Positions 1 through 64,000 of a DNA stretch of 64,000 bases are shown here, piece by piece (positions within the stretch are counted from its first letter, which is position 1; each line of letters begins with the position of its first letter). The notes beneath the pieces are model-generated. The model had not been told where the DNA came from. It was given only the letters and a program-made list of their open reading frames with translations, and ran no database searches. This DNA is from Rhodopseudomonas palustris HaA2 (GTDB lineage Bacteria; Pseudomonadota; Alphaproteobacteria; Rhizobiales; Xanthobacteraceae), in contig NC_007778.1 in NCBI RefSeq assembly GCF_000013365.1, positions 4,154,001-4,218,000 of the forward strand, in the 5' to 3' direction. The translations under genes and the position numbers were made by a program.

Positions 1-86
1 AACAGCGGCACCAGCGCCGCGATACAGGCGAGCACGGTGGCGACGATGAGATCGCGGCGGCGGCGCTTGAGATGAGCCTCGTCCAT
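1..86 (-). CDS. livM: Branched-chain amino acid-type ABC permease LivM, N-terminal fragment
   Basis: Only the first 28 codons are in the window; the gene runs off the left edge. The fragment starts MDEAHLKRRRRDL, a basic cytoplasmic N-terminus, and leads into a hydrophobic segment, as in LivM permeases. Its ATG overlaps the TGA of the upstream livH (ATGA), so the two are translationally coupled. It would be the second membrane subunit of the importer whose binding protein and LivH follow. The name rests mainly on position after livH. Confidence 0.65.
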   Translation of the reverse strand, partial: MDEAHLKRRRRDLIVATVLACIAALVPL

Positions 87-964
87 CAGATCGATCCGAA
101 CAGGCCACGGGGCCGAATGAAGACAACGAGCAGGTACACCGCGTAGATGCCGACCGCCTTCAGCGATGGCGGCAACAGCAGCGCGGTGGTGGCCTCGACG
201 AGGCCGACGATGATGCCGCCGGCGAAGGCACCAAACACGCTGCCGAAGCCGCCGAGCGCCACGGTGACATAGGCGATCAGCGCGAACGAGGCGCCGACGT
301 CCGGATAGATGTAGAAGAACATCGCCATCACCGCGCCGGCCAATCCGATCAGGGCCGAACCGAGCCCCCAACCGAGCGCGAACACCTTGTTCTTGTCGAT
401 GCCGACCAGCGCCACGGCGCCGGCGTCCTCGCGCGTCGCCTCCAGCGCGCGGCCGAAATCGGTCTTCTTCATGAAGAAGTACAGCGCGCCGAACGCCGCA
501 AGCGACACCAGCGCGCCGACCAGTTGCGGCACCGGCAGGAAGATCCCGCCGAACGAGATCGTCTTGCCGCCGAGCCAGGAGACGTTGATACTGCGATAAT
601 CCGGCGTGAAGAAATATTGCGCGAGGCCCCGCATCAGGATCGCGAGGCCGAAGGTGGTGAAGATCTGCACCATGCCAATATTGGCTTTCGCCCGCATCGC
701 GAAGCGGATGACGAACAGATAGGCCACGGCTCCGAACAGGAACATCGCGCCGCCGACCAACGGCGCGGAGAGCAACGGGTCGATCGCGAAGAAGGTGAAC
801 AGGAAGAAGGTGATGTACATCGCCAGCATCAGGAATTCGCCGTGGGCGAAATTGGTGACGTCCATCAGGCCGAAGATCAGCGCGAGACCGACCGCGACCA
901 GGCCGTAGAGAAGTCCCATCAGCAGACCGCTGGCCAGGGACTGGATGATCGTGGCGGTGGTCAA
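86..964 (-). CDS. livH: Branched-chain amino acid-type ABC transporter permease LivH
   Basis: Integral membrane permease of the HAAT (LivFGHMK) importer family, with about eight hydrophobic helices and the conserved segments LLYGLVAVGLALIFG near the start and ALGGFGSVFGAF near the C-terminus. I chose the TTG at 964 (292 aa, usual LivH length): it has a GGGAG ribosome site 8 nt upstream and gives the family N-terminus TTATIIQSLASGLLMG. The frame stays open to 1078, but that stretch translates the dispersed hairpin repeat and reads unlike any permease. It follows the binding-protein gene and overlaps livM. The substrate is unknown; the neighbours (DUF1445, carbamoylase) suggest an amino-acid derivative. 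Confidence 0.85.
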   Translation of the reverse strand: MTTATIIQSLASGLLMGLLYGLVAVGLALIFGLMDVTNFAHGEFLMLAMYITFFLFTFFAIDPLLSAPLVGGAMFLFGAVAYLFVIRFAMRAKANIGMVQIFTTFGLAILMRGLAQYFFTPDYRSINVSWLGGKTISFGGIFLPVPQLVGALVSLAAFGALYFFMKKTDFGRALEATREDAGAVALVGIDKNKVFALGWGLGSALIGLAGAVMAMFFYIYPDVGASFALIAYVTVALGGFGSVFGAFAGGIIVGLVEATTALLLPPSLKAVGIYAVYLLVVFIRPRGLFGSI

Positions 965-997
965 AGGCAACGCTCCCGAACAGAAAGAACACGTCTC

Positions 998-1083
998 CGT
1001 CATTGCGAGGAGCGAAGCGACGAAGCAATCCAGGGGCGCCGTACTCGGAACTTCTGGATTGCTTCGCTGCGCTCGCAATGACG
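998..1083. repeat. Dispersed inverted repeat, family 1
   Basis: Two complementary arms (about 998-1032 and 1053-1083) begin CGTCATTGCGAGGAGCGAAG and end CGCTCGCAATGACG, with a short spacer. This is the small intergenic hairpin common in Rhodopseudomonas and Bradyrhizobium genomes. It lies between livK and livH. A decayed half copy is at about 42569-42596. Confidence 0.85.
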
Positions 1084-1105
1084 GCGAATGGCTGCGAGCC
1101 GTCGC

Positions 1106-2356
1106 TTACGGCATCGGCCAGATCGCCTCGGCGACTGCGGCCTGTTCCGGGAAGATCGTCACGAACTTGCCGCCGACATATTGCAGCAACACCGGGTCGG
1201 CGAAGGTGTTCTGGCCTTCGGCGTCGAACTTCACCTGCTTCCACGGCATGATGGTCTTTTCGCCCGGCATGTCGGTGGCGACCAGCGCCTCGCGGATCTT
1301 CTCGCCGTCGGTCGATTTGGCGCGGTTGATGGCGTCGGCCATCACGATCAGGCCCATGAACTGCCGCGACGAGTAGTCGTTGAAGTCCTTGCCGGAGCGC
1401 TCCTTGTACATGTCGTTGATCTTGCCGACCATCGGCCGCTTGGCGGCGAGGTCGAGCGAGAACGAGCCGCGCGAGATCACGCCCGGGATCTTGTCGCCGA
1501 CCGCGTCGTACAGCGCCTTCTCCGAGAAGCCCGCGTCCTGCGCGACGATGTTCTTGGCCTTGTAGCCGAGTTCGCCCATGGTGCGGATCAGCAGAATGCC
1601 GTCGGTGGTGTAGCTCGACGGCATCAGCACGTCGGCGTCGGCCGCCTTGAGTTGCTGCACCTCGGCGGTCAGCGACGGCGAGTTGGCGCGATACTTGATA
1701 TCGGCGACGATCTTGTAGCCACGGTCCTTGGCGAGCTTGAGCTGGGCGTTCGACGAGTCGGTGCCGAAAATGGTGTCCTCGTGGAACAGCGCCAGCGTCT
1801 CGATCTTCTTGCCCTTCTTCTTCAGCGCATCGAAGAAGTCGAACATCGCCTGCGAGAACATCTCGTCGTGCGGCGCGGCGCGGAAATAGTATTTGAGGCC
1901 GCGACGATGCAGGCTCGGCGACGAATTGTCGGCCGACAGGAAGGGAACCTGGTAGCGCTCGCAGATCTGGCTGACGGTGACGGCGACCGCGCTCTGATAG
2001 GTGCCGACGATGGCGCTGACCTTTTCCTGCGTGATCAGGCGCTCGGCTTCGGCGCGGCCCTTCTGCGGGTCGGCTTGGTGATCGGCGAACACCAGCCGCA
2101 CCTTGGCGCCGCCGAGACCGGGAAGGCCCTCGTCACGGGCCAGCGGCAGGTCGAAATCGTATTTGTTGTTGATCAGTTCGGCCGCGGTCTGAAACGCCTT
2201 CTGGGCGTCGACGCCGATCTGGGCGCTGGCGCCGGACAGCGGATAGATCACGCCGATCACGACTTCCTTGGCCTGCGCGCGCGCGGCAGTTCCGAACGGC
2301 AGGACGGCGGCGCTGGCGGCGCCTCCGATCACGAGATGACGGCGATTGATCTTCAT
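1106..2356 (-). CDS. ABC transporter periplasmic substrate-binding protein (LivK-like)
   Basis: 416-aa type I periplasmic binding protein (Peripla_BP_6 family). It has a twin-arginine-like export signal (RRHLVIGG, Arg5-Arg6, then a hydrophobic stretch ending near ARAQA), then the family opening VVIGVIYPLSGASAQIG. It captures the ligand for the LivH/LivM membrane pair downstream. The start is supported by an AAAGGA site upstream. A hairpin repeat separates it from livH, and it follows the DUF1445 gene by 54 nt, so one operon read right to left is likely. The family binds branched-chain amino acids, amides, urea or aromatic acids, so the ligand cannot be called. Confidence 0.88.
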   Translation of the reverse strand: MKINRRHLVIGGAASAAVLPFGTAARAQAKEVVIGVIYPLSGASAQIGVDAQKAFQTAAELINNKYDFDLPLARDEGLPGLGGAKVRLVFADHQADPQKGRAEAERLITQEKVSAIVGTYQSAVAVTVSQICERYQVPFLSADNSSPSLHRRGLKYYFRAAPHDEMFSQAMFDFFDALKKKGKKIETLALFHEDTIFGTDSSNAQLKLAKDRGYKIVADIKYRANSPSLTAEVQQLKAADADVLMPSSYTTDGILLIRTMGELGYKAKNIVAQDAGFSEKALYDAVGDKIPGVISRGSFSLDLAAKRPMVGKINDMYKERSGKDFNDYSSRQFMGLIVMADAINRAKSTDGEKIREALVATDMPGEKTIMPWKQVKFDAEGQNTFADPVLLQYVGGKFVTIFPEQAAVAEAIWPMP

Positions 2357-2410
2357 GGGTCAGTTCCTTTGCTACCAGCGCTGATGGTCAAGGGACGAAA
2401 TCAATGGGCC

Positions 2411-3229
2411 TCACAGCACCGCAAGGTGCTTGTTCTTCAAGTCGGTGACAAGCATCAATCCGGGCGCATGGGTGATGGCGAACGGCACCTTCGCCGCCGC
2501 GATCACAGCTTGCGGAGTGACTCCGCAGGCCCAGAACACCGGCAATTCGTCGTCCGCGATCGGCACCGGATCGCCGTAGTCGGGTTTGGCGATGTCGGCG
2601 ATGCCGATCGATTGCGGCAGGCCGATATGAACCGGCGCACCGTGCACCGAGGGAAAACGCGACGTAATCTGCACGGCGCGGATGGCATCCTTGGGCTTCA
2701 TCGGCCGCATCGATACCACCATCGGCCCCGCGAATGGGCCGGCCGGCGCGCATGGGATGTTGGTGCGATACATCGGAACGCGCACCTTGCAATCGATGTG
2801 CCGGATCGCAATGTCGTCCGCCAGCAGCGCTTCCTCGAACGAAAACGAGCAGCCGATGACGAAGGCGACCAGATCATCGCGCCAATGCGCCATGATGTCG
2901 GTCGGCTCCTCGATCACCTCACCGTCACGCCACACCCTGTAGCGCGGCAAATCGGTGCGAATGTCGAGGTCGAGGCCGAGCGCCGGAATCATCGGGTTGC
3001 CGACATCCGACATGCCGATGATCGGGCACGGCTTCGGATTGAGCTGGCAGAAGCGGTGGAAGGCCGCGGCAAATTTCTCCGGCAGGATGGCCAGGTTGCC
3101 CTGGACATAGCCGGGCGCAACGCCCGCGGTGGTGTCGGCCTGTCCGGCACGGCAGGCCAGCCGGGCCTGATGCGAGGGCAGCATCCCTGCGCCGGCCGCA
3201 GACTGCTGACTTGCCGCAAAAACAGTCAT
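2411..3229 (-). CDS. DUF1445 / D-glutamate cyclase-like putative hydro-lyase
   Basis: 272-aa member of the UPF0317/DUF1445 family (YcsI-like; Pfam PF07286). The length is typical, and the conserved regions [45 protein letters not shown] and FWACGVTPQ are present. The mammalian relative hydrates 5-oxo-D-proline to D-glutamate; bacterial members are mostly uncharacterised. It is first in the operon with livK-livH-livM and divergent from a LysR gene, so LysR control is likely. Opposite lies an M20 carbamoylase/amidohydrolase, which makes a role in using a lactam or carbamoyl amino acid reasonable (inference). Confidence 0.85.
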
Positions 3230-3293
3230 TCCATCGCCCTGCCTAGTCTCTCGACAGCAATGGAGCGCAAGCCTAATATAATGTCTAATCTTT

Positions 3294-3309
3294 GTTTCTG
3301 ATCAGAAAC
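3294..3309. promoter_or_regulatory. Perfect 16-bp palindrome, likely LysR operator
   Basis: GTTTCTGATCAGAAAC is its own reverse complement. It lies in the 117-bp divergent region between the DUF1445 operon (start 3229) and the LysR gene (start 3347), in a locally AT-rich stretch, about 40 bp before the LysR start codon. LysR regulators usually bind such dyads beside their own gene. Confidence 0.6.
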
Positions 3310-3346
3310 GATAAATTGCCGTTATCTCTTGAAGAGGAGTCGCCCC

Positions 3347-4297
3347 ATGGTGGACTTCAAGGCGCTCGAAACCTTCCTCTGGGTCGTCACGCTCGGCAGC
3401 TTTCGCGGCGCGGCGCAGAAACTCAACACCACCCAGCCGGCGATCTCGCAGCGCATCGCCCAACTCGAGCGCGAGCTCGGCGTGCGGCTGCTGCAGCGCG
3501 ACCATCGGATGGCGTCGCCGACGCCGAGCGGACGGCAACTGATGCTGTATGCGGAGAAGCTGATCGGGCTGCGTACCGAGATGCTGGCCGCGATCGGCGA
3601 TCAATCCAGCATGCGCGGCGTGTTGCGGCTCGGCGTCGCCGAAACCATCGTGCACACGTGGCTGCCGCGACTGATCGAACGCGTGAACCGGCTCTATCCC
3701 AACCTGTCGCTGGAGATCGAGGTCGACATCACCCCGAATTTGCGTGCGCGGCTGCTGGCGCAGGAGATCGAGTTGGCGTTCCTGCTGGGGCCGATGACGG
3801 CATCGACGGTGCGCAGCCGCGTGCTGTGCGACTACGAGATCGGTTTCCTGGCGAGCCCATCACTCGGCCTCGGCACCGGACTGCTGAATGTGAACGATCT
3901 CGCCAGGTTTCCGATCATCACCTTCCCGCGCAAGACCCAGCCCTACGAGATCGTGCGCTCGCTGTTCAACAAGCCGGAATTGCCGCCGATCCGCCTGCAC
4001 GCCTCAGCGTCGCTCGGCACCGTCATCCACATGGCGATCCAGGGTCTGGGCGTGGCCGTGATTCCGACCGCGATCGTCGAGGACGAACTCGCCGACCGCC
4101 GGCTCCAATTGCTGCAGACCGATCTGAAGATTTCGCCGTTGCGCTTCTCTGCGAGTTGGCTCGCCTCGCCCGACACCATCGCGATCGAGCGCGTCGCCGA
4201 ACTTGCGGCCGAGATCGCACACTCCGGAGGCTTCATGCCGGAGACGTCTCATCTGGCACCAGACATTCTGCCCGCCGAAGAGCCAGTGGCAGGTTGA
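3347..4297 (+). CDS. LysR-family transcriptional regulator
   Basis: 316-aa LysR protein. The N-terminal winged helix-turn-helix spans about residues 1-60 (FKALETFLWVVTLGSFRGAA, then TQPAISQRIAQLERELG), followed by the two-lobe effector-binding domain (about 90-300). I chose ATG 3347 because GAAGAGGAG lies 7 nt upstream and the family normally starts right before this helix. It is divergent from the DUF1445-ABC operon and upstream of the carbamoylase and hydroxyacid dehydrogenase, so it probably controls the whole island. The effector is unknown. Confidence 0.9.
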   Translation: MVDFKALETFLWVVTLGSFRGAAQKLNTTQPAISQRIAQLERELGVRLLQRDHRMASPTPSGRQLMLYAEKLIGLRTEMLAAIGDQSSMRGVLRLGVAETIVHTWLPRLIERVNRLYPNLSLEIEVDITPNLRARLLAQEIELAFLLGPMTASTVRSRVLCDYEIGFLASPSLGLGTGLLNVNDLARFPIITFPRKTQPYEIVRSLFNKPELPPIRLHASASLGTVIHMAIQGLGVAVIPTAIVEDELADRRLQLLQTDLKISPLRFSASWLASPDTIAIERVAELAAEIAHSGGFMPETSHLAPDILPAEEPVAG

Positions 4298-4363
4298 CGC
4301 GCGCCGCGCGGCGTTGAAATCTTCACCCTTCCTCGCGCCGTCGGCGCTTCGTCCGGAGATCGC

Positions 4364-5611
4364 ATGACCAAGCCTGCCTCGAACCTGCAGATCGATTCGT
4401 CGCGGCTGTGGGACACCATCCACACCACCGCGCAATTCGGCGCCACGCCGAAAGGCGGCGTGAGACGGCTGACGCTCGGGCCGGAGGACAAGCAGGTCCG
4501 CGACTGGTTCCGAGCCGCCTGCGAAAACGCCGGCCTCGACGTCCAGGTCGACGGGCTCGGCAACATGTTCGCGTTGCGCCGCGGCCGCGACATGTCGAAG
4601 CCGCCGCTCGGGCTCGGCTCGCATCTCGACACCCAGCCGACCGGCGGCAAGTTCGACGGCATCCTCGGCACACTCGCCGCACTCGAAGTGATCCGCACCC
4701 TGAACGACGCCGGCATCGAAACCGAGCTGCCGCTCTGCGTCACGAACTGGACCAACGAAGAAGGCTCGCGCTACGCGCCGGCGATGATGGGATCGGCCGC
4801 CTTCGTCGGCGATTTCACGGTCGACGACATTCTCGGGCGCAAGGACGCCGCCGGCATCAGCGTCGCCGAGGCGCTCGACAGCATCGGCTATCGCGGTGAT
4901 CTGCCGGTCGGCGCGCAGCCGTTCAGCGGCTTCCTCGAACTGCACATCGAACAGGGGCCGATCCTCGAAGCCGAAGGCAAGACCATCGGCGTCGTCGAAA
5001 ACGGTCAGGGCGTGCTGTGGTACGACGGCAGGATCACCGGCTTCGAAAGCCATGCCGGATCGACGCCGATGAATCTTCGCCGCGACGCGCTGGCGACGCT
5101 GTCGGAAATCGTGCTGGCGATCGAAGCCATCGCGGTCGAACTCGGCAATGCAGTCGGCACCGTCGGCGAAGCCGTGATCGCCTCACCCTCGCGCAACGTC
5201 ATCCCCGGCGAGATCGCTTTCACCATCGACGCGCGTAGCGCCGACGCGGCGATCCTCGCGCAACTCGACGAGCGCATCCGCGCCGCGGCGGCCGGGATCG
5301 CGGCGAAGCGCAAGGTCGAGGTCACACTCGATCTGGTCTGGCGCAAGGAGCCGACGCATTTCGACAAGACGCTGGTCGGCGCGGTCGAGAGCGCAGCGAA
5401 CGCGCTCGGCTATGCCAATCGCCGCATCACCTCGGGCGCCGGCCACGACGCCTGCAATCTCAACGCCAAGGTGCCGACGGCGATGATTTTCGTGCCGTGC
5501 AAGGACGGCGTCAGCCACAACGAGCTCGAGGACGCTACGCAGACCGACTGCGCCTCCGGCGCCAATGTGCTGCTGCACACGGTGCTGTCGCTCGCGGGCG
5601 TCGCGAAGTAA
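4364..5611 (+). CDS. M20-family N-carbamoyl-amino acid hydrolase / allantoate amidohydrolase
   Basis: 415-aa zinc amidohydrolase of the hydantoinase/carbamoylase branch of peptidase family M20. Likely metal and catalytic residues are His88 and Asp99 (GSHLDT...KFDG), the NEEGSR motif at 131-136, His194 (LELHIEQGP) and His385 (GVSHNE). Members hydrolyse N-carbamoyl-L-amino acids, allantoate or ureidoglycine, releasing CO2 and ammonia. The gene follows LysR by 66 nt and precedes the 2-hydroxyacid dehydrogenase by 26 nt. Motifs do not separate carbamoylase from allantoate hydrolase. No other purine-catabolism gene is nearby, which favours a carbamoyl amino acid. Confidence 0.85.
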   Translation: MTKPASNLQIDSSRLWDTIHTTAQFGATPKGGVRRLTLGPEDKQVRDWFRAACENAGLDVQVDGLGNMFALRRGRDMSKPPLGLGSHLDTQPTGGKFDGILGTLAALEVIRTLNDAGIETELPLCVTNWTNEEGSRYAPAMMGSAAFVGDFTVDDILGRKDAAGISVAEALDSIGYRGDLPVGAQPFSGFLELHIEQGPILEAEGKTIGVVENGQGVLWYDGRITGFESHAGSTPMNLRRDALATLSEIVLAIEAIAVELGNAVGTVGEAVIASPSRNVIPGEIAFTIDARSADAAILAQLDERIRAAAAGIAAKRKVEVTLDLVWRKEPTHFDKTLVGAVESAANALGYANRRITSGAGHDACNLNAKVPTAMIFVPCKDGVSHNELEDATQTDCASGANVLLHTVLSLAGVAK

Positions 5612-5637
5612 CAGTAAAACAAAACCGGGGGACCAGG

Positions 5638-6552
5638 ATGCACGCGGTGTTCGTCGACGCCAGCGAAACGCTGGCGATGATCATGGAAGCTCAGGCCCTG
5701 CCGGACGATCCGCCGATGGTGATCCATCGCGATCCCGACGTGACGCCGGAGGAGCTGCCCGGCGTACTCGCCGGCGCCGAGATCGCGATCATCGATCACA
5801 CTTATCTGCCGACCGATATCGCACGGCAATGCGCCGGCCTGAAGCACGTGGTGTTTCTCGGCACCGGCGCGCGCAGCTACATGAACATCGAGGAATTGGC
5901 CGAACTCGGCATCTCGGTGCATCTGATCCGCGGCTATGGCGATACGGCCGTTGCCGAGGCGACCATCGCGCTGATGTGGGCGGCCGCGCGCAACCTCGCG
6001 CTGATGGACCGCGAGATGCGCGCCGGCCAATGGCTGCGTGAGGACGGCATGCAACTCACCGGCAAGACCCTCGGCCTGATCGGATTCGGCGGCATCGGCG
6101 CCGAGGTCGCGCGGATCGCGCATGGCTCCGGCATGAAGGTGATCGCCTGGAATCGCACGCCGAAGCCGACGCCCGGCGTGACGTTCGTCGACATCGACAC
6201 GCTGCTGCGCGACAGCCACGTCGTCTCGTTACACCTGCTGCTCGACGACGAGACCCGCGGTTTCCTGTCGCGCGAACGCATCGCCGCGATGCGGCCCGGC
6301 GCGATCTTGGTCAACACCGCGCGCGCCGGCCTCACCGACGAGGCCGCGATGATCGAGGCACTGCGATCCGGCCATCTGCGCCACGCCGCGCTCGACGTGT
6401 TCGAGATCGAACCGCTGCCGGCGGACCATCCGCTGACAACGCTGCCCAACGTCACGCTGTCGGCCCACTCGGCATTCCGCACGCCCGAGGCGAGTGACAA
6501 CCTGATCGCCGCATCGCTCGCGCATTGCCGGCGGATCGCGGCAGTGGAGTAG
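5638..6552 (+). CDS. D-isomer-specific 2-hydroxyacid dehydrogenase
   Basis: 304-aa NAD(P)-dependent oxidoreductase that interconverts 2-oxo acids and D-2-hydroxy acids. The Rossmann motif is GFGGIG at about 149-154; the catalytic triad is Arg229 (NTARAGL), a Glu at 256-258 (FEIEPL) and His277 (SAHSAF). The ATG at 5638 follows GGGGACCAGG; the frame is open further upstream inside the preceding gene, but that part is not family sequence. It probably reduces or oxidises the keto acid from the compound handled by the neighbouring amidohydrolase (inference). Confidence 0.88.
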   Translation: MHAVFVDASETLAMIMEAQALPDDPPMVIHRDPDVTPEELPGVLAGAEIAIIDHTYLPTDIARQCAGLKHVVFLGTGARSYMNIEELAELGISVHLIRGYGDTAVAEATIALMWAAARNLALMDREMRAGQWLREDGMQLTGKTLGLIGFGGIGAEVARIAHGSGMKVIAWNRTPKPTPGVTFVDIDTLLRDSHVVSLHLLLDDETRGFLSRERIAAMRPGAILVNTARAGLTDEAAMIEALRSGHLRHAALDVFEIEPLPADHPLTTLPNVTLSAHSAFRTPEASDNLIAASLAHCRRIAAVE

Positions 6553-6688
6553 CTAACAAGCTCCGGCGACCCGGGGGCGGCAATTAGCTACCAGATTCGC
6601 GCGGCGCGCTGCTTACGGGCCGTGATCCGGATCAAGGCCGGATCGACCATCCGCATGCGACACTTCCGCAGCAGCAGAGGAGGCGCAC

Positions 6689-7498
6689 ATGAAGGACTGG
6701 TTTGCGGCTTGTGCCGTCGGGCTCGTGATCATCGTCGGCTCGGCCGCCAGACTGGGCGGAACGGTAGCCTTCCTGCTGGCATTCGGGATCGCCTGGTATC
6801 TCCTCGCAGCACGCGACATCGGCTTCGCGGCAGCTCGCAACGCGCTGGACATCAAGCTCCTGCCGCCGATTTGGCGACGCGGCAACTGGATGTGGCTCGA
6901 CACATTGTTCGGAGACGGCGACAAGCTGCTGAAGGCGGCGACGGTCGCACTCGCAGTGACCGGCGCGGGATTGATGTTCAGGGCTGACATCGTCTACGGC
7001 GCCGCCCTGCTGATCGCCGCGTTCTACGTCTCCGAAATCCTGCGCGGAACCCGGGCGCCACCACCCCGTGGGGTGCGAATTCCCGATGCCAGCGCACATG
7101 GCGTGCTGATCGAGACCGCTCCAGCCATTGCGCCGCCGACGGCGGCGCTCGCCGCGCCGGCGACCACGGTCCTTTCCGCGATCGTTGCGCCGCCGATCAT
7201 CCCCGCCGCGACCCGCCGCGTGCTCGTCGTCCGCGCGCGCGAACTACACAAGCCGGTGGTGCTGAAGCAGCGTCCCATCGGCCGGCGCCCCGACGCGAAG
7301 CGGACGAAGCGTCCTGCGCGCGACAGGTCCAAGCAACCACAGCCGCAACTGCCGAGCCGCAAGCCGGACCACCCGATCGCGATCCGCCGTCGCAAACCGC
7401 AGCGGCCAAGGCCGCTGCTCCGTCGCCGGACGATCTGCAAGCCGTCCACCCCGGTCGGCCGACGTAGCCAGAGACCGGTCATCGCCATCCGGCGTTAG
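6689..7498 (+). CDS. Hypothetical membrane protein with a cationic Pro/Arg-rich tail
   Basis: 269 aa, not recognised. The first 115 residues hold three hydrophobic segments (about 5-22, 26-42 and 88-115) around a polar loop. From about residue 165 the protein becomes very rich in Arg, Lys and Pro (for example KRTKRPARDRSKQPQPQ) to the end. A strong AGGAGG ribosome site precedes the ATG. Such a tail could bind nucleic acid, membranes or wall polymers. It stands alone between unrelated genes. Confidence 0.65.
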   Translation: MKDWFAACAVGLVIIVGSAARLGGTVAFLLAFGIAWYLLAARDIGFAAARNALDIKLLPPIWRRGNWMWLDTLFGDGDKLLKAATVALAVTGAGLMFRADIVYGAALLIAAFYVSEILRGTRAPPPRGVRIPDASAHGVLIETAPAIAPPTAALAAPATTVLSAIVAPPIIPAATRRVLVVRARELHKPVVLKQRPIGRRPDAKRTKRPARDRSKQPQPQLPSRKPDHPIAIRRRKPQRPRPLLRRRTICKPSTPVGRRSQRPVIAIRR

Positions 7499-7510
7499 CA
7501 GCGCACGTCC

Positions 7511-8596
7511 CTACTCCACCATTTCCGCCACAGCTTTGCCGCAAGCCGTCGTGTCGGCCTGACCACCGAGATCACGCGTGCGCAGCGTGCCCTCCGCCAG
7601 CGTCCGCTCGATCGCCTTGACGATCGAATCCGCAGCGGTCTTCTCACCGAGGTGTTCGAGCATCATCGCGCCCGACCAGATCATCCCGATCGGATTGGCG
7701 ATGCCCTGCCCCGCAATGTCCGGCGCCGAGCCGTGCACCGGCTCGAACACGCTCGGGAAATCGCCGTCCGGATTGATGTTGCCCGACGGCGCAATACCGA
7801 TCGTGCCGGTACAGGCCGGGCCGAGATCGGACAGGATGTCGCCGAACAGGTTGGAGCCGACGACGACGTCGAACCAGTCCGGATGCAGCACGAAATGCGC
7901 GGTGAGGATATCGATGTGATACTTGTCCCACGTCACGTCGGGATAGGCCTTCGCCATCGCCTCGACCCGCTCGTCCCAATACGGCATGGTGATCGAGATG
8001 CCGTTCGACTTGGTCGCCGACGTCAGATGCCGCTTCGGCCGCGATTGCGCGAGGTCGAAGGCGAATTTCAGGATGCGGTCGACACCGGTCCGCGTCATCA
8101 CCGTCTGCTGGGTGACGAATTCGCGGTCGGTGTCGGGAAACATCCGGCCGCCGACCGATGAATATTCCCCCTCGGTGTTCTCGCGCACCACCCAGAAATC
8201 GATATCGCCCGGCTTGCGCCCGGCGAGCGGCGACGGCACGCCAGGCATCAGCCGCACCGGGCGCAGATTGACGTATTGATCGAACTCGCGACGGAACTTG
8301 ATCAGCGACCCCCACAGCGAGATGTGGTCCGGGATCTTCTGCGGCCAGCCCACCGCGCCGAAGAAGATCGCGTCGTGGCCGCCGATCAGATTCTTCCAAT
8401 CGTCCGGCATCATCTGGCCGTGCTTTTCATAATAGTCATAGCTGGCGAAGTCGAAATGATCGAATCTCAGCTTGACGCGATGCTTCTTCGCGGCGGCTTC
8501 GAGCGCACGAAGCCCTTCCGGCATCACCTCCTTGCCGATGCCGTCGCCGGGGATGACGGCGATCCGGTATTCGTCCTTCTTCATGTTCTGATCCAT
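7511..8596 (-). CDS. ttuC: Tartrate / D-malate dehydrogenase (isopropylmalate dehydrogenase family)
   Basis: 361-aa Mn- and NAD-dependent beta-decarboxylating dehydrogenase. It has the opening IPGDGIGKEVMPEG, the substrate-binding RENTEGEYSS motif, the metal-site segment GSNLFGDILSDLG and the cofactor region FEPVHGSAPDIAGQG. The residues around the substrate loop (GVPSPLAGRKPGDIDF) are those of the TtuC/DmlA branch and not LeuB. It oxidises D-malate, tartrate or related acids. The start is uncertain by four codons (M1 or M5). It is a single gene, convergent with the membrane protein. Confidence 0.85.
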   Translation of the reverse strand: MDQNMKKDEYRIAVIPGDGIGKEVMPEGLRALEAAAKKHRVKLRFDHFDFASYDYYEKHGQMMPDDWKNLIGGHDAIFFGAVGWPQKIPDHISLWGSLIKFRREFDQYVNLRPVRLMPGVPSPLAGRKPGDIDFWVVRENTEGEYSSVGGRMFPDTDREFVTQQTVMTRTGVDRILKFAFDLAQSRPKRHLTSATKSNGISITMPYWDERVEAMAKAYPDVTWDKYHIDILTAHFVLHPDWFDVVVGSNLFGDILSDLGPACTGTIGIAPSGNINPDGDFPSVFEPVHGSAPDIAGQGIANPIGMIWSGAMMLEHLGEKTAADSIVKAIERTLAEGTLRTRDLGGQADTTACGKAVAEMVE

Positions 8597-8893
8597 CGCG
8601 TGAGTTCGCCGATTTCGAAAGCCGAGCAGGCGACAACGATGTGGACCAAACGCCGCCGGCGATCAACGCTGCACCGCACACATTTGCCACGGCGAGCGTG
8701 GACGCGGCGCTTGCGCAGGGCAGCCATGACGCCATCGATGGTCCCGTCGTGACGTGCTGCTACAACGGGGCCCGGCTCGCCGCGAGCGCCATCGCCGCGG
8801 CGGCACAAAGTCGCGTTTTGATCCAGCGCAAGCGCATCGCCCGGCGGCGCGGCGTATCAGAACCCAAAAGCCGCCAATTCGGAGACGAAGGCC

Positions 8894-10270
8894 ATGGACA
8901 AGCTCGCACCGCCCACCAACGAGCCGATGCCGGGCCTGCCATCGCTGACCCACGTCAGGCCCGACTTCATCTGGGGTGCATCGACGGCGAGCTTTCAGAT
9001 CGAGGGCGCGGCCAACGAGGATGGACGCGGTCAAAGCGTCTGGGACACCTATTGCCGCACCGGCCAGGTCGCCAACAACGACACCGGCGACGTCGCCTGC
9101 GACCACTATCATCGCTACAAGGAAGACGTCGCGCTGATGAAAGCGCTCGGCCTGCAGGCCTATCGCTTCTCGGTGGCCTGGCCGCGCGTGCTGCCGCAAG
9201 GCACCGGCGCGGTGAACGAGGCCGGACTCGCCTTCTACGACCGGCTGATCGACGAACTCGAGGCCGCGGGAATCGAGCCGTGGCTCTGTCTGTATCACTG
9301 GGATCTGCCGCAGGCGCTCGAAGATCGCGGCGGCTGGCTCAATCGCGACATCGTCGACTGGTTCGCCGACTATGCCCGGTTGATTGGCCAACGCTACGGC
9401 CGGCGCGTCAAGCGGTTCGTCACCTTCAACGAGCCCGGCATCTTCAGCCTGTTCAGCCGGTCTTTCGGCGCCCGCGACCGCAGCGCCGACGACAAGCTGC
9501 ATCGCTGGATCCACCACGTCAATCTCGCCCACGGCGCGGCAGTCGACGCGCTGCGCCAAACCGTCGCCGACGCCCAAATCGGGCTGGTCACCAACTATCA
9601 GCCGATCTATCCGTCGACCGACAAGCCCGAGGACATCACCGAGGCCGCGCTGATCGGCGATTACTGGAACCGGGCATTCTCCGATCCGCAATATCTCGGC
9701 GAATATCCCTCGCTGATCCGCGACGCGATCGCTCCACACATCCAGCCCGGCGACATAGCGCGAATCCACCGTCCGCTCGACTGGTTCGGGCTGAACCATT
9801 ACAGCCCGGTGTATATCAACTCCGATCCCAATGCGATCATCGGTCTCGGCTGGGGCGCCAAACCCGATGGCATTCCGCGCACGCCGATCGACTGGACCAT
9901 CGAGCCCGACGCCTTTCGCGACACGTTGATCGAGGTCAGCCGCCGCTACGGCAAGCCGGTCTACGTCACCGAGAACGGCTACGGCAGCAACATCGAGAAG
10001 CCCGACGATACCGGCGCGGTGATCGATCCCGGCCGCATCGCCTTTCTGCGCGACTACATCTCCGGCCTCGATGCGGCGATCGCCGCGGGCGCCGACGTCC
10101 GAGGCTATTTCGTCTGGTCGCTGCTCGACAATTTCGAATGGGAGTCGGGCTACAAGGTCCGCTTCGGCCTCGTTTATGTCGACTACGCGACGCAGCGACG
10201 AATTCCGAAATCATCGTTCCGCTGGTACGCCGACGTCATTCGCCGGGCCCGCGGCGAGACGACAACTTAA
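8894..10270 (+). CDS. Beta-glucosidase, glycoside hydrolase family 1
   Basis: 458-aa retaining beta-glycosidase of the usual GH1 length. The acid/base is Glu180 in TFNEP and the nucleophile Glu360 in VTENGYG. The N-terminal signature FIWGASTASFQIEGA and the C-terminal FVWSLLDNFEW aglycone-site motif are present. No signal peptide, so it is cytoplasmic and would split imported disaccharides or aryl-glucosides. ATG 8894 follows CGGAGACG. No sugar transporter or regulator is next to it. Confidence 0.93.
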   Translation: MDKLAPPTNEPMPGLPSLTHVRPDFIWGASTASFQIEGAANEDGRGQSVWDTYCRTGQVANNDTGDVACDHYHRYKEDVALMKALGLQAYRFSVAWPRVLPQGTGAVNEAGLAFYDRLIDELEAAGIEPWLCLYHWDLPQALEDRGGWLNRDIVDWFADYARLIGQRYGRRVKRFVTFNEPGIFSLFSRSFGARDRSADDKLHRWIHHVNLAHGAAVDALRQTVADAQIGLVTNYQPIYPSTDKPEDITEAALIGDYWNRAFSDPQYLGEYPSLIRDAIAPHIQPGDIARIHRPLDWFGLNHYSPVYINSDPNAIIGLGWGAKPDGIPRTPIDWTIEPDAFRDTLIEVSRRYGKPVYVTENGYGSNIEKPDDTGAVIDPGRIAFLRDYISGLDAAIAAGADVRGYFVWSLLDNFEWESGYKVRFGLVYVDYATQRRIPKSSFRWYADVIRRARGETTT

Positions 10271-10280
10271 GCGCCCGCGG

Positions 10281-11387
10281 TCAGCGCGGCAACGGCTCGG
10301 CTGCCTCCACCGACGCGGAATTATCGTCCGGCATTCTGTCGATCGCGGCCAGCAGCGCCGCGACGCGATTGGCGGACGATCGCCAGTCGGCCAGCCGCTG
10401 ATAGTTGTCGACCAGCCAGTTCACCGCGCCCTGCACCGTGACGAACGCGGCGGCGCTCTGCGTCACCTCGCCGAGCGACATTGCGCCGCTGAGATATTTC
10501 GGAAAGCACAGGAAATACGCCACCACCGGCGCGAACAGAAAGTTGCCGTGCGACACCAGCGTCATGTCGACCAGTTGCCAGCATAGATCGCGCCACGATC
10601 GCAGTACCGCCTGGAGGCGCCGCTCGAGCTTGTCCATCCACCCGGCTTCGACCGCCTCGGTCGCCGGGTGGCAGCCGCGCAGCACCTCCGCGGCGGCGCG
10701 GAATTCGGCCTCGTTCTGATTGCGCTGTTCACTGATGCTGGTCATCCGGCGTCCGAACCACAGCATCAGCGCGGTCATCAGCGTCGAGTAGCCGATGACG
10801 CCGAGCACCAGATAGCCGGGGATTTCCAGACGAAAGCCGAACGGACTGACGGCGATGCTGCCGCCGACGCTCCACAGCACACTGAAGAACGTCAGCGCCG
10901 TCAGCACCGAGGACAGGAAGGCGAGGATCAGGTCGACCGGCGCATCGGTGGCGACGCGGACGTCCTCCGCCAGGCGGTATTCGGGATTCTCGGCGCCGTG
11001 ATCATGGCAGTTCATCGGCTCGTCGTGGCTCTTAAGCGACCATTTTGCCAGGATGGAGCGGGTCATCGACTCACGCCAATTGCGCTGCCCGGTCATCCGC
11101 GCCCACACCGAGGTCGCGGCCAGGCAAATGCTGGTGCAGGCCAAGGCCAGAAACACGAAAGTTTGAGTCCAGAGTTCGGCGCCGTCGCGCCGCTCCAGCG
11201 CATCGAAAAAATGCCGATTCCACAAATTGAGATAGAATTGCACCGCCAGTTGCGCCAGCACGACGGTGATCAGCAGGGCGATCAGGCCGGTCACGCGGGG
11301 CGTGCCGCTGAGCCAGAACCGGTGCGACAACTGCCAGAACCCGGACAGGTTGTGGCCGTTCGAGTCGTTATGTGAGAAGAGACCCAT
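10281..11387 (-). CDS. SbmA/BacA-like transporter (ABC transmembrane domain without ATPase)
   Basis: 368-aa inner-membrane protein with about six helices, related to the SbmA/BacA and ABC_membrane_2 families (features include FYLNLWNRHFFDALERRD and RMTGQRNWRESMTRSIL). These proteins import peptides and matter in rhizobia for antimicrobial peptide uptake. It ends just after the last helix and the RVAALLAAIDR coupling segment, where the nucleotide-binding domain begins in BclA/YddA-type proteins. No ATPase gene follows; the GH1 gene converges within 10 nt. It may be proton-driven like SbmA or a truncated ABC protein. Confidence 0.72.
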   Translation of the reverse strand: MGLFSHNDSNGHNLSGFWQLSHRFWLSGTPRVTGLIALLITVVLAQLAVQFYLNLWNRHFFDALERRDGAELWTQTFVFLALACTSICLAATSVWARMTGQRNWRESMTRSILAKWSLKSHDEPMNCHDHGAENPEYRLAEDVRVATDAPVDLILAFLSSVLTALTFFSVLWSVGGSIAVSPFGFRLEIPGYLVLGVIGYSTLMTALMLWFGRRMTSISEQRNQNEAEFRAAAEVLRGCHPATEAVEAGWMDKLERRLQAVLRSWRDLCWQLVDMTLVSHGNFLFAPVVAYFLCFPKYLSGAMSLGEVTQSAAAFVTVQGAVNWLVDNYQRLADWRSSANRVAALLAAIDRMPDDNSASVEAAEPLPR

Positions 11388-11520
11388 GGCGCGATATAAG
11401 GCCCGAACCGGTGACTTGAAAAGCAGGTCGGGCTACCCATTGCGTCGTAGCCGGACGGCATAATCGCCCGCCTGCCTTGCACCCGCACGGCCGGCCGATC
11501 AAGTCAGGAGAGACAACAGG

Positions 11521-12954
11521 ATGGCGGCACACCACGAGCTGATTCAAGCGACGGCCTGCAAGATCGTCGACCAACTCCGAACCGGCGAGGTCACGCCGCT
11601 CGATCTGCTCGACGCGCTGGAGCAGCGGATCGCCGAGGTCGACGGCGCCGTCAACGCGCTGCCGACGCTGTGCTTCGATCGCGCCCGCGCCCGTGCCGCC
11701 GACCTGATGAAGAAGCCGCAGTCCGAACGCGGCCTGCTCGCCGGCCTTCCGGTGCCGATCAAGGACCTCACCGCGGTCGAAGGCGTGCGGACGACCCAGG
11801 GGTCGCCGATCTTCAAGGACCATGTCCCTACCCGCTCCGACCTGATGGTCGAGCACCTCGAAGCCAGTGGCGGGGTGGTCTACGCCAAATCCAACACCCC
11901 GGAATTCGGCGCCGGCGCCAACACCTTCAACGAGGTGTTCGGGGCGACGCGCAATCCGTGGGATTTGTCGCGCTCGGCGGCAGGCTCGTCCGGCGGCGCT
12001 GCGGCCGCGCTCGCCAGCGGCACCGCGTGGCTCGCCCACGGCTCGGACATGGGCGGCTCGCTGCGCAATCCGGCGAGCTTCTGCGGCGTCGTCGGCCTGC
12101 GGCCGAGCTTCGGCCGTGTCGCGCACACGCCCGCAGCAGCGATCGACCGCAATCTCGGCGTGCAGGGCCCGATGGCGCGCAATGTCGAGGACGTCGCCCT
12201 GTTGCTCGACGCGATGAGCGGCGAACACGCCGCCGATCCGCTGTCGCTGCCCTCGCCGGTAACCTCGTTCCTCGCCGCCGCGCGCGCGCGCACCAAGCCG
12301 CTGCGCGTGGCTTATTCGCCCGACCTCGGCATCACCCCGGTCGATCCCGAGGTCGCCGCGATCACCCGCAAGGCGGCCGAGCGCTTCGCCGAATCCGGCG
12401 TGGTCGTAGAGCAGGCTCAGCCCGACCTCTCTGAAGCGCACGAATGCTTCCACGTGCTGCGCGCATTCGACTTCGCGATCAGCAAGGCGGAACTGCTCCG
12501 CACCAAGCGTGATCTGCTGAAGCCGGAGGTGATCTGGAACATCGAGCAGGGGCTCGCGCTCAGCGTCGACGATCTGGCCCGGGCCGAGGCGCAGCGCGTG
12601 GCGATGGCCGCACGCACCATCGCGTTCTTCGAGACTTACGATCTGCTGCTGTGTCCGGCGACGATCACCGCGCCTTTCCCCGTGGAGCAGCGCTACCTCG
12701 CAGAATGCAACGGCCACACCTTCGACAACTACGTCGAGTGGCTCGGCATCGTCTACGCGATCACGCTGGTCTGCTGCCCGGCGCTGTCGCTGCCCTGCGG
12801 CTTCACGTCGGCCGGCCTGCCGGTCGGGCTGCAGATGATTGCTCGGCCGCGCAACGAGGCCGGCCTGCTCGCCGGCGCCGCATTGCTCGAAGACGTTCTC
12901 GGCCTGCGCGGCACCACGCCGATCGATCCGCGGCCCGCGCCAGCGAGCCTCTGA
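11521..12954 (+). CDS. Amidase (amidase signature family)
   Basis: 477-aa cytoplasmic amidase with the Ser-cisSer-Lys triad: Lys81 (PVPIKDLT), cis-Ser156 in AAGSSGGAA and nucleophile Ser180 in GSDMGGSLRN. Length and layout match general amidases that hydrolyse carboxylic amides to acid and ammonia. A ribosome site (GGAGAGACAACAGG) precedes the ATG. It is upstream of the ferredoxin-P450 operon on the same strand, but an inverted repeat and a promoter-like sequence separate them, so it is probably independent. The substrate cannot be read from sequence. Confidence 0.9.
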   Translation: MAAHHELIQATACKIVDQLRTGEVTPLDLLDALEQRIAEVDGAVNALPTLCFDRARARAADLMKKPQSERGLLAGLPVPIKDLTAVEGVRTTQGSPIFKDHVPTRSDLMVEHLEASGGVVYAKSNTPEFGAGANTFNEVFGATRNPWDLSRSAAGSSGGAAAALASGTAWLAHGSDMGGSLRNPASFCGVVGLRPSFGRVAHTPAAAIDRNLGVQGPMARNVEDVALLLDAMSGEHAADPLSLPSPVTSFLAAARARTKPLRVAYSPDLGITPVDPEVAAITRKAAERFAESGVVVEQAQPDLSEAHECFHVLRAFDFAISKAELLRTKRDLLKPEVIWNIEQGLALSVDDLARAEAQRVAMAARTIAFFETYDLLLCPATITAPFPVEQRYLAECNGHTFDNYVEWLGIVYAITLVCCPALSLPCGFTSAGLPVGLQMIARPRNEAGLLAGAALLEDVLGLRGTTPIDPRPAPASL

Positions 12955-12978
12955 GCCTTCCAAAGGACACTGGCGGAC

Positions 12979-13009
12979 GTGACGCGCTGTGCTAGTCTCG
13001 GCGCGTCAC
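12979..13009. promoter_or_regulatory. 9-bp inverted repeat around a promoter-like sequence before the ferredoxin gene
   Basis: GTGACGCGC (12979-12987) and its exact complement GCGCGTCAC (13001-13009) flank TGTGCTAGTCTCG, which contains a plausible -10 element, 46 bp before the ferredoxin start. It could be an operator for the P450 operon. The alternative is an amidase terminator, but no T-run follows. Confidence 0.45.
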
Positions 13010-13055
13010 GACACTCACAGATCCGCCGCCAAGGCGGACGACGAGGAAACGCCGC

Positions 13056-13265
13056 ATGTCCGAAATGCTGACCATCCATGTTGATCAGGACAAGTGCCAG
13101 GGCCATGCGCGCTGCAAGGCGCTGGCGCCCGAATTGTTCGATCTCGACGACTACGGCAACGCTCACGAGAAAGGCGACGGCGTCGTGCCCGCCGACCTGA
13201 TCGACAAGGCGTGGCTCGCGAAGTCCAACTGCCCGGAAAACGCGATCGACATCACAGAAGACTGA
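13056..13265 (+). CDS. P450-associated [3Fe-4S] ferredoxin, HaPuxC type
   Basis: 69-aa single-cluster ferredoxin that passes electrons to the P450 encoded next. The cluster motif is C14-x2-H17-x2-C20 ... C59-P60, with His in place of the central Cys, so a [3Fe-4S] centre is expected. Glu61 follows directly; His17 and Glu61 match the residues reported to interact in the HaPuxC structure (R. palustris HaA2 RPB3630, associated with CYP194A3). It lies 63 nt before the P450 gene. A class I reductase (43 kb) is the likely electron source. Confidence 0.95.
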   Translation: MSEMLTIHVDQDKCQGHARCKALAPELFDLDDYGNAHEKGDGVVPADLIDKAWLAKSNCPENAIDITED

Positions 13266-13328
13266 TCTCGTTCATTCAAGTCGCGGCGCAGACCGTGACG
13301 CCAACGATAGCCGGAGGGAGAACGCGCA

Positions 13329-14528
13329 ATGACCGAGCGAGCGCCTGTCACCGATTGGGCCAGCGACTTCGACCACACCGACCCGCGCTGGACCGAAAAC
13401 CCCTATCCGATCTGGGACGAACTGCGCGCGGCGAGCCCGGTCGTCCACACCGACCGCTTCCTGGGCGTCTATATGCCGACCACCTTCGCGGCGGTGAAGG
13501 AGATTTCCTACGACACCGACCACTTCTCGTCGCGGCGCATCATCGTCCGCAACAGCCGGCCCGAGCCGGTGCAATCGGCGCCGCCGATTACTTCAGATCC
13601 GCCGGAACACAAGCCGGCCAAGCGCCTGCTGCTGCCGCCGTTCACGCCCGATGCGGTGGCCAAGCTCGAGCCGCGGGTTCGCTCGATCTGCAATGAACTG
13701 ATCGACGATTTCATCGCGGATGGTCGCTGCGACGCCGCGAAGGCCTACAGCAAGCACATTCCGGTCAAGACGATCTGCGCGATGCTCGGCATTCCAGAGA
13801 CCGACAGCGACCGGTTCATCCAGTGGATTCACGAAATCCTCGAACTCGGTATCCATGACGACGCGATGCTGATGAAGGCGATTCAGGAAATGAGCGTGTA
13901 CTTCGCCGGCCACATCGCGAAGCGCAAGCAGCATCCGACCGACGATCTGATCAGCACGCTGATGAACGCGCGCGATGCCGACGGCCAGCCACTGTCCGAT
14001 GTCCATGTGCTCGGCTCGTTGCGCCTGCTGCTGATCGCCGGCATCGACACGACGTGGAGCGCGATCGGCGCGGCGTTGTGGCATCTGGCGACGCATCCGG
14101 AAGATCGCGTCCGGCTTGTCGCCGAGCCGGACCTGATGTCGACGGCTATCGAAGAACTTCTCCGCGCCTATGCGCCGGTCACCATGGCCCGCGAGGTGAT
14201 GAAGGAGACCACGATCGCCGGCTGCCCGGTGAAGCCCGGCAACATGGTGTTGCTGTCGTTCCCCGCCGCCAACCGCGATCCCGACGTCTTCCCCGACGCC
14301 GATCGGGTCAAGATCGACCGCCAAGAAAATCCTCACGTCGCGTTCGGCCTCGGTATTCACCGCTGCGTCGGGTCCAACTTGGCGCGAATGGAGATGACGG
14401 TTGCGATCGAGGAATGGCTGAAACGGATTCCGGAGTTTAGACTGGATTCGTCACAAAATGTGCGCTGGTCGGAAGGTACGGTTCGTGGCCCGCGCCAACT
14501 GCCGCTGCTGCTCGGCCAGCCGAGCTGA
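13329..14528 (+). CDS. Cytochrome P450, CYP194-like
   Basis: 399-aa soluble class I P450. The heme-binding loop is FGLGIHRCVG with Cys346 as thiolate ligand; the I-helix has LIAGIDTTW with the Asp240-Thr241 proton-delivery pair; EELLR at 275-279 is the K-helix ExxR. It depends on the adjacent HaPuxC-type ferredoxin. The subfamily is inferred from the published pairing of that ferredoxin with CYP194A and not from an alignment here. The following Moco-protein gene starts 20 nt after the stop, so one transcript is likely. The substrate is unknown. Confidence 0.92.
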   Translation: MTERAPVTDWASDFDHTDPRWTENPYPIWDELRAASPVVHTDRFLGVYMPTTFAAVKEISYDTDHFSSRRIIVRNSRPEPVQSAPPITSDPPEHKPAKRLLLPPFTPDAVAKLEPRVRSICNELIDDFIADGRCDAAKAYSKHIPVKTICAMLGIPETDSDRFIQWIHEILELGIHDDAMLMKAIQEMSVYFAGHIAKRKQHPTDDLISTLMNARDADGQPLSDVHVLGSLRLLLIAGIDTTWSAIGAALWHLATHPEDRVRLVAEPDLMSTAIEELLRAYAPVTMAREVMKETTIAGCPVKPGNMVLLSFPAANRDPDVFPDADRVKIDRQENPHVAFGLGIHRCVGSNLARMEMTVAIEEWLKRIPEFRLDSSQNVRWSEGTVRGPRQLPLLLGQPS

Positions 14529-14548
14529 ACGAGGCCGAAAGAGACCCG

Positions 14549-15214
14549 ATGTCCGACGATGCCGACCTTCCTCCCGACTCCAAGCTCACTCGGAGCAAGC
14601 AGCGTTGGGCGGCCGAAGGCAAATTCATCACCGGCCGTCACGCGCGCCCGGACGAACAGCGCCTGCCGCCCGGGCAGCATCTCACGCAGGATTGGCCGGT
14701 GCTCGATCTCGGCCTGTCGCCACAGATCTCTCGCGAACGCTGGCGACTCGATGTCTACGGCTCGGTCGTGCAACCGCTGTTCTGGGACTGGTCGCAGTTC
14801 ATGGCGCAGCCGCAATCGGATTTCGTTTCGGATATCCATTGCGTCACCACATGGTCGCGCTACGACAACCGCTGGCAAGGGCTTGCCACCCGAGCGCTGC
14901 TCGACGCCTGTCAGCCGCGCGAGCAAGCGCGCTACGTCGTGCTCCACTGCTATGATGGCTACACCACCAATTTGTCGCTGGAGGATTTCGCCGCTCCCGA
15001 CGCGCTGATCGCGCATGCGTGGTCCGGCGCGCCGCTGGAGCCGGAGCACGGCGGCCCGGTGCGCCTGGTCGTGCCGCACCTGTATTTCTGGAAAAGCGCG
15101 AAATGGCTGCAGGCGATCGAAGTCCGCGACGACGATCAGCCGGGCTATTGGGAGGTCCGCGGCTATCACAACCGCGGCGACCCGTGGACCGAGCAGCGCT
15201 ACTCGGAGGATTGA
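14549..15214 (+). CDS. Sulfite oxidase-like molybdopterin-dependent oxidoreductase
   Basis: 221 aa of the oxidoreductase molybdopterin-binding domain family (sulfite oxidase/MsrP fold). The likely molybdenum-ligating Cys is Cys98 in DIHCVTTWS; the conserved C-terminal VVPHLYFWKSAKW and GYWEVRGYHNRGDPW are present. There is no signal peptide and no dimerisation domain, so it is a small cytoplasmic form. It follows the P450 by 20 nt, which suggests joint expression with the ferredoxin-P450 pair. Family members reduce or oxidise S- or N-oxides; the substrate and the link to the P450 are unknown. Confidence 0.85.
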   Translation: MSDDADLPPDSKLTRSKQRWAAEGKFITGRHARPDEQRLPPGQHLTQDWPVLDLGLSPQISRERWRLDVYGSVVQPLFWDWSQFMAQPQSDFVSDIHCVTTWSRYDNRWQGLATRALLDACQPREQARYVVLHCYDGYTTNLSLEDFAAPDALIAHAWSGAPLEPEHGGPVRLVVPHLYFWKSAKWLQAIEVRDDDQPGYWEVRGYHNRGDPWTEQRYSED

Positions 15215-15337
15215 TCTGATATCGTGATTTCGGGGCACGCGCAGCGCGAATCCGAACTTCGTTCCAGGACCTCCTGATTCCGTGTCTGCGCGTCCACGCA
15301 CGTATCCCGGAATGACATCCCACTCGGAGTACCCACC

Positions 15338-16558
15338 ATGCCGATCGAACGCTTTGAATTCCCCGGCAGCGGCGGACATCGACTCGCGGCTGCGCTGGAA
15401 CTGCCGGGCTCGGCGCCGCTCGCCTTCGCGCTGTTTGCGCATTGTTTCACGTGCGGCAAAGACAATCTGGCCGCGCGGCGGATCGCGGCGGGGCTGGCGG
15501 CGCGCGGCATCGCGGTGCTGCGGTTCGACTTCACCGGGCTCGGCGCCAGCGAGGGCGACTTCGCCAATGCGACGTTCTCGTCAAACGTCGCCGATCTGGT
15601 TCTCGCCGCCGATCATCTGCGCAAGGTCCATCGGGCGCCGTCGCTGCTGATCGGCCACAGCCTCGGCGGCGCCGCGGTGCTGGCGGCCGCAGCGCAGATC
15701 CCCGAAGCGAAGGCGATCGCGACTATCGCCGCGCCGTCGGATCCATCGCATGTCGCCGGCCTGTTCGCCGAGCATGTCGATGCGATCCGCGAACAGGGCA
15801 GCGTCGAGGTCTCGCTCGCCGGCCGACCGTTCACGATCAAGCGCGAATTCCTCGACGACGCCGGCGAACACAATCTGATGGCGCAGGTGACCAAGCTGCG
15901 CAAGGCGCTGCTGGTGATGCACGCACCGACCGATGCCACCGTCAATATCGACAACGCCACCCGGATCTTTCTGGCTGCGCGGCATCCCAAGAGCTTCGTC
16001 TCGCTCGACCATGCCGATCATCTCCTGAGCGACCGCCGCGATGCGAACTACGCGGCCGATGTGATCGCCGCCTGGGCGGAGCGCTATCTCGACGCCCGGC
16101 AACCCGCCGCCGCCGGTGCGCCGGAGGTGCTGCGCGCCGTCATTGTGCAGGAAACCGGCGAAAGCAAATTCCAGCAGCGGATCAGCGTCGGACCGCATCA
16201 GTTGCTCGCCGACGAGCCGGTCGCGGTCGGTGGCGCGGATTCCGGGCTCGGCCCGTACGATCTGTTGCTTTCGGCGCTCGGCGCCTGCACCTCGATGACG
16301 ATGCGGCTCTATGCCGAACGCAAGAAGCTGCCGCTCGACCGCGTGACCGTGACGCTGAGCCACGCCAAGATCCACGCCGAGGACTGCGTCGAATGCGAGA
16401 CCAAGGTCGGCCTGCTCGACAGGATCGACCGCGTGATCGCGATCGACGGCGATCTCGACACCGATCAGCGCGCCCGACTGATCGAGATCGCGGACAAATG
16501 CCCGGTGCATCGCACCCTGACCTCGGAAGTGAAGATCGTCACCCGCGCGGCGGAGTGA
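15338..16558 (+). CDS. Alpha/beta hydrolase-OsmC fusion protein
   Basis: 406 aa in two domains. Residues 1 to about 250 form an alpha/beta hydrolase with nucleophile Ser108 (LIGHSLGG) and a late His in SLDHADHLL. Residues from about 265 form an OsmC-type thiol peroxidase with Cys in LGACTSMTM and Cys388 in DKCPVHRTL, the redox pair of organic-hydroperoxide reductases. Such fusions occur widely but their joint function is unsettled. The gene is 123 nt after the molybdoprotein on the same strand. A role in clearing peroxides or esters made by the P450 is speculative. Confidence 0.9.
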   Translation: MPIERFEFPGSGGHRLAAALELPGSAPLAFALFAHCFTCGKDNLAARRIAAGLAARGIAVLRFDFTGLGASEGDFANATFSSNVADLVLAADHLRKVHRAPSLLIGHSLGGAAVLAAAAQIPEAKAIATIAAPSDPSHVAGLFAEHVDAIREQGSVEVSLAGRPFTIKREFLDDAGEHNLMAQVTKLRKALLVMHAPTDATVNIDNATRIFLAARHPKSFVSLDHADHLLSDRRDANYAADVIAAWAERYLDARQPAAAGAPEVLRAVIVQETGESKFQQRISVGPHQLLADEPVAVGGADSGLGPYDLLLSALGACTSMTMRLYAERKKLPLDRVTVTLSHAKIHAEDCVECETKVGLLDRIDRVIAIDGDLDTDQRARLIEIADKCPVHRTLTSEVKIVTRAAE

Positions 16559-16630
16559 TGTCGCCACGTGCGGTCAGCCGGGACACTCGCGCCCGCCTCG
16601 TTCAGCAGTCTGCAGTCAGCAATGGCCGCC

Positions 16631-17965
16631 TCACGACTTCGGGCGCTTGTCGATCACCCGCCTGGCCTTGCCGAGCGAACGCTCCAGCGTGTCGGGCGGC
16701 ACGACTTTGATCGTCGTCGAGATGCCGATGGTGTTCTTGATGTAGGCCGCAACGCGTTCGGCGTGCGGTACCAGGCCGGCGCCGTCCCAACTCTCCGTCC
16801 GCGCTTCGGCAAGCACGGTCATCTCGTCCATCCGTCCCTCGCGCGTCAGTTCGATGATGAAATGGCCACCGCACCAATCGGTCCCGAGCAACACTTCCTC
16901 GATCTGGGTCGGGAACACGTTGACACCTCGCAGGATGATCATGTCGTCGGAGCGGCCGGTGATCTTTTCCATCCGTCGCATCCCGGGCCGAGCCGTGCCC
17001 GGCATCAGCCGGGTCAGATCACGGGTGCGATAACGGATCACCGGGAAGGCTTCCTTGGTCAGCGAGGTGAACACCAGCTCGCCCTTCTCGCCATCGGGCA
17101 GCACTGCGCCGGTGACAGGATCGATGACCTCGGGCAGGAAGTGATCCTCCCAGACGTGCAAGCCGTCCTTGGTCTCGACGCATTCCTGCGCGACGCCCGG
17201 GCCGATCACTTCGGACAGCCCGTAGATGTCGGTCGCGTCCATGTCGAACGCCTGCTCGATCTCGGCACGCATCGCGTTGGTCCAGGGCTCGGCGCCGAAC
17301 ACGCCGTATTTCAACGACGATTGCCGCGGGTCGAGTCCCTGCCGTTTGAATTCGTCGAGGATCGCCAGCATGTAGCTCGGCGTCACGGTGATCACATCGG
17401 GCCTGAAATCGTTGATCAGTTGTACCTGCCGCTCGGTCATGCCGCCGGAGACCGGCACCACGGTGCAGCCGAGCTTCTCGCCGCCGTAGTGCGCGCCGAG
17501 CCCGCCGGTGAACAGGCCGTAGCCGTAGGAATTGTGAATGATCATGCCGCGGCGTGCGCCGGCGGCGCGCAGCGAACGCGCCATCACCGTGGCCCAGGTG
17601 TCGATGTCCTTCAGCGTGTAGCCGACCACGATCGGCTTGCCGGTGGTACCCGACGACGCGTGGACGCGGACCAGTTGCTCGCGTGGCACCGCGAACATGC
17701 TGAACGGGTAGTTGTCGCGCAGGTCTGTCTTCGACGTGAATGGAAATTTCGCCAGATCGGCGAGGTCGCGGAAGTCCTGCGGATGCACACCGGCTCGGTC
17801 GAACGCATTCCTGTAGTGGGGGACGTTGTCGTAGGCATGCGTCAGCGTCCAGGCCAGGCGTTCGGTCTGCAGCGAGACGATCGCGTCGCGGGAGGCGCGC
17901 TCGGCTTCGTCGAGCTCGGCGCTGTAGCCGGAAGGTGCCCGCAATTGATGGATGCTCGCGGCCAT
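16631..17965 (-). CDS. paaK: Phenylacetate-CoA ligase
   Basis: 444-aa cytoplasmic AMP-forming ligase that activates phenylacetate to phenylacetyl-CoA, the first step of the aerobic hybrid pathway. The adenylate motif is VHASSGTTGKPIV, with YGLSEVIGPG and the C-terminal GRSDDMIILRGVNVFPTQIEE. The ATG at 17965 fits the family N-terminus; the frame continues upstream through the PaaI gene but out of family. It starts 14 nt after the paaI stop, so paaI-paaK is one unit, read away from paaZ. Confidence 0.95.
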   Translation of the reverse strand: MAASIHQLRAPSGYSAELDEAERASRDAIVSLQTERLAWTLTHAYDNVPHYRNAFDRAGVHPQDFRDLADLAKFPFTSKTDLRDNYPFSMFAVPREQLVRVHASSGTTGKPIVVGYTLKDIDTWATVMARSLRAAGARRGMIIHNSYGYGLFTGGLGAHYGGEKLGCTVVPVSGGMTERQVQLINDFRPDVITVTPSYMLAILDEFKRQGLDPRQSSLKYGVFGAEPWTNAMRAEIEQAFDMDATDIYGLSEVIGPGVAQECVETKDGLHVWEDHFLPEVIDPVTGAVLPDGEKGELVFTSLTKEAFPVIRYRTRDLTRLMPGTARPGMRRMEKITGRSDDMIILRGVNVFPTQIEEVLLGTDWCGGHFIIELTREGRMDEMTVLAEARTESWDGAGLVPHAERVAAYIKNTIGISTTIKVVPPDTLERSLGKARRVIDKRPKS

Positions 17966-17979
17966 CGCTCTATCCTCTC

Positions 17980-18453
17980 TCAGCGTTGATCGGGTTGTTG
18001 CAGCGGCACCAGCGTTCCGCCGATCGACCGCGAATGGCCACGGAATTCGGCGATCACGATTCCGGCCGAGGAAACGCGGACATCGAAGATGCCGGATCGT
18101 CCGGCGCGGGTGACTTCGCGCGCGCTTGCCACCAGCTTCGCGCCGAGCTTGCTCGGGCGGATGAAACTGATCTGGCCCTGCGCCGCCACGGTGTTCTCGT
18201 TGCGCGAGTTGCAGGCATAGGCGAAGGCGGAGTCGGCCAGCGTAAAGATGAAGCCGCCATGGGCGATGCCGTGGCCGTTCACCATCTCGGTGGTGATCGT
18301 CATCGCCAGCGTCGCGAAGCCGGGGCCGATCTCGACGATCTCCATGCCGAGCGCCTTGCTGGCATGATCGTTGGCCCACATCGCGTCGGCGCAGGCGCGC
18401 GCCAATTCGTCGGGCGACAACTCCGCGGCAGCGGGGGAGCGCGCCACGGTCAC
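17980..18453 (-). CDS. paaI: Phenylacetyl-CoA-pathway thioesterase PaaI
   Basis: 157-aa hot-dog-fold acyl-CoA thioesterase. The signature NGHGIAHGGFIFTLADSAFA contains the conserved HGG and the Asp of PaaI enzymes. It hydrolyses ring-hydroxylated phenylacetyl-CoA and rescues CoA when the pathway stalls. It is first in a paaI-paaK unit and diverges from paaZ across a 239-bp region that carries an operator-like sequence. Confidence 0.93.
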   Translation of the reverse strand: MTVARSPAAAELSPDELARACADAMWANDHASKALGMEIVEIGPGFATLAMTITTEMVNGHGIAHGGFIFTLADSAFAYACNSRNENTVAAQGQISFIRPSKLGAKLVASAREVTRAGRSGIFDVRVSSAGIVIAEFRGHSRSIGGTLVPLQQPDQR

Positions 18454-18578
18454 CGCATGGTCCGAGCGCGGCAGGCACGCATCGCGATGCGTCGCCGCTT
18501 CCGGTCGGCGATCATGTCGTCATTCACGTTTCGCTCCCAATTTCACCCACCACGTCCGGGCTCTTTGAAAGCCTCTTG

Positions 18579-18601
18579 AATTGAACGATCGGTCAGTCAA
18601 T
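18579..18601. promoter_or_regulatory. Operator-like site (PaaR type) between paaI and paaZ
   Basis: On the minus strand this 23-bp site fits the core TTGACYGWCCRATYGKTCAA and matches the site at 24708-24730 at 18 of 23 positions; the ends are inverted (TTGA...TCAA). Both lie in divergent promoter regions of the phenylacetate genes and nowhere else that I noticed. The TetR regulator at 24799 is the likely binder. Confidence 0.7.
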
Positions 18602-18692
18602 TATTAGCCCAAGCCACCATCGTGTCAACGGCCGCCGCGCACGTCAAACCGCGCGGCGCCGCGGGCCGAACAAGAAAATCGGGGAGGACGCC

Positions 18693-20729
18693 ATGACCAC
18701 CACGCTGCAAAGCCTCGCGCGCGACGCCTGGGTGACGCCGGACACCGGCCTCGTCGACATTCCGAGCGCGATCGACGGCCGAGTGGTGGCGCGCGCCTCC
18801 AGCGCCGGGCTCGACTTTGCCGCGATCGTGCGCCACGCGCGCGAGGTCGGCGGGCCCGGCCTGCGCGCGCTGAGCTTTCACCAGCGCGCCGACCGGCTGA
18901 AGGCAATCGGCGCGTATCTGATCGAGCGCAAGGAGCAGCTCTACGCGATCGCCGCCGACACCGGCGCCAATCGCCGCGACAACGCGATCGACATCGACGG
19001 CGGCCTGGTGACGCTCGCGGCCTACGCCTCGCGCGGCCGGCGCGAACTGCCGGATACGAAATTCATCATCGAAGGCGAGGTCGAACAATTCGGCAAGCGC
19101 GGCAGCTTCGTCGGGCAACACATTCTCTCACCGCTACACGGCGTCGCCGTGCATATCAACGCGTTCAATTTTCCGTGCTGGGGTCTGCTCGAAAAGCTGG
19201 CGCCGGCGCTGCTCGCCGGCGTCCCGGTGATCGCCAAGCCGGCGACGGCGACGGCCTATGTGGCCGAGGCGCTGGTCAAGCTGATCCACGAATCCGGCCT
19301 GCTGCCGCCGGGCGCGCTTCAGCTGATCTGTGGCAGCACCGGCGATCTCTTCGATCATCTGACCGGCCAGGATGTGATCGCCTTCACCGGCTCGATCGAG
19401 ACCTCGGACAAGCTCCGCGCGCATCCCAACGTCGCAAGGCATTCGATCCGCTTCATCGCCGAGCGCGACTCGCTGAACGCCGCGATCCTCGGCACGGATA
19501 TCGCCCCGACCGACCCGGAGTTCGATCTGTTCGTGCGGGAGGTGGCGCGTGAGATGACCAGCAAGGCCGGGCAAAAATGCACCGCGATCCGCCGCGTGCT
19601 TGTGCCCCGCGCGCAGGAAGCCGCTGTCATCGCGGCCCTGCAGGCGACGCTGACCGACGTGAAGCTCGGCGATCCGCGCCAAGACGACAAGGCGATGGGC
19701 CCGCTGGTCAGCCGCGGCCAACGCGACACGGTGCGCGCCGCGATCGCAGCGCTCGCCCCCGAGGCCGACATCGTGTTCGGAGACCCGCAGCGTTGCAGCG
19801 GCGACGGCATCGACACCACGGCGGGGGCTTACCTCTCGCCGATACTCCTGCGCGCAACGGACCCGATGCGCGCAGAGAAGCTCCACGCCATCGAGGCGTT
19901 CGGACCCGTCGCGACCGTGATCGCCTATGACGACGTCGACCAGGTGATCGAGCTGGTTCGCCGCGGCGAAGGCAGCCTGGTCGCGTCGCTGTTCACCTAC
20001 GACAACGAGGTCGCCGAGCAGATCGCGCTCGGCATCGCGCCGTGGCACGGGCGATTGCTGATCCTCGACCGCGATTGCGCCGCGGAATCCACCGGCCATG
20101 GCACGCCACTTCCGGCGTTGTTGCATGGAGGCCCTGGCCGCGCCGGCGGCGGCGAAGAACTCGGCGGCCTGCGCAGCGTGCATCACTACATGCAGCGCAC
20201 CGCAATCCAGTGCTCGCCGCGCCGGCTGGCGGCATTGACCGGCACGTGGAGCCGCGGCGCACCGTCGCCGGTCTCGAATCTGCATCCGTTCAAGCGCAAC
20301 TTCGACGAACTGACCGTCGGCGAAAGCATCGAGACCGCGAGCCGGCCGATTACCCTCGACGACATCGAGCACTTCGCACATTTCACCGGCGACACGTTCT
20401 ACGCCCATATGGACGAGGCGGCGGCCAAGGCCAACCCGTTCTTCCCCGGCCGTGTCGCCCACGGCTATCTCATTCTGGCGTTCGCCGCCGGCCTGTTCGT
20501 CGACCCGGCACCGGGGCCGCTGTTGGCGAATTACGGCCTCGACAATCTGCGCTTCCTCAAGCCCGTCTCACCCGACGACACCATTCGCGTGAAGCTGACC
20601 GTGAAGCAGAAATCCTCCGCGCGGCGGCCGGAATACGGCGAGGTGCGGTGGGACGTCGAGGTGGTGAACCAGAACAACGAGCCGGTCGCGCGCTACGACC
20701 TGCTGACGATGAGTGCCCGGCCGACATAG
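18693..20729 (+). CDS. paaZ: Bifunctional oxepin-CoA hydrolase / 3-oxo-5,6-dehydrosuberyl-CoA dehydrogenase
   Basis: 678-aa fusion that opens the oxepin-CoA ring and oxidises the resulting aldehyde. Residues 1 to about 520 are aldehyde dehydrogenase, with Cys296 in KAGQKC and Glu257 as catalytic pair (E. coli PaaZ uses Cys295 and Glu256). Residues from about 535 are a MaoC-type hydratase with the Asp-His signature between [10 protein letters not shown] and [17 protein letters not shown] site precedes the ATG. It converges on paaE and diverges from paaI; the operator-like site lies in its upstream region. Confidence 0.96.
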
Positions 20730-20766
20730 CGGCATCCGGCACGCGCCATTCGGCGCGGCCGGCTCT

Positions 20767-21864
20767 CTACAAGTGATCGTAGTCCACCACCACCCGATCG
20801 GTGGTCGGTTTCGCCTGGCAGGTCAGGATGAAGCCGGCTTTCAGCTCCCACGGCTCCAGCGAGTAGTTCAGCTCCATCGGGGCCTGGCCCTCGACCAGCT
20901 TGGCGCGGCAAGTGGAGCACATTCCGCCTTTGCAGGCGAAGGGCAGGTCAACGCCGGCACGTAACGCTGCGTCGAGGATCGCCTCGCCCTCCGCCACCGG
21001 CACTTCGCGGCGCTTGCCGTCGATGATCAGCGACGCGATCGCTTTCGGCGGCGCGCCCGGCGCGACCACCGCCTTGGGTCGCGGCTTGCCGCCGAGGCCG
21101 GAGACGAAGCGCTCGACATGAATGCGCGCCTCGGCGATGCCGAGTTCGCGGCAGGCGGCCTCGACGTCGTCGCTCATCCCGATCGGGCCGCAGACGAAGA
21201 CGTGATCGACGCTCGCGGCGGGCAGCATCGCGGTCAGCAGCAGCCGCACCTTGTCGCGATCGAGCCGGCCCTGCATCACCGGCACGTCCTGCTCTTCCTG
21301 AGAGAGAACGTGGAACACCGCGAAGCGCTGCAAGTAACGATCCTTGAGCGTCTCCAGCGTGTCGCGAAACAGGATCTGATCGGTGCTGCGGTTGCCGTAG
21401 AACAGGAAGAACCGGCTCGCCGGCTCGCGCGCCAACACGGCCTTGATCAGCGACAAGATCGGCGTGATGCCGGAGCCCGCGGCGAAGCCGACATAGGTGC
21501 GGACCTCGTCCGGCGCAGGCGCGACGCCGAACCGGCCGGTCGGCGTCATCACGTCGAGCGTGTCGCCGGCTTTCAGCTCCTCGGTCGCCCACACCGAGAA
21601 CGCGCCGCCGTCGATCTTCTTCACTGCGATCCGCAATTCGCCGTCGTCGGGGCCCGAGCAGATCGAATAGGAGCGCCGCACCTCCTCGCCGTCCATCGTG
21701 GTGCGCAGCGTCAGATACTGACCCGCGGCGAACTGGTAGGCGTCGGCGAGATCCGGCGGGACGGTGAAGCTCAGCGAGATCGCGTCGCGGCCTTCGCGGC
21801 GCAGATCGCGGATCACCAGCGGATGGAAGCGCGGAATGGTGGCAGAGATGTTCATGGCGGGCAT
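20767..21864 (-). CDS. paaE: Phenylacetyl-CoA epoxidase reductase subunit
   Basis: 365-aa NADPH:acceptor reductase that feeds electrons to the PaaA diiron centre. A ferredoxin-reductase domain comes first (FAD motif RRSYSICS; nucleotide site GFAAGSGITPILSL; FVCGPIGM) and a C-terminal plant-type [2Fe-2S] domain follows (CKGGMCSTCRAKL and a later LTCQ). Last gene of paaABCDE, 22 nt after paaD. The start could be M1 or M4 (MNISATIPRF). Convergent with paaZ, 37 nt apart. Confidence 0.96.
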   Translation of the reverse strand: MPAMNISATIPRFHPLVIRDLRREGRDAISLSFTVPPDLADAYQFAAGQYLTLRTTMDGEEVRRSYSICSGPDDGELRIAVKKIDGGAFSVWATEELKAGDTLDVMTPTGRFGVAPAPDEVRTYVGFAAGSGITPILSLIKAVLAREPASRFFLFYGNRSTDQILFRDTLETLKDRYLQRFAVFHVLSQEEQDVPVMQGRLDRDKVRLLLTAMLPAASVDHVFVCGPIGMSDDVEAACRELGIAEARIHVERFVSGLGGKPRPKAVVAPGAPPKAIASLIIDGKRREVPVAEGEAILDAALRAGVDLPFACKGGMCSTCRAKLVEGQAPMELNYSLEPWELKAGFILTCQAKPTTDRVVVDYDHL

Positions 21865-21886
21865 CGGCTCAATGACATTTGACCTA

Positions 21887-22390
21887 TCAGTGACATTTGA
21901 AGTAATCGAACGGCTCGCGGCACACCTTGCAGCGCCACAGCGCCTTGCAGGAGGTCGAGCCGAATTCGGACAGTTGCTCGGTGTCGATCGAACCGCATTG
22001 CGGACAGGCTATTTCAAGGGCGCCGAACAACGCCCGGCGGCCGGTCGCGGCCTGCGGCGGCGCGATGCCATAGTCCTTCAGCTTGGCGCGGCCCTCGGCG
22101 CTCATCCAGTCGGTGGTCCAGGCCGGCGCCAGCACGGTTCGAACGCTCGCGTCGCCGATGCCGGCGCGCGCCAGCGCGGTCTCGATCTCCAGCGTGATCA
22201 TGTTCATCGCCGGGCAGCCCGAATAGGTCGGCGTGATCGTGACCTCGACGCGGCCGTCGTTGACGCTGATGTCGCGCAGCACGCCGAGATCGGCGATGGT
22301 GAGGACGGGAATCTCCGGATCGACCACGGTCGCGGCCGCATCCCAGGCGCGGGCGCGCAGCTCGGAATCGCTGATGGCGCGCGTCACCAT
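21887..22390 (-). CDS. paaD: Phenylacetyl-CoA epoxidase assembly protein PaaD
   Basis: 167-aa protein (E. coli PaaD 165 aa). An N-terminal DUF59/MIP18-type domain (VVDPEIPVLTIADLGVLRDI, SGCPAMNMI) is followed by a C-terminal zinc-ribbon-like part with two CxxC pairs (CPQCGS and CKVC). It is needed for epoxidase activity, probably in iron-sulfur or diiron assembly. The ATG at 22390 overlaps the end of paaC by 7 nt, which fixes the start; the frame stays open upstream. Confidence 0.94.
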   Translation of the reverse strand: MVTRAISDSELRARAWDAAATVVDPEIPVLTIADLGVLRDISVNDGRVEVTITPTYSGCPAMNMITLEIETALARAGIGDASVRTVLAPAWTTDWMSAEGRAKLKDYGIAPPQAATGRRALFGALEIACPQCGSIDTEQLSEFGSTSCKALWRCKVCREPFDYFKCH

Positions 22391-23160
22391 GTCTGGCCCG
22401 GATAGGTCCGCTGCATGTATTGCAGCTCGGAGAGCAGATGGCCGAGATGCTCGCTGTGCCGGCCGCTGCGGCCGCCGCGCTGCACCCACGTGCCGCTCGG
22501 CAGCGTCAAGGTCGCTTCGCCCAGCACGGCGGCGATCGTTGCCTGCCAGGGCTCGCGCAGGCTCGCGGGATCGATCACGACGCCCGCCTCGATCAGGCTG
22601 CGCTCGCCATCGTCGGCCTCGAACAGCTCACCCGTGAACGGCCACAGCGCGTCGATCGCGTCCTGCGCGCGGCGATGGCTTTCGTCGGTGCCGTCGCCGA
22701 GCCGGATCATCCATTCCGACGTGTGGCGGAGGTGATAGGCGCTTTCCTTTTCCGACTTCGCCGCGATCGCGGCGAGCGTCGGGTCGGCCGAGCGCATCAT
22801 CGCCCGCCAATACGGATCGGCGTAGGCGGAATACAACAATTGCCGCGCGATGGTGCGGGCGAAGTCGCCGTTGGGCTGCTCGACGAGCAAGAGGTTCTGG
22901 TAATCGCGCTCCTCGCGCAGATAAGCGAGCTGATCCTCGCCGCGCCCCCTGCCCTCGACGCGCCCTGCATAGCTGTACAGTTCGCGCGCCTGCCCGATCA
23001 GATCCAGCGCGATGTTCGACAGCGCCATGTCCTCTTCGAGCATCGGCGCATGGCCGCACCATTCCGACAGCCGATGCCCGAGGATCAGCGCGTCGTCGGC
23101 GCGGCGCAGGGCGTAGGTGAACAGCGGGGTGTCGGTGATTTCGATCGAGGCGGCGGGCAT
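22384..23160 (-). CDS. paaC: Phenylacetyl-CoA epoxidase structural subunit PaaC
   Basis: 258-aa ferritin-like partner of PaaA in the epoxidase core. It keeps the fold (EEDMALSNIALDLIGQARELY, ESAYHLRHTSEWM) but is the non-catalytic subunit in characterised complexes. The C-terminus MQRTYPG is typical. Between it and paaB is a 178-bp gap holding a hairpin repeat, unusual inside this normally tight operon. Confidence 0.95.
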   Translation of the reverse strand: MPAASIEITDTPLFTYALRRADDALILGHRLSEWCGHAPMLEEDMALSNIALDLIGQARELYSYAGRVEGRGRGEDQLAYLREERDYQNLLLVEQPNGDFARTIARQLLYSAYADPYWRAMMRSADPTLAAIAAKSEKESAYHLRHTSEWMIRLGDGTDESHRRAQDAIDALWPFTGELFEADDGERSLIEAGVVIDPASLREPWQATIAAVLGEATLTLPSGTWVQRGGRSGRHSEHLGHLLSELQYMQRTYPGQTW

Positions 23161-23204
23161 CGGCTGTTACTCGGGTTCGAATGAAGCGTTCGCCACACAC
23201 GCGG

Positions 23205-23309
23205 CGTCATCCTGAGGTGGGAGCGCAGCGAGCCTCGAAGGATGCGGCGACGGGTACCGGCTGCGCATCCTTCGAAGCCGCCGCTGCGCGGCGGCAGCTC
23301 AGGATGACG
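23205..23309. repeat. Dispersed inverted repeat, family 3, inside the paa operon
   Basis: Arms CGTCATCCTGAGG ... GAAGGATGC and GCATCCTTCGA ... CTCAGGATGACG pair over most of their length. It is the well-known Rhodopseudomonas/Bradyrhizobium intergenic hairpin with CTGAGG-type ends. It sits in the paaB-paaC gap and should be transcribed as a strong stem-loop. Confidence 0.85.
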
Positions 23310-23338
23310 TCGCGTTATGTGCCGGCCACGGCGGCGAA

Positions 23339-23626
23339 CTACATATGCCCGACTTCATCGGGCACCTCGTAGAACGTCGGGTGACGATAGATCTTGCTCT
23401 CGGCCGGCTCGAACATCATGCCCGCCTCGGCGGGATCGCTCGCCGTGATCGCGCTCGACGGCACCACCCAGATCGACAGCCCCTCGCCGCGGCGGGTGTA
23501 GACGTCGCGGGCCGCCTGCAGTGCCAGCGTGGCGTCGGCGGCGTGCAGCGAGCCGACGTGCTTGTGCGCGAGGCCATTGCGGCTGCGGATGAAGACTTCC
23601 CACAGCGCCGTATTCGGCGTGCTCAT
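23339..23626 (-). CDS. paaB: Phenylacetyl-CoA epoxidase subunit PaaB
   Basis: 95-aa small subunit that bridges PaaAC heterodimers. The N-terminus STPNTALWEVFIRSRNGLAH and the end GKM-like EVGHM are typical. The ATG at 23626 is chosen because GGGAGG lies 6 nt upstream; another in-frame ATG at 23650 has no such site. It follows paaA by 35 nt. Confidence 0.95.
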   Translation of the reverse strand: MSTPNTALWEVFIRSRNGLAHKHVGSLHAADATLALQAARDVYTRRGEGLSIWVVPSSAITASDPAEAGMMFEPAESKIYRHPTFYEVPDEVGHM

Positions 23627-23661
23627 CGAATGCCTCCCGAAGATGGACAATCCCGCGGCGT

Positions 23662-24645
23662 CTAGGCCGCGATCTTCTTCTTGCGCTTTTCGGCGAAGGC
23701 CATCGCGGCTTCGCGAACCCAGGCGCCGTCGTCATGCGCCTTGCGCCGCGCCGCCAGCCGGTCGCGGTTGCACGGGCCGTTGCCGGCCAGCACCTGCTTG
23801 AATTCGTCCCAGTCGATCGTGCCGTAGTCCCAGTGCCCGGTGGACTCGTTCCTGGTCAACGCCGGATCGGGAATCGTGAGCCCGAGATAGTGCGCCTGCG
23901 GCACGGTCGCATCGACGAATTTCTGGCGCAATTCGTCGTTGGAGAAGCGCTTGATCTTCCATCTGGTCGAGGTGTCGCTGTGCTGGCTGGCCTGATCCGG
24001 CGGGCCGAACATCATCAGGCATGGCCACCACCAGCGGTCGAGCGCATCCTGCGCCATCGCCTTCTGCTCGGCCGAACCGCGGCACAGCGTCAGCATGATC
24101 TCGTAGCCCTGGCGCTGGTGGAACGACTCCTCCTTGCAGACGCGGATCATCGCCCGCGCATAGGGGCCGTAGGAGCAGCGGCACAGCGGAATCTGGTTCA
24201 TGATCGCGGCGCCGTCGACCAGCCAGCCGATCGCGCCGATATCCGCCCAGGTCAGCGTCGGGTAGTTGAAGATCGAGGAGTACTTCGCCTTGCCGCTCAG
24301 CATCTGATCGACCAGCTCTTCGCGCGACGAGCCGAGCGTCTCTGCGGCGGCGTAGAGATACAGCCCGTGGCCGCATTCGTCCTGCACCTTGGCGAGCAAG
24401 GCGGCCTTGCGGCGCAGCGTCGGCGCGCGGGTGATCCAATTGCCTTCCGGCAACATGCCGACGATCTCGGAATGGGCGTGCTGCGAGATCTGCCGCGTCA
24501 GCGTCTTGCGATACGCCGCCGGCATCCAGTCGTTGGGCTCGATCCGCTCTTCGGCATCGATCCGCGCCTGGAACAGCGCGGCGCGGCCGGCGTCCTCGAG
24601 GTTGCGATCCTCGGCCTCGGTGGTGTTGAGCGCCTGTGTGTACAT
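23662..24645 (-). CDS. paaA: Phenylacetyl-CoA 1,2-epoxidase catalytic subunit PaaA
   Basis: 327-aa ferritin-like diiron oxygenase subunit that makes the 1,2-epoxide of phenylacetyl-CoA. Diiron ligand motifs are DECGHGLY and [10 protein letters not shown]. First gene of paaABCDE. The ATG at 24645 gives the family N-terminus [10 protein letters not shown]; upstream codons in frame overlap the operator-like site and are not family sequence. It diverges from the TetR gene with one operator-like site between them. Confidence 0.96.
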
Positions 24646-24707
24646 GGCGGCGTCCTCGGCAGTTTCCTCGCAGGCTCGGGCGCGCGGCCCGGCCTTGTTG
24701 GAAATAT

Positions 24708-24730
24708 AATTGACCAATTGGACGGTCAAT
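24708..24730. promoter_or_regulatory. Operator-like site (PaaR type) between paaA and the TetR gene
   Basis: AATTGACC ... GGTCAAT is an inverted repeat of 23 bp (minus-strand core TTGACYGWCCRATYGKTCAA), 62 bp upstream of paaA and 68 bp upstream of the TetR start. It matches the site at 18579-18601 at 18 of 23 positions. A single site here could control both paaABCDE and the regulator. Confidence 0.72.
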
Positions 24731-24798
24731 GCAAGTGTCGGAACCAGTCATCCGCGGTTCGTGTCGGGCGTGCCGCACCAAGCAGGATGTTGCATCGC

Positions 24799-25482
24799 AT
24801 GGCTCGCACGCGAGCGAACGACTACGACCAGAAACGCCGCGGCATCCTCAGCCGTTCCGCGAAGCTGTTCGCGGAGCACGGCTATACCGGAACCTCGATC
24901 ACCATGATCGCGGAGGCCTGCGGCGTCTCAAAGGCGCTGATGTATCACTACTACCGCTCCAAGGACGCGGTGCTGTTCGATCTGCTCGCCGACCATTTGC
25001 AGCATCTCGTCGGCGTGGTCGAATCTGCTGCGCGGTCCGAGGGCGACGCTGGCGAGCGGCTGTTCGCCATCGCGGCGGCACTGCTGGAAGCCTATCGCGG
25101 CGCCGACGCCGAACATCAGGTGCAGATCTCGAGCCTCAAGTTGTTACCAGGCGAGCAGCAGGAGGAACTGAAGGCGCTGGAGCGCAGTCTCGTCAGCCTG
25201 ATGTCGGATGCAATCAGCGCTGCGATCCCGGCGACCGCCGCCAAGCCGCATCTCCTGAAGCCGCTGACGATGTCGCTGTTCGGCATGTTGAACTGGCACT
25301 ATTTGTGGTTCCGCGAAGGCAAGGGGCTGAACCGCCAGACCTATGCGAAAATGGTGACGACGCTGATGGTCGCCGGCGCAGAACAGGCGATGGACGCGGT
25401 CGAAGACGACGACGCCGAGCCCGGGCGCACAACGTCGCGCAGGAAGAACGAGCGGCCGGCAGTGGCGCGGCGCGCAGGGTAG
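24799..25482 (+). CDS. paaR: TetR-family regulator, probable phenylacetate regulator PaaR
   Basis: 227-aa TetR protein. The DNA-binding domain lies near residues 8-55 (ILSRSAKLFAEHGYTGTSI, then CGVSKALMYHYYRSKDAVLF), followed by an effector domain with the conserved WHYLWFREG. It diverges from paaA, and the operator-like sites at 24708 and 18579 occur only near pathway genes. TetR-type PaaR proteins that respond to phenylacetyl-CoA are known in other proteobacteria. The start could be 24787, but 24799 gives the usual N-terminus. Confidence 0.85.
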   Translation: MARTRANDYDQKRRGILSRSAKLFAEHGYTGTSITMIAEACGVSKALMYHYYRSKDAVLFDLLADHLQHLVGVVESAARSEGDAGERLFAIAAALLEAYRGADAEHQVQISSLKLLPGEQQEELKALERSLVSLMSDAISAAIPATAAKPHLLKPLTMSLFGMLNWHYLWFREGKGLNRQTYAKMVTTLMVAGAEQAMDAVEDDDAEPGRTTSRRKNERPAVARRAG

Positions 25483-25503
25483 CGACTTCTGCACATCCTC
25501 TCC

Positions 25504-25623
25504 ACGTCATTCCGGGGCGCTCGCCGAAGCGAGCGAACCCGGAATACCGAGGTTGTTGCGACTACCGGATGAACACCTCGCGATTCCACGTTCGCGAACT
25601 GCGTTCGCGCCCCGGAATGACGT
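25504..25623. repeat. Dispersed inverted repeat, family 2
   Basis: Arms begin ACGTCATTCCGGGGCGC and end GCGCCCCGGAATGACGT, with internal partial complementarity. The same family occurs at 62228-62326. It fills most of the gap between paaR and the phasin terminator. Confidence 0.85.
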
Positions 25624-25638
25624 TGAAGGGTGGCGCCC

Positions 25639-25665
25639 AAAAAGAAAGGCCCGCTTGCGCGGGCC
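25639..25665 (-). terminator. Rho-independent terminator of the phasin gene
   Basis: On the minus strand a 7-bp stem GGCCCGC / GCGGGCC with loop GCAA is followed by TTTCTTTTT, 46 nt after the phasin stop codon. Confidence 0.85.
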
Positions 25666-25710
25666 CAGAATTCAGTGATCAGCAAGACCTGTGATCGATC
25701 GATGTGTCGA

Positions 25711-26202
25711 TCAGAGCGGCTTGCTGAAGCTCTTGCTCAGGTTGTCCTGGGCCGACTTGGCGCTGTCGGCGACCAGCTTCCCGAGATATTCGGTGGTCGA
25801 CTTGGCGCGCGACACCAGCACTTCGCCGTGCGAGCGAACCAGATCCGACTGGATCTGCACCGCTTCGTTCAACGACTTCGCCGAAGCCAGCTTGTCGATT
25901 CCGGAGAAGAACGCCTGGGTGTCGGCATAGATCGCCTGCTGGATGTTGCGGCTGATCTTGGCGGCCTCGCTGACCGAATGGCTGACAGCCTCTTCGATCG
26001 CGGAGGTGACCTTCTCCGAACCCGCCTGGAAGTCGGCGGCCTTCTCCTTGGCGGTGCCGGCCGCACGCTTGACGAAGTCGCGGGTGGCTTCCGGAACTTC
26101 CAGATTCTGGAAGTTCTTGAATGCGTCGCCAACCGGCGCAAATGCCTGTTTGACGTTGTCGAACGCGGCCTGATGCGTCTCGGAATAGGTTTCGTTGGTC
26201 AT
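25711..26202 (-). CDS. Phasin family protein (PHA granule-associated)
   Basis: 163-aa largely helical phasin_2-type protein (FDNVKQAFAPVGDAFKNFQN, ATRDFVKRAAGTAKEKAADF, SLNEAVQIQSDLVRSH). Phasins coat polyhydroxyalkanoate granules and control their size. No Cys, no signal peptide. A GGAG site lies 7 nt before ATG. Upstream are two TGC-ATT-GCA dyads like those bound by the PHA repressor PhaR, and a clear terminator follows, so it is a single-gene unit. It neighbours a PhaE-like gene. Confidence 0.92.
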   Translation of the reverse strand: MTNETYSETHQAAFDNVKQAFAPVGDAFKNFQNLEVPEATRDFVKRAAGTAKEKAADFQAGSEKVTSAIEEAVSHSVSEAAKISRNIQQAIYADTQAFFSGIDKLASAKSLNEAVQIQSDLVRSHGEVLVSRAKSTTEYLGKLVADSAKSAQDNLSKSFSKPL

Positions 26203-26288
26203 CGGGTGTCTCCATCCTCGGTGATTGAGCTATGGTCTCGCCCCGTCCGAATGCGGCCCGGGACACCCTTCATATGGCACAGTTTATG

Positions 26289-26317
26289 TTGCATTGCAAT
26301 ATAATATTGCATTGCAG
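26289..26317. promoter_or_regulatory. Two PhaR-like dyads upstream of the phasin gene
   Basis: TTGCATTGCAA (26289-26299) and TTGCATTGCAG (26307-26317) are spaced 18 bp start to start, on the same face of the helix within an AT-rich stretch, about 90 bp upstream of the phasin ATG. PhaR repressors are reported to bind TGC-N3-GCA dyads before phasin genes. Assignment is by pattern. Confidence 0.65.
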
Positions 26318-26416
26318 CATTTCAGCTTGCACCTAAGTCGTTGATCCGATTAATGAATATTCTCTAATCCGCGTGCGCGAAACAAATTTCGCAATTTTTG
26401 GATGTAGCTCGGCCGC

Positions 26417-26758
26417 CTATTTCGCGCGCGTCGGCTTTGGTGCCGTGGTGTCGCCGGACTCGTTGCGCCCTTGATCGACCGCTGCCTTGAGCTGATCGAG
26501 CCGGGCTTCGATTGCCGAGAGCCGCGCGCCGAACTCGTCCATCTGCGCGCGCGTCGGCAGGTTGAGACCGGCCAGGTATTTTTCAACCATCTCGCCGAAC
26601 TGTTTCTGCGCCTCCGCCGTGGCGCCGCCGACCTGGCCGACCGCTTTGGCGATTTCCGGGGTCGCCATCGCCTGACTGGCGAGCGCCGTGAAGCCCTTGC
26701 TCATCTCGCCGAACATCGCTTGCCAGGCCGCGGCCGGGTCGTTGTCCTTGTCGGCCAC
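26417..26758 (-). CDS. PhaE/phasin-like small coiled-coil protein
   Basis: 113 aa from a GTG start that has GAGGAGAAGG directly upstream; the frame stays open upstream inside the P450 gene. The N-terminal part is helical (AWQAMFGEMSKGFTALASQA). The segment YLAGLNLPTRAQMDEFGARL followed by a heptad coiled coil resembles the C-terminal NLPTR-coiled-coil region of the class III PHA synthase subunit PhaE and of granule proteins. It is the last gene of the DUF6489-hydrolase-CYP102 operon, 19 nt after the P450 stop. Function inferred only; it could be a granule tether. Confidence 0.7.
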   Translation of the reverse strand: MADKDNDPAAAWQAMFGEMSKGFTALASQAMATPEIAKAVGQVGGATAEAQKQFGEMVEKYLAGLNLPTRAQMDEFGARLSAIEARLDQLKAAVDQGRNESGDTTAPKPTRAK

Positions 26759-26777
26759 TACCTTCTCCTCGTTGGAC

Positions 26778-29700
26778 TTACACGCTCGCCCAAACATCGA
26801 GCACGTAGCGATCGCGCGCGCCGAGATCCGCAATCCATGCCGCGGCGGCCGTCGCGTCGGCGCCGCTGCGCTCGCGATGGATCGCACACAGCGCGGCCTT
26901 GACATCCGGCTCCATCCGGCCGCCGTCGCCGCAGACATAAACGATCGCGCCCTGCTCGATCAATGCGAACACCCGATCCTTTTGCGCGGCGATCAGATGT
27001 TGCACATAGGTCTTGGGCCCGTCGCCGCGCGAGAACGCGGCGTGCAATTCGACGATTCCGTCGGCCGCGAAGCCCTGCAATTCGTCGGCATAGAGATAGT
27101 CCTGCGCCGGATGGCGGCAACCGAAGAACAGCAGCGCTGGGCCGAGCGTTGCGCCGCCGACCTTGCGCGCGGAACGCTCCTGTAGAAAGCCGCGGAACGG
27201 CGCCACCCCGGTGCCCGGCCCGATCATGATCAACGGCACGCGATCGTCGTCCGGCAGACGGAAGCAGGCCTTGGTCGCACGTACCGTGGCCTGAACGGTA
27301 TCGCCGCTGCCGCGGCCGGCGAGCCAGCTCGAGCACGCGCCGCGATAGATGCCACGGCCGGACAGCGCCGGTCCCTCGACCACCGCGACGGTGACCGAGG
27401 CCCGCGCCGGATCTCGCGCCGGTGACGACGAGATCGAGTAGTAACGCGGCTGCAGCGGCGTCAGCATTTCAAGATAGGCCGCGAACGGCAACTCGCAAGC
27501 GGGATGTTCCTGCAAGAGATCGAACACCGACCGGCGCTTACCCAGTACCTCCGCGCGATAGGCATCGTCGGCCGCGCCGTCGCCGCCGGCGAGCGCCTGC
27601 AGCTTCGGTCGCGTCTGCGGACAGCGCGTGTGCGCGGCCAGCGCCACGATCTGCTTGCGGGTGGCCACCTGCTGCAGTTCGACATGGTCGCCGAGCAGGC
27701 CGCCGATCGACACGGCTTCACCCACCGGCAATTGCGCGCGGCGCCCGGGCGCCGCCGACAATCTGATCTGGTCGTCGGGCGCAAAGCCGAAGCGCTGCGC
27801 GACGGCGGCGACCAGCGCCGGATCGTTGCGCGGGATCACGCTGAGATGATCCCCGACGCGGTAGCTCATGCCCTGCGGCAATGCGATCTCGATGTGCCGG
27901 GTCGAGCGGCCGGAGGCTGCGCGATCCTGCAGCTCGCGGTTCTCCAGCACGCGCATCGCCACTGCGACGCCAGTGGCGGCCAGCGGCTGCGACGCCGCCG
28001 GCGCGAGGGGCTCGATTCCATACAGCGGCGTATCGTCGGCACCGCGATCGAACGCAGCGTCGATGCCGAACTCCTTCACCGCCAGCGGGCCGAGCGTGGC
28101 GAACCAGGCCTCGAACTGGCCTTCGAGATCGTCACGGGCGTCGCCCTCGCCGCGCACGAAGATGTTGCGGCCGCCATGCGCGGCGAGGCGCTCGTCGATC
28201 AGCCGCGGGATCGCCTGATAGGTCGCGGTCCAGTCGCGATTGCCGCAGCCGAACACGGCATAGCGCAGCTTGGCAAAGGCATCGGGCGGCAAATCGCCCG
28301 ACAGCCAGCGCACGAACTGCGTGGCGTTGTCCGGCGGCGCGCCGTTGTAGGAGGCGGCGAAGATCAGTACGCCCCCCTCTTCCGGCAACTGACCGACATA
28401 CTGATCGAGCGCGCCGAGTCGCGTCGCGAAGCCGTTCAGGTCGGCGAGATCGGCGACGCGGTGCGCCAGCTCCTCGGCGGTGCCGAGATTGGAGCCGTAC
28501 AGCACCAGCAGCGGCGTGTTGTGGCCCGGCCGCGCGCGCGGCGCGGCCGGGGCCGGGGCCACAGAGTGCGATACTCCCGACGCGATCCGCGTGGCTCGAT
28601 CCTTGTCGCTGCGGGGCCGCACCTTGATCTTGAAGCCCTCCGGCTTGATCGTCAGCGTTTCCTTCAGCACCATGCGATAGCGCGTGTGATCGATCAGCTT
28701 GAAGCGTTGCAGGATCATGCCGAGCGCCAGCGCCGCCTCGTGCATCGCAAAGCCGCGGCCGATGCAAGCGCGCTGGCCGTTGCCGAACGGTTTCCACGCA
28801 TTGGCCGGGCGCTTGGATTCCGCCTCGCGCGAAAAATTCTCCGGGTCGAACGCATCCGGATTCGGACCCCAGATACTCGGGTCGCGATGCAGCGCCAGCA
28901 CCAGCACCGTGGTGAAGGTGCCGCGTTTCAGATGATATTGGCCGCCGATGGTCTCGTCCTGGATCGGCGCCACGCCGTAGGCCGGCGCCGGCGGCCATAG
29001 CCGCAGCGTCTCCTTGAGAATCTGGGTGATATAGCCGAGCTGATTGACCTGCTGATAGCTCGGCTCGACCGACGTGTCGGCGCCGAGCACGCGGTCGACC
29101 TCGTCATAGGCCTTCTGCAAAACCTCGGGATGCTTCAACAGCGCATAGATCGCGCAGGACAGCAGCCCGCTGGTGGTCTCGTGGCCGGCGATCAGGAAGG
29201 TGTTGATCTGATAGCGGATGTTGACGTCGTCGAGCGGCTCGCCGGTGACCTTATCGACGCCGGTCATCATCGCGCCGAGCATGTCCATCTTGTCGGCGAC
29301 GGCGGCCGCCTTGCGTCGCTCGGCGATGATCTCGTCGACCATCGCATTCATGAAGGCGACGTCTTCGGCCAGCGTGTCGCGCCGCTTCTTCATCCAGAGA
29401 TTTTCCAGCGGCAGGCCGCGGGTCATCATGATGGTCTCGAGCGAGCGCACCAGCGATTCCACGAAGGGGTGGTAGTCGCGCCGATAGAACGAATTGAAGC
29501 GATAGTCGAAGCCGCACAGGCCGATGGTGTCGAGCGTCAGCGCGGTCATGTCGTGAACGACGTCGATCTCGTCGTCGGCGTTGAGACGCTCCCATTTTTT
29601 GACGAGCTGCTCGGCTATATCGACCATACTCGGATGATACGACTGCATGGCACGGCCGCCGAACGGCGTCAGCAGGATGTTGTGTGCCTTGCTCCAGTTC

Positions 29701-29996
29701 GGCTCGCTGGTGTCGGCCGTGAACAGCCCGTCGCCGCCGACCGTACGGACCCGACGCAGCGCGCCGCGCACCGCCTTGTCGAAACGCTTCTCGTCGCTGA
29801 TCTCGTCGACCAGATCGTAGCCCGACACGATCACGATCGGCGCGCCCATCATGTCGAGCCAGAAGATCGGCCCGAGTTCCTCGGCGAGACGCACCAGATG
29901 CTGCACCGGCGCCTTGGTGTCGATCGACAGCATGTTGCCGACCACCGGCTGCTTCGGTGGATGCGGAATCGGCGCGAGCTTGTTGGACGAGGACAT
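26778..29996 (-). CDS. Self-sufficient cytochrome P450-reductase fusion, CYP102 family
   Basis: 1072-aa cytoplasmic fusion, like P450 BM3 (1049 aa). The heme domain spans about 1-460: I-helix AGHETT at 270-275, ExxR in KETLR, heme loop FGNGQRACIG with Cys411. An FMN flavodoxin domain follows from about 490 (LYGSNLGTAEEL), then FAD/NADPH domains (RYYSISSSPA, GPGTGVAPFRGF, VCGDGGRM) and a terminal Trp-containing tail. Family members hydroxylate fatty acids with NADPH. By hand alignment the carboxylate anchors Arg47 and Tyr51 of BM3 are Ala and Ile here. ATG 29996 has AGAGG 8 nt upstream; an ATG at 30023 overlapping the hydrolase stop is the alternative. Confidence 0.95.
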   Translation of the reverse strand: MSSSNKLAPIPHPPKQPVVGNMLSIDTKAPVQHLVRLAEELGPIFWLDMMGAPIVIVSGYDLVDEISDEKRFDKAVRGALRRVRTVGGDGLFTADTSEPNWSKAHNILLTPFGGRAMQSYHPSMVDIAEQLVKKWERLNADDEIDVVHDMTALTLDTIGLCGFDYRFNSFYRRDYHPFVESLVRSLETIMMTRGLPLENLWMKKRRDTLAEDVAFMNAMVDEIIAERRKAAAVADKMDMLGAMMTGVDKVTGEPLDDVNIRYQINTFLIAGHETTSGLLSCAIYALLKHPEVLQKAYDEVDRVLGADTSVEPSYQQVNQLGYITQILKETLRLWPPAPAYGVAPIQDETIGGQYHLKRGTFTTVLVLALHRDPSIWGPNPDAFDPENFSREAESKRPANAWKPFGNGQRACIGRGFAMHEAALALGMILQRFKLIDHTRYRMVLKETLTIKPEGFKIKVRPRSDKDRATRIASGVSHSVAPAPAAPRARPGHNTPLLVLYGSNLGTAEELAHRVADLADLNGFATRLGALDQYVGQLPEEGGVLIFAASYNGAPPDNATQFVRWLSGDLPPDAFAKLRYAVFGCGNRDWTATYQAIPRLIDERLAAHGGRNIFVRGEGDARDDLEGQFEAWFATLGPLAVKEFGIDAAFDRGADDTPLYGIEPLAPAASQPLAATGVAVAMRVLENRELQDRAASGRSTRHIEIALPQGMSYRVGDHLSVIPRNDPALVAAVAQRFGFAPDDQIRLSAAPGRRAQLPVGEAVSIGGLLGDHVELQQVATRKQIVALAAHTRCPQTRPKLQALAGGDGAADDAYRAEVLGKRRSVFDLLQEHPACELPFAAYLEMLTPLQPRYYSISSSPARDPARASVTVAVVEGPALSGRGIYRGACSSWLAGRGSGDTVQATVRATKACFRLPDDDRVPLIMIGPGTGVAPFRGFLQERSARKVGGATLGPALLFFGCRHPAQDYLYADELQGFAADGIVELHAAFSRGDGPKTYVQHLIAAQKDRVFALIEQGAIVYVCGDGGRMEPDVKAALCAIHRERSGADATAAAAWIADLGARDRYVLDVWASV

Positions 29997-30019
29997 CGCA
30001 GAAGCCTCTTCTGAACCGG

Positions 30020-30817
30020 TCATGTGCCTCGGGCCGGCGGTGCCGCATAGGCAAGCGCGAACGGCCCTGAGCGATCGAACGGTGCGAATGCGCCCTCCGG
30101 CTGCGCCAGCCGATCGGCGATCGCCCACAGCACCGCGGGGTTGACGGTGAGCCCGATATGGCTCGCGAGCAGAACCTCGATGTTCTCGGCGGTCGGCGAC
30201 GGCCGCAGCCGCGAGGTGCGCCAGTTCACGATGCCGTCGGTGCGCGAATAGATCGACGTCGCCGGCACCGGCATGTCGCTGGTGAGAGCCTGTAGATCGT
30301 CGGGCCTGATCTCGTCGAGATCCTCGCCCGACAGCTTCTCGTAGACCCGCCGTGCATTGGTGGCGGTGATGTCGCCGGAAAACGGACTGCCGAGCGTGAC
30401 GATGCCGCGGATCATCTGTGGCGCATGCAGCGCGAGGTCGCGCGCATAGACGCCGCCGAGGCTCCACCCGACCACGCTGACCTTGCGGCCGGATGCCTCG
30501 TGGATCGTAGTCAGGCGCCGGCGCAGCCGGTCGCGCATCCGGTAGACGCCGCCGAAATTGCGGCCGAGCTCCCAGGCGAACGGCTGATAGCCGAGCGCGC
30601 GCAGATAGCGCCGCAGCGGCGCTGTCGACAGATCGCTGGCGAGCAGCCCCGGCAGCACCAGCACCGGATGGCCGTCGCCTTTCGGCGCCTGCAGCAGCAG
30701 CGGCGACAACAGGATGCTGGCGTTGAATTCCAGCAGGCTGCGCGCCTCCGCCAGCAGCAGCGCGAGGCTCGGCGGACGCAGACGATGGTGAGGGGTCGCG
30801 CGGTCGACGGCGGCCAT
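30020..30817 (-). CDS. Lipase-like alpha/beta hydrolase
   Basis: 265-aa alpha/beta hydrolase with Ser119 in VVGWSLGG, Asp194 in SRTDGIVNW and His220 in LASHIGL as the probable triad. The opening PVLVLPGLLASDLSTAPLRRYL resembles triacylglycerol lipase/esterase families. No signal peptide, so it acts in the cytoplasm. Its TGA overlaps an ATG of the CYP102 frame, and it follows the DUF6489-type gene by 21 nt, so the genes are co-translated. It could release acyl chains or ester products that the P450 oxidises (inference). Confidence 0.85.
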   Translation of the reverse strand: MAAVDRATPHHRLRPPSLALLLAEARSLLEFNASILLSPLLLQAPKGDGHPVLVLPGLLASDLSTAPLRRYLRALGYQPFAWELGRNFGGVYRMRDRLRRRLTTIHEASGRKVSVVGWSLGGVYARDLALHAPQMIRGIVTLGSPFSGDITATNARRVYEKLSGEDLDEIRPDDLQALTSDMPVPATSIYSRTDGIVNWRTSRLRPSPTAENIEVLLASHIGLTVNPAVLWAIADRLAQPEGAFAPFDRSGPFALAYAAPPARGT

Positions 30818-30838
30818 CCTGCCTCCTGTCGTGGCGGT

Positions 30839-31081
30839 TTACTTCTTGTTTCCGCCCAGGCCCGCCATGGTCACGAACATATCCTGGAAGCGCTCGGCGA
30901 TCTTCGGATCGAAGGTGAACCAGCTCTGCATCAACGCCTCCGGCGACACCTTGTCGATGTTGGACAGCATCTGCTGCTGCAGCCTGTCCATCACCGCCGT
31001 CTGCATCGGCTGCACGTTGGGCAGGCCGAAGAATGCGCGCGCTTCCTCGGGGGTGCAATCGATCTCGACGTTGACTTTCAT
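30839..31081 (-). CDS. DUF6489-type small protein
   Basis: 80 aa; first gene of the CYP102 operon. Opens MKVNVEIDCTPEEARAFFGL, with a helical middle (MQTAVMDRLQQQML) and an amphipathic MQSWFTFDPKIAERFQDMF stretch. I recognise it as the DUF6489-type family from memory; no function is established. The ATG at 31081 has CGGAGC 5 nt upstream; a longer in-frame start at 31135 lacks this. Confidence 0.72.
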   Translation of the reverse strand: MKVNVEIDCTPEEARAFFGLPNVQPMQTAVMDRLQQQMLSNIDKVSPEALMQSWFTFDPKIAERFQDMFVTMAGLGGNKK

Positions 31082-31255
31082 GGCCGCTCCGGATTCCTGC
31101 AGTGGCGCGTCGTGTCGATGCGAACCGGTCTCCAATTCACATCACAACGCGAAGGGACGTCTCAGCGACGCCCGGCGGAGCATCCTGAACACGGCCGCCA
31201 GTATCGCCGCGAGACGCAGTGCGATGCAAGCGATCTGAGGTGTGGCACGTGCGCC

Positions 31256-32509
31256 TCAACCGAATCGTTCGGCGGCGAACGGCACCGGATCGGCGAACGG
31301 CTCCTCGCGGGTCATCATCTCGGCCAACAGCCGTCCGGTGACCGGGCCGAGCGTGAGGCCGTGATGCTGATGACCGAAATCGAACCACAGCCCCGGGTGA
31401 CGCGGCGCCCGGCCGATCACCGGCAGCATGTCCGGCAGGCACGGCCGCGCGCCCATCCAGGGCTGCTGCTCGACCGCATCGCCGAGCGGAAACAGATCGC
31501 GCGCCATCGCACGGGTCCGGTCGATCTGCACATGCGACGGCGGCGCGTCGCGGCGGGCGAACTCGGCGCCGGTGGTGAGCCGGATGCCGCGTTTCATCGG
31601 CGCCAGCAAATAACCGCGATCGGCATCGAGAACCGGATGCTGCAGCACCGCGTTGCCGCGCGCCGCGAAATGCTGGTGATAGCCGCGCTTGACGCCGAGC
31701 GGAATGCGATAGCCGAGCGGCCTGAACACCAGATCAGACCACGGCCCCAGCGCCACCACCACTTCGCGCGCGGTGATTGGACCATCGTCGGCGGTGATCC
31801 GCCAGCCGCCGCCTTGCTGCTGCAGCGAGCGCGCGTCGCCGCGGGCGAACCGGCCTCCCTTGCGCGTGAACAATGCCGCATAGGCCTTCACCAGCGCGCC
31901 GGGATCGGGCACGAAGCCGGGCTCGAGCCAATGGATCGCGCCGGCGAATTTGCCCATCAGGTTCGGTTCGCGCGCCGCGATCGATGCGTCGTCGAGCACA
32001 TCGGCGGTGACGCCGAAGCGCTTCACCCGGTCGAGCTCGGCCACGCTGTTGCCGAACGAGACCTCGGAGCGAAACAGCTTGATCCAGCCGGTCTTGCGCA
32101 ACAGCTCCGGGACGCCGGCCTCGGCGATCAGGGCTTCATGCTCGGCGAGGCTCTGCCGGATCAGCGGCAACGCGGCGCGCGCGGTGCGCTCCGCACCTTC
32201 CGGCGACGAGGCCTGAAAATAGCGCAGCAGCCAGGGCAGGAATTCAGGCAGGCCTGACAACTGGTAGTGCACGTCCGCCGAGCCGTTGAAGGCGTAGCGC
32301 AGCAGATGCCCGAGATCCCGCGGGAACATGTAGGGCAGCACCGAGGCGACCTCGATCAGCCCGGCATTGCCGTAGCTGGTCTCGTCACCCGCCGCGGCGT
32401 TGCGATCGACCAGCACGACGTCGCGGCCGCGTCGCTGCAGATGCAGCGCGGCGCCGACGCCCACGATCCCGGCGCCGAGCACCAGAACATCCGTCTCGTC
32501 CTGCTTCAT
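31256..32509 (-). CDS. dadA: FAD-dependent D-amino acid dehydrogenase (DadA-like)
   Basis: 417-aa DAO-family flavoprotein. FAD-binding N-terminus VLVLGAGIVGVGAALHLQRRG; the DadA-type GDETSYGNAGLI and C-terminal DFGHQHHGLTLGPVTGRLLAE are present. It deaminates D-amino acids to 2-oxo acids, passing electrons to the respiratory chain. No alanine racemase gene is adjacent. Single gene; related sarcosine or glycine oxidases cannot be fully excluded. Confidence 0.88.
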   Translation of the reverse strand: MKQDETDVLVLGAGIVGVGAALHLQRRGRDVVLVDRNAAAGDETSYGNAGLIEVASVLPYMFPRDLGHLLRYAFNGSADVHYQLSGLPEFLPWLLRYFQASSPEGAERTARAALPLIRQSLAEHEALIAEAGVPELLRKTGWIKLFRSEVSFGNSVAELDRVKRFGVTADVLDDASIAAREPNLMGKFAGAIHWLEPGFVPDPGALVKAYAALFTRKGGRFARGDARSLQQQGGGWRITADDGPITAREVVVALGPWSDLVFRPLGYRIPLGVKRGYHQHFAARGNAVLQHPVLDADRGYLLAPMKRGIRLTTGAEFARRDAPPSHVQIDRTRAMARDLFPLGDAVEQQPWMGARPCLPDMLPVIGRAPRHPGLWFDFGHQHHGLTLGPVTGRLLAEMMTREEPFADPVPFAAERFG

Positions 32510-32576
32510 GGAGCATCAGGTAAGGGCCGAGCGGCGATTCCGCAAATGGCCACGGCGATCGGCGCGGCGCCGGCCA

Positions 32577-32610
32577 TGAAAAAGGCGGACCCTCGCAGAT
32601 CCGCCTTGTT
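32577..32610 (-). terminator. Terminator of the RND efflux operon
   Basis: On the minus strand AAGGCGGA and TCCGCCTT form an 8-bp stem around a 10-nt loop, followed by TTTC, about 30 nt after the RND gene stop. Confidence 0.75.
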
Positions 32611-32636
32611 TCGACGCGCTTCGAGGCGCAGCAGGT

Positions 32637-35600
32637 TCAGGTCGGCTTCAGCGACGGCGAGGCCTGCTCCATCTCGTAATCCTCGATCTGTTTGGCGCGC
32701 TCGGACTCCGACGCCGCGCGGTGGTCGGTGCCGATCGCGACGTAGACGGCCGGCAGCACGAACAGCGTGAACAGCGTGCCGATCAACATGCCGGACACCA
32801 CCACGAGGCCGATCGAGAACCGGCTCGCCGCGCCGGCGCCCGACGCGCTCAGCAGCGGCAGCAGGCCGGTGACCATCGCGGCGGTGGTCATCAGAATCGG
32901 CCGCAGCCGGACCCGCGCCGCCATTTCCATCGCCGAGCGCTTGTCGAGCCCTTCCTTGAGCTGCAGCTCGCGGGCGAACTCGACCATCAGGATGCCGTGC
33001 TTGCTGATCAGGCCGACCAGCGTCAGCAACCCGACCTGGGTGTAGATGTTGATCGTCGCCACGCCGAAGAACAGCGGGATCAACGCGCCCGAGATCGCCA
33101 TCGGCACCGAAATCATGATCACCAGCGGATCGCGCAGGCTTTCGAACTGCGCGGCCAGCACCAGGAAGATGATGATCAGCGCGAAGCCGAAGGTGATGGC
33201 GAGCTGATTGCCCTCCTTCACGTATTGCCGCGCGTCGGCCAGATAATCGTGGTTGAAGCCGGAGGGCAGGTTCTTCGCCTGCTGCTCGAGGAAGTCCACC
33301 GCCTGCCCCACCGTGACGCCCGGCATCGGCACCGCCTGGAAGGTGGCGGAGTTGAGCTGGTTGAAGTGCGTCAGCGCGTTCGGGTCGGTCGCGGTTTCAA
33401 TCGACACCAGCGTCGACAGCGGCACCTGCTGCCCGGTGGCGCTCGGCACATAATAGCCGTCGAGCGAATTCGGCGACAGCCGATCCGCGCGCGGCACCTG
33501 CGGGATCACCTGATACGACCGGCCTTCCAGATTGAAGCGGTTGGTGTAGTTGCCGCCGAGCAGTGTCGCCAGCGTGCCGCCGATCTGCGACATGGTGATG
33601 CCGAGATCGTTGGCCTTGTTGCGGTCGATCTTGACCCGCACCACCGGCTGGTTGAAGTCGAGATCGCTGTCGGCGACGATGAACAGCCCGCTCTTGCGCG
33701 CGGCGTCCTTGAGCTTGACCATCTCCTCGTAAACTGCGCGGAAGCCGGTGGTGGAGTTGATCACCATCTGGATCGGCAGGCCGCCCGGACCGCCGGGCAG
33801 CGGCGGCAGGTTGAAGGCGAAGGCGTTGACGCCTTCGATCTTGCTGAGTTCGGCCTGCACCAGCGGCTTGAGCTTGATCGACGACCGCTCGCGCTCGTCC
33901 CACGGCTTCAGCAACATGCCCGCGATGCCGTTGTTCGGGCCCGACGTGCCGTTCAGGATGAAGCGCAGGTCGGTCTCCGGGAAGCCCGCGAACGCCTTGT
34001 CGAGCTTCTCTCCGTAGTAGTTGGAGTAGTCGATATTGGCGTATTTCGGCCCCTTGGTGACCGCGAAGACGATACCCTGGTCTTCCTCGGGCGCGAGTTC
34101 CTTGGCCGTATTCATGTACATGAATCCGACCAGGCCCAGGATCACCAGCGCGAACATCCCGGTGATCGGCCGATAGTCCAGCGAGCGATCGAGCTGGCGC
34201 CCGTACCAGCGCGTGGTGGCGCCGAACACGCTGTCGACCTTGCGGGCGAACCAGCCCTGGCTCTCCTGATGCTTCAACAGCACCGAGCACATCATCGGCG
34301 ACAGCGTCAGCGCGATGATGCCGGATACGATCACCGCGCCGGCGAGCGTGAAGGCGAATTCGCGGAACAGCGCACCGGTGAGGCCGCCGAGGAAGCCGAT
34401 CGGCGCGTACACCGCGGCCAGCGTGATGGTCATCGAGATCACCGGCCCGACGATCTCGCGGGCCCCGATCAGCGAGGCCTGGACGGGACTCTTGCCCTCC
34501 TCGAGATGTCGATGGATGTTCTCGACCACGACGATGGCGTCGTCGACCACGAGGCCGATCGCCAGCACCATCGCCAGCAGCGTGAGCAGATTGATACTGA
34601 AGCCCATCGCCAGCATCGCCGTGCAGACGCCGATCAGCGACAGCGGAATCGTCACTACCGGGATGATCACCGACCGGAACGAGGCGAGGAACAGGAAGAT
34701 CACCACGATGACGATCCCCACCGCCTCGATCAGCGTCATCTCGACCTCGTCGATCGAGGAGCGGATGAATTTGGTCGAATCATAGGCGACCTTCATCTTC
34801 AGCGACGGCGGCAGATTGCGCTCGATATCCGGAAACAGCGCACGAACACCGCTGACGATATTGAGCGGGTTGCCCTGCGGCGTCGCCTGCACGCCGATGA
34901 AGATCGCCCGCTCGCCGGAGAACGCCACGCTGGAATCGGTGCTCTGCGCGGCGAGTTCGACCGTGGCGACGTCCTGCAACCTGATGAAGCCGCCGTCCTT
35001 GGCCTTCACCGTCATCTGCTTGAACTGGTCGACGTTCTGGAGATCGGCGTTGGTACTGACGTTGGAGACCGTGAGATAGCCCTTGGTCTGACCCGCGGCC
35101 GCCTGGAAGTTGTTGGCGCGGATCGCGGCGGCGACATCGTCGGGCGACACCCCGCGCCCGGCCATGCGGATCGGATCGAGCCAGATCCGCATCGCGAAGG
35201 TCTGGCCGCCGAGGATGTCGGCGGAGGCCACGCCTTCGACGGTGGACAGCACCGGCTGCACCACGCGCGTCAGATAGTCCGAGATCGCCGAGCCGGAGAG
35301 CTCGTTGCTGGAGAAGCCGATATACATCACCGCCGTGGTCTCGCCGGTGGATTTGACGATGACCGGATCGTTGGCTTCGCGCGGGATCAGATATTTGACC
35401 GAATTGACCTTCGCCAGAACCTCGGTGAGCGCCTGGTTCGGATCGAAATTGAGCTTGACGTAGACCGTGATCAGGCTCTGGCCCTGGGTCGAGGACGAGG
35501 TGATGTAGTCGATGCCCTCGGCCGAGGCGACGGCCTGCTCGAGCGGGGTGGTGATGAAGCCCTGCATCAGGTCCGGCGAGGCGCCGGGATACACCGTGGT

Positions 35601-35744
35601 GACGGTGATCACGGTGTTCGACAGCTTGGGATACTGGCGGATCGGCAGCGTGGTCGCGGCCCTGAAGCCGATCAGCAGGATCAGCAGGCTGACCACCAGC
35701 GACAGCACCGGCCGCTTGATGAAGATATCGGTGAGGGCACCCAT
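32637..35744 (-). CDS. RND multidrug efflux permease (AcrB/HAE1 family)
   Basis: 1035-aa inner-membrane proton antiporter with the 12-helix AcrB layout: helix 1 at about 10-30, two large periplasmic loops, helix 4 with the proton-relay pair in GLVVDDAIVVVENIHRH. The opening IFIKRPVLSLVVSLLI is typical. The ATG at 35744 is chosen by family N-terminus. Third gene of a TetR-MFP-RND operon, 145 nt after the adaptor gene. No outer-membrane channel gene is adjacent, so it must borrow a TolC-type partner. Confidence 0.95.
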   Translation of the reverse strand: MGALTDIFIKRPVLSLVVSLLILLIGFRAATTLPIRQYPKLSNTVITVTTVYPGASPDLMQGFITTPLEQAVASAEGIDYITSSSTQGQSLITVYVKLNFDPNQALTEVLAKVNSVKYLIPREANDPVIVKSTGETTAVMYIGFSSNELSGSAISDYLTRVVQPVLSTVEGVASADILGGQTFAMRIWLDPIRMAGRGVSPDDVAAAIRANNFQAAAGQTKGYLTVSNVSTNADLQNVDQFKQMTVKAKDGGFIRLQDVATVELAAQSTDSSVAFSGERAIFIGVQATPQGNPLNIVSGVRALFPDIERNLPPSLKMKVAYDSTKFIRSSIDEVEMTLIEAVGIVIVVIFLFLASFRSVIIPVVTIPLSLIGVCTAMLAMGFSINLLTLLAMVLAIGLVVDDAIVVVENIHRHLEEGKSPVQASLIGAREIVGPVISMTITLAAVYAPIGFLGGLTGALFREFAFTLAGAVIVSGIIALTLSPMMCSVLLKHQESQGWFARKVDSVFGATTRWYGRQLDRSLDYRPITGMFALVILGLVGFMYMNTAKELAPEEDQGIVFAVTKGPKYANIDYSNYYGEKLDKAFAGFPETDLRFILNGTSGPNNGIAGMLLKPWDERERSSIKLKPLVQAELSKIEGVNAFAFNLPPLPGGPGGLPIQMVINSTTGFRAVYEEMVKLKDAARKSGLFIVADSDLDFNQPVVRVKIDRNKANDLGITMSQIGGTLATLLGGNYTNRFNLEGRSYQVIPQVPRADRLSPNSLDGYYVPSATGQQVPLSTLVSIETATDPNALTHFNQLNSATFQAVPMPGVTVGQAVDFLEQQAKNLPSGFNHDYLADARQYVKEGNQLAITFGFALIIIFLVLAAQFESLRDPLVIMISVPMAISGALIPLFFGVATINIYTQVGLLTLVGLISKHGILMVEFARELQLKEGLDKRSAMEMAARVRLRPILMTTAAMVTGLLPLLSASGAGAASRFSIGLVVVSGMLIGTLFTLFVLPAVYVAIGTDHRAASESERAKQIEDYEMEQASPSLKPT

Positions 35745-35889
35745 AGTGCGGTCGCTCCGTGACGCCCGCGTCTCGCGCATCCAGCGGCGCGAGGCGGCGA
35801 ATTGTTCAGTTGCTACCGGACGGCGACGATCGCCGGCCGGACAGATTCGATGTCGGCGGGACGCGCCGATGCGCCGTCCCGCGCCTCGC

Positions 35890-37083
35890 TCAGTAGCGCG
35901 GCGGCGTGGCCGGAATCGGCGGCGGCGGGTCCTTGGAGATCGCCACCGCGGCACCGGATTGCAGCTTGAGCTGGCCGACCGCGACGACGCGGTCGCCGGC
36001 TTTCAGACCGCTCTGGATCACGGCGCGGCCGTGGATCCGCTCCCCGGTGCGCACGAAGGTCCGCACCGCGGTCAGGCTGGTCTTGCCGTCGTCGGCCTTC
36101 TCTTCCTTGATCAGGAACACGGAGTCGCCGTACAGCGTATAGTCGACGGCGGTTTCCGGCACGGTGATCACCGCCGGCTTGTCCGGCAGCACCACCGTGG
36201 TGGTCGCGAACATGCCGGGCTTCAGGATGTGCTCGGGATTATCCAGCGTGCCCTGCACCCGGATGTTGCGGGTCTCGGCGCTGATCTGCGGCTCGATCGT
36301 GGTGATCTTGCCTTCGAACACGCGGCCCGGATAGGCGTCGACCGTGACGCGCACCGCTTGCCCGACCTTCAAGGTGCCGCTGTCCTTCTCGGTCACGGTG
36401 AAGTTCGTATAGACCCGCGACAGGTCGGTCAGCGTCACGATCTGGGTGCCGGCCGTGAGATATTGACCGACCTCGACGCGGCGGACGCCGAGCACGCCGT
36501 CGAACGGCGCGCGCACCAGCTTTTGCGAAATCACCGCTTCCGTCCGCGCGATGCCGGCATTGGCCTGGTCGAACGACGCCTGGGCCTGATCGACCGTCGC
36601 CTGCGGTCCGAACTGCCGTGCGGCGAGCTGCTTGGCGCGGTCGAGCGACAGCTCGGCGACCTTGACCTGCGCCCGGTAATTGGCGAGGTCGGCCTGCTCC
36701 GGCGCGTCGTAGAGCTGCAGCAGTTTTGCGCCCGCTTTGACCTCGGCACCCGGCGTGAACAGAATGTCGGTGATGCGTCCGTTGACGTCGGAGGTGACGT
36801 TGACCTGATGCACGGCGGCGAGATCGCCGACCGCGGTCAGCAGGTTCGGCACCACCTCCGACTTCGCCTCGGCGATCGAGACGTTGATCGGCGGCGGTTT
36901 GTTGTTGGCGAAGAACTGCGCGATCATGTGGCTGCGGAAGGCGTTGAAGCCGACCAGCCCGCCGACCAGAATCGCCAGCAGCAACCCGATGATGATGAAC
37001 CATCGGATCATCCGCACCGGACGGGGGCGCGGCTTTTCAGGGGCCGACCGCGCAGCGGGCGGGGTTTCTGTCGCAAGCGTCAT
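35890..37083 (-). CDS. RND efflux periplasmic adaptor (membrane fusion protein)
   Basis: 397-aa membrane fusion protein. One N-terminal membrane anchor (about 27-48, WFIIIGLLLAILVGGLVGF), split biotinyl-lipoyl-like domain (DVNGRITDILFTPGAEVKAG), a helical hairpin (about 130-170) and a beta-barrel, ending in a Pro-rich tail. It links the RND permease to an outer-membrane channel. Its ATG directly abuts the TAA of the TetR gene (TAAATG). Confidence 0.94.
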   Translation of the reverse strand: MTLATETPPAARSAPEKPRPRPVRMIRWFIIIGLLLAILVGGLVGFNAFRSHMIAQFFANNKPPPINVSIAEAKSEVVPNLLTAVGDLAAVHQVNVTSDVNGRITDILFTPGAEVKAGAKLLQLYDAPEQADLANYRAQVKVAELSLDRAKQLAARQFGPQATVDQAQASFDQANAGIARTEAVISQKLVRAPFDGVLGVRRVEVGQYLTAGTQIVTLTDLSRVYTNFTVTEKDSGTLKVGQAVRVTVDAYPGRVFEGKITTIEPQISAETRNIRVQGTLDNPEHILKPGMFATTTVVLPDKPAVITVPETAVDYTLYGDSVFLIKEEKADDGKTSLTAVRTFVRTGERIHGRAVIQSGLKAGDRVVAVGQLKLQSGAAVAISKDPPPPIPATPPRY

Positions 37084-37785
37084 TTATGCACTCTCTGTCG
37101 TTTCCGCGCTCGTCTGCTCCGGCGATAGCTCGCGATCCAGATGGGCGGCAATTACGTCGTCGTTCAGTCCAATCCCACGCAAGATGTATTCACAGGTCTG
37201 CCTCTCGAGAGCGGCGGCCTCGCCGTAAGCGAGGCATGGCACCGCAGGCAGTCGTCCGAGCGCCATCGTCACCAGCGTATGGTACGCGAACCAGAACAGG
37301 TTCATCGGCTCCTGCCCGATCCGCGTCGCCTCTCCGGCCGCTACCGCGCGATCGAGCGAAGCGGCGAACTTCGGTCCGATCAGCCCAGAGATCTTCTCGA
37401 ACACCAGCCTGGCGAACTCGCCGTCGTCGAGCTGGCTCGTGACCAGAAGCCGTAGACGCTGCGCCTCCTCGCCGTCCGGCTGATCCGAAACATGCAAGAA
37501 ATGCACGACCATATTGCGAACGACGACGACCAGCGCTTCGGTCGACGGCGGCAGGTCGAGCAGGTGGACCAGCGCGGGGTCGGCCTCGCACTCTTCCGCC
37601 AGAATCTCGGCATACAGTGCTGATTTGCTCGGAAAATGCTTGAACAGCAACCCTTCTGAGATCGACGCCGCCGTAGCGACGCTCCTGGTCGTGGTCCCCG
37701 CAAAGCCGTTTCGCGCAAAGCATCGCTTTGCGGCGCCAAGAATCAATTCCCGCCGCAAATCGCGCGTCATTCGCAATGAGTTCAT
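37084..37785 (-). CDS. TetR-family repressor of the RND operon
   Basis: 233-aa TetR protein; HTH domain near residues 10-60 (ILGAAKRCFARNGFAGTTTR, ISEGLLFKHFPSKSALY). First gene of the TetR-MFP-RND operon, so it probably represses its own operon. An inverted repeat lies 5 bp upstream of its start. The C-terminal ligand domain is variable and the inducer is unknown. Confidence 0.92.
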   Translation of the reverse strand: MNSLRMTRDLRRELILGAAKRCFARNGFAGTTTRSVATAASISEGLLFKHFPSKSALYAEILAEECEADPALVHLLDLPPSTEALVVVVRNMVVHFLHVSDQPDGEEAQRLRLLVTSQLDDGEFARLVFEKISGLIGPKFAASLDRAVAAGEATRIGQEPMNLFWFAYHTLVTMALGRLPAVPCLAYGEAAALERQTCEYILRGIGLNDDVIAAHLDRELSPEQTSAETTESA

Positions 37786-37789
37786 TTTC

Positions 37790-37805
37790 GTGAGTAGGCA
37801 CTCAC
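37790..37805. promoter_or_regulatory. Inverted repeat, likely TetR operator
   Basis: GTGAGT-AGGC-ACTCAC has perfect 6-bp arms immediately upstream of the TetR start (37785), where it would block transcription of the efflux operon. Layout is that of TetR-type efflux operators. Confidence 0.65.
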
Positions 37806-38014
37806 CTGCCGGATTGTCAATTGGGTTCGCTGCAACGCACAGAATCGTGAGTGTGGAAATCGCCTAAGATGCCCGTCTTTCAGGCCCGGTCTGGATTTGC
37901 CTGGGTCGGCCATTCCGCCCGGCGGTATCCCTCGAAGCCTCGTGCCTGCCGCCTCCGGCCAGCCGATATGCGTTTCGCGGGGAAACGCTCTATAACCAAG
38001 AAAACGGGAATGAC

Positions 38015-39235
38015 ATGGAAATGCCCTCACGCGAACTGGCGGCGGAGTTCGAACTCGAACGGCTGACGCCGGAGTTCTATGACAATCCCTACCCCACCTA
38101 TCGCGCCCTGCAGACGCATCAGCCGGTCAAGCGGCTGCGCAATGGCGGGTACATCCTGACGCGCTATGACGATCTGGTGACGGTCTACAAGAACACCACG
38201 CTGTTCAGCTCCGACAAGAAGCGCGAATTCGCGCCGAAATACGGCGACTCGCTGCTGTTCGAGCATCACACTACCAGCCTGGTGTTCAACGACCCGCCGG
38301 CGCATACGCGAGTGCGGCGGCTGATCACGGGCGCGCTGTCGCCGCGCGCGATCGCCGGCATGCAGCCGGATCTGATCGCGCTGGTCGACCGCCTGCTCGA
38401 TGCGATGGCGGCCAAAGCCGGCGTCGATCTGATCGAGGATTTCGCCGCCGCGATCCCGATCGAGGTGATCGGCAATCTGCTCGGCGTGCCGCACGACGAG
38501 CGCGGCCCGCTCCGCGACTGGTCGCTGGCGATTCTCGGCGCACTCGAGCCGGTGATCGGGCCGGAGACGTTTTCGCGCGGCAATGAGGCTGTCCGCGACT
38601 TCCTCGCCTATCTCGAAATCCTGATCACGCGCCGTCGCGCCGAGCCCGGCGATCCGGAGCACGATGTTCTGACCCGGCTGATCCAGGGCGACGACGGCAC
38701 CGGCGAGAAGCTCTCCGCCAAGGAGCTGCTGCACAATTGCATCTTCCTGCTCAACGCCGGACATGAAACCACCACCAACCTGATCGGCAACGGGCTCGTG
38801 GCGCTCGCAGACAATCCTGCGGAAAAACAGCGGCTGATCGGCCAGCCCGGCCTCGCCCGCACCGCGGTCGAAGAGATCCTGCGCTATGAGAGCTCGAACC
38901 AGCTCGGCAACCGCATCACCACCACCGAGGTCGAGATCGGAGGCGTAACGATGCAGGCCAACACCTCGCTGACGCTGTGCATCGGCGCTGCCAACCGCGA
39001 TCCGGCGCAGTTTCCCGATCCCGACCGGTTCGACGTCGGACGAACGCCGAACCGGCACCTCGCTTTTGCCACGGGGCCACATCAATGCGCCGGCATGGCG
39101 CTGGCGCGGCTCGAAGGCGTGATCGCGCTGACGCGATTCCTGGCGCGCTTCCCGAACTACACGCTCGACGGCACGCCGTCGCGCGGCGGGCGGGTGCGGT
39201 TTCGCGGCTATCTGCGCGTGCCATGCCGCCTGTAG
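38015..39235 (+). CDS. Cytochrome P450 (class I, soluble)
   Basis: 406-aa P450. Heme loop FATGPHQCAG with Cys358; I-helix NAGHETTTN (248-254) with Glu251-Thr252; EEILR at 286-290. It has no fused reductase and no ferredoxin gene beside it, so it needs partners from elsewhere, possibly the HaPuxC-type ferredoxin or the PuR-type reductase at 42.6 kb. The start has GGGAATGAC just upstream. It could be a CYP203-like enzyme, but I cannot fix the family. Confidence 0.9.
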   Translation: MEMPSRELAAEFELERLTPEFYDNPYPTYRALQTHQPVKRLRNGGYILTRYDDLVTVYKNTTLFSSDKKREFAPKYGDSLLFEHHTTSLVFNDPPAHTRVRRLITGALSPRAIAGMQPDLIALVDRLLDAMAAKAGVDLIEDFAAAIPIEVIGNLLGVPHDERGPLRDWSLAILGALEPVIGPETFSRGNEAVRDFLAYLEILITRRRAEPGDPEHDVLTRLIQGDDGTGEKLSAKELLHNCIFLLNAGHETTTNLIGNGLVALADNPAEKQRLIGQPGLARTAVEEILRYESSNQLGNRITTTEVEIGGVTMQANTSLTLCIGAANRDPAQFPDPDRFDVGRTPNRHLAFATGPHQCAGMALARLEGVIALTRFLARFPNYTLDGTPSRGGRVRFRGYLRVPCRL

Positions 39236-39392
39236 GCGACCTCAAAGTGGCCAACGCAGCAATCTGGTCGCGGACTTGCCGACCTCCTGGAGCAACTTCC
39301 GCTCTCCCAGAAACGGAGTCGGAACCGGCCCCCAGCTTCGCAATGCAACGCATCGTACCAGCGCGAACGGTTCCGCTTTGCTCGAAAACGCT

Positions 39393-40301
39393 TTAGATCA
39401 AAGTTGTCTGGACCAGCAGAGTCGGAATCCGGCAGGTGCCGCTGCGGACGGTGACCACCCGTGTGCCGGGACGGCGGCCGACGCGCGGCTCGGTCACGGT
39501 GATTCCGGAATCAATCAGGCGGGCGCGGGCAACATCGAGATCGTCGACGCGCCAACTGATTCCCCACAACTTGTCGTGCTCGTCATCCGAACCGGCGACG
39601 GGCCGATGCACGACCTCGACGTTGACGTCGCCACAGAGAAAGAACATCAACCGGCGCGCCTGCTGGTTCGATCGGTCCAAAGCCATCTCGAGTCCCAGTC
39701 TCGAACCGTACAGCGCCGCGGCGCGCTCCGGGTCCGACGTCGAGACCACGATATGATCGAGCCCCCTGACGGCGGCCGGACCCGACACCTGGGATCGCGG
39801 GCGTTCGGCATCGAGTTCGACAAAGAACAGCCGAACCCCACGGGTGAGGCCGGTGGCGGCGCGGGTTCGTTTCCATTTCAGGGTCGCGCCGGTCTGCGTA
39901 TCGCGCCCCTGGACCGAGGCGATCGGGTCCGGCTGCATGGCGAGGCGATCGAGCCGGCGGTGCATCCGGCCGATATCGGAGACGCGGAAACACAGGCTCG
40001 CCAACCCCTCGCCCTGCAGCTTGATCACGGTGCGGATACGATCGGCGTTGCCGCCGAGGCCGGACGGAGCCATCAATTCGAGCGACATGTTGTCGAGCGT
40101 GAACAAGACGTTCTCGGAGCCGTCATCGGCACCGTGCCAGGCCGGTTCGCGCGCCAGAAGCGTTCGGTATGCCGCGACGGCAGCCGGCAGGTCACTGACC
40201 AGAACAACAAGGTGGTCGATCGCCGTGATCGCCGAACGCTCTGCCGATGCGGCCAGTGTCACGATATGCCTGTCCTCAGCATTACGCTCCTTGACGCTCA
40301 T
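39393..40301 (-). CDS. Two-domain VOC (glyoxalase/dioxygenase superfamily) protein
   Basis: 302 aa with two vicinal-oxygen-chelate modules: about 25-150 (AIDHLVVLVSDLPAAVAAYR) and about 180-300 (GLDHIVVSTSDPERAAALYG). The second keeps His and Glu positions that could bind metal (LDHIVV, VNVEVVH). Relatives include glyoxalases, ring-cleavage dioxygenases and resistance proteins; activity cannot be named. GAGGG precedes the ATG. Convergent with the P450. Confidence 0.8.
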   Translation of the reverse strand: MSVKERNAEDRHIVTLAASAERSAITAIDHLVVLVSDLPAAVAAYRTLLAREPAWHGADDGSENVLFTLDNMSLELMAPSGLGGNADRIRTVIKLQGEGLASLCFRVSDIGRMHRRLDRLAMQPDPIASVQGRDTQTGATLKWKRTRAATGLTRGVRLFFVELDAERPRSQVSGPAAVRGLDHIVVSTSDPERAAALYGSRLGLEMALDRSNQQARRLMFFLCGDVNVEVVHRPVAGSDDEHDKLWGISWRVDDLDVARARLIDSGITVTEPRVGRRPGTRVVTVRSGTCRIPTLLVQTTLI

Positions 40302-40690
40302 GGAACCGACCCTCGATGGTCATGGTCGAGCACATCTCTTCACGAATCGCCGTCGTCGCCCCGCATCAGATTCATCATATGGTCAAACGAGCGATAGAGA
40401 ACCTGGTATTGCCGCGGGGTGGTTTCCGTTTCTTGCCGAACGCTTTACAGTTTCTGATGGGCTCGATCCCGATGAGGATCCCCGCGCCCGACGTCAGCGA
40501 CAGGCATCCCGCCGATTCTCCTTGCGTCAATCAAACCGCAATAGGGCACCCTGCGTTCCGCGTCATGGCCGCAATTTCAGCCCAGGGACTGTCCACTCCC
40601 CCTTGATGTTGCGACTTATTTTAGCGAATGCACCGCGATAAGCAGTGCTATTGTATCCAGGCCGGGTCAGGCTCGCAGTACGGGACGCTC
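40302..40690. other. Gene-free divergent region
   Basis: 389 bp between the VOC gene and the sugar kinase. No convincing gene; a 96-codon frame at 40316-40606 has no family features and poor composition. The last 80 bp are AT-richer (TTATTTTAGCG, GCTATTGTATCC) and probably hold the kinase promoter. Confidence 0.6.
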
Positions 40691-41593
40691 ATGCACGCAC
40701 TTTTCATCGGACAGACCTATATCGACGTCACCTTCATCACCGACCACATGCCGACCGGCGACGAGAAGCACGTGGCGTCGGACTACGCGGTGTCGTTCGG
40801 CGGCAACGCGGTGACAGCGGCATTCTGCTGCGCCAAGCTCGGGATCGTGCCCGACCTGATCGCCACCATCGCCAACGACTGGCTGGGGCGGATGTTTCAG
40901 GACATGAGCGCGAAGTACGGGATCGAGATTCATCCGCGCAAGGTCGCCTCCTCGTCGTTGTCCTTCATCATGCCGAAGGACGGCAAGCGCGCAATTGTGC
41001 GCTGCCGCGACGACGAGCACATTCATCCGTTTCCGCTGCTCAACCTCGGCAATTGCCGCGCGCTGCATGTCGACGGCCATCAGCCCGACGCCGCGATCCA
41101 CTATGCCAGACTGTGCCGCGAGGCCGGCATCCTGACCTCGCTCGACGGCGGCGGCCTGCGCACCAACACCCACGAACTGCTCGAATTCATCGATGTGGCG
41201 ATCGTCGCCGAACGGCTCTGCGAGCAGATGGACATGACGCCGGACAAGATGCTCGATTATCTCAAGTCGCGCGGTTGCCGGGTCGGCGGCGTGACCCAGG
41301 GCGAGCGCGGGCTGATCTGGTACGACGAGACAGGCACGGTGCGCACCCTGCCGGCGCTGTCGATCCCGCGCGAACGCGTGCTCGACACCAACGGCGCCGG
41401 CGACGTGTTTCACGGCGCCTATGTGTTCTCGTATCTCAACAGCCCGGAAAAGAGCTGGCAGCAGCACTTCGAATTCGCCCGCGCCGCCTCGACCTATAAG
41501 ATCCAACGGCTCGGCAACGAGGCCGGCCTGCCGACAGTGGCGGACATCGAGGCGGTGCAGCGGGAATTCGGGGCGACGGTGGCGGCGAACTAA
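40691..41593 (+). CDS. PfkB-family carbohydrate kinase
   Basis: 300-aa ribokinase-like kinase. GGNA motif near 38-41 (VSFGGNAVTAAF) and the C-terminal signature DTNGAGDVFHGAY with catalytic Asp238. ATG 40691 gives the family N-terminus ALFIGQTYIDV; the frame is open further upstream. It phosphorylates a sugar or nucleoside with ATP, but no sugar-utilisation neighbour reveals which. Confidence 0.9.
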   Translation: MHALFIGQTYIDVTFITDHMPTGDEKHVASDYAVSFGGNAVTAAFCCAKLGIVPDLIATIANDWLGRMFQDMSAKYGIEIHPRKVASSSLSFIMPKDGKRAIVRCRDDEHIHPFPLLNLGNCRALHVDGHQPDAAIHYARLCREAGILTSLDGGGLRTNTHELLEFIDVAIVAERLCEQMDMTPDKMLDYLKSRGCRVGGVTQGERGLIWYDETGTVRTLPALSIPRERVLDTNGAGDVFHGAYVFSYLNSPEKSWQQHFEFARAASTYKIQRLGNEAGLPTVADIEAVQREFGATVAAN

Positions 41594-41612
41594 TCGCCTC
41601 TCTGTCGTCATA

Positions 41613-41629
41613 CCCGGCCTCGTGCCGGG
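41613..41629. repeat. Short dispersed hairpin
   Basis: CCCGGC-CTCGT-GCCGGG within GTCATACCCGGCCTCGTGCC, 20 bp after the kinase stop. This resembles another small hairpin family of Bradyrhizobiaceae and may also stop transcription, though no T-run follows. Confidence 0.55.
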
Positions 41630-41818
41630 CATCCACCAACGAACGCGCTGACTTGCAGATGAATATGGCTGGGCGGCCCATCGCAGCACCGGCGCGGCTC
41701 GGCTGCGGATGGGCATCCCTGAGATGAACGCTGGCGCCGGATCGGCGCTAGCGAACACAAGCAGACTTCAGGCGACCGGCGACCATCATAGTTCCGTCCG
41801 AATTACCCCTGACCGGAC

Positions 41819-41856
41819 AATCAAAACATCCATGAATTATGGTGTAATCAAAACAT
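41819..41856. repeat. Direct repeat over the methyltransferase start
   Basis: AATCAAAACAT occurs at 41819-41829 and again at 41846-41856; the second copy includes the first bases of the ATG. The region is AT-rich. It could be an operator affecting translation start, or chance. Confidence 0.4.
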
Positions 41857-42520
41857 GAATGCATTCTCTGACCCGCAGGCTGTTGCCCGCTACGCTGAAA
41901 ACTCGCCGCGTATGGTGCCCGGCTTCGCTGACATGCAGCGCATGGCTATGCTCCTGCTCGCGGAACGCGCTCCGTCAGATGCGCAGGTGCTTGTACTCGG
42001 CGCCGGGGGCGGCCTCGAACTCAAAATTTTTGCCGAAGCACAGCCTGAGTGGTCGTTCGTCGGGGTCGATCCCGCCGCTGCAATGCTCGACCTTGCGCGG
42101 ATAACCCTCGGCGACCTCGCCGGTCGCACGCAATTTCATGAAGGCTTTATCGAAAGTGCGCCAGAAGGCCCATTTGATGGTGCAACCTGTATCCTAACCC
42201 TGCACTTCATCGAACGTCAGGAGCGGCTGCGCACCCTCAAAGAGGTGAAGCGACGTTTGAAGCCAGGTGCTCCTTTCATCGCTGCGCATTACAGCATCCC
42301 GGAAGGCGAGCTTGACCTGTGGCTGTCCCGATATGCTGCCTTTTCGATTACGTCAGGTATCGATCCTGCGCAGGCGAATGCCGCACGTGCAGGGATCGCC
42401 GAGCGTCTGCCGATTCTCTCTCCCGCGGACGACGAACAGTTGCTGCGGGAGGCGGGCTTTCGTGGGATCAGCCTCTTCTATGCTGGCTTCGCTTTCAGAG
42501 GCTGGGTCTCTTACGCCTAG
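41855..42520 (+). CDS. Class I SAM-dependent methyltransferase
   Basis: 221-aa Rossmann-fold methyltransferase: motif I VLVLGAGGGLELKIF (about 45-59), motif II FVGVDPAAAM, later FDGATCILTLHFI and a LKPGAPFIAAHY motif. The acceptor is unknown. Base use differs from the surroundings: many codons end in T (GCT, TCT, GTT), and the flanks are AT-rich, which suggests recent transfer. No ribosome site is evident. Confidence 0.85.
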   Translation: MNAFSDPQAVARYAENSPRMVPGFADMQRMAMLLLAERAPSDAQVLVLGAGGGLELKIFAEAQPEWSFVGVDPAAAMLDLARITLGDLAGRTQFHEGFIESAPEGPFDGATCILTLHFIERQERLRTLKEVKRRLKPGAPFIAAHYSIPEGELDLWLSRYAAFSITSGIDPAQANAARAGIAERLPILSPADDEQLLREAGFRGISLFYAGFAFRGWVSYA

Positions 42521-42568
42521 CAACTCCCGCTTCTGATCCAAAGCGATGTTAGCGCTCTTCAGAAGCTC

Positions 42569-42596
42569 GATTTCTTCACTCCGCTCGCAATGACAG
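42569..42596. repeat. Decayed half of the family 1 hairpin
   Basis: TTTCTTCACTCCGCTCGCAA and the following TGACAG match the right arm at 1053-1083 with a few changes; the left arm is missing. Confidence 0.6.
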
Positions 42597-42617
42597 TGTT
42601 GCGGCGGACCGACGCCG

Positions 42618-43838
42618 TTACGCCATCGCCTTCTTTAGGTCGAAGCTGAGATCGGCGGCCTGCTCCGGCGTCACCGACTTGCCGAGCGGCAGGATTTTGC
42701 GGCCGAACACATGGTCGGCCGCGCGGTTGACGGATTCGACGCCGATCAGTTGGCCGTCCTTGTAGCAGAACGCCGAGAACGAGCGCTCGGCGACGCTGCC
42801 GCGCAGCACGACCTGGTCGAAGCCGGCGGTGAGACCGGCGATCTGCAGCTTGTCGTCGCCCTGATCGGACCAGAACCACGGATAGCCGTCATAAGTCGCG
42901 GGGGAACCCGTCAGCCGCGCCGCGACGCAGCGCGCCTGGTCGGTGGCGTTCTGCACCGATTCCACGCGCATCACCTCGCCGAACCGTACGCTGTTGAACA
43001 GCGCGCAATCGCCGATGGCCGAGATGTTCGGATCTTCGGTGAGAAGCTGCTCGTTGACGATGATGCCGGCTGCGGTCGGCAACCCGGCCGCCGAGGCCAG
43101 TTCGACATTCGGGATCACGCCGACCCCGACGACCACCAGATCGCACGGCAAGGTCCGGCCGTCGCTCAGCGCGACGCCGGTGACGCGACCGTCTTCGCCT
43201 TCGATCTCAGTGGCGCGGACCCCGTAGTGGATACGAATGCCGGCCGCGGTGTGGCGGTCGTGGAAGTAGCTCGAGATCTCCGGCGTCACCGCGCGCGCCA
43301 TCACCCGCGGGGCGAGTTCGACGACGTCGACTTCCATGCCCTTGCCGCGTGCGGTGGCGGCGAATTCCAGTCCGATGAATCCGGCGCCGATCACCACGAC
43401 GTGCTTCTTCTCCGGCATCCGCTGCCGCACCACTTCGCTTTCGTCGAGCGTGCGCAGATACAGCACGTCGTCCAGCGTGGCGTTCGGCACGTCGAGCTGG
43501 CGGTTGCGGGCGCCGGTGGCGAGCACCAGATGGCCGTATTCGATCTTGTCGCCGGAGGCGAGCAGCAGCGTCTTGGCGTCGCGGTCGATCGCGACGGCGC
43601 GGCCGTCGATCAATTCGATGGTCTGATCCTGGAAGAATTTTTCCGGCCGGAACATCAACGAATTGGGGTCGCCACCGCTCTTGAGATAGGCCTTCGACAG
43701 CGGCGGCCGCTGATACGGCAGATGCTTCTCGTCGTTGATCAGGGCGATGCGGCCGGTGTACTTGGCTTGGCGCAGCGAGACGGCGACCTGAAATCCGGCG
43801 TGTCCGGCTCCAGCAATCAAGACCGTGTCGTTCATCAT
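42618..43838 (-). CDS. puR: FAD-dependent ferredoxin reductase, palustrisredoxin reductase (PuR/HaPuR)
   Basis: 406-aa NADH:ferredoxin reductase of the putidaredoxin-reductase type. FAD motif GAGHAGFQVAVSL at the N-terminus, PYQRPPLSKAYL, NAD motif VVIGAGFIGLEFAAT at about 150, and SAIGDCALF. From memory it is nearly identical to PuR of R. palustris CGA009 (RPA3782) and fits HaPuR (RPB3656), which reduce [2Fe-2S] palustrisredoxin for CYP199A. No ferredoxin or P450 is adjacent, so it probably serves several P450 systems. The start could be M1 or M2. Confidence 0.93.
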   Translation of the reverse strand: MMNDTVLIAGAGHAGFQVAVSLRQAKYTGRIALINDEKHLPYQRPPLSKAYLKSGGDPNSLMFRPEKFFQDQTIELIDGRAVAIDRDAKTLLLASGDKIEYGHLVLATGARNRQLDVPNATLDDVLYLRTLDESEVVRQRMPEKKHVVVIGAGFIGLEFAATARGKGMEVDVVELAPRVMARAVTPEISSYFHDRHTAAGIRIHYGVRATEIEGEDGRVTGVALSDGRTLPCDLVVVGVGVIPNVELASAAGLPTAAGIIVNEQLLTEDPNISAIGDCALFNSVRFGEVMRVESVQNATDQARCVAARLTGSPATYDGYPWFWSDQGDDKLQIAGLTAGFDQVVLRGSVAERSFSAFCYKDGQLIGVESVNRAADHVFGRKILPLGKSVTPEQAADLSFDLKKAMA

Positions 43839-43973
43839 GTCACTCGTGGCGTTGGATAAGGCGCGGCACGCGCCAGGCGGGCGAAGGGTGCGGCAGCCTC
43901 TAGCACAAAGACGTCAGGCCGGTCAGCTTGCCGGATCAACTGTTTAGACTAAAGTACCCGCGTCCGGCCAGCT

Positions 43974-45464
43974 TCAATAGACGGGCGGCGAATTGTCCAG
44001 CACCGGACCCTTGGCACCGTCGAGGATGTCGAGTTCGAGGGTGTCGATCAACAGCGGTCCGCGCTTGCGCTCGACCGCGCCGACCTTCTCGATCCGGCTG
44101 AACGTCGCCCGCAGCGCCGGGTGCGCAGCGGCATTGGTCTCACCGACCAGCAGCAGCTTGCCGGCGAGCTGCTCCGGGCTCGGCGGCGGCGCCGCAAGCC
44201 AGCGATAGCGCTCGTTGCGCTGCGCCACGCAGGTGCCCTTCGGCAGATAGAACGCCAACCACCCCGTGTTGCCGTAATCGTCGGCGAGCACGCAGGTCGC
44301 CCCCGTCGCCTCGCGCACCGCCGCGATCTCGGCGGCGATCTCGGGATAGCCGACGCCGACCGCACGCACGCTGGCGTCGCGTCGATAGCCGGTCAGCACC
44401 CCGGTGTTGGCCTGGACCACCACCAGCACGAACATCACCACGCCGACCGGCGCGGCCCAACGCCGGCAGACATCGACCACACGTTGCGCCCTCGGTCCCC
44501 ATGGCACGAAAGCGGCGGCGACCGCGGCGGCGACCGCAAAGGCGGGATACAGCGCGCCGAGCCAATTGCCCTCGACGCGGTCATGGGTCGCCTGCCAGGC
44601 GAAATACAGCGCGATGGTCCAGACGATCGCATTGATCAGCACGCGCGCGCCCGACGCGCCGGCGCCACGCGCCAGCGCGTACAAACCCATCAACCCGAGG
44701 ATGTAGACCAGCGGGGTCGCGAGCACGAACTGGGTCGGGACAAGTTCGAGCAGATAGCCGGGATGAAAACCGTCGACCCTGGCGCGGCCGAGCTGCTTGG
44801 CAAACGAGATCCACTGATGCTCGGCGTTCCACAGCACCACAGGCGTGAACATCGCGAACGCAATCAGCCCGCCCAGATAGGGCCATGGCGTCAGCAGCCA
44901 GCGACGCTGTTTGGGCACCCACAGCAGCCAGATCAGGATCGCCGGGCCGAAGAACAGCGCGGTGTATTTCGACAGCAGCCCCGCGCCGACCGCGACGCCG
45001 ACCGCGAGCCACCACACGCCTTTGCCCGACGACAGCACCTGCGCGAGCGCGTAGAGCGCGAAGCTCGACGCCACGAGCAGCGGCGCATCCGGCGTCACGA
45101 TCACGGTGCCGACCGAGACCATCATCGTCGCGTTGAGCAGCAGTGTCGCATGCGCGGCCAGACGCTGGCCGCCGAACAGCAATTCCGCGGAACGCCAGGT
45201 CGCCCAGCTCATCGGCAGCGCCAGCAGCACCGAGATCAGCCGCACGCCGAATTCGGTGTCGCCGGCAATCAGGGTACCGAGCCTGATCAGCCACGCCACC
45301 ATCGGCGGGTGATCGAAATAGGAGGCGGCGAGATGCTTCGACCAGGTCCAGTAATAGGCTTCGTCGAAGGTCAGCGGCGTGACCGCCGCAGCGACCAGCC
45401 GCAGCGCCACCATCGCGGCGATCGCCAGAGCCGTACCACCGACGTAGCGCTTGGCCGCCGTCAT
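43974..45464 (-). CDS. Glycosyltransferase family 39 (ArnT/PMT-like) membrane protein
   Basis: 496-aa polytopic protein, about 10-12 helices. The first loop has TFDEAYYWTWSKHLAASYFD with the acidic residues typical of ArnT and other polyprenyl-phosphate-sugar transferases; the HPPMVAWLIR segment follows. It moves a sugar from a lipid carrier to an envelope acceptor on the periplasmic side. It is 7 nt downstream of a GT2 gene of the DPM1-GtrA type that would make the lipid-linked donor. Confidence 0.87.
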   Translation of the reverse strand: MTAAKRYVGGTALAIAAMVALRLVAAAVTPLTFDEAYYWTWSKHLAASYFDHPPMVAWLIRLGTLIAGDTEFGVRLISVLLALPMSWATWRSAELLFGGQRLAAHATLLLNATMMVSVGTVIVTPDAPLLVASSFALYALAQVLSSGKGVWWLAVGVAVGAGLLSKYTALFFGPAILIWLLWVPKQRRWLLTPWPYLGGLIAFAMFTPVVLWNAEHQWISFAKQLGRARVDGFHPGYLLELVPTQFVLATPLVYILGLMGLYALARGAGASGARVLINAIVWTIALYFAWQATHDRVEGNWLGALYPAFAVAAAVAAAFVPWGPRAQRVVDVCRRWAAPVGVVMFVLVVVQANTGVLTGYRRDASVRAVGVGYPEIAAEIAAVREATGATCVLADDYGNTGWLAFYLPKGTCVAQRNERYRWLAAPPPSPEQLAGKLLLVGETNAAAHPALRATFSRIEKVGAVERKRGPLLIDTLELDILDGAKGPVLDNSPPVY

Positions 45465-45471
45465 GGCTGCA

Positions 45472-46605
45472 TCAACGCTTGCGCCAGACGAACAGGCCCG
45501 ACATCGCGTAGTTCCACACCACGCCCATCACCGCGCCGGCAGCCCCCGCCAGCCACCAAGTGATGTGCTCATTGTAAACCGCGAAGGCGACGCCGACATT
45601 GGCGAGCAGACCGACGCCGCACACCAGATAGAACAGCAACAACCCGCGAAGGATGGCAAACCCCTTCAGTCGCTGGTCGCGATAGGTCAGGAAGTTGTTG
45701 AGGATGAAGTTGCTGGTCATCGCCACGACAGCCGCGGCGCCCTGTGCCTCGGCGAACGGCTGCTCGAACACCTTCAGCACCAGGTACAGCGTCAGGAAAT
45801 GCACGATGACGCCGGTCGAGCCCACCAGCGCGAAAAGGATGAACCGAAGGGATAGGATATCGTTGCTGAACTTCGCCAGCACCAGGCCGAGGAAATCCAG
45901 CGCCACCATCGAGTCGAGCTTGCTTTCGCCGTGCAGCCGGGATCCGAAGCTGTAAGGCACCTCGATGGTGCGCAGGCTGCCCTGCCCGGTGGCGACGACG
46001 TCGAGCAGGATCTTGAAGCCCTGGGTCGAAAGCTTCGGCGCAAGCTCTTCGAAACGATCGCGCCGGATCATGAAGAAGCCGCTCATTGGATCGGCGACCT
46101 CGACCTTGAGGACCTTGCGGGCCAGCGCGGTCGCCAGCGCACTGAAGCCGGCCCGCTGCCGGTCGAAGCTGTCGGCGCTGCCGCCTGCCACATAGCGGCT
46201 GCCGACCACGAGATCGGCCGAGCCGCTTTCGACCAGGCCGAGCATCTTGGGCAGTTGAGTCTCGTCGTGCTGCAGGTCGGCATCCATCACCGCGGCAAAC
46301 GGCGCGCTGGCGGCGAGAATGCCCTCGATACAGGCGCCGGAAAGCCCGCGTCGCCCGATCCGCCGGATGCAACGCACCCGCGGTTCGCGCAGCGCCAGTT
46401 CGCGCACCACGTTCCAAGTGCCGTCCGGCGAGTTGTCGTCGACGAAGATGACTTCCCAAGCCACGCCCGCGAGTGCCGTTTCCAGCTTGTGGAACAGCAC
46501 CTCGACATTGTCGCGCTCGTTGAAGGTGGGAACGACGACGGACAACTGAAGCGCGGACGATGGCGCCGCGCACGTTTCCAAGGCCGCTGGACTGGCTTGA
46601 TTCAT
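45472..46605 (-). CDS. GT2 polyprenyl-phosphate sugar transferase with GtrA domain
   Basis: 377 aa. Residues 1 to about 245 are a GT-A domain like dolichyl-phosphate mannosyltransferase (VVPTFNERDNVEVLF, VDDNSPDGTW, DxD in MDADLQHDE). Residues from about 255 form a four-helix GtrA-like membrane domain. It loads a sugar from a nucleotide donor on undecaprenyl phosphate and may flip it. First gene of a pair with the GT39 protein. The glycosylated acceptor is unknown. Confidence 0.9.
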   Translation of the reverse strand: MNQASPAALETCAAPSSALQLSVVVPTFNERDNVEVLFHKLETALAGVAWEVIFVDDNSPDGTWNVVRELALREPRVRCIRRIGRRGLSGACIEGILAASAPFAAVMDADLQHDETQLPKMLGLVESGSADLVVGSRYVAGGSADSFDRQRAGFSALATALARKVLKVEVADPMSGFFMIRRDRFEELAPKLSTQGFKILLDVVATGQGSLRTIEVPYSFGSRLHGESKLDSMVALDFLGLVLAKFSNDILSLRFILFALVGSTGVIVHFLTLYLVLKVFEQPFAEAQGAAAVVAMTSNFILNNFLTYRDQRLKGFAILRGLLLFYLVCGVGLLANVGVAFAVYNEHITWWLAGAAGAVMGVVWNYAMSGLFVWRKR

Positions 46606-46962
46606 GGCGCCAGCGTATATCGAGGCCGATGGGCGCTGCCAAGGCGCGTTGCGTTACAAAATATGTAGCAGAAGGCGGAAAACGGGTGGAGACGGGGCGT
46701 TCAGTGTCCCAAAGGACCCAGAGGCTCCAGAGGCTCCAGAGGCTCCATGATCACGAGGGCACCTGGCCCGATGAATGAGAACCGCCTGAGACGACCACCC
46801 AAACGTTAACGACCACGAACAACAGGTGCGCGTACATCCGGCGCTCCCTACTATTCTGTGGTCGTTCGGCTGCCCGCGCGTGGCTGTTGAGCCATCAGCA
46901 CCGGCATCGCCGTTAGAACCAAGATAGGTGCGCAGTCGCCGTTTCGCAAGAGGGAGACCGGG
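46606..46962. other. Gene-free divergent region with short tandem repeat
   Basis: 357 bp between the GT2 and DUF72 genes. It contains three exact copies of the 9-mer CAGAGGCTC (46719-46745). No convincing gene or terminator. Promoters for both flanking genes must lie here. Confidence 0.6.
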
Positions 46963-47766
46963 ATGAAGAGCAAGTCAGGCAACATTCGCATCGGCATCGG
47001 CGGCTGGACCTACGAGCCGTGGCGCGGTGTGTTCTATCCGGACAAGCTGCCGCAGCGGAAGGAACTGGAATACGCTGCCTCCAGGCTGACTTCGATCGAG
47101 ATCAACGGCACCTTTTACGGCTCGCAAAAGCCGGAGAGCTTCCGTAAATGGGCGAGCGAAGTGCCCGACGGCTTCGTGTTCGCGCTGAAGGGGCCGCGCT
47201 TTGCGACCAACCGCAAGGTGCTTGCCGAGGCCGGAGACAGCGTCAAGCGGTTCTACGATTCCGGCGTGCTGGAGCTGGGTGACCGGCTCGGTCCAGTGCT
47301 GTGGCAATTCGCGCCCACCAAGAAGTTCGACGAAGCTGATTTCGGCGCGTTTCTCGACCTGCTGCCGCGGACGATCGACGGCCGGGCGCTGCGCCACGTG
47401 GTCGAGGTGCGCCACGACAGTTTCTGCACCCCGGCGTTCATCGCGCTGTTACGGCAGCATGACATTCCGGTGGTTTATTCGGAGCACGCGATCTACCCGG
47501 AGATTGCCGATGTCGTCGGGGACTTCGTGTACGCCCGGCTGCAGAAGGGCAAGGACGACATCGCGACCGGCTACCCGCCCAAGGCGCTCGCCGCCTGGGC
47601 GAAACGGTTCGAGACCTGGGCCGAGGGCGGCGAGCCGGATGACCTACCCAAGATCGGCGACGGCAAGGCGAAGAAACAGAAGCGCGACGTGTTCGCCTAC
47701 GTCATTCATGAAGGCAAGGTCCGCGCGCCTGCGGCGGCGATGGAATTGATCAGGCTGGTCGGATAG
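46963..47766 (+). CDS. DUF72 (YecE-like) protein
   Basis: 267-aa TIM-barrel-like DUF72 protein: opening IRIGIGGWTYEPWRGVFYP, then SIEINGTFYG, FVFALKGPR and VVEVRHDSF, all family blocks. AGAGGGAG precedes ATG. Function not established in any bacterium that I know. It converges on the AraC gene with stops adjacent. Confidence 0.9.
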   Translation: MKSKSGNIRIGIGGWTYEPWRGVFYPDKLPQRKELEYAASRLTSIEINGTFYGSQKPESFRKWASEVPDGFVFALKGPRFATNRKVLAEAGDSVKRFYDSGVLELGDRLGPVLWQFAPTKKFDEADFGAFLDLLPRTIDGRALRHVVEVRHDSFCTPAFIALLRQHDIPVVYSEHAIYPEIADVVGDFVYARLQKGKDDIATGYPPKALAAWAKRFETWAEGGEPDDLPKIGDGKAKKQKRDVFAYVIHEGKVRAPAAAMELIRLVG

Positions 47767-48807
47767 CTAGTTGATGCGCGGCGGCCGGAATTGGGTCGGC
47801 GACGCGCCGAACCGGCGGCGGAAGCTGTGGTTGAAGTGGGAGACGTCGCTGAAGCCGCAACTCAGCGCGATATCGGTGACTTTCAAGGCGGGCGACAGGC
47901 CGGATGCCAGCAATCTGCGGGCCTTCTGCAGCCGCAGCTCGAGCACCCGCTCGGTCAGGGTCACCCCGCTTTCGTGCAGGATGTCCTGGATATAACGCGA
48001 CGACAGGTTGAGCTTCGCGGCAAGCCGCGCCGCCGAAAATCCTGGATCGGCGAAGCCGGCCCCGATCTCCGCGACGATGGTCATAAAACGCACAGCGCGC
48101 AGCCCGCGCAGTTTCGAGGCCTCTGCAAGATCGCGACCGACGCCGAGCGCGAGACCGAGCAGATCGATTAAGACCGATTGCACATGCGCGACCATCGCCG
48201 GATCGAGCGCGGCACCGTCTCGTTCGAGCAGGAAGTCGAGATACCAGCGCAGGTGCAGCAGCGCGTCGTCGCCCGGGTCGAGCGGTCGCAACACCAGATC
48301 TTCCGCATGCGGAATGCTATCCAGCAATGTCTTGCGCGGCAGGGTGAATCCGATCCGGGCCTCGCCGTGCTCGGAGCGGCAGTCGAGCATCTCCGACAGA
48401 TTGAAAAAGGCCGGCGTCCCCGGCTCCAGCGTCAGTTCCCTGCCGCGCTGGACCATTGCCTGCCGCGACGACGCCCGATTGTAGCTGATGCAGAATCTGT
48501 CCACCGGATGCGCCGCAACCTGCTGGGCATCGCGTGATACGCGCTGCAACGTGCCTTCGAAACGCGCCACCAGACTATCGCCGATCTGGGCGTGCTCCCA
48601 GGTCGCAGCGAACGGCCTGTCGGATAATCGGACCACGTTGCCGCTCTGCAGGAAACTGGCCGTGTAGATATCGCGCCACCGCGAGAACCGCGCCTGGTCG
48701 TCGAGCCCGGGCGACAAATCATGGGCGCTGTACACAACTCTCTGCAAAGCAGACCTCGCTCTCACAACGGTGAGCACCCGATCAGCGTAACGCGCCCGAT
48801 CCGGCAT
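47767..48807 (-). CDS. AraC-family transcriptional regulator
   Basis: 346 aa. N-terminal AraC_binding_2-type domain (FSRWRDIYTASF, then RFCISYNRASSRQAMVQRG) and C-terminal AraC/XylS double HTH (about 250-345; VTDIALSCGFSDVSHFNHSF, FRRRFGASPTQFR). The start is uncertain: ATG 48807 is used, but a TTG at 48858 with AGG nearby extends the same frame. It is divergent from the trimeric autotransporter gene and may regulate it. Confidence 0.87.
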   Translation of the reverse strand: MPDRARYADRVLTVVRARSALQRVVYSAHDLSPGLDDQARFSRWRDIYTASFLQSGNVVRLSDRPFAATWEHAQIGDSLVARFEGTLQRVSRDAQQVAAHPVDRFCISYNRASSRQAMVQRGRELTLEPGTPAFFNLSEMLDCRSEHGEARIGFTLPRKTLLDSIPHAEDLVLRPLDPGDDALLHLRWYLDFLLERDGAALDPAMVAHVQSVLIDLLGLALGVGRDLAEASKLRGLRAVRFMTIVAEIGAGFADPGFSAARLAAKLNLSSRYIQDILHESGVTLTERVLELRLQKARRLLASGLSPALKVTDIALSCGFSDVSHFNHSFRRRFGASPTQFRPPRIN

Positions 48808-48980
48808 CGCCAGTGCAAACTGATAGTTAGGTCGGCGCCCGATGCGGAAATGCAACAACTACCTGGATTCCGTCGCGAGTGCGCTCCAACCCAACTCGGC
48901 TGCGGTCCGCCCCAAGACGACGCCGTCCAATCCGGTGAGGTTGACGACGAAACCTCAATCAGCGGGGAGCGGAGCGCATC

Positions 48981-50237
48981 ATGACAGCCCGGATGAACGA
49001 CAGAGTTGGCGCGGCGTGGATTGGCGCATCTCTCATTCTCGCGGCGTTTCTGCTGCAGCCGGGCCGCGCGATGGCGCAAACCACCGACCCGGTTCAGGTC
49101 GTGTCGGGTTGCGTCGCCAATGTCGCAGACCGGCAATTGGCCTGCGGCCCGGGCGCCAGCACTGCCGGAAGCAATGATCGGTCGACGGCCATCGGCAGCA
49201 ACGCTCAATCCGACGGCAGCTCTGTCGCCATCGGTAGCAGTTCCATAGCAACCGGCAATAACTCGACCGCTATCGGCGACAACGCCAACGCGGTTGGATT
49301 TGGGGATTCGACAGTGATCGGCTCCGGCGCCGGATCTGGAGGAGCCCGCAGCACGGTTATCGGCAGCGGGGCGGCCACCGGCAACGAAGGAGCCATCGCC
49401 GTGGGACATCGCGCCGGCGTCGGACTGGGCTCGGGTCAGTACAGCATCGCGATGGGCGCGGGCGGCGATACCGCGCAGTCCGCGTCGCATGCAATCGGCA
49501 ATTTCAGCATCGCGATCGGCGGCGGCGACGGCCTATCGGCCAACGGTGCCATTTCCAATGCGGCGTTCGGCACCGCGGTCGGCGCATCCAGCATCGCGGC
49601 GAACCAGTTCGACGCGGCGTTTGGCGCCTTCTCGATCGCCAGCGGGGCGCGTAGCGCCGCATTCGGCGCCAACAGCGTCGCCGCCGGCGCGTCGTCGGTG
49701 GCGCTGGGAGACGGCTCGTTTGCCCAAGGGACCCACGCTGTGTCCACCGGCTTCAATTCAGCGGCCACCGGTGTCAACAGCGTGGCGCTCGGTGCCGAGG
49801 CTTCGGCGACGGCTTCCAACTCGGTGGCGATCGGCTCGCGTTCGGTCACGAGCGCGCCCAACACGGCATCGTTCGGGACGCCCGGCAATGAGCGCCGGCT
49901 CACCAACGTGGCCGCCGGCATCAGCCAGACCGACGCGGTCAATGTCGGGCAGCTCGCGGCAGTCACCAGCGGCCTTCAGTCGCAGATCACCAACAACCGC
50001 TCCGAAGCGCGGCGCGGCATCGCCGCGGCGGTCGCCACCGCCAGCGCGCCGATGCCCTCGGCGCCAGGCAAGACGACGTGGCAGATCCGCGGCTCCACCT
50101 TCCAGAACGAATATGGCATCGGCGTCGGTTTTGCCCACCAACTGCGGACGGCGATGCCGCTCAACATCGTCGGCGGCTACGGCAATGGCGGCGGCGCCGA
50201 GCACACCGCCTATGTCGGCGTCGGCGGCGAGTTCTGA
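48981..50237 (+). CDS. Trimeric autotransporter adhesin (YadA-like)
   Basis: 418-aa surface protein. Signal peptide at about 1-32 (ending RAMAQ), then from about 65 to 315 many 14-residue YadA head repeats of the AIGSxSxATG type (for example SVAIGSSSIATGNNSTAIGD), a short neck (NERRLTNVAAGISQTDAVNVGQL split by a few residues) and a C-terminal YadA anchor of about 70 residues ending in Phe. The anchor trimerises to a 12-strand barrel. The stalk is almost absent, so the head would sit near the surface. ATG 48981 or 48993; GGAG upstream. Confidence 0.92.
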   Translation: MTARMNDRVGAAWIGASLILAAFLLQPGRAMAQTTDPVQVVSGCVANVADRQLACGPGASTAGSNDRSTAIGSNAQSDGSSVAIGSSSIATGNNSTAIGDNANAVGFGDSTVIGSGAGSGGARSTVIGSGAATGNEGAIAVGHRAGVGLGSGQYSIAMGAGGDTAQSASHAIGNFSIAIGGGDGLSANGAISNAAFGTAVGASSIAANQFDAAFGAFSIASGARSAAFGANSVAAGASSVALGDGSFAQGTHAVSTGFNSAATGVNSVALGAEASATASNSVAIGSRSVTSAPNTASFGTPGNERRLTNVAAGISQTDAVNVGQLAAVTSGLQSQITNNRSEARRGIAAAVATASAPMPSAPGKTTWQIRGSTFQNEYGIGVGFAHQLRTAMPLNIVGGYGNGGGAEHTAYVGVGGEF

Positions 50238-50338
50238 GCCCGCCGCCGACCGCGCCTGCCGGTCGCTTGCGCGGGATCAATCCTGCGACACGGATCGCTT
50301 GCTAGGGTCGCGCAAACGAACACAACAGGTGGTGTCAG

Positions 50339-50578
50339 ATGGACAAACTCGACTTCATGAACGGCCAGATCAAGGCGCTGCTGAATTTTGCCAATGCTGT
50401 CATCAAGGCCCATCCTGCACCGGACAGACTGCGCCATCATTTCGAGACGATCGCCCGCGCCGACCCGACGTCGCCCGAAGGGCTGTCGCTCTCGGAGGCT
50501 TACGTCGACGGTATGGCCGATATCGACAAGAAGATCGCCATCGCGCTGGAACACGCTATCGCAGACGGCGAGCGTTGA
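50339..50578 (+). CDS. Small conserved hypothetical protein
   Basis: 79 aa, mostly helical, soluble; MDKLDFMNGQIKALLNFANA opening. AGGTGG lies 6 nt before ATG, and a promoter-like TTGCTAGGGT is upstream, so it is probably expressed. No domain recognised, no Cys. It lies between the adhesin and BcsS genes on the same strand. Confidence 0.65.
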   Translation: MDKLDFMNGQIKALLNFANAVIKAHPAPDRLRHHFETIARADPTSPEGLSLSEAYVDGMADIDKKIAIALEHAIADGER

Positions 50579-50679
50579 GGTAGTCGATTAGTTGCGCGCA
50601 CGCCGCTGGACAACTCAAAGGTCCACTGCTTTAATCCGCCCTTATTCTTAGCAAGTCATTGCGTTCAGGATGAGTAGCG

Positions 50680-51675
50680 GTGCGGTGCGTCGGTTGGGTG
50701 TGCGCGTGGGTCGTCGCCTCGGTCCTGACGGCCGGGCTGTTGGGCGCGAATGCGCAAATCAGCAATATCAACGCAAGTCAGGCCACAGCAAGTCGGACTA
50801 CAGCAGATCAGGCCACAGCAAGTCAGATCGGCGAAAGCGAGCCGGCGCGGCTCGAAGCCGGATCCCTCGAGCCGGACGATTTCGGACCGAGCGATTTCGA
50901 CCCCGGTGATTTCCAATCGTCTGCGCGGTCTGGAGTATTCGATCCGTGGGGCGCCGATGATGCGCAGCTATCCGCAATTCTATCCTCGGCCGATATTGCT
51001 TGGACAACGGGACCAAGCCCGGCCGATGTCCTCAGCGGCGGCGCGAAACCGGATCAGGTGTTGCTGTTCGGCGGCTACGATGTGTGGCGGAACGGCATGT
51101 CTTCCTACGCCGGCGTACACTGGGCACGTGGTGACCCGAGCAACGACGGCTTCATTCTCAGGCTCTCGATGTCGAACGCGCTGGAGCGCTATCGCACGCC
51201 CACGCGCACCTACACGACGTCCATCTTCCGCGCCGCGCTGCTGCCCGGCTGGCGGTTCAAGCGCGGCGAATTCGAACTGAGGCTGTTCGCCGGCCCCGAT
51301 TTCGAGAACCACAATTTCACGCCCGACAACCACGAGTCCAAATGGCGCGGGCCGCATCCCGGCTTGCGTATCGCCGCGGAGACATGGGCGCAGCCGACGC
51401 CGCAGACGATGCTCGCCGCCTCGCTTTACGCCACCACCATCGCCCGCGGCTACGGCTTCCGCGCCGCCGCAGGCTGGCGATTGATCGATGCATTCTGGCT
51501 TGGGCCCGAATTGTCCGGATCGCGCGACGAGTTCAGCCGCCAGACCCGTTTCGGCGTTCATGTCACAGGACTGCAATCCGGCGCCTTCGAGTGGTCCGCG
51601 GCAATCGGAATGGTCAGCGACAGTTTCGGCCGCAGCGGCACTTACGCGCGGCTGGCGACACAACTGCGACCTTGA
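50680..51675 (+). CDS. bcsS: Cellulose biosynthesis protein BcsS
   Basis: 331 aa from a GTG start. Signal peptide about 1-26 (VASVLTAGLLGANA), a low-complexity linker (Ala/Thr/Gln repeats, then DF-rich), and a C-terminal BcsS-type beta-rich domain from about 125 (VLLFGGYDVWRNGMSSYAGV to the end YARLATQLRP). BcsS occurs in alphaproteobacterial cellulose operons and is likely an outer-membrane protein. No bcsA or bcsB gene is in the window, so it is an orphan copy. Confidence 0.82.
   Translation: MRCVGWVCAWVVASVLTAGLLGANAQISNINASQATASRTTADQATASQIGESEPARLEAGSLEPDDFGPSDFDPGDFQSSARSGVFDPWGADDAQLSAILSSADIAWTTGPSPADVLSGGAKPDQVLLFGGYDVWRNGMSSYAGVHWARGDPSNDGFILRLSMSNALERYRTPTRTYTTSIFRAALLPGWRFKRGEFELRLFAGPDFENHNFTPDNHESKWRGPHPGLRIAAETWAQPTPQTMLAASLYATTIARGYGFRAAAGWRLIDAFWLGPELSGSRDEFSRQTRFGVHVTGLQSGAFEWSAAIGMVSDSFGRSGTYARLATQLRP
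50778..50824 (+). repeat. Tandem 17-bp repeat within bcsS
   Basis: TCAGGCCACAGCAAGTC occurs at 50778-50794 and at 50808-50824 (30-bp period), coding twice for Gln-Ala-Thr-Ala-Ser in the linker after the signal peptide. Being in frame, it could vary linker length. Confidence 0.8.
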
Positions 51676-51690
51676 ATTTCCTTCGCTGAC

Positions 51691-52302
51691 TCAACGCGAG
51701 AATGCCTGCGCGCCGGCGTCCCAGGGACGGTCGCCATCGATCGCGCTCGCGCCGATCTCCCAGCCGGGTCCGCCCCACAGCACGTCGACAGTCCACAATT
51801 TGCCGTCGCGGTCGCGAACGAAGAAGAGATTGGGGACCGCGCTTGTGAGCAACGCCCCCGCTTCGCCATTGGGCTGCAGCGTCAGCAGGCACCACAACTC
51901 GCCGAGCGAACTCTCGCCGCGGTCGCCGAGCCAGGCGACGATCTCGCTGGCGCGCGCGGCACGACGAAGACGGAACGGCTGCAACGTCGTCCGCACCGCG
52001 CCGCTTTCGGTCTTGGACGCGAAACGCTGCCGGAACGTGGTGCCGAGCCAGGCAATCGATACGCCGTCGCGCGCCGTCGAAGCCTCGCGGAAATGTCGCT
52101 CCGCGATGAAGCGATCGCCCACCGATGAGGTCGTCACTGGGTCGGACGGTTCGTTCGGCGGACAGCTTTGCGCCGGGCCGGGCTCGAGCAATTCGGCCTC
52201 TGGCCTGACGCCAAGCAAAGCTGATTGCGCCTGCGCGACGACGTGCCCCCCCAGCGAGCTCAAGATTGCGACGACCAGGCAGCGATTCAACAACATAGAC
52301 AT
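51691..52302 (-). CDS. Hypothetical secreted protein
   Basis: 203 aa, not recognised. N-terminal signal peptide (MLLNRCLVVAILSSLGGHVVAQA region, cut near VAQA), then a mixed soluble domain with few Cys (two) and Trp-rich end (WTVDVLWGGPGWEIG). Converges with bcsS, 15 nt between stops. The upstream region to 52490 is AT-rich and holds its promoter. Confidence 0.65.
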   Translation of the reverse strand: MSMLLNRCLVVAILSSLGGHVVAQAQSALLGVRPEAELLEPGPAQSCPPNEPSDPVTTSSVGDRFIAERHFREASTARDGVSIAWLGTTFRQRFASKTESGAVRTTLQPFRLRRAARASEIVAWLGDRGESSLGELWCLLTLQPNGEAGALLTSAVPNLFFVRDRDGKLWTVDVLWGGPGWEIGASAIDGDRPWDAGAQAFSR

Positions 52303-52490
52303 TTACGACTCCCGTCCTCTTCCGGGAGTCACGGTAAACAACGTATTCACTATGTAAACGACCGCGTTAATACTTGGTTAAGGATAACAATTCAGTAAAA
52401 ATGTCCTCAATCTCGAATTTTATATACTAATCAATACTTCTGAGTTCGCGCGCGGCGGTCCGGGGCTGCCGATGCAGCGACGACGGCCCG
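52303..52490. promoter_or_regulatory. AT-rich promoter region of the secreted protein gene
   Basis: About 190 bp with much lower GC than the rest, including TTTTATATACTAATCAATAC and GGATAACAATTC. It follows the cyclase stop and precedes the secreted-protein start. No gene; exact -35/-10 not assigned. Confidence 0.45.
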
Positions 52491-53810
52491 TCAGCCCAGC
52501 CGCCAGACCGCCATCGGCTCGGCGTAGCCGCGCATCGCGACGTTGCCGAGCAGGACGGCGTCGCTCGCGGCATCGCCGAGTTCGTCGCGGATCGCCGTCG
52601 AGATCAGAAGCTGAGTGCCGAAGTGTTTGTTGAGGGACTCCAGCCGCGACGCGAAATTCACGGTGTCGCCGATCACCGTGTACTCCTTGCGCCGCGGTGA
52701 GCCGACAGTGCCGACCACGGCATCGCCGGTGTGAATGCCGATGCCGATCCGCAACGGCCAGTCCCGTCCGGCGTTGTCGTCATCCATCGCGGCCAGCATC
52801 TCGCGCGCCGCGGCCACAGCGCACGACGCCGCGCGCGGATCATCGATCGGCGCCCCGAACAGCGCGAGAAATCCGTCGCCGAGAAATTTGTTCACGATGC
52901 CGCCGTGGCGCTCGAGGATGTCGACCAGCACGGCGAAAGCATCGTCAAGCCGCGCGACCACCTCCTCCGGCGACCGCGTCCGAGCGGCGCCGGTGAAATT
53001 GCGGAAATCGACGAACATCACCACCACCGTCCGGGTCTCGCCGGTCACCTCCGTGCCCGCCGCGAGCAGTTGCTCGACCACTTGCGGCGAGACGTGCTGG
53101 CCGAACAGGCTGGTGATGCGATCCCGCGCGTCGGCCGCGCCGATCGAAGCCTCGAATTGTCGGCGCAACTGCATCCCGACCCCGCCGGCGAGCACGCCGC
53201 AGATCAGGATGACCAGGCTGCGAAGCAGATGAAAGGCGAAATCCGGCGCAGGCTCGCCCACGAATCCCGGCGGTTGGTAGAGCATCGCGAGCGCCAGCAA
53301 TTCGGCGGCGGCGACGAATCCGGTGAAGACCGAAAGCCAGAAATCGAGCCACAGCGTCGACAGGATGATGAAGATGAAATAGGCGAACGGGACGGCGAAA
53401 GCGAGCGCCTGGGCCGGGCCCATCGTCGTCATCTGCAGATACAGGCCGACCGAAGGCAGGCTGGTCTCGACCAGCACGCCGAGATAGCGGCCCCAATGCA
53501 GGACATTGTGCCCCCGTGCCAACCGCCGGCGCAGCATGATGATGACGCTGACTTCGATCGCCAGCAGCGGCGCATAGGACAACAGCAGCGGCATCAGCGA
53601 GAACTGGCCGCGCCAGATCCGCTCGATCTGCGCGGGGGAAATCCAGTACGCCACCAGCAGCGTCGATATCAGCGCCGATACGGTGAACAGCAGCACCTTC
53701 GCGCGCAGCAGTTCGGTCTTCAGAACTTCCCGCGCCAACGCGCTGCGGATTTCGTCGGACAGCGTCGAGCGCTGGGAGATTCTCGACGACCGTCGCCACG
53801 GCAGTTGCAT
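52491..53810 (-). CDS. Membrane-bound class III adenylate cyclase
   Basis: 439 aa. Residues 35-215 hold about six or seven membrane helices without a known sensor domain; residues 255-430 are the catalytic domain. Metal-binding Asp268 (FVDFRNF) and Asp312 (LGDGFLALFG), adenine-selecting Lys375 and Asp382 (RRKEYTVIGDTVN), Asn385 and Arg389 are all present, so cyclic AMP production is expected. ATG 53810 is chosen by family layout; the frame is open upstream. It follows the ABC-2 permease by 29 nt and may be the last gene of that exporter operon. Confidence 0.92.
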   Translation of the reverse strand: MQLPWRRSSRISQRSTLSDEIRSALAREVLKTELLRAKVLLFTVSALISTLLVAYWISPAQIERIWRGQFSLMPLLLSYAPLLAIEVSVIIMLRRRLARGHNVLHWGRYLGVLVETSLPSVGLYLQMTTMGPAQALAFAVPFAYFIFIILSTLWLDFWLSVFTGFVAAAELLALAMLYQPPGFVGEPAPDFAFHLLRSLVILICGVLAGGVGMQLRRQFEASIGAADARDRITSLFGQHVSPQVVEQLLAAGTEVTGETRTVVVMFVDFRNFTGAARTRSPEEVVARLDDAFAVLVDILERHGGIVNKFLGDGFLALFGAPIDDPRAASCAVAAAREMLAAMDDDNAGRDWPLRIGIGIHTGDAVVGTVGSPRRKEYTVIGDTVNFASRLESLNKHFGTQLLISTAIRDELGDAASDAVLLGNVAMRGYAEPMAVWRLG

Positions 53811-53839
53811 TGGACGAATCCTCCAGCCCCGGGGCCGCC

Positions 53840-55012
53840 TCAGTCCAGCGTCCTGCGGAATCGGGTCACCGCGATCGTCATCGCTATCAGCATCAGGGCC
53901 GCCAGCGCCAGCGTGTCGTAGCGCAGATTCTCCAGCGTCGATCCCTTCAGCATGATCGCCCGGACGATCCGCACATAATGCGTCAGCGGCAGGCATTCGC
54001 CGAGATACTGCGCCCATTGCGGCATCCCGGCGAACGGGAACATGAAGCCGGACAGCAGGATCGACGGCAGGAAGAACATCATCGAGGCCTGCATCGCCTG
54101 CAACTGGTTCTGCACCAGCGTCGAGAAAGTGTAGCCGATCGCCAGATTGGTGGTGATGAACAACGTCGACAGCAGCGCCAGCAGCAACAGGCTGCCGCGC
54201 AGCGGCACGCCGAACAAGAACACGCCGATGCCGATGATCAGCGACGCCTGAATGAAGCCGACGCCGACATAAGGCAGGATCTTGCCGAGCATCACCTCGA
54301 CCGGTGTGATCGGCATCGACAGCAGGTTTTCCATGGTGCCGCGTTCGATCTCGCGCGTCACCGACAGCGCGGTGAAGATCAGCATGGTCATCGTCAGGAT
54401 GGTGCCGACCAGGCCGGGCACGATGTTGAGCCGCGACGACGCCGCCGGATTGTAGCGCGCATGCGCGCGGATCTCGAACGGCGGATTGCCGGGATCGCCG
54501 GCGACGCGGTCGTGCTCCAGCGCGGTCTGCACGATCCGGCCGAGAGCCGACAGGGCAGAGCCGGCCGCGACCGGATCAGTGGCGTCGGCGGCGACCAGCA
54601 GCGCCGGCCGCTCGCCGCGCCGCACCGCGCGCTCGAAGCCGCGCGGGATCTCGACGCCGAACAGCACTTTGCCGGACAACAGCAGATTGTCGAACTGCTC
54701 GACGCTCTGCACCTCCTGGACGAAATCGAAATACGCTGTGTTCTCCAGCGCCTTCAGGATCGAACGCCCGAGATCGCTGTCCTCCTGGAGCAGCACCGCG
54801 GTCGGCAGATGCCGGGGCGTGGTGTTGATGGCGTAGCCGAACAGCAGGAGCTGCATCACCGGGATCACCACGATCATCGCGAAGGTGAGACGGTCGCGGC
54901 GGAGCTGGATCAGTTCCTTCACCAGCATCGCATAGGTGCGGCGCAGGAAGCCGAAACGCGGAGGCTTGATCGGCTGGATGCGGCCGGTGGCGCTGTCGTC
55001 CGCGGCGCTCAT
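53840..55012 (-). CDS. ABC-2 type exporter permease (YhhJ/YbhR-like)
   Basis: 390 aa. One helix near residue 45 (FAMIVVIPVMQLLLFGYAIN), a large external domain (about 70-185) and five C-terminal helices with SVTREIERGTMENLLSMPIT, the ABC2_membrane_3 signature. With the ATPase and HlyD protein it forms a tripartite exporter of the YbhFSR/YhiI type, likely for drugs or hydrophobic compounds. The start overlaps the ATPase stop. Confidence 0.92.
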   Translation of the reverse strand: MSAADDSATGRIQPIKPPRFGFLRRTYAMLVKELIQLRRDRLTFAMIVVIPVMQLLLFGYAINTTPRHLPTAVLLQEDSDLGRSILKALENTAYFDFVQEVQSVEQFDNLLLSGKVLFGVEIPRGFERAVRRGERPALLVAADATDPVAAGSALSALGRIVQTALEHDRVAGDPGNPPFEIRAHARYNPAASSRLNIVPGLVGTILTMTMLIFTALSVTREIERGTMENLLSMPITPVEVMLGKILPYVGVGFIQASLIIGIGVFLFGVPLRGSLLLLALLSTLFITTNLAIGYTFSTLVQNQLQAMQASMMFFLPSILLSGFMFPFAGMPQWAQYLGECLPLTHYVRIVRAIMLKGSTLENLRYDTLALAALMLIAMTIAVTRFRRTLD

Positions 55013-55944
55013 TGGAAATTGTCCCTGGTGCGGCTCATCAGCTCGATGAACACGTCCTCGAGTGACGGGGCGCCGTGCTGCCAGTGCTGGCCGGTCCGGC
55101 TGCGATAGGGCGCGATCGTCGCCTCCAGCGCAGCGTGATCGCGGCCGGAAATGTGCAGGCTGGTCCCGAACGGCGCCACCATGTCGACGCCGGACCTGCC
55201 GGCGAGCTCGTGCGCCAGCGCGCCGAGCCCCTCGCCGGTCACGACATAAGTCGCCAGCGCGGACTGCGCGATCACCTCGTCGACGGTGCCGTGCGCGAGC
55301 AGATTGCCATAGGCGATGTAGGCGATCTCGTGACAGCGCTCGGCCTCGTCCATGTAGTGGGTGGAGACCAGCACAGTGAGCCCTTCGGCGGCGAGGCCGT
55401 GGATCTCGTTCCAGAAATCGCGCCGCGCCTTCGGATCGACGCCGGCGGTCGGCTCGTCGAGCAGCAGCAATTGCGGATTGGGCAGCGTGCAGGCGCCGAG
55501 CGCCAGCCGCTGCTTCCAGCCGCCGCTGAGTTCGCCGGCGAGCTGGTTCTCACGGCCGGACAGACCGAGCCTTCCGATCATCTCCCGCGCGGCCGCGGGG
55601 GCGTCGCGCACGCCGTAAAGTCTGGCCACGAATTCGAGATTTTCGCGCACCGAGAGGTCCTGATACAGGCTGAAGCGCTGGGTCATGTAGCCGACCTGGC
55701 GCTTGATCTTGTCGGCGTCACGCCGGATGTCGAAGCCGAGGCAGGTGCCCTCGCCGCTGTCCGGCGTCAGCAGGCCGCACAGCATCCGGATCGTCGTGGT
55801 CTTGCCCGAACCATTGGGCCCGAGGAAGCCGTAGATCGAGCCGCGCTTCACCTGCATCGACAGATCATGCACCACCTCGCGGCCGTTGAAGGACTTGGTC
55901 AGGCCCTTGACCTCGATGGCAATGTCGGGGGCCGCCACGGTCAT
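55009..55944 (-). CDS. ABC transporter ATP-binding protein
   Basis: 311-aa ATPase. Walker A GPNGSGKTTT, signature LSGGWKQRLALG, Walker B LLLLDEPTAGVDP, switch STHYMDEAERC. A C-terminal extension of about 80 residues is typical of ABC-2 exporters. The ATG at 55944 overlaps the HlyD stop (ATGA), which fixes the start; the frame continues upstream. Partner of the ABC-2 permease. Confidence 0.95.
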   Translation of the reverse strand: MTVAAPDIAIEVKGLTKSFNGREVVHDLSMQVKRGSIYGFLGPNGSGKTTTIRMLCGLLTPDSGEGTCLGFDIRRDADKIKRQVGYMTQRFSLYQDLSVRENLEFVARLYGVRDAPAAAREMIGRLGLSGRENQLAGELSGGWKQRLALGACTLPNPQLLLLDEPTAGVDPKARRDFWNEIHGLAAEGLTVLVSTHYMDEAERCHEIAYIAYGNLLAHGTVDEVIAQSALATYVVTGEGLGALAHELAGRSGVDMVAPFGTSLHISGRDHAALEATIAPYRSRTGQHWQHGAPSLEDVFIELMSRTRDNFQ

Positions 55945-56735
55945 CACTTGCCACCCGCGGAAGCCGGAACCGGGGTCTTCGGCGTCGGATACACGCTGAC
56001 CGGCTGACCGACGCGCAGGCTGGCCGGACGCTCCGGCCGCGCCTGGATCAGATAGACCAACTTGTTGCGCTCGTCCTGGCTGTAGATCACCGGCGGCGTA
56101 TACTCCGCCGTGGTCGCAATGAAGTAGATCTTCGCGGTGAGATCCGGCGCGCAATTGTCGCAACTCACGCGAATGGTGTCGCCGATCGCCAGCGTCGGCA
56201 AGGCCGGCTCCGGCACGAAGAACCGCAGTTTCATGTTGCCGGGCGGCAGGATCGACAGCACGGGCTTCTGCGCCGCCACCATCTCGCCCTCCCGGAAGTA
56301 GATCTGCTGCACATTGCCGGTGACTGGCGCGTAGATTTGGCGGCGCATCAGCCGGGTCTTGGAGGTCTCGACCCGGGCCTCGGCGACGTGCAGCGCCGAG
56401 ACCGCGGAATCGAGATTGGCCTGCGTGCCGGAGCCGGTCTTCGACAGCGATTGCGCGCGATCGAAACTCTGCCTGGCGTTGGCCAGCGTCGCATTATTCT
56501 GGTTGAGGTCGGCCTGCTGCAGGTCGTCGTCGAGCGTGTAGATCAGATCGCCCTTGCGGGTCTCGTCGCCCTCGCGGACCGTGAGCCGGGTAATGCGACC
56601 GGATTCGTCCGGGCCGACGAAAATCAGGTCGGCCTCGACCCAGCCCTGATAGCCTGGATCTGGCTTCGGACCACAGCCGGCGAGCGCGAACAGCAATGCG
56701 AACGCGGCAGCGGCGTGGATCGGGCGCGCGATCAT
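55944..56735 (-). CDS. HlyD-family adaptor lipoprotein
   Basis: 263 aa. Signal peptide with lipobox LAGC at about 18-21, so it is lipid-anchored. Then a biotinyl-lipoyl half-motif (VGPDESGRITRLTVREGDE), a short helical hairpin (about 75-115) and second half (YAPVTGNVQQIYFREGEMV). Connects the ABC exporter to the periplasm or outer membrane. Overlaps the TetR stop and the ATPase start, so the operon is translationally coupled. Confidence 0.93.
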   Translation of the reverse strand: MIARPIHAAAAFALLFALAGCGPKPDPGYQGWVEADLIFVGPDESGRITRLTVREGDETRKGDLIYTLDDDLQQADLNQNNATLANARQSFDRAQSLSKTGSGTQANLDSAVSALHVAEARVETSKTRLMRRQIYAPVTGNVQQIYFREGEMVAAQKPVLSILPPGNMKLRFFVPEPALPTLAIGDTIRVSCDNCAPDLTAKIYFIATTAEYTPPVIYSQDERNKLVYLIQARPERPASLRVGQPVSVYPTPKTPVPASAGGK

Positions 56736-57463
56736 GTCGCTTTCCCTTCGTTGAAAATGATGGCGATGTGACTACGTAGCAACCCCAGCGAATCCAACGG
56801 CGAATAGCGATTGAAAAGGCCCTGCCAGATCACTGTCAGCATCGCCGGCGCCATGATCAGTTGCGGAAATTGCAGGAGTGTGTCGTTGCGGATTTCGCCG
56901 CGCTCGATGCCGTAGGCGATCACCCTGCGCATCGCCGCGAGGCCGCGCACCACGACTTCCCGATAGTGGAATTCGGCGAGCGACGGAAAACGCGGCCCCT
57001 CGGTGATCATCAGTCGCAGCAGATCGGCGCGCTTGGTCTGCGTCACCTCGCGAACGAACACCTCGGCGAACATCTCGAACATGGCGCGCGCCGATACGCC
57101 CGGCAATGGCGGCGCGTCGAGCTTCTCGATCAGCGGCAGCATCGCCGCGCGCAGCAGTTCCTGAAACAACGCCTCCTTGTCGGCGAAGTGCAGATAGATC
57201 GTGCCCTTGGCGACGCCGGCGCTCTTGGCCACGTCTTCGAGCCGCGTCGCCGCGAAGCCACGAGCGATGAATTCATCGAGCGCGGCGTCAACGATCGCGG
57301 CGCGGCGCTCCGCCGCCCGCAGCGCCCGTGTCGAGGCGGCGGCGTTGCGCGACGGGTCGCTCGTCGCATCGGCGGGCTTGGCCCGGCCGCGCGCGGCCGG
57401 TGCCGGACCCGGGGTCACGGAAGTTGCGGATCGCTTGGTCGGCCGACGGGGGGCATCTTTCAT
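56732..57463 (-). CDS. TetR-family repressor of the ABC exporter operon
   Basis: 243 aa. Begins with a basic, Pro/Ala-rich tail of about 45 residues, then the HTH (AALDEFIARGFAATRLEDVA, KGTIYLHFADKEALFQ) and a TetR_C-type ligand domain. First gene of TetR-HlyD-ATPase-permease(-cyclase). A 22-bp palindrome directly upstream is the likely operator. The inducer is unknown. Confidence 0.92.
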   Translation of the reverse strand: MKDAPRRPTKRSATSVTPGPAPAARGRAKPADATSDPSRNAAASTRALRAAERRAAIVDAALDEFIARGFAATRLEDVAKSAGVAKGTIYLHFADKEALFQELLRAAMLPLIEKLDAPPLPGVSARAMFEMFAEVFVREVTQTKRADLLRLMITEGPRFPSLAEFHYREVVVRGLAAMRRVIAYGIERGEIRNDTLLQFPQLIMAPAMLTVIWQGLFNRYSPLDSLGLLRSHIAIIFNEGKAT

Positions 57464-57471
57464 TCCGTATT

Positions 57472-57493
57472 TATGACTGACCAGTCAGTCATA
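57472..57493. promoter_or_regulatory. TetR-type palindromic operator
   Basis: Arms TATGACTGAC and GTCAGTCATA are perfectly complementary, separated by CA. It is 9 bp upstream of the TetR start. Such TGACTGACC/GTCAGTCA dyads are classic TetR/AcrR-type operators. Confidence 0.8.
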
Positions 57494-57610
57494 TTCAAGA
57501 CTGGATCTTTACGGATGCCGCGTCAATCCGGTCGGGGTCCTTCCGGACAAGTTGCGGAACGACGGCTCGCAACCGGGATTGTCCCTGGAGATCACAAAAG
57601 GGAGAGAGAC

Positions 57611-57814
57611 ATGGCATCGACCGAATGGATGTGGGGCGTCGGCATCATCATTCTCGGCCTCGCGATCGCATTCGCGCTGATGCGCAATCGCAGCCGCACC
57701 GCATCGGAGAAGCGGCAGACCGAAGCCGGGACCGAGGATGTCTATCGCGCCGCGCAGCGCAAGGAAGACGGCAAGCTGCGGCCCGAGGATCGTACTCCGC
57801 AGTCGATGCCTTAG
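57611..57814 (+). CDS. Small single-helix membrane protein
   Basis: 67 aa. One N-terminal helix (WGVGIIILGLAIAFALM) followed by a charged tail with RSRTASEKRQTEAGT and EDGKLRPEDRTPQ. GGGAGAGAG lies just before the ATG. I recall similar short proteins in Bradyrhizobiaceae but know no function. Divergent from the TetR operon. Confidence 0.75.
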   Translation: MASTEWMWGVGIIILGLAIAFALMRNRSRTASEKRQTEAGTEDVYRAAQRKEDGKLRPEDRTPQSMP

Positions 57815-57841
57815 CCGAGGCCGAACAGCGTCGCAGCCGCG

Positions 57842-58225
57842 TCAGCCCTTGGCGTCGCACGCCCAGGCGCGGATCACGCATTCCTTGCCGCCGTATTCGT
57901 AGCACTTGCGAGTGGCGGCATTCAGCGTCGATGAAATCTTCGGCTCGACGGCATAGCCGTGCGCGCCGCAAGGATTCAACAGGTCGATCGCCAGCGCCGC
58001 GCAGGCGCGCCGCATCGTGATCGTGGTGCAATCGCCGTTGCATTGCTTGCGCGCCGCTTCGACGGCGGCGGCATCGGCGGCATAGTCGAAGGCCTTGCCG
58101 TAGGCCCCGCATTTGCCGACGGCAAGGGCTCCGGCGGCATGGGCCGGCACGGTCGCGATCGACAAAGCGATCGACAAGGCAGCAAGAAGCGCGCCGCGGC
58201 GGCGCGGAGCAGCAGACAACCCCAA
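57842..58225 (-). CDS. Secreted DUF4189-like protein
   Basis: 127 aa from a TTG start with GGAGGGG 3 nt upstream. Signal peptide of about 30 residues (ALSIALSIATVPAHAAGA), then a small Cys-rich domain (six Cys, probably three disulfides) with alternating AAAVEAARKQCNGDC and RACAALAID, as in DUF4189 proteins. Function unknown; periplasmic or secreted. Single gene. Confidence 0.75.
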   Translation of the reverse strand: MGLSAAPRRRGALLAALSIALSIATVPAHAAGALAVGKCGAYGKAFDYAADAAAVEAARKQCNGDCTTITMRRACAALAIDLLNPCGAHGYAVEPKISSTLNAATRKCYEYGGKECVIRAWACDAKG

Positions 58226-58306
58226 GATCCCCTCCCCAAGTAACCCGGTGGAACTTTAGGTCGAGAGGGCTTTCAACTTGGTGAATAATCCGTCGAGGCG
58301 CCGCGT

Positions 58307-59908
58307 TCAGCCCCGGCGGGCATCCTCGAGCGCCTGCGGCGTATCGATATCGAGAAACGCAGCGTGGCCATCGACCGGCACTTCGGTCACCGCCTCGGCA
58401 TGCTTGGCGATCAGGTGGCGCGCGCCGATGTCGCCGTCGAGCGTCATCAGCTCGGCGAAGAACCGCCGCGACCACAGCACTGGATTGCCGCGGCGGCCAT
58501 CTGCGACCGGCACCACGATCAGCCCGCCGCGATCCGGATCGAACGCGTCGATCAGCCGGTCGATCAGTTCGGAATCGATCAGCGGCATGTCGCCGAGACA
58601 AACAATCGCGCCATCGGCATCGTCCGGCACAGCGGCGATACCGGCTTTGACCGACGACGCCAGCCCTTCGGCGAACGCCGGGTTATGGACGAACGACACA
58701 TCGAGCCCGGACAGCGCCGCCTCGACCTTGTCGGCCTGATGCCCGGTGACCACGACCGCGCGCGATGCCTTCGACGCCAATACCTGCTCGGTCACGATCC
58801 GCACCAGCGGCGTGCCGTTCAGTTCGGCGAGCAGCTTGTTCGGCCCGCCCATCCGGGTCGAGCGGCCGGCGGCGAGCACGATCGCCGCGACATTGCGGCC
58901 ACCTTCGGCTACCGGCACGCGCGGCTGCGGTCGGGTCACGATCTCCATCAGCAACCCGCCGACACCCATGCCGGTGATATCGGCGCGCGTCACGGGCAAT
59001 CCCGCCAGCAGCCGCATCAGCACCCAGTCGAAGCCGTTCTCGACCGGCGAGCGCGCACAGCCCGGCGCACCCAGCACCGGGACGCCCGACGCGCTGCCGA
59101 TCAGCAGCAGATTGCCGGGATCGACCGGCATACCGAAGTGCTCGACCTGCCCGCCGATGGCGCCGATCGCCGCCGGGATGACGTCGCGGCGGTCTGCGAT
59201 CGCCGAGGCGCCGAACACGATCACCAGCTCGGCGCCGAGGCCGAGCAATTCCTGCAGCGCCGTTGCGAGCGCAGATTCGTCATGAGCGATGCGGCGCTCG
59301 GCGATGATCTCGGCACCCGCCGGCGCCAGCCGCTCGGCGGTGACGCGCAGCGTCTTGTCGATCACCTTGGACGCGAGGCCGGGCAGTTGCGTCGACACGA
59401 TGCCGACACGCTTGATGACATAGGGCGCGACCTGCAGCGCGGAGCCTCGTGCAGCCGCCACCGCGGCGTCGCGCAGTCTCCCCTCGACGCCGAACGGGAT
59501 CAGCTTGACGGTCGCGATCATCTCGCCTTCGACCACCGGCTTGAACGCCGGCAGCGTCGCGAAGGTGATCGCCTCGTCGACCGCATTGACCCGATCGACC
59601 GCGGCGCGATCAACCACCAGCACGCCGGGCCGCTGCGCGAACAGATTGGCGCGGCCGGTGAAGGCGCGCTCGACGCTGGCACCGTCGCCGGCGACGGCCT
59701 GCGCCACGTCCGCTGCTGCGACGTCCTCCGAGACATCACCCGACTCGAGTTGAACGACGACAATTTCACCGACGCCGGCGCGCTCCAGCGCGTCGACTTC
59801 GGCCGGACCGATCGCGGTGCCCTTCTTCAGCAGCAATCCGTTCTGCCGCAGCGAATGCACGGTGACGCCGCCGATCGCATCGGCCGGACGGCGCGGCCCG
59901 AACTTCAT
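58307..59908 (-). CDS. MoeA-like MPT-binding domain fused to MobA/MocA-like nucleotidyltransferase
   Basis: 533-aa fusion. Residues 1 to about 340 form a molybdopterin-binding/MoeA-like part (HSLRQNGLLLKKGTAIG; FGASAIADRRDVIPAAIGAIG). From about 345 a nucleotidyltransferase of the MobA-like family follows (VLAAGRSTRMGGPNKLLAEL; CLGDMPLID). It probably inserts Mo or adds CMP to make molybdopterin cytosine dinucleotide, the cofactor of CO-dehydrogenase-type enzymes. Its start overlaps the stop of the XdhC-family gene, so it belongs to the cox operon. Confidence 0.9.
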   Translation of the reverse strand: MKFGPRRPADAIGGVTVHSLRQNGLLLKKGTAIGPAEVDALERAGVGEIVVVQLESGDVSEDVAAADVAQAVAGDGASVERAFTGRANLFAQRPGVLVVDRAAVDRVNAVDEAITFATLPAFKPVVEGEMIATVKLIPFGVEGRLRDAAVAAARGSALQVAPYVIKRVGIVSTQLPGLASKVIDKTLRVTAERLAPAGAEIIAERRIAHDESALATALQELLGLGAELVIVFGASAIADRRDVIPAAIGAIGGQVEHFGMPVDPGNLLLIGSASGVPVLGAPGCARSPVENGFDWVLMRLLAGLPVTRADITGMGVGGLLMEIVTRPQPRVPVAEGGRNVAAIVLAAGRSTRMGGPNKLLAELNGTPLVRIVTEQVLASKASRAVVVTGHQADKVEAALSGLDVSFVHNPAFAEGLASSVKAGIAAVPDDADGAIVCLGDMPLIDSELIDRLIDAFDPDRGGLIVVPVADGRRGNPVLWSRRFFAELMTLDGDIGARHLIAKHAEAVTEVPVDGHAAFLDIDTPQALEDARRG

Positions 59909-60606
59909 ACCGCGGCTGCCTTGGACGGCCCCGGCATCCGCAGCGTCGCGGTGATCTCGGCCATGATCGACACCGCAATTTCCGACGGCGACACCGCGCC
60001 GATGGCGAGCCCAATCGGGGCGTGAATGCGCGCGACGTCGGCGTCGCTCGCGCCCTGCTCTTTCAGGCGGTCGACGCGCCGGGCATGGGTCTTCTTCGAG
60101 CCGAGCGCGCCGATATAGAAGCAGTCGCGCGCAAAGGCGTGCAGCAGTGCCGGATCGTCGATCTTCGGATCATGCGTCAGCGCGACGAACGCCGTGTAGT
60201 GATCGACGTTCAGCGGCGGCAGCGCGACATCGGGCCATTCGGCGATCAGCGGCACGTCGGGGAAACGCTCCGGGCTCGCGAACGCGGTGCGCGGATCGAC
60301 CACGGTGACATCGTAGCCGAGCGAACGGGCGAGCGGCGCCAGCGCCTGACTGATATGCACCGCGCCGACGATCACCAGCTTGGCGGTCGGCGCGTAGACG
60401 TTGAGAAACAACTTGCGGTCGCCGGCCTCGATGGTCGCACTCTTGCCCATCCGCAATTGCTTCGACAGTTCGGCGGCGAGCGGATCGGCGGCGATCTCGG
60501 CGGCTTTGACGAGGCGCTGCTCGCCGGTCGCGGTGTCGGTGACGACGATCGCCGGCCGCCGGGCGGCGCGCTCGGCATTGAGTTGTTGCAATGTTTCGAG
60601 CTTCAC
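59905..60606 (-). CDS. XdhC/CoxF-family protein, Rossmann-type part
   Basis: 233 aa with the XdhC C-terminal Rossmann domain (LVIVGAVHISQALAPLARSL; VALTHDPKIDDPALLHAFA; YIGALGSKKTHARR) and a short N-terminal part. XdhC-type proteins bind Mo cofactor and load it on the hydroxylase after sulfuration. Here the family's N-terminal SCGG domain is a separate gene 31 nt upstream, so the protein is split in two. Confidence 0.88.
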   Translation of the reverse strand: MKLETLQQLNAERAARRPAIVVTDTATGEQRLVKAAEIAADPLAAELSKQLRMGKSATIEAGDRKLFLNVYAPTAKLVIVGAVHISQALAPLARSLGYDVTVVDPRTAFASPERFPDVPLIAEWPDVALPPLNVDHYTAFVALTHDPKIDDPALLHAFARDCFYIGALGSKKTHARRVDRLKEQGASDADVARIHAPIGLAIGAVSPSEIAVSIMAEITATLRMPGPSKAAAV

Positions 60607-60637
60607 GGAGACCGCCCCACTTGTTTCGCTGGTCGAA

Positions 60638-60961
60638 CTAACCGACCTTTTCGACGAACACCCGGATAGTGCCGCCGCAGGACAGCCCGACCTTCCAGGC
60701 GGTCTCGTCGGCCACGCCGAATTCCAACAGCTTCGGCTGCCCGCTCTCGATCACATCGAGCGCTTCGGTCACCACCGCGCCTTCGACGCAGCCGCCGGAC
60801 ACCGAGCCGAGAAAGGTGCCATCATTGTTGATCACCAGGCTGGAGCCGGCGGGGCGGGGCGCCGAGCCCCAGGTCTCGACCACGGTGGCGAGCGCGACGC
60901 CATGGCCGGCCTTTTTCCAGTCTTCCGCCGCTTTGAGGATGTCTTCGTCGCGGTCGAGCAT
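60638..60961 (-). CDS. XdhC/CoxI-family protein, N-terminal (SCGG) part
   Basis: 107 aa made only of the XdhC_CoxI N-terminal domain: VALATVVETWGSAPRPAGSS, SVSGGCVEGAVV and GLSCGGTIRVFVE with the conserved Cys. Works in Mo-cofactor maturation with the Rossmann-type protein that follows. It is the next gene after coxE on the same strand. Confidence 0.9.
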   Translation of the reverse strand: MLDRDEDILKAAEDWKKAGHGVALATVVETWGSAPRPAGSSLVINNDGTFLGSVSGGCVEGAVVTEALDVIESGQPKLLEFGVADETAWKVGLSCGGTIRVFVEKVG

Positions 60962-60987
60962 CGGAGGTCTCCTTGGCGAGGGCCGCG

Positions 60988-62205
60988 TCAGGCGGCGGAG
61001 CGGATCGCGCTGAAATGGTGCGGCGGCGGCGCCGACGACAGCGCCTCGATCAGCCCCTGCATCGAGGTCAAGTTATGCACCGGGCGGAATTCGTCAACGT
61101 GCGGCAGCATCATTTTAATGCCCTGCGCGCGCGGTTCGAAGCCGCCGAACCGCAGCAGAGGATTGAGCCAGATCAGCCGCCGGCAGGAGCGATGCAACCG
61201 GTCCATCTCGAACGCCAGCTTGGAGTCCGCCTCGCGCTCGAGCCCGTCCGAAATCAGCAGCACGATCGCGCCCTGCCCGAGCACGCGGCGCGCCCACAGC
61301 TTGTTGAAGCCGTGCAGCGAGGTCGCGATCCGCGTCCCGCCGGCCCAGTCCTCGACCGACGAGGTGCAGCTCGCCAGCGCCTCATCCGGATCGCGCGCCC
61401 GCAGCGCGCGGGTGACGTTGGTCAGCCGCGTGCCGAACAGGAAGGTCGAGACGCGCTTGCGGTCGTCGGTGATGGCGTGGAGGAAATGCAGGAACAGCCG
61501 CGTGTACTCGCTCATCGAGCCGGAGATATCCAGGAGCGCCACGATCGGCGCCGGCTTGTCGATCAGCCCGAGCTTGCGAATATCGACGATGTCGCCACCG
61601 GTGCGGAGCGACGCGCGCAGCGTGCGGCGCAGATCGAGCTTGAGGCCGCGCTTGTCCGGGCGGACGCGGCGGGTGCGCAATTCCGCCTGCGGCAGGCGCA
61701 TCCGCGCGATCGACCGCGTCACCTCGGCGATCTCCGCCGCGCTCATCTGGGCGAAGTCCTTCTTCTGCAGGATCTCCTTGTCGGACACCGCGAGTCGCAC
61801 TTCCTGCTCTTCGGCGGCGGGGAAATCGCGCGTGGTGGACGGCGCCATCGCTTCCTGCACGCGGCGCGAGGCGGGCGGCGGCTTCTTCTTGGCGTGATCG
61901 GGCAGCGGGATCGAATCCAGCATGTGCTGCCATTCTTCGGCGGCGCGGAAGAACAGTGCGAACGCCTGCGCGAAAATCAGCGCGTGCTCGCGACGCTTGA
62001 CGAAGATCGCCTCCAGCGTGGCGTAGAGATCGGCGCGGTTGCCGATGTCGATGAGCTGCAACGCCTCCAGCGCATCGATCACCGCGCCCGGCCCGACCGG
62101 CAGGCCGGCCGCGCGCAGCGCGCGGGCGAAGCCGACGATGTTGTCGGCCATCTTGCCGGTCGGCGGGTTGAGGTGATCCATCGCGGTCATCGGGTTACGC
62201 TGCAT
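60988..62205 (-). CDS. coxE: CoxE-like VWA-domain protein
   Basis: 405 aa of the VWA_CoxE family. The von Willebrand A domain in the second half has the MIDAS motif DISGSMSEY, with later TSLHGFN and ISDGLE positions. In Oligotropha, CoxE acts with the AAA protein CoxD to build the CuSMoO2 centre of CO dehydrogenase. The start could be M1, M6 or M9. Follows coxD after a 318-bp repeat-filled gap. Confidence 0.9.
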   Translation of the reverse strand: MQRNPMTAMDHLNPPTGKMADNIVGFARALRAAGLPVGPGAVIDALEALQLIDIGNRADLYATLEAIFVKRREHALIFAQAFALFFRAAEEWQHMLDSIPLPDHAKKKPPPASRRVQEAMAPSTTRDFPAAEEQEVRLAVSDKEILQKKDFAQMSAAEIAEVTRSIARMRLPQAELRTRRVRPDKRGLKLDLRRTLRASLRTGGDIVDIRKLGLIDKPAPIVALLDISGSMSEYTRLFLHFLHAITDDRKRVSTFLFGTRLTNVTRALRARDPDEALASCTSSVEDWAGGTRIATSLHGFNKLWARRVLGQGAIVLLISDGLEREADSKLAFEMDRLHRSCRRLIWLNPLLRFGGFEPRAQGIKMMLPHVDEFRPVHNLTSMQGLIEALSSAPPPHHFSAIRSAA

Positions 62206-62227
62206 CTGCTGACAACCTATCGACCAG

Positions 62228-62326
62228 TCATTCCGGGGCGCGCCGAAGGCGCGAACCCGGAATCACATCGTCAATGCCCGTTTCAGATTCCGGGTTCGCG
62301 AGCTGCGCTCGCGCCCCGGAATGACA
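62228..62326. repeat. Dispersed inverted repeat, family 2
   Basis: Arms GTCATTCCGGGGCGCG ... CGAACCCGGAATC (62228-62263) and GATTCCGGGTTCGCG ... CGCCCCGGAATGAC (62286-62326) are near-complementary. Same family as 25504-25623. Confidence 0.85.
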
Positions 62327-62370
62327 AACTCATAGTCGGTCTCACAACCTTGCCGCTCGCACGGTCTGCT

Positions 62371-62471
62371 CCCTCTCCCGCTTGCGGGAGAGGGCTGCGT
62401 GAGGGCGACGCGAGCACAGTGCCCGTTGCTCCCCCACCCCAACCCTCCCCCGCAAGAGCGGGAGAGGGAGC
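62371..62471. repeat. Dispersed inverted repeat, family 4
   Basis: CCCTCTCCCGCTTGCGGGAG followed by AGGGCTGCG at the left and CGCAAGAGCGGGAGAGGGAG at the right, an inner hairpin in the left arm and a longer inverted pairing between the two. A CTCTCCCGC-type intergenic repeat known in many alphaproteobacteria. Confidence 0.75.
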
Positions 62472-62523
62472 GCGCTGCCGATGCGGCGGAGGCCGAGCCA
62501 CACAACAAACGCAGAGATTCTGA

Positions 62524-63432
62524 CTACGTCTCTTCGGTCGCTTCCTTCAGGACCTTCTGCAGCGTGTCGCCCTGCATCCTTGTGATGTCGTCCTGGTACT
62601 TCAGCAGCGCGCCGAGCGTGTCGCCGACGACTTCGGCGGTGAGCGCGCGGGCGTCGAGTTCGGTCAGCGCAGTCGCCCAGTCGAGCGTCTCGGCGACGCC
62701 GGGTGATTTGTAGAAATCCTGTGCACGCAGCGCCTGCACGAAGTTCACCACCTGCTGCGACAGCTTCGCGGAGATCCCGGGCACGCGCGACTTGACGATC
62801 GCCAGCTCGCGCTGAGCGTTCGGATAGTCGACCCAGTGATACAGGCAGCGCCGCTTCAGCGCGTCGTGGATTTCGCGGGTGCGGTTGGAGGTGACGATGA
62901 CGATCGGCGGCTGCGGCGCCTTGATGGTGCCGAATTCCGGGATCGTCACCTGATAGTCGCTCAGCACTTCGAGCAGATACGCCTCGAAGGCTTCGTCGGC
63001 GCGGTCGAGTTCATCGATCAGCAGCACCGGGGCGCCCGCCATGTCGGGCTCCAGCGCCTGCAGCAGCGGCCGCTTGATGAGATAATGCTCGGAGAAGATG
63101 TCGCTGGAGAGCTGCGCACGATCGGTGTCGCCGGCGGCCTCCGCGAGCCGGATCGCGATCATCTGCGCCGATGAGTTCCACTCATAGACCGCTGACGAAA
63201 CGTCGAGGCCCTCGTAGCACTGCAGCCGGATCAGCCGGCGGCCGAGCGCGGCCGAAAGTACCTTGGCGATCTCGGTCTTGCCGACGCCGGCCTCGCCTTC
63301 GAGAAACAGCGGCCGGTTCATCCGCAGCGCCAGGAACACCACCGTCGCCAGCGCCCGCTCGGCGAGATAGCCGCGGCTCGTCAGCATTGCGAGCGTCGCG
63401 TCGACCGATGCGGGAGGCGCCGTGACGCTCAT
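62524..63432 (-). CDS. coxD: CoxD-like MoxR-family AAA+ ATPase
   Basis: 302 aa. Walker A GEAGVGKTE, Walker B VLLIDELDRAD, sensor 1 VIVTSNRTRE, and RRCLYHWVDYPN typical of CoxD/MoxR. It is a chaperone-like ATPase that with CoxE assembles the active site of aerobic CO dehydrogenase-type enzymes. It starts 47 nt after the coxM stop. Confidence 0.92.
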   Translation of the reverse strand: MSVTAPPASVDATLAMLTSRGYLAERALATVVFLALRMNRPLFLEGEAGVGKTEIAKVLSAALGRRLIRLQCYEGLDVSSAVYEWNSSAQMIAIRLAEAAGDTDRAQLSSDIFSEHYLIKRPLLQALEPDMAGAPVLLIDELDRADEAFEAYLLEVLSDYQVTIPEFGTIKAPQPPIVIVTSNRTREIHDALKRRCLYHWVDYPNAQRELAIVKSRVPGISAKLSQQVVNFVQALRAQDFYKSPGVAETLDWATALTELDARALTAEVVGDTLGALLKYQDDITRMQGDTLQKVLKEATEET

Positions 63433-63479
63433 GGGGTAGCACTCATGGGGTGACGCTCATGGGCGGACCGATCGCAAGG

Positions 63480-64000
63480 TCACGCCTTGCCGTTGGCGGC
63501 ATCGACCGCGCGCTTGGCCAGCACGCCGATCAGATGCGCGCGATATTCGGCGCTGCCGTGCAGATCGCTGTTGAGCCCGTCATGCGGGACATGGATGCCG
63601 TCGAGCGACTTCGAATTGAACCGCGCCTTCAGCGCCTCCTCGAAGGCGGTGACGCGGAATACGCCGTCCGAACCGGCGCCGGTGACCGCGACGCCGACAT
63701 CCGACGGACGCCGGGCGACGAACACGCCGACCAGCGCGTAGCGCGAGGCCTGGTTGCGGAATTTGACGTAGGCGGCCTTCTTCGGCAGCGGAAACTGCAC
63801 CTTGACGATGATCTCGTCCGGCTCCAGCGCGGTGGTGAACAGGCCCTGGAAGAACTCCTCCGGCTTCAGCTTGCGCTTGTTGGTGACGATGGTGGCGCCG
63901 AGCGCCATCACCGCCGCCGGATAGTCGGCGGTCGGATCGTTGTTGGCGAGCGAGCCGCCGATTGTGCCCTTGTGGCGCACCGCGGGATCGCCGATCAGCG
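63480..64000 (-). CDS. coxM: CO dehydrogenase-type FAD subunit CoxM, C-terminal part (partial)
   Basis: The 5' part lies beyond the right edge. The visible part (173 codons) contains DPAVRHKGTIGGSLANNDPT, the FAD-binding signature of medium subunits of xanthine dehydrogenase/CO dehydrogenase enzymes, and the CO_deh_flav_C region with RRPSDVGVAV. It passes electrons from the iron-sulfur subunit to the quinone or NAD acceptor. Since D and E follow M directly, the small and large subunits must be further right, an SLM order that suggests a form II-type enzyme. Confidence 0.9.
   Translation of the reverse strand, partial: LIGDPAVRHKGTIGGSLANNDPTADYPAAVMALGATIVTNKRKLKPEEFFQGLFTTALEPDEIIVKVQFPLPKKAAYVKFRNQASRYALVGVFVARRPSDVGVAVTGAGSDGVFRVTAFEEALKARFNSKSLDGIHVPHDGLNSDLHGSAEYRAHLIGVLAKRAVDAANGKA

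Follow-up and report, generated by a model that had tools for sequence, protein, structure and literature searches.

The window, the 64-kb stretch of DNA analysed here, carries on its minus strand a tight operon that includes a P450-reductase fusion and is followed by a phasin gene. The genes and sites are listed by window position.

30839..31081, minus strand: DUF6489 protein, 80 aa, first gene of the operon (PF20099, 4.9e-14)
30020..30817, minus strand: alpha/beta-hydrolase, 265 aa, with a GWSLG nucleophile elbow (generic hydrolase matches)
26778..29996, minus strand: CYP102-type P450-reductase fusion, 1072 aa, or 1081 aa if started at ATG 30023 (Pfam domains, PDB relatives)
26417..26758, minus strand: small PhaE-like protein, 113 aa, GTG start (PF09712 above cut-off)
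25711..26202, minus strand: phasin of the Phasin_2 family (TIGR01985 above cut-off)
26287..26319, no strand assigned: two PhaR-like dyads (TGCAATGCA/TGCATTGCA) overlapping the predicted -10 of the phasin gene
25647..25666, minus strand: terminator-like hairpin 3' of the phasin gene (the region has 5 such sites against 2.9 by chance)
31217..31228, minus strand: weak PhaR-like site TGCATCGCACTG, about 147 bp upstream of the DUF6489 gene (10/12 positions of the published consensus)

The gene order given in a preliminary description of this DNA (DUF6489, hydrolase, P450 fusion, PhaE-like protein, then phasin) was confirmed, as were its operon gaps of 21 and 19 nt. The overlap it reported between the hydrolase and P450 genes exists if the P450 starts at ATG 30023, which overlaps the hydrolase stop, and gives way to a gap of about 23 nt if the start is ATG 29996. 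We favour ATG 29996 because matches to relatives mostly start at query residues 6–10.

The fusion protein contains, in order, the Pfam domains p450 (1.4e-86), Flavodoxin_1, FAD_binding_1 and NAD_binding_1. Full-length relatives in the PDB (8hkj, 9wuc SoP450 and 2nnb P450 BM3) have the same fusion of heme domain and diflavin reductase, and the earlier assignment to CYP102, with heme and FMN/FAD/NADPH reductase in a single chain, stands. Members of CYP102 share more than about 40% identity with the CYP102A1 heme domain; the window P450 lies above this level, with 50% identity to BM3 in the first 206 columns of the alignment, the remainder being left out of the count. The heme Cys motif, AGHETTS and the Phe of GDGLF are all shared with BM3. 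In contrast, Arg47 and Tyr51 of BM3, which we take to be its carboxylate-binding residues, align with Ala and Ile, and other solved relatives also lack both. Motifs and promoters were counted across pooled sets of 40 and 80 loci, which overlap (for example, L046/L082, L072/L094 and L049/L096 are the same genomes); the heme motif FGNGQRACIG is present in 102/102 sequences of this pool, in which some genomes occur twice. The hydrolase matches generic alpha/beta-hydrolase families, the best two slightly below the Pfam cut-offs. Calling it lipase-like was generous, as no lipase family matches above its cut-off. GWSLG is retained in all 89 genes labelled as hydrolase (pooled loci, some genomes twice).

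The proposed similarity of the small protein to PhaE was borne out by profile search, with 27.8 bits to PF09712 (cut-off 25.7), at the end of the profile only. Its score against the PhaE family TIGR01834 is 25.1 bits (1.1e-5) where the cut-off is 154.95, and its match to TIGR02132 PhaR_Bmeg (3.5e-5) is also far below cut-off. Two further marks of PhaE, full PhaE length and an adjacent class III PhaC, are missing: the protein has 113 aa, and a genome search found no class III-type PhaC in the window's genome. The 79 distinct relatives of this protein in the loci mostly lie directly 5' of a class III-type PhaC gene, likewise pairing a PhaE/PhaR-like small protein with PhaC as in class III PhaE–PhaC and class IV PhaR–PhaC. 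They differ from class III PhaE in their size (104–161 aa, 34 aligned) and in matching the last part of PhaE only, and the relative in locus L048 is slightly below the PF09712 cut-off at 24.8 bits. The PhaC proteins of the relatives have about 360 aa with GxCxGG, Asp and His motifs (GxCxGG in 78/79, pooled loci, some genomes twice), although the L048 PhaC scores 318 bits against the class III cut-off of 365 (TIGR01836). AlphaFold models of the PhaE-like and DUF6489 proteins (mean pLDDT 58 and 57) were too poor for a fold search. A family profile of the PhaE-like protein gave weak PDB matches, chiefly to designed helical proteins and coiled coils, with no PHA protein among them.

The phasin belongs to the Phasin_2 family, with 110.7 bits to TIGR01985 (cut-off 99.7) and 53.8 bits to PF09361, above cut-off. 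Based on gene order and locus tags, it is probably orthologous to Bradyrhizobium diazoefficiens PhaP5 (Blr2887). The PhaR-like dyads described at this gene held up: no TGCATTGCA/TGCAATGCA words occur in the 64-kb window other than the two in the 214-bp phasin promoter, where TGCNNNGCA is present twice although its frequency in the window predicts 0.12. The dyad core is found upstream of 92/92 phasin genes (pooled loci, some genomes twice). A scan of the whole window with the PhaR consensus, allowing one mismatch, gave 28 sites against 29.3 expected, which is chance, and therefore only the phasin promoter dyads were counted. A PhaR-like site is present 62–64 bp 5' of DUF6489 in 27 loci (109 upstream stretches examined), but closely related promoters resemble each other through descent. 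In the published excerpts covered here, PhaP5 of strain USDA110 is strongly repressed by PhaR. PhaR control of the P450 operon stays a lead, its genes being absent from the main-text tables of PhaR-linked genes for USDA110, the part of that source covered.

Loci of relatives were taken from the best 80 of 411 matches; 68 of these are longer than 20 kb and come mainly from Bradyrhizobium. Genes were called with our own codon-usage script and labelled by BLAST to proteins of the window, of L048 and a few others. Conservation of the gene set extends far past this one strain. In most of the 68 loci the order is DUF6489, hydrolase, WS/DGAT, epoxide-hydrolase-like enzyme, P450, PhaE-like protein, class III-type PhaC, GNAT, phasin and DUF445. 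Among these loci (> 20 kb, from the best 80 of 411), the P450 is found in 68/68, DUF6489 and the epoxide-hydrolase-like gene in 67 each, WS/DGAT in 66, the hydrolase in 65, the phasin in 60 and the PhaE-like gene in 57. A phaC gene, the mark of a PHA synthase locus, is present in 55 of the 68 and absent from the window operon. The WS/DGAT motif HHxxxDG is intact in 90/90 (pooled loci, some genomes twice). In a tree of 16 loci, PaaA and RND occur in 8 each and one node is at 0.56.

The window operon is a reduced form of this larger conserved cluster, and its remaining genes are under purifying selection (dN/dS 0.12–0.21 for the five genes, measured against loci L081 and L072). No WS/DGAT was found in the window's genome by a search that was run on 8 genomes and was positive in 3 (G138, G005 and G066), and there is no epoxide hydrolase within the window locus. 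Among the loci examined, only those of Rhodopseudomonas have the P450 and PhaE-like genes in one tight operon.

Compared by locus tags, blr2881–blr2887 of USDA110 fit the full-cluster order: the printed names are epoxide hydrolase for blr2881, PHB synthase for blr2885 (PhaC4) and phasin for blr2887 (PhaP5), and the published passages covered treat these genes singly. From gene order, blr2882 would be the P450; blr2881 and blr2882 are listed as expressed in senescing nodules in the covered part of PMC6321122. Blr2885 is called a truncated synthase in the excerpt of PMC5996035, whereas the PhaC proteins of relatives look like complete class III-type enzymes. According to the sections of PMC10888616 covered, blr2885 is poorly expressed, and the USDA110 PHB granules contained, among phasins, PhaP1–3 only and no PhaC paralogue; PhaP5 was thus not found there. 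The cluster is a new variant built of known parts. We found no description of such a P450–PHA cluster in the open-access literature covered, and we are aware of no report that places a BM3-type gene within a PHA locus.

Our main reading, to which we give a probability of roughly 45%, is that the window operon derives by reduction from a conserved storage-lipid/PHA locus, remains under selection, and encodes a module for oxidising fatty-acyl chains that is linked to storage granules. The full form encodes together a CYP102-type fatty-acid P450, an epoxide-hydrolase-like enzyme, a WS/DGAT, what appears to be a class III-type PHA synthase in two parts (small PhaE-like subunit and PhaC), and a phasin with PhaR-like sites in its promoter. 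Gene content and order, conservation, intact catalytic motifs, purifying selection and co-occurrence are as observed above; from here on, subcellular place, substrates and reaction order are what we infer. The hydrolase would release or transfer acyl chains from stored lipid or polyester, and the P450 would oxidise them near the methyl end using O2 and NADPH, while DUF6489, the PhaE-like protein and the phasin may anchor the enzymes to the surface of the granule. In relatives, WS/DGAT or PhaC could re-esterify the oxidised chains; in the window, without either, the chains are probably turned over. The link to storage polymers is stronger than the preliminary description could see, because relatives add a PHA synthase and WS/DGAT; the granule roles it gave to the P450, hydrolase and small proteins remain proposals.

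A lesser but real possibility is that there are two neighbouring, functionally separate modules, one for neutral lipids or fatty acids (DUF6489, hydrolase, WS/DGAT, epoxide hydrolase and P450) and one for PHA (PhaE-like, PhaC, GNAT and phasin), and that gene loss in Rhodopseudomonas joined the P450 and PhaE-like genes by accident. Consistent with this, a hydrolase gene on the opposite strand parts the halves in Bradyrhizobium. PhaC is missing from 13 of the 68 loci (best 80 of 411), and 7 of the 10 genomes that could be searched keep it elsewhere (84–86%), apart from the P450; in the 4 mapped cases (L171–L174) the PHA half moved as a block of PhaE-like, PhaC, GNAT, phasin and DUF445 genes. PhaC-GNAT is a second copy in two Bradyrhizobium genomes (L175 and L176). 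Tardiphaga loci retain the P450 half without PhaE/PhaC, and one Tardiphaga genome searched whole has no such PhaC. In other alphaproteobacterial families, PhaE-like and PhaC genes are seen with no P450 within 15–20 kb (L190–L192), which rules out a strict dependence of PhaC on the P450. Counting against the main reading, 14 of 35 family genomes carry a P450 but lack the class III-type PhaC, 6 of them with only a 39–50% identical P450 and 8 with a close one. Against separate modules, 21 of 149 family genomes have the class III-type PhaC, and all 21 also have the P450 and PhaE-like protein, a co-occurrence inflated by shared descent. DUF6489, a member of the lipid half, adjoins the hydrolase or the PhaE-like gene in relatives, and in G141 and G067 it lies directly beside the PhaE-like gene with everything between missing. 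Moreover, in a second family of the same order (f20) the P450 has a PhaC of another class close to it.

In that family, the neighbourhood of a 60%-identical P450 includes a phasin-like gene, DUF445 and WS/DGAT in 3 of 5 genomes. In 2 of the 5 it also includes a class II-like PhaC (708 and 695 bits, where the TIGR01839 cut-off is 855), which in the one checked is followed by a PhaZ above cut-off. The class II-like PhaC and PhaZ make this neighbourhood similar to mcl-PHA loci (class II PhaC, PhaZ and phasins); we know of no P450 or WS/DGAT in the classical ones. It is quite improbable that the P450 serves an unrelated duty, such as fatty-acid detoxification or signalling or membrane lipid repair, with the PHA genes as genomic neighbours only. 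Other CYP102-like genes do occur in other contexts: no PHA or WS/DGAT genes were found in the stretches fetched around 7 distant ones (36–50%) and 2 in family f24 (59%), or near the P450 in 2 of the 5 f20 genomes. The association with phasin-like and WS/DGAT genes nevertheless recurs in two families, and also beside the divergent P450s of G027 (57–58%) and G030 (44–52%). We also consider it unlikely that the P450 and epoxide hydrolase yield mid-chain or subterminal hydroxy fatty acids from which WS/DGAT and a PhaEC-type synthase assemble a polyester resembling cutin or an estolide, the window keeping only the oxidation half. An equally doubtful form of this idea has fatty acids hydroxylated by the P450 (or epoxidised and then hydrated) and polymerised into a storage polyester or estolide of a new kind by a miniature PhaE–PhaC synthase with WS/DGAT at a phasin-coated granule, all encoded by the full cluster; in Rhodopseudomonas the synthase would have been lost, leaving a granule-bound remnant that oxidises acyl chains. 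Each catalytic step has a candidate enzyme in the full clusters, and f20 has FadD, WS/DGAT and the class II-like, medium-chain type PhaC near the P450. However, the acyl-CoA ligase FadD is present in only 3 of the 68 loci (best 80 of 411), and the substrates known for PHA synthases are 3- to 6-hydroxyacyl-CoA rather than long chains with a subterminal hydroxyl. The reading of a granule-tied oxidising module is itself weakened by the separability of the halves and by PhaP5, the USDA110 phasin of this locus, not being among the granule proteins in the covered part of one study.

To our knowledge, little is established about what CYP102 enzymes do in nature; the cluster, which occurs widely in Bradyrhizobium and also in several related genera, makes their role directly testable. 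Judged from the sequences of relatives, the results suggest that PhaC4 (Blr2885) may be a class III-type synthase of full extent that has a dedicated small partner and perhaps a substrate of its own. They also suggest that oxidised fatty acids may be kept or processed in the storage granules of soybean symbionts. If the cutin-like polyester were real, it would be a bacterial counterpart of plant cutin.

The window operon comprises four head-to-tail genes, and a phasin gene follows it. Codon-usage gene calling recovered the same genes. The sequence observation in the preliminary description was correct.

31081-30839, minus: DUF6489 protein, first of the four genes
30817-30020, minus: alpha/beta-hydrolase, second
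29996 or 30023 to 26778, minus: CYP102-type P450-reductase fusion, third
26758-26417, minus: small PhaE-like protein, last
26202-25711, minus: phasin, 214 bp after the PhaE-like gene; the gap contains what looks like a promoter, as well as two PhaR-like dyads

Two more P450 genes lie on the plus strand of the window (13329-14528 and 38015-39235), the former directly preceded by a gene at 13056-13265 that by eye looks ferredoxin-like. A P450 profile matched 11 places in the genome, some of which are pieces of one gene. Phenylacetate degradation genes (20767-24645, minus; PaaA assigned by Pfam, its neighbours by eye) adjoin the phasin and its TetR gene.

Mapping the neighbourhoods of 40 loci showed the window operon to be a short form of a larger cluster. 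The Rhodopseudomonas MAG Cfx3-05 (loci L046 and L082) carries the full cluster between the same flanking genes as the window, a DAO oxidoreductase on one side and TetR and PaaA on the other. Its order is DUF6489, hydrolase, WS/DGAT, epoxide-hydrolase-like protein, P450 and an opposite-strand hydrolase, then PhaE-like protein, class III-type PhaC, GNAT, phasin, DUF445 and a second hydrolase. Domain labels derive from profile matches on one relative's locus, L048, where WS/DGAT scores above its NCBIfam cut-off and PhaC has TIGR01836 as its best profile, with a score below cut-off. The epoxide-hydrolase label is based on HGWP and GHDWG motifs, which we take to mark such enzymes, and on the printed name of Blr2881 of Bradyrhizobium diazoefficiens USDA110.

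Of 149 genomes from the window's family, 35 have the P450 (E up to 1e-100), 47 have DUF6489 and 31 have the PhaE-like protein (29 strong matches and two near 3e-4, left out of later counts). Contigs were scanned with nine aligned P450s, and the best 80 of 411 loci make up the set of named loci; these are mostly from Bradyrhizobium, and also from Rhodopseudomonas, Tardiphaga and Afipia. In the 68 of these best 80 that exceed 20 kb, we found the P450 (68), DUF6489 and the epoxide-hydrolase-like protein (67 each), WS/DGAT (66), hydrolase (65), phasin (60), opposite-strand hydrolase (58), PhaE-like protein (57), PhaC and GNAT (55 each), DUF445 (54) and a PaaA-labelled gene (49). A protein that appears SpeE-like by eye (L048:12694-13305), for which a Pfam search gave no match, comes after the P450 in most loci from Bradyrhizobium (53 of the 68). 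A second DUF6489 type (45-57% identical) occurs in other genera; because in four loci (L052, L055, L058 and L064) it neighbours a protein of ~1070-1184 aa resembling, by eye, a molybdenum hydroxylase, DUF6489 is not linked to PHA genes in every genome.

In the window's genome, whole-genome search found no class III-type PhaC, only two remote homologues (26-30%), whose open frames run to ~610 aa. WS/DGAT is absent from the genome, in a search repeated with relatives as positive controls, and the epoxide-hydrolase-like gene is absent at the locus. Across Rhodopseudomonas the neighbourhood varies stepwise: the epoxide-hydrolase-like gene is kept in R. pseudopalustris and missing from the window and L081 loci; the P450 is missing from genomes G108 and G028; in G141 and G067 the hydrolase is gone as well, so that DUF6489 abuts the PhaE-like gene; and G089 has neither P450 nor PhaE-like gene. 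Flanking and retained genes from 16 loci, unevenly covered, were concatenated for a tree, in which the Rhodopseudomonas clade excludes the full clusters. Were the full form the ancestral one, at least four losses of the P450 would have occurred. The longest-persisting genes are DUF6489, the PhaE-like protein and the phasin.

The retained window genes are under purifying selection, with dN/dS of 0.06-0.31 against four relatives' loci (L081, L072, L039 and L041) and 0.09-0.28 for the control genes PaaA and DAO; against Cfx3-05, dN/dS climbs to 0.38 for the hydrolase and 0.41 for the PhaE-like protein. In alignment, the KPPRTKRPPS-like C-terminal tail of the PhaE-like protein is present with PhaC and shortened in the Rhodopseudomonas short forms; part of it is retained in two PhaC-less genomes (L044 and L045). 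Since the tail is cut back where PhaC is missing, this hints at a candidate PhaC contact.

Heme-ligand and AGHETTS motifs are intact in all 102 P450s compared, and GDGLF in 101. At the positions of Arg47 and Tyr51 of the reference P450 BM3 (residue numbering presumed), the aligned window P450 has Ala and Ile, which leaves room for possible ester or thioester substrates. Some solved CYP102 relatives likewise lack both residues, and free fatty acids may therefore also be substrates.

The dyads of the phasin promoter differ from the published B. diazoefficiens PhaR consensus, TGCRNYGCASMA (PMC6201568), by zero and one mismatch; across the whole window, one-mismatch matches are no more frequent than by chance. 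At the loci, every one of the 92 phasin genes whose upstream sequence was long enough has the PhaR core there (some genomes counted twice). Of 109 stretches examined upstream of DUF6489, 27, mostly from named Bradyrhizobium loci, carry a PhaR-like 12-mer 62-64 bp from the gene (for example L109), in some loci identical to the published consensus.

In USDA110, PhaC4 (Blr2885; elsewhere phbC1) and PhaP5 (Blr2887) match the cluster by the order of their locus tags. A phaR mutant shows a 129-fold increase in PhaP5, whose promoter is bound by PhaR; the main text of that report names no other locus tag of the blr2881-blr2887 region (PMC6201568). PhaC4, termed truncated, was detected on mannitol in a fraction enriched for membranes (PMC5996035). 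Another study reports it as poorly expressed or absent under microaerobic conditions, and found PhaP1-3, and not PhaP5, on granules (PMC10888616). Blr2881 (epoxide hydrolase) and blr2882 are among genes reported as expressed in senescing soybean nodules (PMC6321122). Our search of the open-access literature returned no report linking a CYP102 P450 to a PHA synthase or phasin cluster, and none naming DUF6489.

The main rival reading, which we consider somewhat less likely than the one favoured below, is that two independent modules lie side by side. Thirteen of the 68 loci have no PhaC in the stretch. Ten of these genomes were searched whole: seven, all Bradyrhizobium, carry PhaC elsewhere (84-86% identity), and R. 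palustris MAG L081, R. pseudopalustris L094 and Tardiphaga L091 have only distant matches (26-29%). In the four of the seven that were mapped (L171-L174), one block had relocated without the P450; it comprises the opposite-strand hydrolase, PhaE-like protein, PhaC, GNAT, phasin and DUF445. A class-wide search with the PhaE-like profile at 1e-5 gave matches in 10 of 385 genomes; two of the 10 belong to the window's family and five are weak matches. Two genomes of one other genus have PhaE-like protein, PhaC and GNAT with no P450 within 15 kb, and in a third PhaC is preceded by an uncalled PhaE-like match, with no P450 within 20 kb. Two Bradyrhizobium genomes carry a second PhaC-GNAT copy at a distance from the P450, one with a PhaE-like gene (L176) and one without a called one (L175). 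Because stand-alone triads and second copies occur apart from the P450, the PhaE-like/PhaC/GNAT triad is its own unit, combined with the P450 module in the window's family.

Class III-type PhaC occurs in 21 of the 149 family genomes, in all 21 together with both P450 and PhaE-like protein (Fisher value 1e-16, indicative only since it ignores shared descent). Fourteen of the 35 P450-bearing genomes lack it, six of them (G004, G013, G018, G022, G060 and G116) having only a 40-50% P450. Among 297 genomes of the order this PhaC was found in eight (E up to 1e-60), all of genus g25. A 59-60% identical P450 is present in two other families of the order. In family f20, a phasin-like gene, DUF445 and WS/DGAT lie within ~10 kb of it in three of five genomes. 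At the one f20 locus scanned (L161), the BLAST-labelled phasin falls under the TIGR01985 cut-off, and a second phasin and WS/DGAT both exceed theirs. In two of the five, ~8.6 kb separates the P450 from a class II-like PhaC; at locus L196 the gene following this PhaC is a PhaZ, above cut-off. Fetched stretches held none of these PHA or lipid genes in the remaining two f20 genomes, in both f24 genomes or around seven more distant P450s (36-50%; L179 one side only).

The preliminary description had perceptively proposed that the P450 may work at a lipid or PHA granule with the hydrolase and small proteins as helpers; of this, the comparative data support a probable storage-granule or storage-lipid context for the P450 operon. 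We favour, with a probability of about 0.45, the reading that the window operon is a granule-associated acyl-oxidising module.
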